Source: Candidatus Woesearchaeota archaeon
GTDB taxonomy: Archaea > Nanobdellota > Nanobdellia > Woesearchaeales > GW2011-AR9
Direction of reading: 5' to 3'
Length of the DNA: 46,981 bases
Assembly: GCA_018303445.1 (NCBI GenBank)
Contig: JAGVYE010000031.1
Span: 1 to 46,981, forward strand
Position 1 is the first letter of the stretch. Each line of letters opens with the position of its first letter. The notes below the pieces were generated by a model, which made no database searches, was not told the DNA's origin, and was given only the letters and a program-made list of their open reading frames with translations. Position numbers and translations under genes: made by a program. Of the stretch, positions 1 through 46,981 are shown piece after piece.

Positions 1-218
1 TTTTCACTTTTACAAGTATCACAAATAATAACCATATCCAACACCTCAAAAGAAGTAGAGCTTTCGATTATTTAAAGATGTCGTTAATTAGACAGTATCA
101 ATTTTTGGAAGAACTTAATTACCTTCAAGAGATTACTTAAAAGAGTAACACAACTTACTTCTCATCTATAATTTCCATCACAGATACCTTTTTATACCTT
201 CTTCCCTTCCAAAACAAC

Positions 219-2276
219 GTGGCAGAGCAGCAAATCCAACAAATCCAGAAAATCGTTAAAAGAGACGGTCGAGTTGTTGATTTTGATATTAATAAAATCA
301 CTGATGCTATCTTCTTAGCAGCAGAATCTGTGGGAGGAAAAGATCGCGTTTTAGCCAGGGCTTTAGCTTACGCCGTTGTCGAGGAACTATCCAAGCAGTA
401 TAAAAACAAAACTCCGACGGTAGAAAACATCCAGGATGTTGTTGAAAAAGTTCTTATCGATCGTGGCCATGCCCGAACAGCTAAGGCTTATATTCTTTAT
501 CGTCATAACAAACAAGAAGAACGCCAACGCCGCGCTTTTATTTTAGGTAAAGAGCAGGAAGGCGAAAACCTTCATTTTAGCGATGAAGCACTTAAGATTC
601 TTCGCCAGCTCTTTCTTCTGAAAGATGAGGAAGGTAATATCCTTGAAACGCCGCAGGAAATGCTTCTCCGCGTTGCTAAATATGTTGCCAGAGCTGATTC
701 TCAATATCATGCTTCTGACGAAGAAGTAAAAGAAACGGAACGAATTTTTTATACGATAATGGCCAATTTAACTTTTCTTCCTAACTCTCCTACGTTAAGC
801 AATGCAGGAACAAAGAATTCTCAGTTAAGCGCATGTTTTGTTCTTCCCATAGAAGATACGATGGAATCTATTTTTGGCACGTTACGTGATGCGGCGGTTA
901 TCCACCAGCGTGGAGGCGGAACTGGCTTTTCATTTTCTCAATTACGCCCTAAAAATGATCGTGTGAAACGGCATTCAGGTGTCGCTTCTGGTCCTGTTTC
1001 ATTCCTCAAAGTTTATGATGCAGCCCTTGATATCATCAAACAAGGTGGCATTCGCCCTGGTGCGAACATGGCCATACTTTGTGTAGACCATCCGGACATT
1101 CTACGTTTTATCGAAGTAAAGAGAGATAAAAGCTCGCTAAAGAATTTCAACATCTCGGTTAGCGTCACGGATCGTTTTATGAAAGCCGTGGAAGAAGATC
1201 GTGAGTATTTCATCAAAAATCCGCGAACTGAAAAATATACCGGCAAACTTCGTGCCCGAGATGTTTTTGCTGTGATAACGCAAAATGCCTGGAAAACCGG
1301 TGATCCTGGACTAATTTTTATTGATGAAATCAATAGGAAGAATCCTCTTAAACATCTTGGTGAAATAGAAACAACGAACCAATGTGGAGAAGTGCCCATG
1401 CTCCCATATGAAAGCTGCGCTTTAGGTTCTATCGATGTGGCTAAATTTGTTGATGAAGAGCAGAGAACAATTCATTGGGACAATTTACGTTATACTGTCC
1501 ATGCGGCCATTCACTTTCTTGATAACCTGATTGATGTTAATGTCTATCCAACAAAAGAGAGCGAGGAAATGACGAAGAAAACGCGGCGTTTTGGCTTAGG
1601 CATTATGGGCTTCGCTGATTTCTTGTTCAAATTAAAAGTAAAATACGACTCTGAAGAAGGTCTTCAAACGGCGGAAAAATTAATGAGTTTTATTAAAGAG
1701 ACGGCCTACGAAAAATCAGAACAATTGGCCGAGAAGCGTGGCGTATTCCCTGCTTGGGAAGGCTCGGATCATCATAAAGTAGGGAGAAAAATGAGAAATA
1801 GTTGTTGCCTTTCTCTCTCTCAAACAGGAACGAGAAGCATTCTTGCTAACACTTCTGCGGGATGCGAGCCTATTTTTGCTGTTACATATCAAAGAACAAT
1901 GCTAAGTAGCAGCGAATTCATCTATATCAATCCCGTCTTCGCGAAAGTCGCTAAAGAACAAAGTTTTTACACCCCTGAATTAATGAGAAAAATCTCTTTG
2001 ACGGGAAGCCTTCAATATCTTAAAGAAGTTCCTAAAGAAATTCGTGACGTTTTCGTTACCGCTCAAGACATTAGCCAGGAAGGACACATTAAAATGCAGT
2101 CTACATTGCAAAAATATGTAGACAATGCCATCTCCAAAACGATTAATCTCCCGCGCACAGCGGCAATTAAAGGTGTTGAGGAAGCATATTTGTTAGCCTG
2201 GAAACTGAAATGCAAAGGAATAACTGTTTATCGTGATGGGAGTTATGAAGACCAAGTTATTACCATTGGTGAATAA
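219..2276 (+). CDS. nrdJ: Adenosylcobalamin-dependent (class II) ribonucleoside-diphosphate reductase with N-terminal ATP-cone
   Basis: GTG start; ATP-cone (VKRDGRVVDFDINKITDAI), NSPTLSNAG, QRGGGTGFSFSQLRP, NQCGEVPMLPYESCALGSI; followed directly by a cobalamin adenosyltransferase gene. Confidence 0.93.
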   Translation: MAEQQIQQIQKIVKRDGRVVDFDINKITDAIFLAAESVGGKDRVLARALAYAVVEELSKQYKNKTPTVENIQDVVEKVLIDRGHARTAKAYILYRHNKQEERQRRAFILGKEQEGENLHFSDEALKILRQLFLLKDEEGNILETPQEMLLRVAKYVARADSQYHASDEEVKETERIFYTIMANLTFLPNSPTLSNAGTKNSQLSACFVLPIEDTMESIFGTLRDAAVIHQRGGGTGFSFSQLRPKNDRVKRHSGVASGPVSFLKVYDAALDIIKQGGIRPGANMAILCVDHPDILRFIEVKRDKSSLKNFNISVSVTDRFMKAVEEDREYFIKNPRTEKYTGKLRARDVFAVITQNAWKTGDPGLIFIDEINRKNPLKHLGEIETTNQCGEVPMLPYESCALGSIDVAKFVDEEQRTIHWDNLRYTVHAAIHFLDNLIDVNVYPTKESEEMTKKTRRFGLGIMGFADFLFKLKVKYDSEEGLQTAEKLMSFIKETAYEKSEQLAEKRGVFPAWEGSDHHKVGRKMRNSCCLSLSQTGTRSILANTSAGCEPIFAVTYQRTMLSSSEFIYINPVFAKVAKEQSFYTPELMRKISLTGSLQYLKEVPKEIRDVFVTAQDISQEGHIKMQSTLQKYVDNAISKTINLPRTAAIKGVEEAYLLAWKLKCKGITVYRDGSYEDQVITIGE

Positions 2277-2282
2277 GTCCTC

Positions 2283-2861
2283 ATGGCTATTTATACAAAA
2301 ATAGGTGATAAAGGGAAAACAACTTTTTTTGGTTGCGGACTAGTTGATAAAGACGATCCCCGCATTGAAGCCTTTGGCGCCTTGGATGAATTAAACTCAG
2401 TTATTGGCGTAACCTTATGTTTTATTGATGATATTAGATTACAGGAAATAATGAAGAAAGTGCAGAATGATCTTTTTCAAGTCGGCGCTGATTTAGCCGG
2501 AAGCGCCATGAAGGAAAATCACCTTCCCAGGATTACCGAAGACCATGTAAAAGAACTTGAAAAAGCGATAGACGAGCTGGAAATGCAGCTAGGACTTCCT
2601 CACAAATTTATCCTTCCAGGAGGGACAAAAGAAAGTGCCTTTCTTCATCTTTGTCGGGCTGTGACCAGAAAAGCAGAGCGAACGTTGGTGAATGCCGCTA
2701 AGATTCTTCCTCAGAATCAATATCTTCTTCAGTATATCAATCGTTTAAGTGATTTCCTGTACGTTCTAGCACGACAGGCCAATAAAGAAGTTGATCTGAA
2801 AGAACAACAGCCAATGTATAAATATTTTAACGAAAGCAATAAACAACAGATAAATCTTTAA
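2283..2861 (+). CDS. Cob(I)yrinic acid a,c-diamide adenosyltransferase, PduO/MMAB type
   Basis: MAIYTKIGDKGKTTFFG...KDDPRIEAFGALDELNSVIG, FILPGGTKESAFLHLCRAVTRKAER are PduO-type signatures. Confidence 0.93.
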   Translation: MAIYTKIGDKGKTTFFGCGLVDKDDPRIEAFGALDELNSVIGVTLCFIDDIRLQEIMKKVQNDLFQVGADLAGSAMKENHLPRITEDHVKELEKAIDELEMQLGLPHKFILPGGTKESAFLHLCRAVTRKAERTLVNAAKILPQNQYLLQYINRLSDFLYVLARQANKEVDLKEQQPMYKYFNESNKQQINL

Positions 2862-2901
2862 ATAGAATGGAAAGTTTGTATTTTAAAATGAGGTGGTTTT
2901 G

Positions 2902-3483
2902 ATGGCTGATTTAAAATCTCGAATAGGAAAACTTCCTAAACAGCTCGATGAAACAATAGAATGGAGCAGCTCTATTTTCTCTTATCTTCGTGCTACAATT
3001 CAAGAACTTAAAAAATTAAGTCTTAATTCTGCTGATAAAGGGCTTTATAACAGTGCTCGAAGCCAGCTTCGTTACGCACTTCGTTCACAACGTCGTATGT
3101 TACGCCATTACAATGAAATGAAGGAAACTTTCACTGCCTTACAAAAAGAGGAACGTCTTCCCATGAGAAAAAATCTAACTCTCATTGAAATTCAAACCGC
3201 ACTTAAACCGCACGAAGCTGAGTTATTTGGGGAGCTATCTTTCTTTACAGGTGAAATGAACGATAAATTGAGAGATGTAGGGATTCAAGTTGACTTATAT
3301 AAAAAAGGAAAAACAACCCAAGCTCTCGTCAGAGAGTCCATAGGAGATTTTATCAGCGAACTTGAAAATCTGATGTCGAAAAAGGTTTCTGGGGGAAATG
3401 TTGGTTTAGTACCTTTCATGGCCATTCTTAAAGAAAAATTAAAACCTTGGATTAATGACTTAGTAATGCTTGCCGCCGCTTAA
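2902..3483 (+). CDS. Hypothetical helical protein
   Basis: ORF of 193 aa from ATG at 2902, preceded by GAGGTGG-like ribosome-binding site. Confidence 0.65.
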   Translation: MADLKSRIGKLPKQLDETIEWSSSIFSYLRATIQELKKLSLNSADKGLYNSARSQLRYALRSQRRMLRHYNEMKETFTALQKEERLPMRKNLTLIEIQTALKPHEAELFGELSFFTGEMNDKLRDVGIQVDLYKKGKTTQALVRESIGDFISELENLMSKKVSGGNVGLVPFMAILKEKLKPWINDLVMLAAA

Positions 3484-4364
3484 TTCTTCTTTTCTTTTTT
3501 CAATTCTTCAAATAGCAAAGGAGTCACATCAATCTCATTCGTAGGATGCTCAATACAGTTAGTCGTAACTATTTTTGTAATTCCAGATTTATACAATTTC
3601 TGCACTCCATCGACAAATAAACCATGAATACCAATAGCGGTAATCGTTTTAGCCCCCAAACTCTTGGCTTTTTTTGCCGCCGCGGCCATAGTATTTCCTG
3701 TTGAAATAATATCATCAATTAAAACACAATTCCTTCCTTGTAATGGCACGGCTTTGATGATCTTAACTTTTACCTTTCGTGAAGAAAAACGTGTCTTTTC
3801 CAAACAACTTGCCTCTGCACCAATTCTTCCTGCCACTTCCTCAGCCCACTGGTAAGACTCCCAATCAGGCCCGATGATAACGGGATGCTTAATTTTCTTT
3901 TTAATATATTCCGCAATTAGCGGATTTGCCGTCAAAGCCTTTCCCGAAACCTGAAAAACATCTCGTAATGATTTATACCTATGCAAATGAGGATCAATCG
4001 TGATAATATTATCAATACACACACTCAAGTGCTTTCCCATAATCTTTGAGTTTATGGCCTCTCCTGGATTAAAACGCTTATCTTGTCTCATAAACGCAAG
4101 ATAAGGAGCTACAACAATTATTTTTTTTGCACCTAAATCTCGTGCTGTCTCCGCGGCCATGATAGTGTTAAACAATGAAGCATTGGGATGAGGTTGAAAA
4201 GACTGTACAAGTACTGTTTTTTTCCCTTTGACATCAACATTAAATTTTAGGTAAAAATCTCCATCGGGAAAGGAAGAAAGTATTAACGGTGAGTAAGTAG
4301 CGTGAAGTTTTTTTGCCAAAACTTTCGCAATCTTCACAGAATTTCCACAGGTTGTAATAATCAT
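3480..4364 (-). CDS. prs: Ribose-phosphate pyrophosphokinase (PRPP synthetase)
   Basis: FPDGDFYLKFN, VVAPYLAFMRQDKRFNPGEAINSK, CVLIDDIISTGNTMAAAAKKAKSLGA PRPP-binding loop. Confidence 0.93.
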   Translation of the reverse strand: MIITTCGNSVKIAKVLAKKLHATYSPLILSSFPDGDFYLKFNVDVKGKKTVLVQSFQPHPNASLFNTIMAAETARDLGAKKIIVVAPYLAFMRQDKRFNPGEAINSKIMGKHLSVCIDNIITIDPHLHRYKSLRDVFQVSGKALTANPLIAEYIKKKIKHPVIIGPDWESYQWAEEVAGRIGAEASCLEKTRFSSRKVKVKIIKAVPLQGRNCVLIDDIISTGNTMAAAAKKAKSLGAKTITAIGIHGLFVDGVQKLYKSGITKIVTTNCIEHPTNEIDVTPLLFEELKKEKKN

Positions 4365-4513
4365 TCTTTACCTCTTTGCTTTTAGAAAGATTATGTTGTA
4401 TATAAAAGTAACGAGTACATCGGCATAGAACACCCTTTCGTGCTTTTATTCAATCTTTTTTCATCTAAAAATCTCAAGAAAGCTTTTAAACATTCTTTAG
4501 TAATATCATACAC

Positions 4514-5839
4514 ATGAAAAAAGTAGAATTATTGTCCCCTGCTGGAGATTGGGAAACATTAGCTGCGGCGATAGAAGCTGGTGCCGATTCTGTGTATTTT
4601 GGAATTAAATGGATTAATATGAGAGCTTCTTCAGCGAGAAACTTTGATATCTCTGAATTAAAGAAAATTATGGAAAAACTGCACTCTCATCATGTTAAAG
4701 GCTGTTTAACTCTTAATACGGTTATTTACGATCATGAAATCGAAAGAGTTAAAAAGATTTTACACGAAGCTAAAAAGGCTAAAGTCGATGCCATTATTGC
4801 CACTGATCTAACAGTTATACAACTCTGCCACGAGAAAAATCTCGAAGTTCATGTGAGTACCCAGCTTTCTGTTGCCAATTATGAAGCGGTAAAATTTTTC
4901 TCCCAATTTTCGTCTAGAATAGTTTTAGCGAGAGAATGCACTTTAGAGCAAATTAAAGAAATAAAACGAAAAATAATTGAAAATAACCTTAATTTTAAAG
5001 GCAAACAAATAGAGTTAGAAACTTTTGTTCATGGGTCTTTATGCGTCGCTTATTCCGGACGATGTTTTATGAGCCAGCATCATAATCGGCTTTCTGCAAA
5101 CCGTGGACAGTGTTTGCAGGAATGCCGCAGGCAGTACAAACTTACCGACATCAGTGATCCACGGAGAGAATTTATTGTTGATCACAATTATATGATGTCC
5201 CCAAAAGATTTGTGCGCTCTGCCAATATTAGACCAATTAATTGATGTGGGAATTGATGTCTTTAAGATTGAGGGTCGAGCTAAAGGTCCAGACTACGTTT
5301 ATGTGACAACAACGGCGTATCGGGAAGCTCTTTGTTTAATTGAAGAAGGAAAATTTACACCGAAGAAGGCTTTCCAGTTAGTAAAAAATCTTGAGGCGGT
5401 CTTTAACAGAGGATTTACCGATAATTTTTATTTAGGAACGCCAACAAATAATTCCTGGACTACTTTGTATGGTTCCGGAGCTACAGAACAGAAAGTGAGA
5501 GTGGGTAAAGTTACTAACTATTTCCCTCAAGCCGAGATTGTTTCTGTACGTATTGAAGAAAATGAATTGAAAGAAGGCGAGGAGGCCTGTTTTATTGGAC
5601 CTACAACAGGATATTACAGAGTTAAAGTTGCTGGTTTGAGAATGAACAATCAACCGGTGAAGATGGCCGGACTAAAATCTGAAGTTTCTTTCAAAGTAGA
5701 TAAGAAATTAAGAACATCCGACGTTGCTTATGTGATACGTCGACGAGATCCTGAAAAAGAAAGATACACCAAACAGTATGAAAGTATTGGAGTACATAAG
5801 CCTTTTAAGAACAGTAAAAACAAGAAGGGAATAATATAG
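4514..5839 (+). CDS. Peptidase U32 family protein
   Basis: ELLSPAGDWETLAAAIEAGADSVYFG, ETFVHGSLCVAYSGRCFMSQHHNRLSANRGQCLQECRRQY, FKIEGRAKGPDYVY. Confidence 0.92.
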   Translation: MKKVELLSPAGDWETLAAAIEAGADSVYFGIKWINMRASSARNFDISELKKIMEKLHSHHVKGCLTLNTVIYDHEIERVKKILHEAKKAKVDAIIATDLTVIQLCHEKNLEVHVSTQLSVANYEAVKFFSQFSSRIVLARECTLEQIKEIKRKIIENNLNFKGKQIELETFVHGSLCVAYSGRCFMSQHHNRLSANRGQCLQECRRQYKLTDISDPRREFIVDHNYMMSPKDLCALPILDQLIDVGIDVFKIEGRAKGPDYVYVTTTAYREALCLIEEGKFTPKKAFQLVKNLEAVFNRGFTDNFYLGTPTNNSWTTLYGSGATEQKVRVGKVTNYFPQAEIVSVRIEENELKEGEEACFIGPTTGYYRVKVAGLRMNNQPVKMAGLKSEVSFKVDKKLRTSDVAYVIRRRDPEKERYTKQYESIGVHKPFKNSKNKKGII

Positions 5840-5870
5840 GAGGGTCACCTTTGTGTTGGTGCGAACATCA

Positions 5871-6524
5871 TTAACTTTTTTGCTTAAGTTTCTTGGCAAA
5901 AGAGAAATGAACCACAATTTCTTTACCTAATGGTATTAAAGCGATAGCCACAACCGCGAGAATCAGAACCCAAAAATGATTTTGTACCCAGGGAATCTTT
6001 CCAAGAAAAAAACCACCCCAGATAAATACACCTGACCACAAGATAACTCCCAGAACATTATAAACCAAAAAAAAGCGATAGGGCATTTTCGCCATGGCCG
6101 CCACGGATGGAGCAAATATTCTCAGAAGAGGAATGAAGCGCGCCATAAGGATCATTTTCACACCTAATTTGTCATAGAAAATCCGTGTGCGCGTCAAGTG
6201 TTCTTTATGAAAAAACAAAGACGGACCCTTTTTGAACAGAACGCCGCCGACGAATTTGCCAACATGATAATTAACGGCATCTCCAATAATTGCGGCCGTA
6301 AAAATAAACAAAAACAGAAGATCCACTCGAAATGAACCAGCAGCAGCCAACGCCCCCGCCGTGAATAATAAACTGTCGCCAGGCAGAAAGGGAGCCATCA
6401 TCAACCCAGTTTCAAGAAAAATTATGAGGAATAATAAGGCGTAGGCAATCAATGAGTATTCCAGGACAGTGTTTTTTAAAAATACATCTAGCGGAAACAC
6501 GGCGTCCATGAATTGAAAGAACAT
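5871..6524 (-). CDS. DedA/SNARE-associated family membrane protein
   Basis: LETGLMMAPFLPGDSLLFTAGALAA, ARFIPLLRIFAPSVAAMAKMPYRFFLVYNVLGVILW. Confidence 0.9.
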   Translation of the reverse strand: MFFQFMDAVFPLDVFLKNTVLEYSLIAYALLFLIIFLETGLMMAPFLPGDSLLFTAGALAAAGSFRVDLLFLFIFTAAIIGDAVNYHVGKFVGGVLFKKGPSLFFHKEHLTRTRIFYDKLGVKMILMARFIPLLRIFAPSVAAMAKMPYRFFLVYNVLGVILWSGVFIWGGFFLGKIPWVQNHFWVLILAVVAIALIPLGKEIVVHFSFAKKLKQKS

Positions 6525-6722
6525 TCTGGAATGGAATGTGAGACGGCTTAATAAGAGTTTTGGCTGGCATTTCTCACAGAGCAGGCTGAGGAAAACAACT
6601 GTTAATAGGTTTATGGAAATAAAGTAGTTTTACAGTTTTGAAGAATTACGGAACATCAAAAGGCAATCTTCAAAAGTAAAATTCTAGAAATATTTAAATA
6701 ATCCTTCCATAGCCACTCTTTC

Positions 6723-8639
6723 ATGTCTAAACTTTCGCATCTCGATGAAAACAAACTCCGAAAATTAGAAGAAATTAAAACTGCGGAAATTGATCCTTAT
6801 CCCTATAACTTTGATCAAACTCATCAAGCCAGAGAAATCAATGAAAAGTATGCAAAGCTAAAGAATGAACAGCATACCAGAGATCACGCTTCTGTTGCCG
6901 GAAGAATCATCCTTAAACGAGTCATGGGCAAAGCAAGTTTCTTCCAGATCCAGGATCAATCAGGAAAGCTTCAAATTTATTTGACACAAGATGATTTAGG
7001 CGAAAAACAATATCATCTCTTCGCTAAAAAGACGGATACGGGAGACATCATTGGCGTTAAAGGCACTATTTTTAAAACACGGATGGGGGAGGTTACAGTT
7101 AAGGCTTCTGCAATTCAGTTTCTCGCAAAATCACTGATTATCATGCCGGAAAAGTTTCATGGCTTAAAAGATGAAGAGTTACGATATCGTCAGCGCTATG
7201 TTGATTTGATTGTTAACCCGGAAGTAAAAGACGTTTTCATTAAAAAGGCTAAAATTTACCGCGCCATTCGCGAATTTCTTCATCATCGTGGATTTATTGA
7301 AGTTCAAACCCCTATTTTGCAAACTGAGTATGGGGGAGCAAATGCCCGTCCTTTTCTTACGAAGATTAATGCCTGGGACATGAAAATGTATCTTCGCATT
7401 GCCTACGAGCTTCATTTAAAACGTCTTATTGTTGGCGGCTTTGAAAAAATCTTTGATCTCAGCTCCTGCTTCCGCAATGAGGATGCTGATAGAACTCACA
7501 ACCCGGAATTTGCCATGATGGAGATCCAATGGGCCTATGCAGATTATAATAATGCGATGAAGCTCACTGAAGAATTATGGGAGTCTGTCGCAAAGACCGT
7601 TCTTGGTACGACAATTATTGGATATCAAGGCAAGAAGATTGACTTGAAAGCTCCCTGGAAGCGTCTCACGATGAAAGATGCTCTGAAAACCCTGGCGAAG
7701 ATTGATGTTGATAAATTGTCGACAGAAGAATTGTATAATCTCATCCGCAACTATAACATTGAATATGAAGGTGATATTATTAGAGGGACAATGATTTTCC
7801 GCCTTTTTGAAGAATTGTGCGAAGATAAACTTATCCAACCCACCCATATCATTGATCATCCTAAAGAATCATGTCCTTTAGCTAAACCGCATCGGAAAAA
7901 TCCAGAATTGATCGAGCGTGTCGAGCCTTTTATTAATGGTTTAGAAGTAGGTAATTGTTATTCTGAATTAACAGACCCATTTTTACAACGAAAATTGCTG
8001 GAAGAACAAGCCGCTCGAAGAAGAGGCGGGGATCAAGAAGCCCATCCTCTGGATGAAGATTATCTTCGCGCTCTAGAATTTGGGCTGCCTCCAAATACCG
8101 GCATAGGAATAGGTGTGGATCGCATGGTCCTGCTTTTGACAGGACAAGAATCTATCCGTGATGTTATTCTTTTTCCCACCATGAAACCAAAAGATATCGA
8201 GGAAGTGGGAAAGGAAAAAGAAACCAAATTTGCAGTCGTTATTCTTAACTCAGGGGCGAAGCTTAAAAAATGGCAGGAACTCAATACTGTCGCTCATCTC
8301 AATGCCGCGTTTGCAGCTCGTAAGGGTCATCAACTTTTTCTTCAAGATACGGTTGCGACAAAGGATAAAAAAGAAATAAATCTCAATATTCAAAATACGA
8401 TTATGATTAAGCAAGCCGCCTCGAATCAAGAACTTCTTACCCTTGCAAAAGAAGCAAAAGAACTTAACCTTGATGTAGCTGAATTCACGCGAGAAATGAT
8501 GGAAACGTCTGATGACAAGAAAGTTGCCGATATCACAAAAACAAAGAATCTGAAAGAAATAGATTTTCTGGGGATATTAGTTTTTGGAGAAAGATCGTTA
8601 GTGAATAAATTAACAAGGAAGTTTGGGTTGTACAGTTGA
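6723..8639 (+). CDS. lysS: Class II lysyl-tRNA synthetase with extra C-terminal domain (DUF2000/PTH2-like)
   Basis: OB-fold N-terminus, FHGLKDEELRYRQRYVDLI, RNEDADRTHNPEFAMMEIQWAY, GIGIGVDRMVLLLTGQESIRDVILFPTMK; about 145 extra residues after motif 3. Confidence 0.94.
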   Translation: MSKLSHLDENKLRKLEEIKTAEIDPYPYNFDQTHQAREINEKYAKLKNEQHTRDHASVAGRIILKRVMGKASFFQIQDQSGKLQIYLTQDDLGEKQYHLFAKKTDTGDIIGVKGTIFKTRMGEVTVKASAIQFLAKSLIIMPEKFHGLKDEELRYRQRYVDLIVNPEVKDVFIKKAKIYRAIREFLHHRGFIEVQTPILQTEYGGANARPFLTKINAWDMKMYLRIAYELHLKRLIVGGFEKIFDLSSCFRNEDADRTHNPEFAMMEIQWAYADYNNAMKLTEELWESVAKTVLGTTIIGYQGKKIDLKAPWKRLTMKDALKTLAKIDVDKLSTEELYNLIRNYNIEYEGDIIRGTMIFRLFEELCEDKLIQPTHIIDHPKESCPLAKPHRKNPELIERVEPFINGLEVGNCYSELTDPFLQRKLLEEQAARRRGGDQEAHPLDEDYLRALEFGLPPNTGIGIGVDRMVLLLTGQESIRDVILFPTMKPKDIEEVGKEKETKFAVVILNSGAKLKKWQELNTVAHLNAAFAARKGHQLFLQDTVATKDKKEINLNIQNTIMIKQAASNQELLTLAKEAKELNLDVAEFTREMMETSDDKKVADITKTKNLKEIDFLGILVFGERSLVNKLTRKFGLYS

Positions 8640-8671
8640 TATTTAGAAATAAGAATTTCGTCTAGATAAAC

Positions 8672-8944
8672 ATGATAAAATTTAAATTCGGTCATCTTTT
8701 AAGAAGCTTAAAACACATGTTTTGGGATTTACCTGATAAAAATAAACTCGAACAAAGTTTGTTTAAAGAACAAATCAAAATTTATTATAATTTCACTAGT
8801 TCGGCATTCTATGGATTTCTTGCAGTTTTTATAGCTTTTTTCCTTGATCAAAATTATTTACTGTCTTTGGTTATAGGAATTCCAACATCTCTTCTTTTTA
8901 TAAGACTTTTATTTCTTTTTGGTAGAAATTTAGCTTCAGATTAA
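8672..8944 (+). CDS. Small membrane protein (90 aa)
   Basis: Two predicted hydrophobic segments; ORF immediately downstream of lysS. Confidence 0.55.
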   Translation: MIKFKFGHLLRSLKHMFWDLPDKNKLEQSLFKEQIKIYYNFTSSAFYGFLAVFIAFFLDQNYLLSLVIGIPTSLLFIRLLFLFGRNLASD

Positions 8945-8999
8945 CTTTAATCTTAAAGAAATATTTACTTCTCAAAATAAAAAAGTGTGGGCGACAGGA

Positions 9000-9035
9000 C
9001 TTTCGTGTTGTTACACTCGCCTAGTGTAACTGGCA
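9000..9035 (-). other. tRNA-Leu intron C (36 nt, T-loop, about position 59/60)
   Basis: Central helix TTCG/CGAA, bulges AA|T and AG|T, hairpin GTTACACT-AGGCG-AGTGTAAC; splicing restores T-arm GCAGG-TTCGAAT-CCTGT. Confidence 0.82.
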
Positions 9036-9067
9036 TTCGAACCTGCGAAGGCACTAAGCCAATGGGT

Positions 9068-9117
9068 ATCTTCTAATCATAGCAGTAACGCTCTTTATAC
9101 CCTGACTGCCAGAATGA
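9068..9117 (-). other. tRNA-Leu intron B (50 nt, canonical 37/38 position)
   Basis: After intron A removal, outer helix ATGGG/CCCAT; CTT/AAG central pairing, TCAT/ATGA inner helix, internal GGCAGT/ACTGCT stem; leaves loop CTTAGGA. Confidence 0.78.
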
Positions 9118-9124
9118 CCTAAGC

Positions 9125-9149
9125 TTGGACTCATATTCAATTCAATGAT
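9125..9149 (-). other. tRNA-Leu intron A (25 nt, anticodon-stem 5' strand, about position 30/31)
   Basis: Bulge-helix-bulge-like: central helix GGAT/GTCC, bulges GG|A and AA|G, inner helix TCAT/ATGA. Confidence 0.75.
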
Positions 9150-9282
9150 CCATCCCGTTTGACCACTCCGGCACGCCCACATTATAGAATTCTTTTTTGA
9201 GATTGTTTTTATATCTTTCTATTGCAAATAACTTCTCAACTTCCACAAAACTTAAAAAGTAACCATTATACAAAGAAGCAAA

Positions 9283-9969
9283 ATGAAAGTTGTGGGTGTG
9301 TTGCTTATCATTGTACTTTTCTTCATCGCTTCGTTTTCGTTAAATAAATTAACTGGTTCTACCGTCGCCGAAAGTCCTGATCAATGCCTTTCCTTGGAAG
9401 GCGGGGCTCGTAATGATTGTTATTTTGAAAAATTAAAATGCAGCAAAATTACCAATGGGCCTTTCAGGGATAGCTGTGTGGCAGAATTAGCTAAGAAGAA
9501 AGGCGATCTTGCTGTTTGTAATCTTGTAAAAGGGGAAAAAGCTCGAGGCTATTGTCAATTTGAAATTGCCAAAACAAAAAAAAATTTAGAGTTATGCGAA
9601 AAGATTACTGATGAGTATTGGGCTGACAACTGTTTTTCGCACTTTGCCGCCGAAAATGAGAATGAAGAGCAGTGTTCCTCAATCGAAAATCAGGAACAGC
9701 GGCAGAGATGTTTTAAAGATCTTGCTTTTGGGACAAATAAGTACCAGCTTTGTTCTTTCCTTGATGAAAATGAGGAGATAAGATGTATCATTAAAATCGC
9801 CCGCGCTACAAAAAATACTGATGCTTGCAAGAATATTGATGATTCTTTACAAAAAGATGCTTGTCTCCATTACATTGCCACTGACAACGCTGATTTAAGT
9901 ATTTGTCAGCAAATAAAATTTAAAGGCGTTAGAGAAAGGTGTATAGAAAGGATTAATGAAGGAAAATAG
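9283..9969 (+). CDS. Secreted/membrane-anchored cysteine-repeat protein
   Basis: N-terminal hydrophobic segment followed by repeated paired-cysteine units of the form C..(I/L)....R..C...(I/L)A. Confidence 0.7.
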   Translation: MKVVGVLLIIVLFFIASFSLNKLTGSTVAESPDQCLSLEGGARNDCYFEKLKCSKITNGPFRDSCVAELAKKKGDLAVCNLVKGEKARGYCQFEIAKTKKNLELCEKITDEYWADNCFSHFAAENENEEQCSSIENQEQRQRCFKDLAFGTNKYQLCSFLDENEEIRCIIKIARATKNTDACKNIDDSLQKDACLHYIATDNADLSICQQIKFKGVRERCIERINEGK

Positions 9970-9972
9970 CTT

Positions 9973-10137
9973 CTATTTCTTTTTATTCCAATTGTAACTT
10001 CGTAATCTTTTTGATGCACCATAGCCACAGGAAGCGCATCGTTTCTTTCGGATATGATAAGAGCGATTACCGCATCTTCTACAGCGGATGTGGGTTTTCT
10101 TCCCGCTCTTCTTACCCATACTCCGTGTTCCTTTCAT
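9973..10137 (-). CDS. rpl37e: Ribosomal protein L37e (54 aa)
   Basis: Read on the minus strand: [54 protein letters not shown]; missing from the supplied ORF track because it is short. Confidence 0.95.
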
Positions 10138-10147
10138 GTTCTACCTT

Positions 10148-10378
10148 TTAATTTACGCCAGGAGAAATAATTGTGATTGTATCCCCACGAACAAAAACGG
10201 TGCCAATTTTCCGCTTCACTTCCCCATTTTGCCTTTCTTCCGCATCTTCCAGAACAATATTTATATGAATATCAAAAGCCCGCAGTTTACCAACATAACT
10301 TGTCCCATTCTTTAATTCAACCATTACCGTCTTATTTCGTGCTGCATTTAATGCATCCAGTGGCCGACTTTCTTCCAT
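10148..10378 (-). CDS. LSm/Sm-like archaeal protein
   Basis: RPLDALNAARNKTVMVELKNGTSYVGKLRAFDIHINIVLEDAEE...VFVRGDTITIISP Sm1/Sm2 motifs; upstream of L37e, a conserved archaeal arrangement. Confidence 0.95.
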   Translation of the reverse strand: MEESRPLDALNAARNKTVMVELKNGTSYVGKLRAFDIHINIVLEDAEERQNGEVKRKIGTVFVRGDTITIISPGVN

Positions 10379-10526
10379 TTTTCATGACCCCCATTGTCTA
10401 TAAGACTTCAAAGAAGGTAATTCTTATATAAAGCTTTTGCTTGAATCGCTGCGTGTAATACGAGTTGAAATGTCAATTAAGAACCACTCAGAAACTCTTA
10501 TAAAGTAATCTCTATCTTCTAGAGCC

Positions 10527-11087
10527 ATGGTTAACTTCAACAAATTGCAGCAAGAATTGAAATCCTACGATGCCGAGCGGGAAAATCTCATCAAAAAAAG
10601 CCGCGACGTTCTTAAACTCAGTAAACTCGTTATCTATGCCATTCACCGTGATGAAATGGATCAAGCCGGGAAATTAGTAAAGCAGTTAGAAAAAGAAAAA
10701 CAATCTTTGGACAAAATTGCGGCCCATAGTCACCGCATGCTTTCTGAAGGGAGCTATCGAATTGCCATTCAAGAATATGTTGAAGCTCTTTTATACTTCT
10801 ATTTCGTCACCAATGGTGCTTTAGCCGATCTTCCTGTACCAGCAGAACTTTATATCATGGGACTCTCTGATCTTCCTGGTGAGTTAGTCCGCAAGGCTGT
10901 TTTTCTCGCGGGAAAAGGAGAAGTAGAAAAAGTTGTCAAGATTAAAGATGAAGTCGATATGATCTATGGTGAATTACTGAGATTTGATTTCCGCGAAAAT
11001 GAAGTGCGGCGGAAAGTTGATGGTGTTAAGTATGATCTTAGAAAGTTAGAGGATCTCGTTCTCGATTTGAAATTAAGAAAGAAATAA
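10527..11087 (+). CDS. Archaeal translin-family protein
   Basis: REN.IK.SRDV..LSK..IYAIHR, YRIAIQEYVEALLYFYFV, YIMGLSDLPGELVRKAV. Confidence 0.85.
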   Translation: MVNFNKLQQELKSYDAERENLIKKSRDVLKLSKLVIYAIHRDEMDQAGKLVKQLEKEKQSLDKIAAHSHRMLSEGSYRIAIQEYVEALLYFYFVTNGALADLPVPAELYIMGLSDLPGELVRKAVFLAGKGEVEKVVKIKDEVDMIYGELLRFDFRENEVRRKVDGVKYDLRKLEDLVLDLKLRKK

Positions 11088-11112
11088 AAGTTAAGCTCTG
11101 ATCCAAATACTT

Positions 11113-11742
11113 TTGGAGATAATAATGACCCTTGCTGATGTTGTCAATACCTTGCTTATCCCTCCCGGCATTTTCAGACCTAACGAGGGGAGTATTGCCC
11201 TTGCCGAAACGGCTTTAGAATATAATGGAAAATTCCTAGAATTAGGCACTGGTTCCGGATTTATAACCATTGTTTTATATCAACAAGGAAAAAGAGGAGA
11301 GGCAACAGACATTTCTGACCGCGCGTTACGATGTGCACGAGGGAATTTTGCGAGATTCAAAGTGCAGGCGCGATTATTTAAATCAGATTTATATCAAGAA
11401 GTGGAAAGAACTTATGACACCATCATTTTTAATCCTCCAACGTCTTTTAATGAAGACGAGAATGAAAGAGTTATCAAAAATATTATTAAATCTCTATTTC
11501 CCTCTCTGATCTCCCGTTACATAAGTGCTTTCTACCAGTGGCGAAATTCTCCCGCACGAGAAGCAGCTTTATTAGATTTCATCAGAATAACTAAAGATTA
11601 CCTCACTAAAGGAGGAAGACTTCTTCTATGTGTTCTTAATGCCGATGCCATCTACTTAGAAGAGAACGCTCCACATTATGTTAGGATTAGCAGAGGCAGG
11701 AATACTATAGATAATACCCTCTTAACAGTAACGTATAGATAA
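11113..11742 (+). CDS. SAM-dependent methyltransferase (HemK/small-domain type)
   Basis: FLELGTGSGFITIVL motif I and IFNPPTSF (NPPY-like). Confidence 0.85.
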   Translation: MEIIMTLADVVNTLLIPPGIFRPNEGSIALAETALEYNGKFLELGTGSGFITIVLYQQGKRGEATDISDRALRCARGNFARFKVQARLFKSDLYQEVERTYDTIIFNPPTSFNEDENERVIKNIIKSLFPSLISRYISAFYQWRNSPAREAALLDFIRITKDYLTKGGRLLLCVLNADAIYLEENAPHYVRISRGRNTIDNTLLTVTYR

Positions 11743-11825
11743 CTGCGTAATTTATCGCACATTTAGTGCAGTTATCTAATAAGTAAACTGCATGTAGAAA
11801 TAAGCTACATCTTACGCAGTTTACT
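11737..11825. repeat. Two tandem long inverted repeats between convergent genes
   Basis: AGATAACTGC(11737-11746)/GCAGTTATCT(11768-11777) and AGTAAACTGC(11782-11791)/GCAGTTTACT(11816-11825) with inner ATGTAG/CTACAT. Confidence 0.8.
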
Positions 11826-11845
11826 ATATCGCTAGGAAAGAATGG

Positions 11846-12697
11846 TTAGGGGGACATTCTTTTTCTCAAAAAATCTTCAACAACCTCTATGGAGATAAAC
11901 CCCCCGCCTTCTAAAAGATAATTAACTTTGTTTCTCTGATCACAAAAAATTCTAGTGAAGTTATAGTTACCATCTTTCACAACAGGCATGCCCACATCTG
12001 GAAGAGCTTTAACGGAATTAGATTCTATAAAGAATAGATCTTCCAATACTTTACCTCCTGTTGTTGTAAATGGATAAAATTTAGGAACACCACACAATCG
12101 CACTATTTCTCCGAACTTACAAAACCTGATAAAAGAATCATTTGGCACGTACATTCGCTGCGAAACATATATGGTTTCTTTCCTTACTTGAGCAAAGATC
12201 TGATCATAATATATTCCTCCTTCTCTAAGTAGTCCATTTTCAATTAAACTCAGAGGAGCCCAGTAAGCTTCTTTTTGTCCTTGCGCTAACAGCTTTGCAT
12301 ATTCAGAATTTTCAGAAAATGAAACTCTGGTTAAAGGACCGCTTTCTGGCTTGCCATTATTACCCAAGCCAGCATGTTTACAAAAAGCATCTAGCTTGGA
12401 CTGCGTCATATTAAATTCTCCATTCTCGAGAGCTCCTTGAAAACAACGCGCCATACTACTTATATCTGAGGCTTGGATAAGAGGATGAGACTCAAGTTGA
12501 ATTACTCCCCAAAATTCTCGTATTTCATCACTAAAAATATCTACTAACTTATTATAAAGAACTTTAACTTCTTCCTCCATTCGTAGCAGCTCTTTCCCTT
12601 TTCCTCCCCTGAAGACAAGAACCTCGAGTCTGGAAAAGGCAAGGCCAGGAATCAGCCCTTCTTCAATTCTGTCAACATAATATTCAGCAGGAGGCAT
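11846..12697 (-). CDS. Hypothetical protein (283 aa)
   Basis: Long ORF, no recognised family. Confidence 0.6.
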   Translation of the reverse strand: MPPAEYYVDRIEEGLIPGLAFSRLEVLVFRGGKGKELLRMEEEVKVLYNKLVDIFSDEIREFWGVIQLESHPLIQASDISSMARCFQGALENGEFNMTQSKLDAFCKHAGLGNNGKPESGPLTRVSFSENSEYAKLLAQGQKEAYWAPLSLIENGLLREGGIYYDQIFAQVRKETIYVSQRMYVPNDSFIRFCKFGEIVRLCGVPKFYPFTTTGGKVLEDLFFIESNSVKALPDVGMPVVKDGNYNFTRIFCDQRNKVNYLLEGGGFISIEVVEDFLRKRMSP

Positions 12698-12804
12698 CCT
12701 CTATCAGGAAATGATTGGTTTTAAATATTTTTCTGATTAATTACTGGTGAGAAATTAACAAAAAAAGGAATAAATATTTAAATCCCTCGTCTGGTCTTAA
12801 GGGA

Positions 12805-13749
12805 ATGGAATTTATTCGTCCTTTTACTGCCATTACAAAGAAGAACGTGGACCTTGCTGGTGGTAAAGGCGCTTCTCTTGGGGAAATGACCCATGCCGGC
12901 TTTCCCGTTCCTCCTGGTTTTGTGATCTTATCCGCAACCTTTGACCAATTCATCGATAAAACAGGCATAAAAGAAGACATCGATGCTACTCTCCATTCTG
13001 TCGACCATAAAGAAGTTCATACTATTGAAAATGCTTCAGAAAAGATTAAAGGGATTATTATGAGTAAAAAAATGCCAGAAGAAATAGCGGAACAAATTAT
13101 AAAATCATTTTCAGATCTGAAATTAAAACTCGTTGCCGTTCGTTCTAGTGCTACCGCAGAGGATAGTTCTGCCGCCGCCTGGGCAGGACAATTAGACACG
13201 TTTCTGAACACTACCCAAGTAAATCTCTTGGAAAATGTCAAGAAATGCTGGGCCTCCCTCTTTACCACCAGAGCCATCTTTTACCGCTTTGAAAAAGGCT
13301 TGCATGATCAACAGATCTCCGTCGCTGTCGTTGTACAAAAAATGGTTAATAGCGAAATTTCGGGCATTGCTTTTTCTGTCCATCCTGTAACTCAGGATCG
13401 TAATCAACTTATCATTGAAGCTGGTTTTGGTTTAGGCGAATCTATTGTCTCCGGGCAGATAACACCAGACAGTTATGTCGTAGAAAAAAAACAAATGAAA
13501 ATCTTTGACGTTAATATTTCAGAACAAAAAAGAGCCCTCTATAGAAAAGAGAAAGGTGGTAATGAATGGAAAGAACTCTCTTCAAAGGAAGGGGGGAAAC
13601 AAAAATTATCAAATGAACAAATTCTCGAATTGTCTAAATTAATTATCAACATAGAGAAGCATTATGGCTTTCCCTGCGATATTGAATGGGCTTATGAGAA
13701 AGGAAAGTTCTATATCACACAGTCTAGGCCGATTACGACACTGCAATAA
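12805..13749 (+). CDS. PEP synthase-like ATP-grasp (PPDK N-terminal) domain protein
   Basis: DLAGGKGASLGEMTHAGFPVPPGFVI, VAVRSSATAEDSSAAAWAGQLDTFLN, DIEWAYEKGKFYITQSRPITTLQ; ends after the ATP-binding domain. Confidence 0.92.
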   Translation: MEFIRPFTAITKKNVDLAGGKGASLGEMTHAGFPVPPGFVILSATFDQFIDKTGIKEDIDATLHSVDHKEVHTIENASEKIKGIIMSKKMPEEIAEQIIKSFSDLKLKLVAVRSSATAEDSSAAAWAGQLDTFLNTTQVNLLENVKKCWASLFTTRAIFYRFEKGLHDQQISVAVVVQKMVNSEISGIAFSVHPVTQDRNQLIIEAGFGLGESIVSGQITPDSYVVEKKQMKIFDVNISEQKRALYRKEKGGNEWKELSSKEGGKQKLSNEQILELSKLIINIEKHYGFPCDIEWAYEKGKFYITQSRPITTLQ

Positions 13750-13812
13750 AAATTTATTCAAATTTGCAAAAATAAGCAAAAAGAATAAATATCTCTCCGA
13801 TATCAGAAACTT

Positions 13813-15318
13813 ATGAAATTCATCCCTGGTTTACTCAAGCAGAATCTTCTACGCTGGAAAGGGAAGAAATGGTATCATCAACGTTTTGATGGGTCTCCTT
13901 ACTTATTGCACCTTATTGCTGAAGCGGAAATCCGTGATGAGTCCAGAAAACAAGGAACTCATAATTATGTTCATTACTGTTTCTTTGAACATGGCAAAGC
14001 CGATTGGTACATCGAAATGGAGGACATTAAACGAATCTCCTCTCTTCTCTTAAAATTAGGGAAAAAGAATCCTAAAGTAAGCAAGGACTTTATCACTGCC
14101 TGGAAGAAAGATACGGAAAAATTCTACCAAAAGTGTACAGAAATCAGAAAAATGAATCTCACCATACTTTCAGATTCTGAACTGGCCACACTTCATGATA
14201 ATTTGCTTGAACTTGCTCTTAATAAAAACACTTCTAGTTCAACCATCGATGGCTTTGCTCTTGGTACAGACGAACTTTTGGCAGAGAAAATTAAGAAAGT
14301 GTATGAAAAATCATCTCTCAAAAATAGCATGAAATTAACAGAGGTCTTCTCCATTCTTACTGCTCCTATCAATCTTTCTTTCATAAATGAAGCAGAAGTA
14401 AGTTTACTGAAAAAAGCTCTGCGTATCAAGAAAAATCCAGCCCAAAAAAAGAAACTCTTAGAACAACATCAGAAAAAATATTTTTGGATTCATAATAATT
14501 ATGTTACTGCCACAATTCTCGATGCTGCTTACTTTGCTGAAGAAATTCATAAAATTTTTAATCTTCGTATCGACATTGAACAAGAAATCCATAAAATTGA
14601 AACCACGCCTCAGGAAAATCAGAGAAAGAAAAAAGAGCTTCTTAAAAAAATTATTTTGCCTGAAGAGGTCAAACTTCTCATTACCATTTCAGAGGATTTT
14701 ACCTCTTGGCAGGATGAGCGCAAAAAATCAACTTTCTGGAATGCTCATGACTTTACTCTGATTCTTAATGAAATTGGAAGACGTTTAGGACTAGCTTCTC
14801 TTGAATTAAAGTATCTCAGTCCCAGAGAAGTTAGCCGAGCCTTTAAGCATAAGCCCTCACGAGAAATACTCCAAGAACGTATGAAAAATAGTGCTTGGTA
14901 TTGGGATTTGAAAGGACATGATTGTGTCACCAGGGTAGAAGCGGATAATGTAAAGAGGACTATTCTTGGCGACACTAATCTCTCCGATGTAGACGATTTC
15001 CGTGGCTTGACCGCTTGCCTGGGAAAAGTAAGTGGTATAGTAAAAGTTGTTAAAAGTGTGACGGAAATAGAAAAAATAAATCCAGGAGATATTTTAGTTG
15101 CCGTCATGACCAGGCCGGATTACATTCCCGCCATGAAAAAAGCCGCGGCGATCGTCACCGATGAAGGCGGAGTAACCTGTCATGCCGCTATTGTAGCACG
15201 GGAATTAGGTATTCCTTGTATCATTGGCACGAAAATTGCCACGCAAGTCCTTAAAGATGGTATGCAGGTTGAAGTGAATGCTAACCATGGGTGGGTAAGG
15301 ATTGTAGGAAGAAAGTAA
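13813..15318 (+). CDS. PEP-utilising mobile (phosphohistidine) domain protein with uncharacterised N-terminal domain
   Basis: C-terminal GDILVAVMTRPDYIPAMKKAAAIVTDEGGVTCHAAIVARELGIPCIIGT; internal HQKKYFWIHNNY. Confidence 0.88.
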   Translation: MKFIPGLLKQNLLRWKGKKWYHQRFDGSPYLLHLIAEAEIRDESRKQGTHNYVHYCFFEHGKADWYIEMEDIKRISSLLLKLGKKNPKVSKDFITAWKKDTEKFYQKCTEIRKMNLTILSDSELATLHDNLLELALNKNTSSSTIDGFALGTDELLAEKIKKVYEKSSLKNSMKLTEVFSILTAPINLSFINEAEVSLLKKALRIKKNPAQKKKLLEQHQKKYFWIHNNYVTATILDAAYFAEEIHKIFNLRIDIEQEIHKIETTPQENQRKKKELLKKIILPEEVKLLITISEDFTSWQDERKKSTFWNAHDFTLILNEIGRRLGLASLELKYLSPREVSRAFKHKPSREILQERMKNSAWYWDLKGHDCVTRVEADNVKRTILGDTNLSDVDDFRGLTACLGKVSGIVKVVKSVTEIEKINPGDILVAVMTRPDYIPAMKKAAAIVTDEGGVTCHAAIVARELGIPCIIGTKIATQVLKDGMQVEVNANHGWVRIVGRK

Positions 15319-15385
15319 TAATCATTCACCACTCGATAATAACAAAATAGAAAGATTTATATAGTGGTTCCCCTTCAAATGCCTA

Positions 15386-15982
15386 ATGAAAATTCTTGCT
15401 GTAAGTGACGTGCATGGGGATAAATCATTTATTCACGAAATGGCTAAGAAAGGTGCGGAAGAAAAGGTAGATTTAGTTATCTTAGCCGGGGATATTGTTG
15501 ACCATAAAGGGAATATTGAAGGTCTCGTGGGCCCTTTTAAAGCGAAAGGACTAGAAGTAGCCGTTCTTCCAGGCAATCATGAAGGATTGGCTGAAATGGG
15601 GTTTCTTGTTGATAAATATGGTGCCAAAAATCTTCATGGTTGTGTCCTTAAGAAAGGAGACGTGGGCATTTTCGGCTGCGGTTATGCAGATATTGGCATT
15701 CACCAACTGACAGAACAAGACTTCTTTGATACCCTTAAGAAAGCTCATGATTCCTTAGGAAAAGTCAAAAAGAAAATTATGGTTACCCACATTCAGCCTA
15801 GCGACAGTATTTTAGGCTTGGGTATGTTTAGCGGCAGTTCTGGGGTACGAAAAGCTCTTGAGGAATTCAAGCCAGACGTACATATTTGCGGCCATATTCA
15901 CGAGTCGCATGGCGTTGAAGATACGATTGGAAAAACAAAAGTAATTAATGTCGGAAAGACAGGGAAAATCATTGAGATATGA
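15386..15982 (+). CDS. Calcineurin-like metallophosphoesterase (YfcE type)
   Basis: ILAVSDVHGD, LVILAGDIVDHKG, LPGNHEG, HICGHIHES. Confidence 0.93.
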   Translation: MKILAVSDVHGDKSFIHEMAKKGAEEKVDLVILAGDIVDHKGNIEGLVGPFKAKGLEVAVLPGNHEGLAEMGFLVDKYGAKNLHGCVLKKGDVGIFGCGYADIGIHQLTEQDFFDTLKKAHDSLGKVKKKIMVTHIQPSDSILGLGMFSGSSGVRKALEEFKPDVHICGHIHESHGVEDTIGKTKVINVGKTGKIIEI

Positions 15983-16048
15983 AATTTACTACTATTTAGT
16001 TGTTCTGATTTAGAAACTTTTATAAATAAAGAACATTAAAGCTAAGAA

Positions 16049-16534
16049 ATGAAACTTGCATTTAGGTATGATGGTTCTCTTCAAAGTCGCTTACGACAAC
16101 ATGCCCCTCAAACTGATCATGTCATCCAACAGTATCATGCTTCTCAAGAAGATTATCACATTTTTCATGATCATGATGAATTTCAAAGATTAATAAGAAT
16201 AATCTGTGATTTACCTGAAATTCCTGATGTAAACCTAAGATCACCGAGGGAAATAAAACGCAACCTTGTCTCGTTACTTGGTTTACAGGGAAGTGATCCA
16301 CGTCGTGATTGCATTCAGCGAACGTTAGACTCACACGAACGTAAAGGAGACGGTCTTGAGGATGAACCTCTTTACGGAGAATTATCCCTCGTTATCGCTC
16401 GGTGCATTCCTTATTTTCTTCTCGAATCACATACCAATTTTCCTCGGTTAGCATTATTTGCTGTTCGTGATGGAAGAATTCACCATTTTTTGCCACTTCC
16501 TAAAAAGAATCTCTACCCTATGCTGCTTTCTTAA
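16049..16534 (+). CDS. Hypothetical protein
   Basis: 161-aa ORF, no recognised family. Confidence 0.5.
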   Translation: MKLAFRYDGSLQSRLRQHAPQTDHVIQQYHASQEDYHIFHDHDEFQRLIRIICDLPEIPDVNLRSPREIKRNLVSLLGLQGSDPRRDCIQRTLDSHERKGDGLEDEPLYGELSLVIARCIPYFLLESHTNFPRLALFAVRDGRIHHFLPLPKKNLYPMLLS

Positions 16535-17741
16535 TAATATCTGTATATTCGATTTTAATTCCGTTGGGAAATGATTGTGATCTGAATTCTTCTAGTTTTG
16601 TTACGATATTCTGAAACACCATTCGCAAATTTTCTATATCTTTAATATTAAAAGCTTTCCCACTTTTAGACATTTTCATTCCATTTATGGTTATCAATGG
16701 CCCTCCAAAAATAAACTTCGATTGGCCTGTTGATTGCTCTAGAAATTCAAACATAAGTTTAATCTTATCAACTGCTGTTACTCCGGAGCGCGTATAAGTT
16801 AATTGAAAGTAATCTCCTCCAAAAATATGACAATCAACGAGAAATGGTTGAAAGAAATCTCGCATGGGATCTAACATAAAATGAAATTCTGCCATATCCA
16901 GCGCATCTCCTAAAGAGTGATAGACATAACCATCATATCCCGAATGCATATCTGCGCGAGGACATTCTCCAAGATTCTTGCACCGTGCTGCGAAAGTTGG
17001 ACCAGGATGGTAAGGATGTCCTAATACAACAACCGCCCAGTCGGGACAGAGGTTATGGCAATTAGGACAATAAAGACGAACAGGTACGGAAAAACATTTT
17101 GCTTGATATTCTTTGGCTTTAATTTGTATCGTGTTGCTAAAATTTTTTACTTTGGGAAGAATTCCAGCGAGGGGTCCCACAATTTGTGCGAAAGGATAAC
17201 TAACCAAGTATCGGATCAGATTATTGCGAAAAGGGCGATCTCGTTCTAAAACACGAATAAAACTATAAATATAAATCTGCGTTCCAAAGACATGTAATAC
17301 TTTGTTTTCTTTGAGTTCCAACCATTTCTTATGTTGAGGTGGGATAAAGGCGCTTTTCACGAGTTCTAACTCCTTTTTTGTTCTCTTATCAAAGATTTGC
17401 GCTAATTTCCAAATGAGACTCGTTACTTCACCATGAACAACGGAAGCAGCCGCATTTCTTTTTTTTAGTTGTTCATAATCTTTAGGGATGATCAGCCCTC
17501 CTTCTTCAAGAAATTGAAAGCGTAGTGGAACCCCGTTATATTTTTCATAATCTGAAGCCAGTGAATTCTCTACATTTGTAATAATAAGGTGACATTTTGG
17601 ATGTTCTCGAATGTACATAAAAGCACACGCCAAGGTTGTAAGAAAACCTAAATGGATATGCCCAGAAGGGGTTAAACCCATAGCTAAAGATTTAAAGTCC
17701 CTGGACATAAACTCGTTAAAGTCCCAAATAAGTTCCGTCAT
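16518..17741 (-). CDS. Class I aminoacyl-tRNA synthetase-like protein (LysK-like catalytic core)
   Basis: HIGH-like GLTPSGHIHLGF, KMSKS in ITINGMKMSKSGKAFN, Cys-rich zinc-like insertion CPNCHNLCPDW...CKNLGEC. Confidence 0.8.
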   Translation of the reverse strand: MTELIWDFNEFMSRDFKSLAMGLTPSGHIHLGFLTTLACAFMYIREHPKCHLIITNVENSLASDYEKYNGVPLRFQFLEEGGLIIPKDYEQLKKRNAAASVVHGEVTSLIWKLAQIFDKRTKKELELVKSAFIPPQHKKWLELKENKVLHVFGTQIYIYSFIRVLERDRPFRNNLIRYLVSYPFAQIVGPLAGILPKVKNFSNTIQIKAKEYQAKCFSVPVRLYCPNCHNLCPDWAVVVLGHPYHPGPTFAARCKNLGECPRADMHSGYDGYVYHSLGDALDMAEFHFMLDPMRDFFQPFLVDCHIFGGDYFQLTYTRSGVTAVDKIKLMFEFLEQSTGQSKFIFGGPLITINGMKMSKSGKAFNIKDIENLRMVFQNIVTKLEEFRSQSFPNGIKIEYTDIIKKAA

Positions 17742-17782
17742 GGGGCAAAAGAAATAAAAAGAAACTTATTAACCTTTCCTCC

Positions 17783-17908
17783 ATGCTCATTCACTGCCCT
17801 GAATGTAAAGAAAAACTCCATGAAGGCCAGCATAAATACCCCGATGGCCTTTTTCTTGTAAAATACTGTAAAAACTGTGGTTTTCGAGAAGAACGCCCTT
17901 CCAAATAA
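17783..17908 (+). CDS. Small zinc-ribbon protein (41 aa)
   Basis: MLIHCPECKEKLHEGQHKYPDGLFLVKYCKNCGFREERPSK; CPEC/CKNC knuckles. Confidence 0.6.
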   Translation: MLIHCPECKEKLHEGQHKYPDGLFLVKYCKNCGFREERPSK

Positions 17909-18038
17909 AATTTTCACTTTGCGGCATTTAAAGCCACATTAAACAAAAAAAAGCAGGATCATTAGTTGATTTTATTCATAAAGGGAAAAAAAAGTAACGA
18001 TCATTTTTATATAGCTTTTACTTTCAAAAATAACCGTT

Positions 18039-20375
18039 ATGGCTCTCAAGATTTCTCGCCCTCGCGATGCTTTTGATGAGGCCAATGCCCCTTTTAGGTT
18101 AATTTCAAATGTCATGAGAACTTCCGCAAGGCAATTTTCTTCCCTGGAAAGAAAACTTCAAAGAGAAAGAGCCCGTCTTGAAAAAGTCAAAAGAGATCAA
18201 AGAGTTTTGGGCTTATCTGAATCCACCTCTCACCATGAAGAGGCTTTTGAATACCTTATGATCTCCGGTCCTGAAGAATCGGAATATAGCAATACGTTAA
18301 GCTTACTTTTTGGAATTCAAGAAATATTGCGAGAAGCTTATAATAGTCTTGTAGGCAAGGTTCAGGTAGATGAGGAAGAAGAAGTAGAGCATGCTCTCAC
18401 CGCTGTTGCCAATCCTCGAGAAATTCATGAACTCGATCTTTTTGACACTTTCTTTGACTCGGAAAAATACGATGAAGAAAGCTTGGCTGAGAAAAGAGGA
18501 AATGCCACCGCAGAACTTGAAGCGCTACAAAAAGTTGGTGCAAATTTTAGAACTAATGTGGAAGCTGTCAGTGCTTTATTTAAGAGCGCAGACGAAGTTG
18601 GTGACAAAATTTACAAAGCTTTACAAGACCAATACGAATCAATGGCTGCACAACATCAACAACATGGGCAAAAAATTATTGGTTCGCCGTCGCTTACCTC
18701 CATTGCGGAAGTAATCTATGACAAATTGCCAGGAGTTGAAGACATCGACGGGCACATTCTCTTTAGGAATGTCCCAGATCATAAAATTGGAAATGCAGCT
18801 CGATTTCTTGCCTACCTTACTTCTCCTGAAATTTTTCCTTTTGTCAAAGATGCTAACAGAACCGTGCGTTATGCCATCAGAGAGATACAGAAACTCCATG
18901 CTCACTTAAATGCCATGCAGCCTATTGCCAGAGAGTATAAAGAACAACATTCACATATTATGGAAGGACGGCCTTATCAAGGAAGCGAGGAAGATAAAGT
19001 TCCCTCTATTACTGATCTTTGTGAAAAGATTCTGGAGATAGACTTTAACGGTATTGAATATCAACGACCAAAGAAAAAGCCTACTCAAAGAGAATTATTT
19101 GAGTTCGGGCTCAGAGACACCGCGTACCGCATGATTATCGACTCTCTTGAAGAGTTAGCGAAGATTAAATCTCCTGTAACGAAACCAAGCCCTTCCGAGC
19201 GAAAGAGATTTGATGAAAAAAGAATGAAAGCAGCATTAAAAGTAGCTTATTCTATTCTCGAATTACGGGCGAGACAGAATGAAAAGGAAGAACAACAGAA
19301 AACATTCTATCGCTGTACATCACAGAGTGATGAAGAATCACTAGGAGCAATACGTCTTGATCCCATGGACCCTCCCAAAACTGTTTCTATCGATCGAATA
19401 CGTGGCAGTGGTTTTCACGATGTGCAGGAACATCTTGATGCCATAGTGAGGGAAACACGAAAATACCCGGCCATTGCCAAAATTCTCCGTGGAAAAGAAA
19501 ATGAGCGAAACCATTTCATGTTATGGGCACCCCCTGGCAGCGGAAAGACCGAAGTTATGCGTACTATTCCTCTACGTGAAGGATTTATCTATCTTGAAGC
19601 TCGAGGAGCTGATCTTGGCACGGCCTGGATGAATGAAACGGAAAAAAACCCACGGCGAGTATTCGAGCTAGCCCATGACTTGCATATGAAGACAAGAAAA
19701 ACTGTCGTTATTGGCATCGATGAAGGAGAACACTTATTAGCAAAAGTATATGGCGATCATGGGGCAAAAACCCATAACCAAGTTATTGCCGAAATCCAGG
19801 CTCTTTTGGATGGCACTATTGCTTATGAGGGAGTCGTTTTGCTGGTTGCCCTTAATGATATCAAAGGAATTAAAGAACCAATGATGAGACGATATCACGT
19901 CTTCATTGTCGGAGAACTCAATGGGCAGGATCGTGCCAATTTACTGTATGACTTTGCGGGAAGAGGATTGCCGACTGACGACTCTCTTACTTTGGAAGAA
20001 TGTTACAAAGTGGGGAATAGAATGGCCGGAGCAACGGGTGATCTTCTGAGAAAGCCCGTTGATGTTATTGAAAAGAAATTCCTTAAAGAAATGGATTTAC
20101 GCCATCCCCGAATTCTTGCAGGTCTTGAATCATATGTGCGAGATGAAAATGGAGAATTTGATTTAAGTAAAGTAACAACCGAGGAGAGAGTGTATGTTAA
20201 AGCAGAATTTGAAAAGCGTGGATACTTTATTACTCCTAAACTCTTAAACCTGGCGGTTAATAAAGTCATGACCGATGCCGGTTCCAGAACTTTGATACGA
20301 CAAGCGCAAGACTTTTATAGAGACGCGCGAAGATTAAAACGGCAAATGCCGGGCTTAGAAGCCTTGGAGTTATAA
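18039..20375 (+). CDS. AAA+ ATPase with long N-terminal helical region
   Basis: Walker A WAPPGSGKTEV, Walker B TVVIGIDEGEH, sensor-1-like VALND, putative Arg finger MMRRY; about 480 aa of charged helical sequence before the ATPase. Confidence 0.88.
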   Translation: MALKISRPRDAFDEANAPFRLISNVMRTSARQFSSLERKLQRERARLEKVKRDQRVLGLSESTSHHEEAFEYLMISGPEESEYSNTLSLLFGIQEILREAYNSLVGKVQVDEEEEVEHALTAVANPREIHELDLFDTFFDSEKYDEESLAEKRGNATAELEALQKVGANFRTNVEAVSALFKSADEVGDKIYKALQDQYESMAAQHQQHGQKIIGSPSLTSIAEVIYDKLPGVEDIDGHILFRNVPDHKIGNAARFLAYLTSPEIFPFVKDANRTVRYAIREIQKLHAHLNAMQPIAREYKEQHSHIMEGRPYQGSEEDKVPSITDLCEKILEIDFNGIEYQRPKKKPTQRELFEFGLRDTAYRMIIDSLEELAKIKSPVTKPSPSERKRFDEKRMKAALKVAYSILELRARQNEKEEQQKTFYRCTSQSDEESLGAIRLDPMDPPKTVSIDRIRGSGFHDVQEHLDAIVRETRKYPAIAKILRGKENERNHFMLWAPPGSGKTEVMRTIPLREGFIYLEARGADLGTAWMNETEKNPRRVFELAHDLHMKTRKTVVIGIDEGEHLLAKVYGDHGAKTHNQVIAEIQALLDGTIAYEGVVLLVALNDIKGIKEPMMRRYHVFIVGELNGQDRANLLYDFAGRGLPTDDSLTLEECYKVGNRMAGATGDLLRKPVDVIEKKFLKEMDLRHPRILAGLESYVRDENGEFDLSKVTTEERVYVKAEFEKRGYFITPKLLNLAVNKVMTDAGSRTLIRQAQDFYRDARRLKRQMPGLEALEL

Positions 20376-20376
20376 C

Positions 20377-21150
20377 ATGACCTCACTATGTGGCATCGTA
20401 TTCCCTGGAGGAGCTTTAATCTATTCTGATTTGCAAGCTACGAGCGAGCGCAGTCGTAGATCGTCTGCTTCCGAAACTAAAATTTATCAGGTTGGAGATG
20501 AACGAGTTCTCTTGGCAGGAACCGGGTCAATTGAAGGAATTATAATTGGAAAAGAAAGAGCCGGTGAAGAAATTCGAAAATGGAAATCTCTTCATGGGCT
20601 AAGACCTATCCCTCCTTCAGAAGTGGGAGAAATACTTCGTCAAGTTATGACTCCCGAAGATGAAGCTTATTTTGTCCTCGCGGCATACGATCCTGAAACA
20701 GATCAAGCGGAAATTGCGGAGGTTGGCGACAGTGGCGTGGCCTGGCCGCACGGTTTAGTACAAGTTCTTGGTTCAGGGAAAGTCTATATGCATTCACCCG
20801 CTCTCAAGTTAGAAGAACAGATTTTAGCCAGAATGAAATCTCATATTGTCAGCACTGCACAGAAATATGATGCTCTTCCCAAACTAAAATTTCCAAAAGA
20901 AGTTGCCATGATTGCGGGATTAGAGATCATCAATTGTGGACCAGCAAGCGATGTTTTTAGCGGTGGACTGGGATATCAGTTAATGACTCTCACAAAGGAA
21001 GGAGTACAACAATACCTTATCCCCAGGGATGAAGCTCAAAAATTACTCGCAGGAAAATGGGAGGCAGAATTCGCCGCTATCAATCCCCAACTTCAACATC
21101 GTCGATTTAAAGAACATCTAGAAAAATTTGAACCGTGGAGGGTTAAGTAA
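20377..21150 (+). CDS. Divergent proteasome beta-like Ntn hydrolase
   Basis: M|TSLCGIVFPGGALIYSDLQAT: after Met removal Thr1 and Asp17; SETKIYQVGDERVLLAGTGS (Lys near position 33); LGSGK; ASDVFSGGLGYQLMTLTKEG (D166-x-x-SGG-like). Confidence 0.78.
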   Translation: MTSLCGIVFPGGALIYSDLQATSERSRRSSASETKIYQVGDERVLLAGTGSIEGIIIGKERAGEEIRKWKSLHGLRPIPPSEVGEILRQVMTPEDEAYFVLAAYDPETDQAEIAEVGDSGVAWPHGLVQVLGSGKVYMHSPALKLEEQILARMKSHIVSTAQKYDALPKLKFPKEVAMIAGLEIINCGPASDVFSGGLGYQLMTLTKEGVQQYLIPRDEAQKLLAGKWEAEFAAINPQLQHRRFKEHLEKFEPWRVK

Positions 21151-21152
21151 CA

Positions 21153-22055
21153 ATGGATACACCTGGACAAGATGCCTGGGACTACATCAATAATCAAAGA
21201 AGGGTTTTTAGTGAAGTTACCCGTAAGCTTACGGAAGAAGACAATGCAAAGGCTCCCCTTCTCGTCATTGATGATTGTTCCACAGGAAAAGTAGTTGTGG
21301 TTACTCTCAGACCTATTCCTGACACTGTAAAAGGAAGAGTTTATTCTTCACAAAGAACCATCCTTGCTCCAGACAAAATAGAGCCACTCAATGAGTTTCA
21401 ATACTTTGTCCTTTTTGGCGATCGTTCTGATACTTTATATCCCCTTCATAGTACTGAATGGCAAGGTTTTCAACCTTTGGATGCTATTAGGACTTACGCC
21501 TCACGTCATCCTGAAAGGAATAAAAACATTCTTCCTCCTGGAGAGAGATTAGCTCAAGTATTTGCTGACTGTCTTGGCGATCCTGTTGCTACTGAAAGTT
21601 TTCATATAAATTCGTTAAGGCCAAGAGCTCTGGAAGCTGTTCTCATCTCTAATCCACCTCTTGAGAAAAGATTTCCCAAAGACCGCTATTCCTCAACAAG
21701 AATTTATGTTATTGAACAAAGCACCGATGTCACTCCCCTCACCATTGTTGGTATACAATCGACTGCGCAAGAATCGGGCTATTTCTGCACTTCGCAACAA
21801 GTCTGGGATGCCTTTGTTGATCATCGTAAATCTCTACAAGGAAAAAAAAGACCTCTTACCATAGAAGAAAACATCATCGCGGCTATCGCTGCTATTGCCA
21901 ATGCTCCGGGAGTTACGAGAATAGGCCATCCTTCTGAATTTGATATTACCACTGTTCCATTTGAGAAACCAAAAGACAACAAATTATATGACCGATTCGA
22001 TCCAGAGTTTCTCGCTCCTTTATATGAACGAGCGATGAAACTTCTGGAGAAATGA
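21153..22055 (+). CDS. Operon partner with proteasome-subunit-like C-terminal half, non-catalytic (tentative)
   Basis: LRPRALEAVLISN...RIYVIEQSTDVTPLTIVGIQSTAQESGYFCTSQQVWDAF...RPLTIEENIIAAIAAIANA...SEFDITTVPFEK follows the order of proteasome subunit core elements; no N-terminal Thr. Confidence 0.5.
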   Translation: MDTPGQDAWDYINNQRRVFSEVTRKLTEEDNAKAPLLVIDDCSTGKVVVVTLRPIPDTVKGRVYSSQRTILAPDKIEPLNEFQYFVLFGDRSDTLYPLHSTEWQGFQPLDAIRTYASRHPERNKNILPPGERLAQVFADCLGDPVATESFHINSLRPRALEAVLISNPPLEKRFPKDRYSSTRIYVIEQSTDVTPLTIVGIQSTAQESGYFCTSQQVWDAFVDHRKSLQGKKRPLTIEENIIAAIAAIANAPGVTRIGHPSEFDITTVPFEKPKDNKLYDRFDPEFLAPLYERAMKLLEK

Positions 22056-22149
22056 CTTCCTTAATTTTTTAATCGTATGTATTAAGTCTGGGGCTTTAGC
22101 ATCGACCTGTGAGCCTTCTCGCCAATTAAGATCTAGCAAAAAGGGGATT

Positions 22150-22209
22150 CATGAAATGTGAAAAATATCACATTTCAGTACTGAAAATAAATCTCTGTTT
22201 ATTTTCATG
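22150..22209. repeat. Cluster of overlapping perfect inverted repeats
   Basis: GAAATGTGA(22153-22161)/TCACATTTC(22168-22176); TTTCAGTACTGAAA palindrome (22173-22186); GAAAATAAA(22183-22191)/TTTATTTTC(22198-22206); outer CATGAAA(22150-22156)/TTTCATG(22203-22209). Confidence 0.85.
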
Positions 22210-22793
22210 TTCCAAAAGGAATTTTTGCCTTTGGGACGCGAACCTATACAGAGAGCGAAAGGGTTGTTGGAACATTTGGAATAGGCGTATCTCGATTTAA
22301 TTTAGAGACCATTCTGGAAATTGGACCCAGTATTGGTATCACTTCTGCCGAACTTCAAGAATTATTTCCCAGGGCGAAGCTTTACGGAATAGACCTAAAT
22401 TCAGAAGCCCTAATAAAGGCTCGAAAGCAATGCCCTTCTGCCGACTTTCTAGTTGGTGATGGTTATTGTCCTCAAGTATATTATCCTCAACATTTCTTTG
22501 ATGGCATTTTTATGATGAATAATTTAGCTTTTGCTATTGAAGATCAAATAATGCCTGTCAAAGAGGGGAGAAAGATCTTAGGATATGTACAAAAAGTGCT
22601 CAGGTCGGGAGGATATCTCTTTATCTCTGCTGATAACCAGTATGCTATCTTTAAATGTGATGAAGTTCCTACGCTCGTTGAAGCCATTACTACTGGCAAT
22701 CCACTTATTCGACGTTTAATAGAAGCTATGGATGTAGAGCTTTCCACGGTAGTTTCTAAAATTAAACCAAAACAAAGATCTTTTTCCATATGA
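22191..22793 (+). pseudogene. Class I SAM methyltransferase, no usable start codon (5'-truncated or frameshifted)
   Basis: Open frame reads ...VPKGIFAFGTRTYTESERVVGTFGIGVSRFNLETILEIGPSIGITSAELQELFPRAKLYGIDLN...DGIFMMNN...; no ATG/GTG/TTG before 22512; stop TAA at 22188. Confidence 0.6.
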
Positions 22794-22810
22794 TTAAAAA
22801 AGTAAAAACT

Positions 22811-24160
22811 TCACATTCCCATTCCTTTGGGCATTTTCCCCTGCATCTTTTTCATTAATTTACCAATATCCCCTTCGCCTTTAAACATCTTCATCATTTT
22901 CTTAGATTGCCGATACTGTTTCAATAACTCTCGTACGATCCCTATCTGCACCCCTGATCCTGCCGCAATTCTGTCAATCCGTTCTGCGATCATAATATCT
23001 GGATTCTCTAATTCTTCTTTAGTCATGCTATCCATGGCATGCCGCCATTTTTCTAATTTTTCTTCCTGCACGTCCAGTAATTCTTTTGGCAATTGCAATG
23101 ATCCCATCCCTGGGAGCATCTCTACTAACTTTTGGAATGATCCCATTTTTTTCAGAGATTGCATTTGCTCATACAAATCCGTGAGGTTAAAATCTCCCTT
23201 GAGAAATTTCTCTTTCATATTCTCGGCTTTTTCTTCAGAAATAACTTCTTTCGCTTTTTCTAACAATGATTCTAAATCGCCCATACCGATAAGTTTTCCC
23301 ACAAAACGCTGCGGATGGAACATCTCCAGGTCATCAATTTTTTCTCCCACACCGATGAAACAAATTGGCGCCTCGGTTATCGCACACGCTGACAATGCTC
23401 CTCCCCCTTTTGCCGTCCCTTCTAACTTCGTGACCACAACTCCAGTTACTTTACAGGCATCATGAAAAGCGTGAGCTTGCCTTTGCGCCGCCTGTCCAAT
23501 ATCCGCAGAAATAATCAAGAGGCGTTCCTCTGGTTCGCTGGCGGCATTAATTTCATTTAATTCCCGTATCAAGTTATCAGACAACGCATCTCTTCCCGCC
23601 GTATCAATAATTACGACATCATAAAGGTTCAGCTTCTCTTCAAAAGTTTTGTAAATGGTCACGGCATCCTTCTCTTTTTTTATGCCAAAAAAGTCCACTC
23701 CTACTTGTTGGGCAATTTGTTCTAACTGATCATAGGCCGCGGGTCGCCAAGTGTCCGTTTGAAGTACCGCCACTTTATACCCCCGCTTTTTGTAGAACTT
23801 TGCCAACTTTCCTGCGGTGGTCGTTTTTCCCGAACCAAACAAGCCCACCAGCATAATTTGTGTTGGCTTTTTATTAATTCTTATTTCTTTAGCTTCTTTT
23901 CCTAAGAAATTTGTCAGCTCTTCATAGACAATGGTAATGAGCTGCTCGCGCTTCGTAATCCCTGGAGGGGGATTTTCCTTTGCTCTCTCTTTAATTTTCT
24001 TACTTAAGTCTAAGACCAATTGGACATTGGTATCAGATTGCAAAAGCGCACGTTGCAGATCTTTCACTAATTCATTAATAAGTTTTTCATCTACAAAAAT
24101 AGCTTTGGTGATCCTTGCTAAGGTGTTCTTTAATGAATCACTGAGTTTTTCTAGGACCAT
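22811..24160 (-). CDS. srp54: Signal recognition particle 54 kDa protein
   Basis: GLFGSGKTTTAGKLAKFYKKRGYKVAVLQTDTWRPAAYDQLEQ, IDTAGRD, TKLEGTAKGGGALSAC, Met-rich M domain. Confidence 0.97.
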   Translation of the reverse strand: MVLEKLSDSLKNTLARITKAIFVDEKLINELVKDLQRALLQSDTNVQLVLDLSKKIKERAKENPPPGITKREQLITIVYEELTNFLGKEAKEIRINKKPTQIMLVGLFGSGKTTTAGKLAKFYKKRGYKVAVLQTDTWRPAAYDQLEQIAQQVGVDFFGIKKEKDAVTIYKTFEEKLNLYDVVIIDTAGRDALSDNLIRELNEINAASEPEERLLIISADIGQAAQRQAHAFHDACKVTGVVVTKLEGTAKGGGALSACAITEAPICFIGVGEKIDDLEMFHPQRFVGKLIGMGDLESLLEKAKEVISEEKAENMKEKFLKGDFNLTDLYEQMQSLKKMGSFQKLVEMLPGMGSLQLPKELLDVQEEKLEKWRHAMDSMTKEELENPDIMIAERIDRIAAGSGVQIGIVRELLKQYRQSKKMMKMFKGEGDIGKLMKKMQGKMPKGMGM

Positions 24161-24194
24161 TTACTAGAATAATAGTTGTGTATTTATATAAATG

Positions 24195-24818
24195 TTATGA
24201 GGATGTTCTTGTCGTGTTAACAAATCGCCATTCTCTGTATCCTTTCGCACCTAAAATGTAATTCAAAGAAGGAACTTCAATAGAACAATAGATTTCTAAT
24301 GGATTAAACCGGCCTCCACTCCATTGTTCTGGATCAATAAGATGATGTTGGGAAAGATTTTTTACTAGACATTCCTGTTCTAGAAGAGAAAGTTCGTTTG
24401 CATTCTTAAATTTCTTAATCGCTCTCTCCGCTCTTTGGTCTTCAAATCGCACATAGCCTCTCATTTTTCCTTCTCTATGCGAGCGCACGGCAATGACAAA
24501 ACAGAGATTTCTCCACAGAGAAAAGAAGCGCCCTCTCCTCGAAATTTGAGAAAAGTAATGTATTGCCGTTCCCACCACTCCAGGAAATTCATACACCCTT
24601 ACTTTACGCTTTTCCTTCTTTTTAAAGTTATCAGGCTCAGTAAAGTTTATTCTTTGAATAAGAGATCCAGCCACACATTCGGAAGAAAATAATCGCCTTG
24701 CTTCTGAAGGGATATATCTTTGTTCTATTTCATTGAGATCTTGTCCATTTCTGGCAACAGCCAGGAGGTAATGGCTTTTATCATACTGTAGAATGGGAAA
24801 TGATCTTTCTTCAGACAT
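24195..24818 (-). CDS. Hypothetical protein
   Basis: 207-aa ORF, no recognised family. Confidence 0.5.
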   Translation of the reverse strand: MSEERSFPILQYDKSHYLLAVARNGQDLNEIEQRYIPSEARRLFSSECVAGSLIQRINFTEPDNFKKKEKRKVRVYEFPGVVGTAIHYFSQISRRGRFFSLWRNLCFVIAVRSHREGKMRGYVRFEDQRAERAIKKFKNANELSLLEQECLVKNLSQHHLIDPEQWSGGRFNPLEIYCSIEVPSLNYILGAKGYREWRFVNTTRTSS

Positions 24819-24931
24819 GAAAGAGGGTCTGACTCCCTGATCTTTAAGAAGGTCATGAAAAGATAATTTTACTACTTAAAAATAATAAATTCAGAAAAGT
24901 TTATAAAAAGTAGGAAAAAATCTTCAGGAAG

Positions 24932-25732
24932 TTGAAACAAATGAAAACAAAATCAACTTTCACCAATCCAATAGGATATTTTCTTGCTTTTCTTCTAGGC
25001 CTTATTCTGACTTCTTCTTTCTATGCTCATTATTTCCTTTTCACGAAGAGCGTTGAATTTCAAAATCCTGTGACGGCAACTATCTCTGATCTAGACCAAA
25101 CTGATGTTCTTGTCATTACCAAAACCGTTCCCATCGTTGCTGTTGATCAAGTTGGTGAGCAAGGGCATATAGGGAAGCTTACCTTAAAACTCATTCCGGG
25201 AAATTCAAATGTTCTTATTGCGACGAATCCTTTCTTAGAGCCAGACTTGCAATATAGTGCTAATATCGCCATTACCTTGGCAAAAGTAAGAACAGAACAA
25301 TACTCTCCTCATAAAGATTTTGTCCTTCAATATGAAATACTCGGTAATGTTGTGGGCGGAGGCTCTGCCGGTGCTGCGACCGCCATCGCGGCCATTGCTG
25401 CCCTCACCGACAAAAAAATTAAAGAAAATATCGCCATTACTGGTACTATTAATCCAGATGGTTCTATAGGTCCAGTGGGAGGAATTCTGGAGAAAGCCAA
25501 AGCGGTTGCCGATGCCGGCTATACGACGTTTCTCATTCCAACAGGACAAACAAAACTTCAATATTATGAAAAAGTTGTGGAAAAGAAACCGTTTCAAGGA
25601 GGAACAGTGTATAATACAAAATACGTGCCAAAAGTAGTAGATATGCAAAAAGAAATAGAATCACAATACAGACTGAAACTGATTGAAATAGCTACTATTG
25701 AAGATGTAGAAAAATTAATGTTGAGAAGCTAG
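24932..25732 (+). CDS. Membrane-anchored S16 (Lon-type) protease domain without ATPase
   Basis: N-terminal TM; VVGGGSAGAATAIAAIAALTDKKIKENIAITGTINPDGSIGPVGGILEKAKAVADAGYTTFLIP with Ser/Lys dyad. Confidence 0.9.
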   Translation: MKQMKTKSTFTNPIGYFLAFLLGLILTSSFYAHYFLFTKSVEFQNPVTATISDLDQTDVLVITKTVPIVAVDQVGEQGHIGKLTLKLIPGNSNVLIATNPFLEPDLQYSANIAITLAKVRTEQYSPHKDFVLQYEILGNVVGGGSAGAATAIAAIAALTDKKIKENIAITGTINPDGSIGPVGGILEKAKAVADAGYTTFLIPTGQTKLQYYEKVVEKKPFQGGTVYNTKYVPKVVDMQKEIESQYRLKLIEIATIEDVEKLMLRS

Positions 25733-26499
25733 AATTTCCTATCCCCGCCTAAAATTCCTCCTAAAGCGCTCTCTCCAATTCCGGCAATTCCTCCTCTTTC
25801 TTCTCTATTTTTCCAGGTTGCGGCCTGAATTCTATCTGCTAACCGCGAGAATGGCAAACTTTGCAGGTATATTTTTCCTGGACCTCGCAACATCGCTAAA
25901 AAAAGACCTTCCCCCCCAAAAAGGGCATTCTTAAATCCACCAATAAAGCGAATATCATAATCGACTTTTTCTTCAAAGCCAACAATGCAACCAGTATCAA
26001 CACGTAACTCTTCTCCTGTTTTTAGAGTTCTTTCTATAACCGTTCCCCCGGCATGAATAAAAGCTAAACCATCTCCGGACAATCGCTGCAAAATAAAACC
26101 TTCCCCGCCAAATAAACCTGCACCTAAGCGCTTGGTAAACGCAATGTCAATATCAATTCCCTCCGCCGCACAAAGAAAGGAATCTTTTTGGCAGAGAAAT
26201 TTTCCTCCCGACCTTTTTAAGTCTAGCGGAACAATCTTTCCAGGATACGGCGCACCAAAAGCCACATGCTTTTTTCCCGTACCATTGTTCATAAATGAGG
26301 AAATAAAGAAACTGTCTCCCGTCAACATCCGCTTAAAGCCTTTCCATAATCCTCCTCCTGTTGAGGTCTGCATCTCCACTTTTTCTTCCATATATAACAT
26401 CGTTCCTACTTCCGCTCTGACCCCTTCTTTCGGATCTAGTTCAATCTCTACTAACTGCATATCATCGCCTTGAATTTTGTAATCGATTTGGTGTGCCAT
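25729..26499 (-). CDS. AIM24/TIGR00266 family protein
   Basis: VEIELDPKEGVRAEVGTMLYMEEKVEMQTSTGGG..., FLCAAEGIDIDIAFTKRLGAGLFGGEGFILQRLSGDG. Confidence 0.88.
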   Translation of the reverse strand: MAHQIDYKIQGDDMQLVEIELDPKEGVRAEVGTMLYMEEKVEMQTSTGGGLWKGFKRMLTGDSFFISSFMNNGTGKKHVAFGAPYPGKIVPLDLKRSGGKFLCQKDSFLCAAEGIDIDIAFTKRLGAGLFGGEGFILQRLSGDGLAFIHAGGTVIERTLKTGEELRVDTGCIVGFEEKVDYDIRFIGGFKNALFGGEGLFLAMLRGPGKIYLQSLPFSRLADRIQAATWKNREERGGIAGIGESALGGILGGDRKF

Positions 26500-26585
26500 A
26501 ATTTAACGTCTCTCCTTTACGTTTATAAAATATTTGTGAAAAATTTCTCCTTTTTTTTTCTTATTATAATCTCAACTCAAAATCT

Positions 26586-27137
26586 TTACCGTCGACTACT
26601 TCTTCTTCCTAATCCACCTGAAGGTGTATATTCAAACCAGTCATCTTTCGTTATAGGGTGAAAATAATCTGCCTCTTCTACTAAAGCTCGGGCCGTCGTT
26701 CTCTCCACTGCGGCAATTTCCACCCTAACTCCTTCCGATTTCAAGTGCTGTACTAAGTCTAAATAATCAGAATCCCCGGACATGATAATAATGGTATCAA
26801 CTTTTGATGCTAATTGTGTGGCTTTAATTGATAATGGAATGTCGGCACTTTTATGGCAGGCTACGACAGAACCATAATAATGAGAATGCAGACGCTCTGC
26901 CAGCTTGGAAGAAATATTTTTCCCTTCACGAAAATAAATTAAGCGATTTAATCCTCTCCCATTTAATAGCTTTGGAATAAGTTTGTCAAAATTAACCATC
27001 GTTGACTCGCTTCCTGAATCCTCATGAATGCTACGCTCAATATTATTTCCATCGCACAAAATAGCGACAGATTGGTTGATAAGAATAATTTTGTTTTCCA
27101 TTGTTTTCTCACCTGCTTTTCGCATAAGGAGAAACAA
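26586..27137 (-). CDS. NYN-domain protein (LabA/PIN-like nuclease)
   Basis: VAILCDGNNIERS, VDTIIIMSGDSDYLDLVQHLKSEGVRVEIAAV; true start may be an internal Met. Confidence 0.88.
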   Translation of the reverse strand: MFLLMRKAGEKTMENKIILINQSVAILCDGNNIERSIHEDSGSESTMVNFDKLIPKLLNGRGLNRLIYFREGKNISSKLAERLHSHYYGSVVACHKSADIPLSIKATQLASKVDTIIIMSGDSDYLDLVQHLKSEGVRVEIAAVERTTARALVEEADYFHPITKDDWFEYTPSGGLGRRSSRR

Positions 27138-27246
27138 CCACTTAATAAAGTTTTTCTAAAGAAACACCCTAATGTAAGTTAGAGGATGTAACCTCTCTTC
27201 TAAGGAAAAACTGAGCCTGCCCGGATTCGAACCGGGGTTTGCGGGT

Positions 27247-27264
27247 ATCTGCAAGATCAACTTA
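27247..27264 (-). other. tRNA-Arg canonical 37/38 intron (18 nt)
   Basis: TAAGTTGATCTTGCAGAT between CTTCGG and ACCCGC; removal leaves 7-nt loop CTTCGGA. Confidence 0.72.
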
Positions 27265-27280
27265 CCGAAGCCCGCCGTCC

Positions 27281-27321
27281 TTTGCAGCGCCTGCAAACCC
27301 GCAAATCGCAGATTTGCCGCG
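27281..27321 (-). other. tRNA-Arg D-loop intron (about 38-41 nt; boundaries uncertain)
   Basis: Removal gives D-arm GTC TAGCCTGGACAG GAC; insert contains GCAAATC-TGC-GATTTGC hairpin; no strict BHB identified. Confidence 0.55.
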
Positions 27322-27441
27322 TGTCCAGGCTAGACTACAGGCCCAGAGGCACAACAATACGATGAATCTTATAAAAACTTTTTGGAAATCTTCATAATCC
27401 AATATCTTAAGTTACAAAACAATAATCAATATCAAAATTCT

Positions 27442-28251
27442 TTATTTGAGTCCTAACAATGCCACCATAATGCCAATTCCTGCCAGAAGCGCAATGAAAT
27501 GAATTACAGACTCTTTCCAACTGCATTCTTTATGCAACTCGGGAAATAAATTAGTGCCTGCGATATACAGAAATCCTCCCGCGGCAAATGGCAAGATCAC
27601 AGAAATAAATTTTGCTGAACCGCTTCCTATTGCTATTCCCACGATAGCTCCAACGACAGCTACTCCGGCAGAAGCCAGATTTAACAACAACGCTTTTCCC
27701 TTAGAAAATCCAGAGTACAATAAAACTCCAAAATCAGCAATTTCCTGCGGCACTTCATGTAAAATAACCGCTATGGTCGTGGCAATTCCCGCAGGAATAC
27801 TCACAAAGTAACTTACAGCAATAATGATCCCATCACTAAAATTATGCAAAGCATCGCCGAGAAGATTTAAAATTCCGATATGTTTTTTGTGTGACTCATG
27901 AATTAGTGGGTATTCCGCCAAATGTTTGTGAGGCAGTTGCGGCCGTATCTTACAGGTATTTTGCAAGTGAATGAATCGTTCAATAAGAAAAAATACCAAT
28001 ACTCCCGAAATGGTTAAGAGCCCTAGTCTGATGGTAAAACTCCCTTGCTGTTCTATTGCTTCAGGCAAAAGATGTAAAACTGCTCCCCCTAATAAGGTCC
28101 CTGCCGAAAGGCTGACGAGAACCAACAAAAATTTCTCAAGCGACTTTCTATTGAATAATAAAGCTGTAACCCCAACGAGGGAAAAAATGGAGACGATAAC
28201 TACACTCACTAAAGTATACAGTAAAACAGGCATATTCTCCAGAAGAATCAA
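27442..28251 (-). CDS. ZIP family metal transporter
   Basis: HNFSDGIIIAVSYF and VILHEVPQEIADFGVLL motifs. Confidence 0.93.
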   Translation of the reverse strand: MILLENMPVLLYTLVSVVIVSIFSLVGVTALLFNRKSLEKFLLVLVSLSAGTLLGGAVLHLLPEAIEQQGSFTIRLGLLTISGVLVFFLIERFIHLQNTCKIRPQLPHKHLAEYPLIHESHKKHIGILNLLGDALHNFSDGIIIAVSYFVSIPAGIATTIAVILHEVPQEIADFGVLLYSGFSKGKALLLNLASAGVAVVGAIVGIAIGSGSAKFISVILPFAAGGFLYIAGTNLFPELHKECSWKESVIHFIALLAGIGIMVALLGLK

Positions 28252-28266
28252 ACAACTTATAAATAT

Positions 28267-28281
28267 TACTGATTCTCAGTA
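28267..28281. promoter_or_regulatory. Candidate Fur/Zur-type operator
   Basis: Inverted repeat TACTGA-TTC-TCAGTA in the 38-bp gap between divergent ZIP transporter and Fur-family regulator. Confidence 0.5.
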
Positions 28282-28289
28282 TCAATAAG

Positions 28290-28658
28290 ATGCTAAGACT
28301 TACTAAACAGAAAAAGCAGATGTATGATCAGCTCTACAAAATAACTTCTTTTTTCGATGCTCAAGAGTTTCATCACCAGATTCTTAAAAGTGATCTTCAT
28401 CTTGGGATTGCTACCGTCTATCGCTTTCTCAATGATCTCGAGAATAGAGGCGAAATTCACTCTTATCTTTGTGAAAACCGTAAAATTTACTCTCAAAATA
28501 AAAACAATCATATCCATTTCATCTGTGAACGATGCGGCGAAAAGAAACATCTCCCATTAAAAAACGTTCATTTCCTTAAAGAAATCACGAATGAAGAGAT
28601 TTGTCATTTTCAGATCGATGTTACGGGAATATGTTCAGAATGTAAAAAAAGAATTTAA
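28290..28658 (+). CDS. Fur-family transcriptional regulator (probable metal uptake regulator)
   Basis: Winged-helix HLGIATVYRFLNDLENRGEI, HIHFICERCGEKKHLPL, CSEC. Confidence 0.9.
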   Translation: MLRLTKQKKQMYDQLYKITSFFDAQEFHHQILKSDLHLGIATVYRFLNDLENRGEIHSYLCENRKIYSQNKNNHIHFICERCGEKKHLPLKNVHFLKEITNEEICHFQIDVTGICSECKKRI

Positions 28659-28669
28659 TAAATTATCTC

Positions 28670-28867
28670 TTATTCCAGCATCTCTACTTCCTGCAAGGCT
28701 TCATCTAACGTATCGGGATATTTCTGGAGTAGTTCTTCGTCTGTCAATGCTTTTTGACTTGCATCGTCATCAACAGCCGTCGCCTTTTTATCTTTTATCA
28801 GCTCGGGAAGAGCACAACTAATAATTAATAAAAGTACGAGAAACATCACTAGTAGATGCATTTTCAT
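28670..28867 (-). CDS. Small putative lipoprotein (65 aa)
   Basis: Hydrophobic leader MKMHLLVMFLVLLLIISCA followed by an acidic tail. Confidence 0.5.
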   Translation of the reverse strand: MKMHLLVMFLVLLLIISCALPELIKDKKATAVDDDASQKALTDEELLQKYPDTLDEALQEVEMLE

Positions 28868-28912
28868 GTTTTAATTCCTCGCACAAATTGGAGCCAATCT
28901 CTACGCAGATCA

Positions 28913-29326
28913 TTAATTATCTTCTTTCGTTCTTCTGTCTTCGTTGCTTTTCAGTTCCTTCAACTTCTTTGTCAAGAGAATTTTTTCTCCACAATGCTGA
29001 CACTTGATAATAAAAGAAGGCACTCCTCGGTACGATTTCCTTTTATACGGTGCGGTAGCTTCTCCTTTCTTCTGACATTTGGGACACGTATACACGGTTT
29101 GAATTTGTACGCTATCCTCATGGGCTTCTTTGGTTTCCTGATATTTACAGGCAGGGCATTCATATTCCTTTGCCCTTATTTTCACGCTTCCTTTAGAATC
29201 TACTGGCTTGCCCATCTTCGCTTTATGGCATTTCGGACATTCCTTGCGATACACCCAGGCGAGAACGTCTCCTCTATTTGTGAAGTATAGACATTCTTTC
29301 ATTGATTCTGGGATACGTAAAGGCAT
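28913..29326 (-). CDS. Multi-zinc-ribbon protein
   Basis: CPKCHKAK, CPACKYQ, CPKCQKKG, CQHCGEK knuckles. Confidence 0.7.
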   Translation of the reverse strand: MPLRIPESMKECLYFTNRGDVLAWVYRKECPKCHKAKMGKPVDSKGSVKIRAKEYECPACKYQETKEAHEDSVQIQTVYTCPKCQKKGEATAPYKRKSYRGVPSFIIKCQHCGEKILLTKKLKELKSNEDRRTKEDN

Positions 29327-29456
29327 ATTAAGAATAGGAATGATGCTGCTGGTTTAAATAATTTTAGTTTTTGATCATCGTGATTAGAAATATCCTCAGT
29401 TTGACTTATAAATCAGTCATTTAGTTTATAAAAGAGAGACCCTTAAGCACTCTTCA

Positions 29457-30269
29457 ATGAATCTTACTCGAACCGTGCTTGCCTTAGGTTTAGCTGCGGT
29501 CGTGCAAAGTTGTGATTCTCTACGAAGTTGTAGTTTTAAAAGAGAAACGCTAAGGCTAGAAGATACCGCCAGTATAACACCTTGTTCTTCCGTTTTCTCC
29601 GCAAAAGAAGAATTATCTCCTTCCCTTACCGTTATAAGAGAAAATGTGATGTCGAGTCAGACCTGTCATGGATTTCATATTGGGAATGGGTACATTCTTT
29701 CTGTCGAACACTGCTTTGACAAAAAAAAGATTGGTGATGAAACTACATTCTATAAATTAGCACCAAGATTTTGGGAAGGTACTCCATATCGTGCTCATCT
29801 TTTAGCATCTTATAAAGAAGATGATTTAGTTTTGTTTAGGTCCGATGATTTTTCTCTGCAGTCTTCCCGTTATTTTGTGGATATTGCTAGCACCATCGAA
29901 GGCCAGAAGGTATTTTACTTTCCTTTGTTGTTAGAAAGCAGCCAGAAAAAACTTAACGTTTTAAGAGAAAAATATCCCTCCGACTTTCGTATTGATGCGA
30001 TGGGAACTACAGTTACAGGAACGGTGACTTTTGACGATTTAACGCGTCAACAAAGATATACCTATGCCTATATTCCAACTATGAATGGAATAAGTGGTTC
30101 TCCTTTTTTTGTAAAAGAGAGAGGGAGGATCTTTCTCGCTGGCGTCTTCACACGATTTTTCATACAAGGGGATCTTATCGAAGGTTCCAACACTAGGTAT
30201 GGAGAAAAAGCAATTTTTAGTAATGATGACAGCCTCTGCCGTTTTTTAGAGCATATACAAGAAAAATAA
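29457..30269 (+). CDS. Secreted trypsin-like serine protease (putative)
   Basis: Signal/lipobox-like leader ALGLAAVVQSCDS; GFHIGNGYILSVEHC (His), KEDDLVLF (Asp), MNGISGSPFF (Ser). Confidence 0.7.
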   Translation: MNLTRTVLALGLAAVVQSCDSLRSCSFKRETLRLEDTASITPCSSVFSAKEELSPSLTVIRENVMSSQTCHGFHIGNGYILSVEHCFDKKKIGDETTFYKLAPRFWEGTPYRAHLLASYKEDDLVLFRSDDFSLQSSRYFVDIASTIEGQKVFYFPLLLESSQKKLNVLREKYPSDFRIDAMGTTVTGTVTFDDLTRQQRYTYAYIPTMNGISGSPFFVKERGRIFLAGVFTRFFIQGDLIEGSNTRYGEKAIFSNDDSLCRFLEHIQEK

Positions 30270-30321
30270 TTAGTTTTTCTGAAAGCCAATCACTCCGTGA
30301 ACACAGAAGTGAAAAGAGCAG

Positions 30322-31149
30322 TTAGGAAGAACTTCTCTTTACTTCAATACTAATTGCTTTCTCATTCAATCGAATATATCTCGGACATTCTGTCCACTCT
30401 AATTTGTTTTTTTGACAAAAATCAATGATTTTTTCTTTCTCATTATCAGTTGTAAAAGAAACAAGGATAACTAATCCCTCCTCTTTTTCATTGATAATTT
30501 TAAAATGATCTAAATCTTTCATTATTTTTTGTCTTTTTTCCTGCAGAAACTCTAATCTTTTTGGAAGTTGTTGTAATTTGGCGCAAATAATTTTTAAGGT
30601 CTCTTCATCAGTAAATTCTTTGATTCTTAATTTTTCAAATAACTTCTCATCTTTACAAGAAATAAATCCGCCTTTTCCGGCATCAACAGGTTTCCATCTC
30701 CCAAAACTTCCAACAATGATATCGGCAAATCTTCCATCACACCGTTCTGTTCCTATGCTCCCGGAACCATCTAAAATAACTATACACTGATGTTTGCAGC
30801 ACCATTCATAGATTTCTTTCATAGGCTGTTTCGCATGATACCCCCCGGGATTTTGGTAGAGGAGCGCAGAATATTGTTTTTTTGAAAATTTTTGCCGTAG
30901 ATCTTCGAGGCTGATTCTTGCCTTGTCGCAACAGACTTCTTCTACATTCAACCCTAATTTTTGCGGAGCACTCTTATACGATAACCATCCTCCTTCTTCA
31001 GGAATAATGATCGTACTTTCTCGAGGAAGAAGAGAAAGAGCTGCTTCTATGGCGGAATTGCCACGTGACGTGAGAGAAATAAAAATATGTCCGAGATATT
31101 TTTTTAATTCTTTTTTAATCTCTAGTGCAATATTGCCAACTATGTTCAT
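30322..31149 (-). CDS. PLP-dependent fold-type I enzyme-like protein (aminotransferase/desulfurase-like)
   Basis: SRGNSAIEAALSLL, QNPGGYHA, IVILDGSGSIG, GSFGRWKPVDAGKGGFI. Confidence 0.6.
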   Translation of the reverse strand: MNIVGNIALEIKKELKKYLGHIFISLTSRGNSAIEAALSLLPRESTIIIPEEGGWLSYKSAPQKLGLNVEEVCCDKARISLEDLRQKFSKKQYSALLYQNPGGYHAKQPMKEIYEWCCKHQCIVILDGSGSIGTERCDGRFADIIVGSFGRWKPVDAGKGGFISCKDEKLFEKLRIKEFTDEETLKIICAKLQQLPKRLEFLQEKRQKIMKDLDHFKIINEKEEGLVILVSFTTDNEKEKIIDFCQKNKLEWTECPRYIRLNEKAISIEVKRSSS

Positions 31150-31238
31150 AAAAGCTTAGAACAGAGGCTTATTTTTATGCTTTACTTAATAAAGAGAGAG
31201 AGGCTGATGCTCATTCAGACAGATAGAAAACACAGGCA

Positions 31239-32378
31239 TTATCTCTTAACTTTTATTCTTTGAATAATTTGATTCTGTCCTTGAATTTTTAATTCCCAAA
31301 GGAGGCGATTATGGATCGCTTCTCTGGTGATGATTCCCACTACTTTTCCTTTTTCAACAACCGGAAGGGCCTTTCTTCCTTGTTCAGATAATTTCTGCAG
31401 AGCATTATAAACGGTATCTTTTTTTTGTATTTCTTGAACGGCGCTTAATGGTTTAGCAAGAGTTTTCACATTCCTTCCCTCTTTAATTTTCTCTGAAATA
31501 TTCCCTAGATCTTCCAGTTCAAGAATTCCCTGGAAGGTCTTACTTTTCACAAAAAAAACCTGTTGATTTTCTTTACGGAACTTTGTTACAAAATCTCCTA
31601 TCTTCATTTCCGCATCAACTACAGGACATTTTTTGATTATAACTTCTTCTACAAGAATAGGTTTTAATACTTCTCGTAAGATAACTTGTTCATAACTAAG
31701 TCCAGCAATAAAGTAAAGAAATCCTCCTAATATAATAAACCATAATCCACTGCCTGAATTAGTGAAAAAACTCCAGATCCCTAAAATAATTAGGGAACTC
31801 GCGACAATTTTTCCTCCTTTCACGGCAATCCTCGTCGCTTTCTTGAGATCTTTGTAATAATACGATAATAAAGCTCTAAATGCCCGTCCTCCGTCTAAAG
31901 GATAGCCAGGAAGAAGATTAAAGAGAGCTAACACAAAGTTAATCTGATATAAATAAAACGCTATCGTCGTAATATAAATTTGTATCTTTGCCAGAAACAA
32001 CACATAAGAAATTCCAGAAAACACGAAGGAAAATACTGGTCCTGCCAAAGCCATGAGAAATTCTGTAGATGGCTTCATTTCCTCTGTTGTAATCCCGGCT
32101 ACTCCACCAAAAAAGAATAAAGTAATATTTTCAACTTGGATTTTTTTTGCTTTCGCAACGAGAGAATGGCTTAATTCATGAAGAAGAACAGAGCAAAAAA
32201 GCAGTAGTGCTGAAATAATTCCCATACCCCCGTACTCTATTTTCGTCAATCCAGGGAAATGGAGGGGAAAAAAAGCGGTTGCCAAACTCCAAGAGAGAAG
32301 AACAAAAATAATCCACCAGCTGTAATGAATGCGGACCTCAATACCTGAAACGCGGAATATTGTGGTTGTTCCATTCAT
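31239..32378 (-). CDS. Site-2 protease (M50) with CBS domains
   Basis: VLLHELSHSLVAK, NLLPGYPLDGGRAFRALL, C-terminal CBS pair. Confidence 0.93.
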   Translation of the reverse strand: MNGTTTIFRVSGIEVRIHYSWWIIFVLLSWSLATAFFPLHFPGLTKIEYGGMGIISALLLFCSVLLHELSHSLVAKAKKIQVENITLFFFGGVAGITTEEMKPSTEFLMALAGPVFSFVFSGISYVLFLAKIQIYITTIAFYLYQINFVLALFNLLPGYPLDGGRAFRALLSYYYKDLKKATRIAVKGGKIVASSLIILGIWSFFTNSGSGLWFIILGGFLYFIAGLSYEQVILREVLKPILVEEVIIKKCPVVDAEMKIGDFVTKFRKENQQVFFVKSKTFQGILELEDLGNISEKIKEGRNVKTLAKPLSAVQEIQKKDTVYNALQKLSEQGRKALPVVEKGKVVGIITREAIHNRLLWELKIQGQNQIIQRIKVKR

Positions 32379-32440
32379 ATTTTCATCTAATATCCCTATA
32401 TTTTAAAAGGATTTGTCTTCATTAAAGAATGAAGAAAGTT

Positions 32441-33313
32441 CTACTCTTTCACCACAATCTTGCTATCCATAGTACTCATAATCCCGTCAACAATCACACA
32501 TGTTTCCACTTCTGTAAATGTCCATTCAAATCTTTCTCCTGGGTCAAATTTCTTGCTGCGGACATCAAAACAATTACGTACGCCGATAACCATTCCCACT
32601 CCTATACTTCCTTCCCGCACTACTTCCCATACCACCGTTTCACCCTTTTTAATCTCTAATATTCTGGGGTCAAATCCAGTAGAGGTCATCATGACTTGAT
32701 GCTTTATTTTTCGCGGTACTTCTGGAAGAGGCTCTTCTTCTGATGGTGGAACTTCTTCAACTTTTGTTTCTGTTTCATTTTTACTTTCGTTACTTTCGTC
32801 GACAGCAGGTTCAGTTTCTACAACTACAGAACTCGTGATCGTTGATCCGGCCTCGGCAACTGGCTCTTCTTCAATACTTTTGGCAAATAAACTCCCCATT
32901 TTTACAAAAAATGAAATCAGAGAAAACTTAATTTTATTTCCTATCCCCAAAACTTCATAGCGAATCTCTTTCTTATCTAAGGCTTCGCGCAGCGCTGCCA
33001 GTGGATTTGAGGAAGCGGAAATGGAAGCAATGGTTTCTTGGCTAACATATCCTTTTATGGTTGGCTTTTCCACTTCTCCTTCTTTGATTTGCGTAATTAC
33101 GCCATTTTCCGTTACTATCCCCATAACGATCTCTTTTCCTTCAGAAGAAAGGTAGATATTGGCCCTTTGATTTCCAAACAGCGCTTTGGCAAAGGCCGGA
33201 AGTTCAGTTCCTTCTTTCACATCAATAGGAAAGGGACTTTTTTCCTGCTGGGCGAGAGCAGAGAAACTAAGGATAAAAGCTAAGCAGAACAATAAAGCCA
33301 TACTTTTTTTCAT
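32441..33313 (-). CDS. Secreted cupredoxin-like domain protein (290 aa)
   Basis: Signal peptide from ATG at 33313 (MKKSMALLFCLAFILSFSALAQ); C-terminal FDPRILEIKKGETVVWEVVREGSIGVGMVIGVRNCFDV...FEWTFTEVETCVIVD. The longer ORF start at 33511 is probably spurious. Confidence 0.75.
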   Translation of the reverse strand: MKKSMALLFCLAFILSFSALAQQEKSPFPIDVKEGTELPAFAKALFGNQRANIYLSSEGKEIVMGIVTENGVITQIKEGEVEKPTIKGYVSQETIASISASSNPLAALREALDKKEIRYEVLGIGNKIKFSLISFFVKMGSLFAKSIEEEPVAEAGSTITSSVVVETEPAVDESNESKNETETKVEEVPPSEEEPLPEVPRKIKHQVMMTSTGFDPRILEIKKGETVVWEVVREGSIGVGMVIGVRNCFDVRSKKFDPGERFEWTFTEVETCVIVDGIMSTMDSKIVVKE

Positions 33314-33357
33314 AATCCCTGTAGGTAAATTAATTAATATAAACTTTTCGTTTTTCT

Positions 33358-33461
33358 GTACGTATTTAAGTCTGTGGGTGGATCGTGAGCTACATACCGC
33401 GGCCGAACACAGCCCTTTGGCGAGTTGGCACTGTCCATAAAAGAGTAGACTTAATACGTAC
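33358..33461. repeat. About 104-bp element bounded by a 15/16-bp inverted repeat
   Basis: GTACGTATTTAAGTCT (33358-33373) versus AGACTTAATACGTAC (33447-33461), one-base difference; GC-rich interior. Confidence 0.7.
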
Positions 33462-33500
33462 GTTTTTCTCAATAAAAATAAAGAAAAAGAACTAAGAATC

Positions 33501-33962
33501 TTATCCCTCAATTATAACCTTACCTACTTTTAAAGAAGTTATGGCATCAATGTACTCGCACTTTCCCGATTCTGTAAATGTCCATTCAAATGTTTCTCCA
33601 GGTTTAAGAGTTCTGCTTTGCACCTTAACACAGTTTTTCGTTCCTTTGATAAGCATATTTTTCACGTTACCTTCTCGCATATTTTTCCAAGTTACTTTCT
33701 CTCCTACTTTTATCGTTAGTTCAGATGGTTCAAAGTTATCCCCTACGACATTAATTACGTTCATCGCCCCTGTCGTCTCTTCCTTAGTTGTCTCTTCAGT
33801 TTTGGCAGTTTCTGCTTTAGTCGGTTCTTCTTTTACCGTCTCCTTAACTACCGGACTTTGCGGTTCAACTTTAGGTTGCACATCTATTTTCTCTTGTTTT
33901 GCGCATCCCAAAACAATTAAAAAAATACCCAGTACTACAAATAAAATTTCTATTTTTTTCAT
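33501..33962 (-). CDS. Cupredoxin-like lipoprotein
   Basis: Lipobox FLIVLGCAKQ; FEPSELTIKVGEKVTWKNMREGNVKNMLIKGTKNC...GETFEWTFTESGKCEYID. Confidence 0.8.
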   Translation of the reverse strand: MKKIEILFVVLGIFLIVLGCAKQEKIDVQPKVEPQSPVVKETVKEEPTKAETAKTEETTKEETTGAMNVINVVGDNFEPSELTIKVGEKVTWKNMREGNVKNMLIKGTKNCVKVQSRTLKPGETFEWTFTESGKCEYIDAITSLKVGKVIIEG

Positions 33963-34014
33963 AAATCATCACCTTTCCCTATTAAAATCTGAATTCCCTT
34001 AAAAAATTTGTGGT

Positions 34015-35490
34015 TCATCCTTTCACGTTTCCAATCGGCTTCAAGGCCACTACTGGCTTTGTGATCCCTGCTTTGTCAAGTGTATCAACAATCGCATCAA
34101 TGTTTTTATAGGCTTTTCCCGCTTCTTCGGCCAAACCTTTCATGGTTACGGCGTGAACATAAATACCTCTGCGTTCCATGTCTTTTTGTAATTGCTCGCC
34201 CCTAAACTCCTTCGTTGCCGCCATTCTGCTCATCGTCCTTCCGGAACCATGAGCTGTAGAGGAAAAAGTTTCGTCTGAACTATCTGTTCCCACTAAGAGA
34301 TAAGAACCCGTTTCCATCGATCCTCCTAAAATTACTGGCTGGCCTACTTTCCTATATTCCTTTGGTAAATCTTTTGCTCTCTGCGGTCCAAAAGCCCTCG
34401 TAGAACCTTTCCTGTGGACTAACAGTTTTTTCTCTTTTCCATCAATAACATACTTTTCTAATTTAGCAATGTTGTGAGCAACATCATAGACTAAATTCAT
34501 TTCCATTTCTTTTGCACTTTTCCCAAAAACGTTACTAAACACTTCGCGAATTTGATGCGTAATAACTTGCCGATTGGCAAAAGCCATATTTGCTGCACAG
34601 GCCATGGCTTTATAATAATCCTGCCCTTCGGGAGAATTAAATGGCGCACACGCCAGTTCTTGATCGAGAATGGCAATACCATATTTCGGCATAACATCAA
34701 GAAAGAGACGTAAATAATCTGTCCCAATCTGATGGCCAAATCCTCGGCTTCCACAGTGAACCATAATCACAATTTGCCCTTCTTTTGTAATTCCCATAAT
34801 TTTTGCGATTTCTGGATCAAGAATGTTCTCTTTCTTAACTTCCTGAATTTCAAGATAATGATTCCCACTTCCTAATGTTCCTAATTGATCAAATCCTCTT
34901 TTCACGGCTTTGTCCGAAACCTTAGAAGGATCTGCCCAGTCAATTTTCCCTTGATCTTCAATATGTTCAAGATCAGATTCCCAGGCATAGCCAGCTTTTA
35001 CACACCATTGCGCGCCATTTTTCATAACTTCCTTAAATTCTTCTTTAGAAATCTTGACAAATCCTTTGCAGCCAACGCCTGCCGGAACAGCTTTATAGAG
35101 TTCATCCACGAGTTGTTTGATTTTTGGTTTCACTTCTTTAATGGTAAGATTTGTCGTCATGAGACGCATCCCACAATTAATATCGAAACCAATCCCTCCT
35201 GGAGAGATAACTCCTCCCTTATCAACATCAAATGCTGCCACTCCCCCAATGGGGAAACCGTATCCCCAGTGGCCATCTGGCATGCAGTACGCATATTTCT
35301 GGATTCCTGGCAAGGTTGCCACATTTGTCACTTGCTCAAACACCCCCGCATCCAGATGTTGCATCAATTCTTCATTGGCAATAATCCTTGCTGGAACGAG
35401 CATTCCTTTCTTATAAGAAGTAGGTAATTCCCAGACTACTTCACTGATTCGTTTGATTTCTTTTGGCGGGCCAGGAGGTTGTTTTTCCAT
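34015..35490 (-). CDS. rtcB: RNA-splicing ligase RtcB
   Basis: YCMPDGHWGYGFPIGGVAAFD, GGVISPGGIGFDINCGMRL, GTLGSGNHYLEIQ, VHCGSRGFGHQIG, VHRKGSTRAF; no intein. Confidence 0.97.
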   Translation of the reverse strand: MEKQPPGPPKEIKRISEVVWELPTSYKKGMLVPARIIANEELMQHLDAGVFEQVTNVATLPGIQKYAYCMPDGHWGYGFPIGGVAAFDVDKGGVISPGGIGFDINCGMRLMTTNLTIKEVKPKIKQLVDELYKAVPAGVGCKGFVKISKEEFKEVMKNGAQWCVKAGYAWESDLEHIEDQGKIDWADPSKVSDKAVKRGFDQLGTLGSGNHYLEIQEVKKENILDPEIAKIMGITKEGQIVIMVHCGSRGFGHQIGTDYLRLFLDVMPKYGIAILDQELACAPFNSPEGQDYYKAMACAANMAFANRQVITHQIREVFSNVFGKSAKEMEMNLVYDVAHNIAKLEKYVIDGKEKKLLVHRKGSTRAFGPQRAKDLPKEYRKVGQPVILGGSMETGSYLLVGTDSSDETFSSTAHGSGRTMSRMAATKEFRGEQLQKDMERRGIYVHAVTMKGLAEEAGKAYKNIDAIVDTLDKAGITKPVVALKPIGNVKG

Positions 35491-35591
35491 AAAATATAGC
35501 TTACAGAGCGCGTTTTTTAAAGCTTTTGTAAAGATTCTTTTAGAATTTAAAGTCTAAAATTATTTAAATATCCAGTTCAACAAAGGAGGAG

Positions 35592-35882
35592 ATGGTTGAC
35601 GGAAAAAAATTTCGTGAATTTTTGGCAAGCTTAGAAAACGATCAACCCGTCTATTTTTCTGGTCGTGGTACTCGTTATAATATCAATTCTGGTGAAGAAA
35701 AAGTTGAATTAGTTGGTTATTATATACGTTCCTCTTTTGATCATAGTTTGGTTGAAGTGGTCTTATCTATGGTAAATCCTCCCTTGACTGGTTCTCCTCA
35801 ACATACCAGAAAGAAGATATTGATTGATCCAAACTATCTCGATGACTATGGAACTTTAGAAAAAAGAAGTATGGTTCAATAA
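35592..35882 (+). CDS. Hypothetical protein (96 aa)
   Basis: ORF with upstream GGAGGAG ribosome-binding-like sequence. Confidence 0.55.
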   Translation: MVDGKKFREFLASLENDQPVYFSGRGTRYNINSGEEKVELVGYYIRSSFDHSLVEVVLSMVNPPLTGSPQHTRKKILIDPNYLDDYGTLEKRSMVQ

Positions 35883-35926
35883 TACTTTCATAAGTCTTAA
35901 AAACAGCTCTTTTTGGTTCTTCCCTG

Positions 35927-36529
35927 ATGTTAACAAAACAAGAAACTGGTCGGCAGCTCCTCCACGTAGGGATTGGACTTCTTACGGGGCTTTTCATTTA
36001 TTTAGATATTCTCACTCCTCTCGCTTTATTTCTTCTTATTATTGTTGGCCTCCTTGCCAGCCTTCTTTCGAAAAGAATCCGCCTTCCTCTCTTTTCCTTT
36101 TTCCTCGATCATTTCGAACGGGAAGAACAAAAGAAAGCCTTCCCTGGTAAGGGGGTGATTTTTTTCTTTATTGGAGTTCTTTTCGCGATGAAACTCTTTT
36201 CTAAAGACATTGCTCTGGCCGCGATTATGATTCTTACTCTGGGTGACTCGGTTAGCCATCTTGTCGGAGAGCGATTTGGTCAAATAAAGAACATTTTTAA
36301 CGGTGATGGGAAAAAATTGCTTGAAGGAACTTTGGCGGGAACCATGGCGGGATTTCTTGGCGCGGTCTTATTTGTCCCCGCTCCCGAAGCACTTTTGGGC
36401 AGTTTTTCCGCAATGCTGGTGGAAGTAGTAAAAATTGATCTTAACGAAAATACTGTAGATGATAATCTGGTAGTTCCTTTAGTTGCCGGAGCAGTGATTT
36501 TTTTGTTGAGGAAATATTCATTTTTATAA
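35927..36529 (+). CDS. CTP-dependent dolichol/polyprenol kinase-like (SEC59/DGK1/VTE5) membrane protein
   Basis: RQLLHVGIGLLTG, ILTLGDSVSHLVGERFG, GKKLLEGTLAGTMAGFLGA, VEVV...DNLVVPLV. Confidence 0.88.
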   Translation: MLTKQETGRQLLHVGIGLLTGLFIYLDILTPLALFLLIIVGLLASLLSKRIRLPLFSFFLDHFEREEQKKAFPGKGVIFFFIGVLFAMKLFSKDIALAAIMILTLGDSVSHLVGERFGQIKNIFNGDGKKLLEGTLAGTMAGFLGAVLFVPAPEALLGSFSAMLVEVVKIDLNENTVDDNLVVPLVAGAVIFLLRKYSFL

Positions 36530-36852
36530 GAGAAAATAGTACTTTAACTTATTCTTCAACAAGCAGCTGGAAAAAGAAGCCTAAAGAATCAGGGAGAAAA
36601 ATTATATTTTAAGGATTATACCTTTTATTGAATTTTTCTTCACCTAAACGTTCTCGTTCCTGTTGTTCATAATTTTCTAAAAATTCCATTCCTCTATGAA
36701 TTTACCGATGCGTAATACCCCCCCTAAGCTTGCTGCGGAGCGACCGAAGGAAGCGGGGAGATGGCCCTCGGCCTAAAAAAGTTTCATTTTCTCACTATCC
36801 ATTCTCTCAACAACCACAATCCTTTTAAATCTCACTTTTCTCCTTCTCAAGC

Positions 36853-37236
36853 ATGGCCAAAGCAAAGCGAAAGGCGCATAATCCTCATGAAGACGACGTT
36901 TATCCTTCAGAAGAACAGGGAATAAGTAAAGAAGAAACGACAGAGGAACGGGAGAAAGAAATGGAGTCTGGAGAATTGCCAGAAGATCCATTGACTGAAG
37001 AAGGGAGGGAAGCCCTCCTCGATGAAGACGCCATAGATCCTTGGGAAGCTGGTTTCGCTGAAGGTGCCAGTGAAGAAGGCCAGCATGGGAAAGATGCCCT
37101 TACGGGGGAACCATTAATGGATGTAGAAAATGTTGTCGAAGCAGAAGTTGAAGGTAAGACCTATCGCTTTGCCAGTAAAAAAAATGCGGAACAATTCCGG
37201 CAGAAAAAGTTAACCGAGAAAAAGAAGAAAAAATAA
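36853..37236 (+). CDS. Acidic hypothetical protein with YHS-like C-terminus
   Basis: Acidic body, then VEGKTYRFASKKNAEQFRQKK. Confidence 0.6.
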   Translation: MAKAKRKAHNPHEDDVYPSEEQGISKEETTEEREKEMESGELPEDPLTEEGREALLDEDAIDPWEAGFAEGASEEGQHGKDALTGEPLMDVENVVEAEVEGKTYRFASKKNAEQFRQKKLTEKKKKK

Positions 37237-37237
37237 T

Positions 37238-38359
37238 TTATTTTTCTAATCCTTTTGTCACAACATTAAAACACTTATGTAATGCTCTTTCTAATCTCCA
37301 ATCCGATTTTTCACTGCTCAGGAGCTTTCCTGGATATTCTATATGCAACGCTACATCAAAAACATGCCGTTTACTCTCCTTGCGAATCTCTTTAAGGTGA
37401 ACGGTAACCTTAAAGGCCTGGCTAATCTTACGTTGCAGCTTCTCCGCTTCTCGCTCTGTAATGGTTTGTAATACCCTCCTTTGATTTTCAGTCAAGTCTG
37501 CTTCCTGCGCTCCTTTAAACTGAATCTCGTACCGTGATTGTTCTTTCAGCGAAGCAACCAAGAGGAGAATACTCTGTAATGTAATTAACCCGCGATATTT
37601 CTCTCCTTTCATCACTAACAAATCAGAGACTTTATTATCAACGAGGAAAGTAATCGCCTCTCGCAGAGTCTGGTGTTCCTGTATGGTAATAAGGTTATAA
37701 TTAGTACTAAAGTTTTCAACAGGCAAATTCGAAAAAGGAATCCAATTAGGACGTGCTGATCTTGTGCTAGCCATTTTACTAAATTTTCTTGACCCTTCCC
37801 TTTTTGGCGACCAATTAATATACTTCATTAAAAGGTCAGTATAACTCAGAATTCCATACAACTTTCCTTTCGCAAAGACAGGCACATGGTCAACGTGTTC
37901 CTCATGCATAATTCTCGTTGCTTTGGCTAAGGGGTCATCTTTATTCACAGAAGAAACATGACGAATCTTTATTTCTTTAACCTTCCTCTTTGCTACATCA
38001 GGCAAATCTTTACACAATGTCAGGAGATCTAAAGCTCTCAGGATCCCGCTAATCTGCCTATTTTTCTGGACGGGAATAAACTCAAAGTTTCCTTGCGACA
38101 ATAAATAAGCGGCATCAAGTACCGAGGCATCTTCGGAAAGTATCGGAGTCCGCATTAAATAATTTTCAACCTTCGCCTGCTGGCTGTCGGGTTTTGCCCG
38201 CAGAAGGCTTTTTTTCTCAACTACACCCAGGTACTTGTCATGGCGGAAAATCAAACCGGCTTTTTTCTCCGCCTGCTTTAACTTTCCCACAAATTCAGTA
38301 ACGGTTGTATCTTGATTTACAGTAAAGAAATCCTCTGTAATTATGGAACGGATATCCAC
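37238..38359 (-). CDS. Multi-CBS-domain protein
   Basis: Repeated CBS motifs (DIRSIITEDFFTVNQDTTVTEF..., VDHVPVFAKGKLYGILSYTDLL). Confidence 0.85.
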   Translation of the reverse strand: MDIRSIITEDFFTVNQDTTVTEFVGKLKQAEKKAGLIFRHDKYLGVVEKKSLLRAKPDSQQAKVENYLMRTPILSEDASVLDAAYLLSQGNFEFIPVQKNRQISGILRALDLLTLCKDLPDVAKRKVKEIKIRHVSSVNKDDPLAKATRIMHEEHVDHVPVFAKGKLYGILSYTDLLMKYINWSPKREGSRKFSKMASTRSARPNWIPFSNLPVENFSTNYNLITIQEHQTLREAITFLVDNKVSDLLVMKGEKYRGLITLQSILLLVASLKEQSRYEIQFKGAQEADLTENQRRVLQTITEREAEKLQRKISQAFKVTVHLKEIRKESKRHVFDVALHIEYPGKLLSSEKSDWRLERALHKCFNVVTKGLEK

Positions 38360-38436
38360 GTGGCATCACCTCTCATAATTCATGAAGTGTGGGGTGTATT
38401 TAAAGATTGTGATTAAGTTTTTTTTTAATATATGTC

Positions 38437-38961
38437 TTGACCATTACACTAAAAATGAATTTACTTTTTTGGTTTCGATCTAGGAAACCATGGCTGAGAG
38501 GCGGTTTAATCGGTATCTGTATTTGTCTCCTCCTCTTTCCGTTCTATATTTTCATTTATTTCCCAATTATTAATAATGTCTATGCTGATGAAATAAAAAG
38601 TTATGGTAGTACTCCCGGTTGTACAACAATAATTCCATTACTCACCGGCCATTTCATTCCCTTAATCTCCCATTTTCTTGTTGAAGGAAGTTCTGTTATA
38701 ACCTTGTTTTGTGAGGCAAAGGAACCACATTGCACTAGCTGGGCAGCAAAAGAAATTGCGGTTGAAGAAGGGTTTAGCTGCATTCCTTGGATTCTGGATT
38801 CCGGAGAATCAGGATGTTGTCAGGAAAAAATACTGACGCCGACAGCCGCATGCTCAGAACGCGTAGAATAGGCCGGTTTTGTAGCGATAACGATACTTCT
38901 TCTGGGCGTCTATTTCCTCATTGGGGTACTCATTGGCCGATTTGTACAGAGAAAGATTTGA
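38437..38961 (+). pseudogene. Membrane protein interrupted by an in-frame TAG (38869-38871), or TAG-recoded gene
   Basis: ORF to ...TAACSERVE then TAG then AGFVAITILLLGVYFLIGVLIGRFVQRKI* in the same frame, a clear C-terminal TM helix. Confidence 0.75.
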
Positions 38962-39011
38962 GGAAAAGTATATATACCTAAATTCCGTTTCTTAGTTTAA
39001 AAAAAGAGCCC

Positions 39012-40718
39012 ATGGCACTTAATATTTTTTTTGAGCTTACGATTATTATTGCTGTCGCTTTAGTTATGGCTGTGCTTATGAAAGTATTGCGGCAGCCGCT
39101 TATTATCGGTTATATCCTTACTGGGGTTATTGTCAGTCCTCATTTCCTTAATATTCTTCAATCCGAAGATGTTATTCAGACCTTCGCCCATCTTGGCGTC
39201 ACTCTCCTTCTTTTTATGGTGGGGTTAAACCTTAACCCTAAGTCTATTAAAGAAATTGGAAAGATTTCTCTTGTTACCGGAGTCGGTCAAGTCATCTTTA
39301 CATTTATTATCGGCTATGTGATAGCCAGCTTCCTTAATTTTTCTCATCTCACGTCCCTCTATCTGGCGATTGCCATTTCCTTTAGCAGTACGATTCTCAT
39401 TATGACGCTGCTTTCAGACAAAGGAGATCTTGAGGCACTCTATGGGCGAATCTCTATAGGTTTTCTTATTGTACAGGATCTCATTGCTATCCTTATTCTC
39501 ATGGTTGTTTCCACTCTTCCTCAGGGAGTAGATATTTCAACTTTGGCTCTTGGCGCTCTTGTTAAAGGCGTAATTGTACTTTTCCTCCTAGCCTTAACAG
39601 CTCTGTACTTCCTGCCCATATTTACGCGCTTTATTGCCAAGTCGCAAGAACTTTTACTCTTATTTTCTCTTAGCTGGTGCTTTGCTATTGCTGCTGTATT
39701 TTCTCACTTAAAATTCTCTATGGAAGCTGGAGCTCTCCTGGCGGGTATTGCTCTGTCGCTGTCTCCCTATCGCTATGAAATTAGCTCTAAACTGAAACCG
39801 CTGCGGAATTTCTTTATTATTATTTTCTTTGTCATTCTCGGTTCAAATGTGGTCTTCACAGATGCCACAAAATTTCTTGTTCCTGCCTTCGCGTTGTCTT
39901 TGTTTGTCTTGGTAGGAAATCCTTTAATTGTTATCAGCTTAATGGGTTTGCTTGGGTTCACAAAAAGAAGCAGCTTTCTTGCTGGGCTTACAGTAGCACA
40001 GATAAGTGAATTCTCTCTCATTTTAGTCGCGTTAGGCGTTGCTCTGGGTCATCTTCCTTTAGAAATTTTATCTTTACTGACGGTGGTGGCCTTAATTACG
40101 ATGGCCGCTTCGACGTACCTTATTCTCTATTCAGATAAAATTTATCCTTTTTTTTCTCCTTACCTCTCTTTTTTTGAGAGAAAAGGAAAAAAAATAGATG
40201 AGCATAAGTACCAGCAAGGACATGATCATGATATTCTCCTTTTCGGCCATAACCGTGTTGGGCATGATATCTTGGAATCTTTCCAAAAAATTCGTAGAAA
40301 AGTTCTCATCATCGACTACAATCCGGAAATTATCATTAATCTCGCAAAAGAAGGCTACGAATGTAAATATGGTGATGCCGATGACGTGGAAATGCTCGGA
40401 GAATTAAACTTCGATAAAACAAAAATGGTAATATCTACCATTCCCACCATGGAAACAAACTTATTAGTAATAAATAAAATCAAAGAAATAAATACTAAAG
40501 CTATAATTGTTGTTATTTCTCATCAAATTGATGATGCCCTAAAACTCTATGAAGCTGGCGCTACTTATGTATTGCTTCCCCATTTCTTAGGTGGAAATTA
40601 TGTCTCCAAGATGGTAAAAGAATATGGGCTTAATATTGACAAATATCTTAAAGAAAGAATTTCTCATGTCAAATACCTTAAAGGAAGAAAAAAGGTAGAA
40701 CAAGAAAGAAATCATTGA
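39012..40718 (+). CDS. Kef-type monovalent cation/H+ antiporter with TrkA-N domain
   Basis: Multi-TM CPA2 transporter; LLFGHNRVGHDILESFQ NAD-binding RCK/TrkA-N. Confidence 0.93.
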   Translation: MALNIFFELTIIIAVALVMAVLMKVLRQPLIIGYILTGVIVSPHFLNILQSEDVIQTFAHLGVTLLLFMVGLNLNPKSIKEIGKISLVTGVGQVIFTFIIGYVIASFLNFSHLTSLYLAIAISFSSTILIMTLLSDKGDLEALYGRISIGFLIVQDLIAILILMVVSTLPQGVDISTLALGALVKGVIVLFLLALTALYFLPIFTRFIAKSQELLLLFSLSWCFAIAAVFSHLKFSMEAGALLAGIALSLSPYRYEISSKLKPLRNFFIIIFFVILGSNVVFTDATKFLVPAFALSLFVLVGNPLIVISLMGLLGFTKRSSFLAGLTVAQISEFSLILVALGVALGHLPLEILSLLTVVALITMAASTYLILYSDKIYPFFSPYLSFFERKGKKIDEHKYQQGHDHDILLFGHNRVGHDILESFQKIRRKVLIIDYNPEIIINLAKEGYECKYGDADDVEMLGELNFDKTKMVISTIPTMETNLLVINKIKEINTKAIIVVISHQIDDALKLYEAGATYVLLPHFLGGNYVSKMVKEYGLNIDKYLKERISHVKYLKGRKKVEQERNH

Positions 40719-40852
40719 CACTTCTTTTCGTAAACCATTAACAAACCTTTTTAAAACAGGAGTGGTTTTAAAGGCCTGCCGCAATGTAGGGTGTAGCTTC
40801 CCTGAAGCGGCTGAAAATTTCAAGAAATAAAAGAAATAATGGAGGCTGTACA

Positions 40853-41371
40853 ATGGGATTATATCAACATGTGCGAGAAGCATGGAAAAAACCAAAAGAA
40901 GGTCTAGGAGACCTGTGGTATGAGCGTCTTGTTGCTTGGCGCCGTGAACCTTCAACAGTAAAATTGGATCATCCTACGCGAATTGACCGTGCTCGTTCTT
41001 TAGGGTATAAAGCAAAACAAGGCCTTATTGTTGTAAGGCAGCGTGTACTAAAGGGAGGCCATGTTAGACCAAAGCTAAAAGGCGGAAGAAGGTCAAAGCG
41101 TTATGGTCATGGTCTAACTTTAGGTAAGAGTTACCAACAAATCGCCGAAGAACGTGTTCAGAAAAAATACCGCAATCTCGTTGTCCTCAACTCTTACTGG
41201 GTTGCTAGAGACGGGAAATATTATTGGTATGAAGTCATTCTTATTGATCCTTCTCATCCAGTTATTAAGGCAGATGAACACTTTCGCTGGCTGCAGAATG
41301 GGAAGAATCAAAACCGCGTCTTCCAAGGGAAGACGTCAAGCGGCAGAAAAAGCCGAGGATTGACACGTTAA
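40853..41371 (+). CDS. rpl15e: Ribosomal protein L15e
   Basis: MGLYQHVREAWKKP...RLVAWRREPSTVKLDHPTRIDRARSLGYKAKQG...NSYWVARDGKYYWYEVILIDPSHP. Confidence 0.97.
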   Translation: MGLYQHVREAWKKPKEGLGDLWYERLVAWRREPSTVKLDHPTRIDRARSLGYKAKQGLIVVRQRVLKGGHVRPKLKGGRRSKRYGHGLTLGKSYQQIAEERVQKKYRNLVVLNSYWVARDGKYYWYEVILIDPSHPVIKADEHFRWLQNGKNQNRVFQGKTSSGRKSRGLTR

Positions 41372-41391
41372 GAATTTTTTTCTTTTTTCTT

Positions 41392-42408
41392 ATGAAACAA
41401 CCGCTTTTATTTACCATTATTATTTTTTGTATAATTCTCTTCTTCATCTTTATTTCTTACTTCCTAACAAATCTAATAAGCGACGGGTTAAAGACTTCGA
41501 CGACAAATACTTTTGTACAAGACAGTGGAATCATTGAAATTTTCTTTTGTCCTCAAGATAATTGTGAAGAACATCTTCTTATTTTTCTTTCATCTGCAAA
41601 AAAATCTATTCACTGCGCTCTGTATGATCTGGGGTTAAATTCTGTGAAAGAGTTATTAATTAAGAAAGAAAAAACTCTCGATGTCCGCATTGTTATAGAC
41701 GACGAATATTATAAAAAATTTCCGGAAGCCTTTGTTAGAAAAGACGGGAAAAATTTGATGCATGATAAATTCTGTATCGTTGACAATAAAGAAGTTTTGA
41801 CGGGATCAATGAATCCCACAGAAAATGACGCTCATAAAAACAATAATAATCTCCTTATTATCAACTCTCCTATTCTTGCCGCAAATTACGAAGCTGAATT
41901 TCAGGAACTTTGGAGGGGAGAATTCAAAAAGGGAAAGGCTGTTCGCAATCCTAAGATTAATCTCAATGGCATTGTTATCAAAAATTATTTCTGTCCAGAA
42001 GATGCTTGTGCTGATCGTATAAAAGAAGAACTAAAAAAAGCAGAAAAATCGATTTATTTCCTAACTTTTTCTTTTACTCATGATGGAATCGCCAATATTC
42101 TCCTTTTGAAAAAACGCGATGGCCTTCAAGTGCGCGGGGTTATGGAGTCCAGGCAGATTACAATGGATGCAGAATTTAAACGTCTGCAAAATAACGGCAT
42201 TGATATCTTGAAAGATGGAAATAAGAACACTATGCACCATAAAGTCTTTATTATTGATGGGCAAACAGTCATAACAGGATCGATGAATCCAACCAGGAAT
42301 GGTGATGAACACAATGATGAAAACGTTCTTATTATTTATGACCAAAATATCGCGGAAAAATTTGTGAAAGAATTTGAGAAAGTATTTGGTGAAGCAAAAA
42401 TACAATAA
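41392..42408 (+). CDS. Membrane-anchored phospholipase D-like/HKD nuclease family protein
   Basis: N-terminal TM; MHDKFCIVDNKEVLTGSMNPTEND and MHHKVFIIDGQTVITGSMNPTRNG HxK motifs. Confidence 0.9.
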   Translation: MKQPLLFTIIIFCIILFFIFISYFLTNLISDGLKTSTTNTFVQDSGIIEIFFCPQDNCEEHLLIFLSSAKKSIHCALYDLGLNSVKELLIKKEKTLDVRIVIDDEYYKKFPEAFVRKDGKNLMHDKFCIVDNKEVLTGSMNPTENDAHKNNNNLLIINSPILAANYEAEFQELWRGEFKKGKAVRNPKINLNGIVIKNYFCPEDACADRIKEELKKAEKSIYFLTFSFTHDGIANILLLKKRDGLQVRGVMESRQITMDAEFKRLQNNGIDILKDGNKNTMHHKVFIIDGQTVITGSMNPTRNGDEHNDENVLIIYDQNIAEKFVKEFEKVFGEAKIQ

Positions 42409-42602
42409 ACCTAAGATTTTCTCTTAAAGCGATGAAGAAGTATGAAGCCGGCGAAAAAACAAACTTCATTTCTGATCTTCTCGATCTTGTGGACTTATAA
42501 CATCTTTGGTTAGAAAATGGAGATGATAAAAAGAGAATCGTATCATTTCACAATAACCTTTAAATAGCTCAATTATTTTGTAGAATACAAAAGAGGTGTT
42601 TC

Positions 42603-43580
42603 ATGCTCGGAATCTTCCTGATCATCGTTTTAATTGTGAGCAGCCTCTATATCCTTCTCAAAGGCGCGAATTATTTAATTGACGGCGCGGTTGATGTCTC
42701 TCGCTGGTTTCGCATTTCCCCTATTTTTGTTGGCTTGACGGTTGTTGCTTTTGGAACCTCCTTACCAGAATTTATGATAAGTTTGTTCTCGGTTCTTAAT
42801 GGCGATGCTGACCTTTCTATTGGCAATATCATTGGCAGTAATATTTTCAACATTGCTTTTATTATCGGTCTCAGCGCCATTATCAGGCCACTTACGGTGC
42901 GATCAAGTACTCTCATTAATGAATTTCCCTTTATGACCAGCTCCGCGTTCCTCTTACTTATCTTAGCTTCTGATCATTTTCTCTTCGGTGAGAATGTTTT
43001 CATTTTAGGAAGGATTGATGGGATTATTTTCCTTCTTCTCTTTTCCTGTTTTATTGCGTACATTTTAGCTAATATGAACAAAGAAAAGAAAATCGTCACT
43101 ACAGAATTCTTAGCCTTTAAACGGGACCATTCCTTATTCAAAAGTATTTTTATAATTATCAGCGGTCTTGCCGGCCTTATTGCTGGAGGAAAAATCTTCA
43201 CCTTTGGTGCGACAGAACTTGCTATTCGTGCTGGGATAAGTGAGGCCTTCATCGGTTTAACCATTGCCGCGGTGGGAACATCTCTCCCTGAACTTGCGAC
43301 TTCTACCGTTGCCGCCTGGAAAAAGCAAATGGACATTGCCGTGGGCAATATGGTCGGTAGTAATATTTTTAACATCCTTTTTGTTCTCGGTATCGTAAGT
43401 ATCATCAAACCCATTTCTGTAAATCCTCTTTTTCTTCAAATTGATGCCATGGTGATGATTCTCGTTACCATGCTTTTTGTACTTTTTGCGACTCGCAAGA
43501 AAATCGTCTCCCGCGGGCAGGGAATATTTTTTGTTGCCCTGTATGTGCTCTATACGGCCTTTTTAATTTGGCAATTGTGA
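42603..43580 (+). CDS. CaCA-family Na+/Ca2+ antiporter (YrbG-like)
   Basis: Two repeats GLTVVAFGTSLPEFMISL...GNIIGSNIFNI and GLTIAAVGTSLPELATS...GNMVGSNIFNI. Confidence 0.95.
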   Translation: MLGIFLIIVLIVSSLYILLKGANYLIDGAVDVSRWFRISPIFVGLTVVAFGTSLPEFMISLFSVLNGDADLSIGNIIGSNIFNIAFIIGLSAIIRPLTVRSSTLINEFPFMTSSAFLLLILASDHFLFGENVFILGRIDGIIFLLLFSCFIAYILANMNKEKKIVTTEFLAFKRDHSLFKSIFIIISGLAGLIAGGKIFTFGATELAIRAGISEAFIGLTIAAVGTSLPELATSTVAAWKKQMDIAVGNMVGSNIFNILFVLGIVSIIKPISVNPLFLQIDAMVMILVTMLFVLFATRKKIVSRGQGIFFVALYVLYTAFLIWQL

Positions 43581-43654
43581 TTTAACAGTTACCCTTCTTC
43601 ATCAACACCTTTAAATACGCCACGGTCTCTTTTTGAGAAAAAAAGCTCCTGACC

Positions 43655-45583
43655 ATGAAATTCAATGAATTTACGTTAGATCCTTTTCAAGAAGAAGCCA
43701 TTCAAGCCATTGAAAATAATGAATCTGTTGTCGTTTCCGCTCCCACGGGATCAGGAAAGACTTTAATCGCTGATTATATCATTCATAAACACCGAAATGA
43801 TAATCAAAGAATAATTTACACTGCCCCCATTAAAGCCCTTTCTAATCAAAAATATAAAGACTTTTCCAAAGATTATGGTGAGCAGATGGTAGGTTTGATG
43901 ACCGGCGATTTTGTCATAAATCCTCATGCCAAGGTTTTGATCATGACCACGGAAATTTATCGTAACATGGCCATCAGCGGTGACGAGGAGGTAAAAAACA
44001 TTTCCTACGTTATTTTCGATGAAATTCATTACATTAATGATATTGAACGTGGCTATGTCTGGGAAGAATCGGTAATTTACAGTTCTCTGAACGTTCGCTT
44101 TCTTTGTCTTTCTGCGACTATACCCAATGCGGAAGAATTCAGCCGCTGGATTAGCGCTATCAAAAAGCATACAGTGCGAACTGTTACCTCGACAGAACGG
44201 CATGTTCCCCTTGAGCATTGGTTCTATGACTATGAGCTTGGAATTACCAGCGCTGAGAAAATCAAGAAAGCCATGGAAATTCCTCATTATGATCAGGTTA
44301 TGGGGAAAAGAAAAAAAAGAAAGTGGGAAAGAGTGCCGGAGCCAAATCACATCGAACTCATTAAATCTCTGGGCCTGGAAAAACTACCTTGTTTTTTTTT
44401 CACTTTTTCCCGCCGCGATTGTCAGAATAAAGCCAAAGAATTAGCCCGCCAGAACTTCTTCCCCAAGGAACGGCCAGCGTTAGAATTTTTTCTGCACAAA
44501 GTGCATCAAGCCCCCAGTGATGTTCATAAACTCACCTCTGTTAACATTCTCAAAGAGACCTTAACGCAAGGTATTGCCTTTCACCATGCCGGATTGCTTC
44601 CGGTCGTGAAAGAAACTATTGAAGAACTCTTCGCCCAAGGCCTGATTCGTGTTCTGTACACCACAGAAACATTTGCGGTAGGAATTAATATGCCCGCAAA
44701 AACTGTCTGCTTTAATGCTCTGCGAAAGTATGATGGCCTTAATTTTCGCCCTCTGAACACCAAAGAATATTTTCAAATTGCGGGAAGAGCAGGAAGAAGG
44801 GGCATCGATGACAAAGGCTACGTTGTAAGTATGATCTTCCGTCCAACATTTAACTATCATGAAGTAAAACGCATCACTTCCAAAGACATTGAACCAATTC
44901 GCTCTCAATTCCGTCTTTCCGTCAATACGGTCTTGAATCTCATTGAGCAACATTCACCAGAAGAAATCGAAAAAATTCTCCGCTTAAGTTTTTATTCTTA
45001 CCAGAAGTTTGGTGAGAAGTTCGATAAGATTCCCAGCACGGTCTTACTATCCCGCTACTCCAGCATTGTGCGGAAATTAAAAAAATTTGGCTACCTTGAA
45101 CAGCAGCACCTGACGCCGAAAGGTATTTTTTCTTCCCGTATCTTTGCTGACGAGTTGACGATAGGAGAAATTTTTGCCACCAGTATGGTTGATCAACTTA
45201 ATGAATATCCAATTCTCTTAACTCTCGCTGTTCTTGTCTATGAACCTCGTGAGACCTACAAGTTTAAACAAAAATTTCCTGATGACGCTCTACATAAACT
45301 TAAAGGAATTCTCCACAGAAACGAATATCTTTCCCGGGAAAAGAAATTTTTAGAATTAGAAACGATGACCAGCATTATTCATCCCATGTATCACGGAAAA
45401 AACTTTTTCCAAGTGCTTGAGAACACCAACCTTCTGGAAGGGGATTTAATTCGTCTCTATGCGCAAATTCTTGACCGGCTTGGCCAAATTCGCAAAGCCA
45501 GCACCAATTATAAATTGTTAGCTAAAATTGCCAATTGTGAAGGCATTATTCGGAAAGTGCTGGAAGGGATTTATGAAATATAA
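43655..45583 (+). CDS. Ski2/Mtr4/HelY-like DExH RNA helicase
   Basis: LDPFQEEAIQAI, SAPTGSGKTLIADY, YTAPIKALSNQKYKDF, VIFDEIHYINDIERGYVWEE, QIAGRAGRRGIDDKGYV. Confidence 0.92.
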   Translation: MKFNEFTLDPFQEEAIQAIENNESVVVSAPTGSGKTLIADYIIHKHRNDNQRIIYTAPIKALSNQKYKDFSKDYGEQMVGLMTGDFVINPHAKVLIMTTEIYRNMAISGDEEVKNISYVIFDEIHYINDIERGYVWEESVIYSSLNVRFLCLSATIPNAEEFSRWISAIKKHTVRTVTSTERHVPLEHWFYDYELGITSAEKIKKAMEIPHYDQVMGKRKKRKWERVPEPNHIELIKSLGLEKLPCFFFTFSRRDCQNKAKELARQNFFPKERPALEFFLHKVHQAPSDVHKLTSVNILKETLTQGIAFHHAGLLPVVKETIEELFAQGLIRVLYTTETFAVGINMPAKTVCFNALRKYDGLNFRPLNTKEYFQIAGRAGRRGIDDKGYVVSMIFRPTFNYHEVKRITSKDIEPIRSQFRLSVNTVLNLIEQHSPEEIEKILRLSFYSYQKFGEKFDKIPSTVLLSRYSSIVRKLKKFGYLEQQHLTPKGIFSSRIFADELTIGEIFATSMVDQLNEYPILLTLAVLVYEPRETYKFKQKFPDDALHKLKGILHRNEYLSREKKFLELETMTSIIHPMYHGKNFFQVLENTNLLEGDLIRLYAQILDRLGQIRKASTNYKLLAKIANCEGIIRKVLEGIYEI

Positions 45584-45808
45584 CGATGTTATGTTTGGTG
45601 GGGGTCTAGGGAGCGAGGGTAAATGAAAATGCGAGCCGCAGCGAGCCATAGATAGTGAGCGACCGTCCCCCATCCGAGCACCGCAACCGCAGTGAGGAGC
45701 GCAGAGTTTTTGAATTGCCGTGCTTCCCGGTGCTGTCGGAGTTTCCGTTTCGTAGTTAAGGGTGGGGCGACTAAAATTTTATAAAGTAGTTCGGTTAAGT
45801 CTGTAACA

Positions 45809-46285
45809 ATGGCTCAAAAGAGGATGATTTTGAAAGGTAGTGTCATTGGTGATTTGTTTACGAAGTATGGGTTAGACGCTAATGTTTTTGTTGATTTAGT
45901 GCTGTATCCCAAAGCAAAAGAATATTTTGAGAAAAGAGGCTATGCTTTTCCTGGAAAATTCCTCTGTACGCTTTCTCAATGTATTGGTGAATGTAAAGGC
46001 GTCTTGATTAACCGTTATGGCTACTCGGAAGAAAAAGCGAATACTCAGATTGATAAGATCATGGAAGAGTTCCTGATTGAAAAATTACCTAACGTGGTTA
46101 TTGAAAATGATGTTTCTGTCGTAGAGGAAATTGGGCAGAAATACGGATTAAATGCTGAAGATGTTCCCCTCATTTACGGTTTTTGGAAGTTGAAAGTGAA
46201 TATTATTGTTGTTCGAGATAATGCGTTTGAGAATACCTGTAAAGAATTAAATATTAATATAGTCAAATGGCCAAGCTTTAGTTAA
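45809..46285 (+). CDS. PIN-domain protein (putative)
   Basis: GLDANVFVDLVLYP and C-terminal NIIVVRDNAFENTCKELNINIVKW. Confidence 0.65.
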   Translation: MAQKRMILKGSVIGDLFTKYGLDANVFVDLVLYPKAKEYFEKRGYAFPGKFLCTLSQCIGECKGVLINRYGYSEEKANTQIDKIMEEFLIEKLPNVVIENDVSVVEEIGQKYGLNAEDVPLIYGFWKLKVNIIVVRDNAFENTCKELNINIVKWPSFS

Positions 46286-46529
46286 AATTCTCAGAAGCAA
46301 GAAACTGGTATGCTTTTTTTTTATCTCCATGAGCTTGCTTTAATGCTTTTTCAAAACGTTGCTTTCGGTATTCTTGTGTATTTTGGTAAGAATCTTTTAA
46401 CGCTGGTTCTTCTGCCATCATGGCATGGATCATCCTAAAGGAAACGGCATCCCACATATTCCTATTGAAGTCCTCTAGCTGATGGAGAACATCTTGTCCA
46501 ATTTTTTGAACATTCATGGTTTCTTGCAT
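46278..46529 (-). CDS. Hypothetical protein (83 aa)
   Basis: Short ORF overlapping the end of the PIN gene by 8 nt. Confidence 0.5.
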   Translation of the reverse strand: MQETMNVQKIGQDVLHQLEDFNRNMWDAVSFRMIHAMMAEEPALKDSYQNTQEYRKQRFEKALKQAHGDKKKAYQFLASENFN

Positions 46530-46579
46530 TTTAAGTATTAATACTTAGGGAAGTTTATAAAGATTTCTTGATTTTTGAT

Positions 46580-46981
46580 TCAAAACCAACACTTATCAGA
46601 ATTCTCTTTTAGCCATCTTTCTTTTTCTTGGTAGTTAGGCATGGCTTGCCCCACCAGTTTCCAGAATTGGTCAGAGTGGTTTCTTTCTTGCAGATGGGCT
46701 AATTCGTGTATGCAGGCATAATCAATCACTTCATCAGGAGCAAACAAAAGACGAGTCGAGATATTGACATTATCAGAATGTGAGCAACTTCCCCAGTTTG
46801 AAGTGTTGTACTTAAGAAATACTTTTTTGAACGTAAAGTTAAAATGTTTCTCATTAAGTGTTTTAACTTTATTAGCAATATAAGTTTTTTTCTTTTGCGC
46901 TACCAAGCGGCTTAAGAGTACAGAGATATGTTTTTGTTGAGTATTCTTTGGAAGAACACTTGAAACGTTAACATAAAATAT
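46580..46981 (-). CDS. YgjP/DUF45-type zinc metallopeptidase, truncated by window edge
   Basis: WGSCSHSDNVNISTRLLFAPDEVIDYACIHELAHLQERNHSDQFWKLVGQAMPNY; the frame stays open from 46906 to the window end. Confidence 0.88.
   Translation of the reverse strand: MFYVNVSSVLPKNTQQKHISVLLSRLVAQKKKTYIANKVKTLNEKHFNFTFKKVFLKYNTSNWGSCSHSDNVNISTRLLFAPDEVIDYACIHELAHLQERNHSDQFWKLVGQAMPNYQEKERWLKENSDKCWF

Follow-up and report, generated by a model that had tools for sequence, protein, structure and literature searches.

Three genes follow one another on the plus strand of the window, by which we mean the whole 46,981-nucleotide stretch of a Candidatus Woesearchaeota contig that was analysed. Gene 1 (18039..20375) codes for an AAA ATPase of 778 aa, as judged from Pfam; gene 2 (20377..21150) codes for a proteasome beta-type catalytic subunit of 257 aa, as judged from Pfam PF00227, hhalign and Foldseek; and gene 3 (21153..22055) codes for an alpha-type proteasome subunit-like protein of 300 aa, as judged from an AlphaFold2 model, Foldseek and an alignment of relatives. 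The frames nearly abut, as had been described, with gaps of 1 base between genes 1 and 2 and of 2 bases between genes 2 and 3. A TATA-box-like stretch, TTTTTATATAG (18004..18014, plus strand), was read about 25 bases 5' of the gene 1 ATG and suggests that the operon gives a single leaderless archaeal transcript. Between the two closest genomes, dN/dS was 0.16 for gene 1, 0.12 for gene 2 and 0.14 for gene 3, and the three genes are therefore under purifying selection. Conservation and the dN/dS of gene 3 led us to reject the idea that it is a pseudogene or a chance ORF.

The assignment of gene 1 to the AAA ATPases was confirmed by a Pfam AAA match (E 3.1e-10) over residues 494-623 (19518..19907, plus strand). 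This domain carries a Walker A motif, APPGSGKT, at 497-504, a Walker B motif with D561/E562, the sensor-1 residue N606, the arginines R617/R618 and a pore-loop tryptophan, W530, which is invariant in the alignment of gene 1 relatives. The nearest solved relatives are Cdc48/VCP and Vps4, and gene 1 is, as far as its sequence tells, a Cdc48/Vps4-like AAA ATPase. Archaeal Cdc48, which belongs to the same clade as these nearest relatives, is a known partner of the 20S particle (PMC13022661). Scores for the individual families stayed far below their cut-offs, with 17 bits (E 2e-3) versus 500 for the NCBIfam PAN model, 17.7 bits (E 1e-3) versus 504.75 for pup_AAA (ARC/Mpa) and 54.8 bits versus 650 for NCBIfam CdvC (Vps4/CdvC). 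Neither an MIT domain nor a Cdc48 N-domain was matched by Pfam, the proteasomal OB domain is absent, and the N-terminal region of about 450 aa matched no known family in Pfam or NCBIfam. The protein ends in MPGLEALEL (residues 770-778; 20346..20372, plus strand) and, across three genomes, the endings are LEL or VQL, so that the earlier remark on a missing HbYX motif proved right; the C-termini of the host's own PAN and Cdc48 are DEFFG and AYFG, respectively. In the alignment of gene 1 relatives, M770, G772, L773, E774 and L778 of this tail are invariant despite an identity of 33% among the proteins, which makes it a candidate docking tail of a type other than HbYX.

Gene 2 was recognised by the Pfam Proteasome family PF00227 (E 1e-5, 25.7 bits versus a cut-off of 22.4), and its relatives scored 26-37 bits. 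With hhalign, the probability was 99.0% for canonical beta and 1.9% for alpha subunits, and in Foldseek beta chains ranked top (best E 8.6e-10); a single-sequence search of the PDB returned nothing useful. The residues T1, D17, K33, G47, S129, D166 and S169 are conserved and in register with 20 canonical beta subunits, T1 being unreadable in one relative whose contig ends there. In the alignment with canonical beta subunits, the Thr1 nucleophile is residue 2 (20380..20382), which lies directly behind Met1 and would be exposed by its removal; the equivalents of Asp17, Lys33 and Ser129 are D18 (20428..20430), K35 (20479..20481) and S133 in a GSG motif (20773..20775), and D192-x-x-S195-G196 (20950..20964) corresponds to Asp166/Ser169/Gly170, all on the plus strand. 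Since all core catalytic residues align with the 20 canonical subunits, the beta active-site signature reported in the preliminary description goes beyond chance. By its family score, profile comparison and these residues, gene 2 is a genuine protease of the proteasome beta type, with a complete threonine-protease site. The tree places it among the beta subunits, beside PrcB, but with weak support (85/54) and very long branches, and we make no claim from it. That gene 2 stems from the beta branch of the 20S family, and is not a new Ntn lineage, is supported. Class-level profile matches outside the window were set aside, as they appeared to be standard beta subunits, some 215 aa in length.

For gene 3, no family was found in Pfam or NCBIfam. 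Its AlphaFold2 model is of moderate confidence (pLDDT 61.4, pTM 0.62) and has the element order H-S-S-S-S-H-H-S-S-S-H-H-S-H, which is that of proteasome subunits; from this order, the predicted proteasome-fold core was placed at residues 36-268 (21258..21956, plus strand). The element order had been noticed before for the C-terminal half; it is indeed present, but it spans the whole chain. Foldseek matched the model to proteasome alpha chains with a best E of 2.7e-7 and TM-scores of about 0.4, at a model pLDDT of about 61. In profile comparisons, hhalign gave 4% with canonical alpha and at most 20% with an alpha plus PrcA profile, the latter in the C-terminal part only, and nothing significant to any proteasome subunit; with four known loci, the profiles for all three genes are thin. 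The alpha N-terminal signature is absent. There is no catalytic triad: read by eye in the alignment and the model, strand S1 does not begin with a Thr, Ser or Cys, and the relatives' alignment has no conserved equivalents of Asp17 or Lys33. Because of the alpha matches in Foldseek and the missing catalytic residues, we take gene 3 to be probably a non-catalytic, alpha-type partner, as far as the model can be followed. It resembles an alpha subunit rather than a second hydrolase.

A survey of related genomes for the three-gene synteny found the same order kept at four loci in three genera, in MAGs of Woesearchaeota/Nanoarchaeota. The gene 2-gene 3 pair is present in 4/4 loci and the full triplet in all three whose contig is long enough, the sole absence of gene 1 coinciding with a contig end. 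In the 359 genomes searched, the N-domain of gene 1 is confined to those that also have genes 2 and 3. We found no description of the operon in the open-access literature.

The host also encodes ordinary 20S alpha and beta subunits, PAN and Cdc48. Its 20S alpha and beta genes are on contigs other than that of the operon, and the possibility that the operon is the host 20S was rejected on this ground. Pup-proteasome gene clusters occur in the same archaeal order, and in them beta precedes alpha (prcB-prcA), as gene 2 precedes gene 3. An identity with the Pup system was also rejected, since one genome (G304) has both kinds as separate clusters and since gene 3 is unlike PrcA.

When compared with known systems, the operon shares with archaeal PAN-20S a separate AAA motor, a catalytic Thr1 beta-type subunit and a probable non-catalytic alpha-type subunit. 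It differs in that all three genes are grouped, gene 1 is Cdc48/Vps4-like and lacks HbYX, OB domain and PAN score, gene 2 is very divergent with a Met-Thr start or an atypical propeptide, and no similarity of gene 3 to alpha can be detected by sequence. The Pup-proteasome (ARC/Mpa-Dop-Pup-PrcB-PrcA) likewise has AAA, beta and alpha clustered with beta before alpha; however, no Pup_ligase was found in the window genome, gene 1 does not qualify as ARC, and profile comparison shows no similarity between gene 3 and PrcA. HslUV also combines a Thr1 protease with a dedicated AAA+ in the same operon, whereas here gene 1 is a classical AAA and not HslU, there is an extra alpha-like gene, and gene 2 comes closest to archaeal beta. 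Like gene 2, Anbu, BPH, connectase and the 22 homologs described by Fuchs, Alva and Lupas (2021) are divergent prokaryotic relatives of proteasome subunits. None of these 22 new homologs, among them WPH, ACC, PHI and PMI, was found with a co-occurring AAA+ partner (PMC8665760), while the operon, going by the descriptions given there, differs from them by its dedicated AAA and alpha-like partner. Finally, archaeal Cdc48 and Vps4 (CdvC) have the AAA domains nearest to that of gene 1, which differs from them by its single AAA domain and its unrelated N-terminal region. The proposed distinctness from PAN/20S, HslUV and Anbu thus stood up, and it is supported that the operon is distinct from the host 20S, PAN and the Pup/ARC system and that gene 2 is nearer to canonical beta than to HslV or Anbu.

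The compartmentalised AAA-protease suggested by the preliminary description found support in each of its parts, namely the AAA motor, the catalytic beta-type subunit and the proteasome-fold protein matching alpha chains. We consider it likely that the operon encodes a putative second, self-contained, ATP-dependent protease of the proteasome type. In favour of this second proteasome we count the gene order that recurs in three genera beside differing neighbours, the restricted gene 1 N-domain, the catalytic residues and beta affinity of gene 2, the alpha fold matches of gene 3, purifying selection, the unfoldase residues of gene 1 and its Cdc48/VCP and Vps4 relatives, the prcB-prcA-like order and the siting of the host 20S genes elsewhere. 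Against it count the lack of significant sequence similarity, the moderate model and the missing alpha N-terminal signature of gene 3, the lack of HbYX and of a proteasomal OB domain in gene 1, and the number of loci, only four. In such a machine, gene 2 would form the proteolytic double ring and gene 3 the outer, gating rings. Gene 1 would assemble into a hexamer whose own large N-terminal domain captures substrates and whose pore-loop tryptophan serves to unfold them, so that they can be fed into the chamber. Docking of gene 1 on gene 3 would rely on the conserved C-terminal GLE..L tail, whose terminal carboxylate may perhaps contact K75 of gene 3 (R in relatives), at the position of Lys66 in archaeal 20S alpha. 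Since the host keeps its ordinary 20S, PAN and Cdc48, the machine would most likely serve a special substrate class, chosen by the N-terminal domain of gene 1.

Alternatively, genes 2 and 3 could be subunits that are mixed into the host 20S rings, with gene 1 as an extra regulator of the hybrid particle. The host has the canonical alpha and beta subunits for this, and archaea often have alpha or beta subunits in two or three versions, which are mixed under changed conditions (PMC13022661). However, mixing subunits are usually close paralogs, while gene 2 is far from the host beta, with a stem of 2.3 changes per site in the tree, and no sequence similarity to alpha is detectable in gene 3; moreover, genes 2 and 3 and their AAA are always found together, and we regard such mixing as unlikely. 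It is a little less probable still that gene 3 serves as an adaptor for substrates or as some other partner, and that gene 2 forms a simple HslV-like double ring docking directly on gene 1. The lack of a sequence family and the moderate model would allow this; yet gene 3 matched 411 PDB chains at E <= 0.001, the best 50 being all proteasome chains, its element order fits throughout, and genes 2 and 3 follow each other as prcB and prcA do. That gene 2 acts in a small assembly as a specific peptidase or a connectase-like protein ligase, with the AAA as a remodelling factor instead of a feeding motor, appears very improbable: although several of the divergent homologs of proteasome subunits are something other than ring proteases (PMC8665760), the H1/H2 helices, missing from connectase, are retained in gene 2 together with S129/D166/S169, and its operon also encodes an alpha-like protein and an AAA with a pore loop. 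A defence role for the same machine, as a mobile defence- or stress-type module degrading particular foreign or damaged proteins, would fit its patchy occurrence (4/359 genomes), flanking genes that differ from locus to locus, a G+C of 42.1% versus 38.4% in the surroundings and a weak similarity of the gene 1 AAA to the antiphage ATPases IteA/IetA, but we give it equally little credence, as PADLOC matches were limited to the generic AAA part of gene 1, none of the adjoining genes was recognised as a defence gene, and searches of viral, phage and plasmid sequences found no relatives of the cassette, for which an origin from such elements was rejected.

The operon might even represent a third kind of energy-dependent prokaryotic proteasome beside PAN/Cdc48-20S and Pup/ARC-20S, a complete AAA-alpha-beta machine that spreads as a three-gene cassette among DPANN archaea and has a motor lineage of its own, alpha subunits too diverged to be recognised by sequence, non-HbYX docking and possibly a different ring symmetry; to this we would assign somewhat less than an even chance. 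The 2021 survey, having found no AAA+ partners, left open whether AAA coupling evolved repeatedly (PMC8665760). The operon joins to a divergent beta an AAA and an alpha-like partner dedicated to it, and is small enough to be expressed whole. It makes testable both a separate origin of non-HbYX docking with a Cdc48/Vps4-type motor and the limit to which an alpha ring can diverge while still gating. The operon also suggests that archaea with genomes of about 1.2 Mb can keep two proteasomes.

The three genes were delimited by ORF calling on the forward strand as an AAA ATPase of 778 aa (gene 1, positions 18039-20375), a proteasome beta-type subunit of 257 aa (gene 2, 20377-21150) and an alpha-like subunit of 300 aa (gene 3, 21153-22055). 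They nearly abut, as the preliminary description had claimed, with one base between genes 1 and 2 and two bases between genes 2 and 3. A TATA-like box, TTTTTATATAG, was read in the sequence at 18004-18014, about 25 bases 5' of the gene 1 ATG, a spacing that would fit the promoter of a single leaderless archaeal transcript for all three genes. The host genome (1.22 Mb, 95% complete, with the window as contig 23) also encodes canonical 20S subunits, alpha on contig C29 and beta on C18.

Gene 2 scored over the cut-off for Pfam PF00227, and hhalign comparison with profiles of canonical subunits from related genomes (37 beta, 25 alpha) gave a probability of 99.0% for the beta profile versus 1.9% for the alpha profile. 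The beta active-site signature attributed to it was confirmed, as T1, D17, K33, G47, S129, D166, S169 and G170 occupied the corresponding positions in an alignment with 20 canonical beta subunits. An AlphaFold2 model based on an alignment of four sequences (pLDDT 64, pTM 0.65) matched proteasome chains in Foldseek, with beta chains ranking highest (best E 8.6e-10). Gene 2 plainly belongs to the beta lineage, and from its sequence we infer that it would be catalytically competent. In the window the catalytic Thr is residue 2, and therefore removal of Met1 would bare the nucleophile; in the relatives G304 and G305 it is preceded by ..SH, so that the protein must lose a propeptide whose residue at -1 is an atypical His.

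Gene 3 has no family in Pfam or NCBIfam, and profile comparison reached at best a probability of 20% (alpha plus PrcA), over the C-terminal part only and in the correct register. The order of proteasome core elements, previously ascribed to its C-terminal half, was present in the AlphaFold2 model (pLDDT 61, pTM 0.62) but extended along the whole chain. Foldseek returned 411 PDB matches at E <= 0.001, and the best 50 were all proteasome chains (best E 2.7e-7), mostly alpha by chain letters and names and including the A. fulgidus alpha ring; owing to the roughness of the model, TM-scores stayed near 0.4. The catalytic triad positions are not conserved in the alignment of relatives. Predicted strand S3 starts with a basic residue, K75 here and R in the relatives, followed by the invariant I76, and K75, aligned by eye, presumably sits at the position of Lys66 in archaeal alpha subunits, which binds the C-terminal carboxylate of PAN. 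The best reading of gene 3 is a non-catalytic alpha-type subunit with a predicted alpha fold, which fits the alpha type only in part.

Gene 1 proved to be an AAA ATPase with a single AAA domain (residues 494-623, Pfam), while its first ~450 residues matched no known family. Walker A, Walker B D561/E562, sensor 1 N606, R617/R618 and the pore-loop Trp W530 are invariant in the three genomes carrying the gene. Among solved structures, Cdc48/VCP and Vps4 are closest to it; the best NCBIfam match was CdvC, with 54.8 bits versus a cut-off of 650, and PAN and pup_AAA scored ~17 bits each. The reported lack of HbYX also held, since the proteins end in QMxGLE..L, which is kept despite a mere 33% identity among them. 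The host's PAN-like ATPase and Cdc48 end in DEFFG and AYFG, respectively. AAA proteins of ~395 aa, with an N-terminus resembling by eye a Vps4-type MIT domain, occur in G304 and G305 (L115, 579-1766, and L116, 364-1557, both on the minus strand).

Gene 2 was present in 4 of the 359 genomes of the order: the window genome, G011 of the same family, and G304 and G305, which form one genus of another family. Gene 3 lies directly 3' of gene 2 at all four loci (the two ORFs, as called, overlap by a few bases in the three relatives), and gene 1 lies 5' of gene 2 at the three loci with a sufficiently long contig, that of G011 stopping within gene 2 so that the gene 1 position is off the contig. The gene 1 N-terminal domain was found in 3 of the 359 genomes, each time alongside genes 2 and 3. 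Scanning 85,462 species genomes by sequence pattern returned, outside the window, the same three loci, and related loci in public genomes carry Woesearchaeota and Nanoarchaeota labels. Additional matches of a profile search in 378 genomes of the class were apparently ordinary beta subunits only, the gene 3 profile matched nothing else among 377 genomes sampled from the phylum, and a search for viral, phage or plasmid relatives found none. The neighbours, some of them named by eye, are SRP54 and a tRNA-synthetase-like gene in the window and Nudix and glutaredoxin-like genes in G011; in G304 they are trypsin-like peptidase and AsnC/Lrp-like genes. Because gene order recurs while neighbours vary by site, genes 1-3 travel as a unit. 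The G+C content of the operon (42.1% versus 38.4% in its surroundings) and its patchy occurrence hint at horizontal acquisition. Between G304 and G305, dN/dS was 0.16, 0.12 and 0.14 for genes 1, 2 and 3, and therefore all three are maintained as proteins.

The simplest account of the operon is a second AAA-proteasome. The sequences themselves establish what the genes are, which catalytic and motor residues they carry, that they recur and that they are under selection. As to its assembly, docking, activity and role, gene 2 would build the proteolytic rings and gene 3 the outer rings, and gene 1 would be a motor carrying its own substrate-recognition domain, with a tail docking without HbYX. For the 22 divergent homologs surveyed by Fuchs, Alva and Lupas 2021 (PMC8665760), the survey found no AAA+ partner, whereas this operon has both an AAA and an alpha-like partner. 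We class it with proteasomes, given the plain beta ancestry of gene 2.

Several other genes were noted nearby. Directly 3' of the operon, an open frame at ~22310-22793 (+) with a SAM-methyltransferase-like motif I (LEIGPSIG) and no clear start codon upstream of 22512 is possibly a decayed or truncated gene. The 407-aa protein at 16518-17741 (-) has class I tRNA synthetase-like motifs (TPSGHIHLG and KMSKS) and a Cys cluster; it had no Pfam match at 1e-3 and no PDB match, its sole similarity being to archaeal LysS (E 0.065), and we read it as a synthetase-like protein of class I that has diverged very far. At 12805-15318 (+), a PEP-synthase-like protein is divided between an ORF of 314 aa with the ATP-grasp domain alone and one of 501 aa with only the swivelling phospho-His domain, C-terminal; no PEP/pyruvate barrel was seen in either. 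In G304, three tandem trypsin-like serine peptidase-like genes, named by eye, lie near the operon (L020, G304:C197, 150-3024, minus strand).

Three genomes of this archaeal order carry complete bacterial-type Pup-proteasome clusters, at 4430-14722 of L019 (G304:C222), 7343-14250 of L107 (G037:C21) and 6069-12804 of L108 (G083:C109). They comprise ligases of the PafA or Dop type, ARC bearing proteasomal OB domains, Pup-like proteins whose last residue is Q, PrcB and a very divergent PrcA. Among the papers listed in a search of open-access literature, apparently none describes archaeal pupylation genes, and a separate study of these clusters may be warranted. Pup ligases (PF03136) occur in 8 of the 359 genomes of the order, with four paralogs in G304, where an archaeal-type AdoMet synthetase on the same contig as the Pup cluster argues against bacterial contamination.
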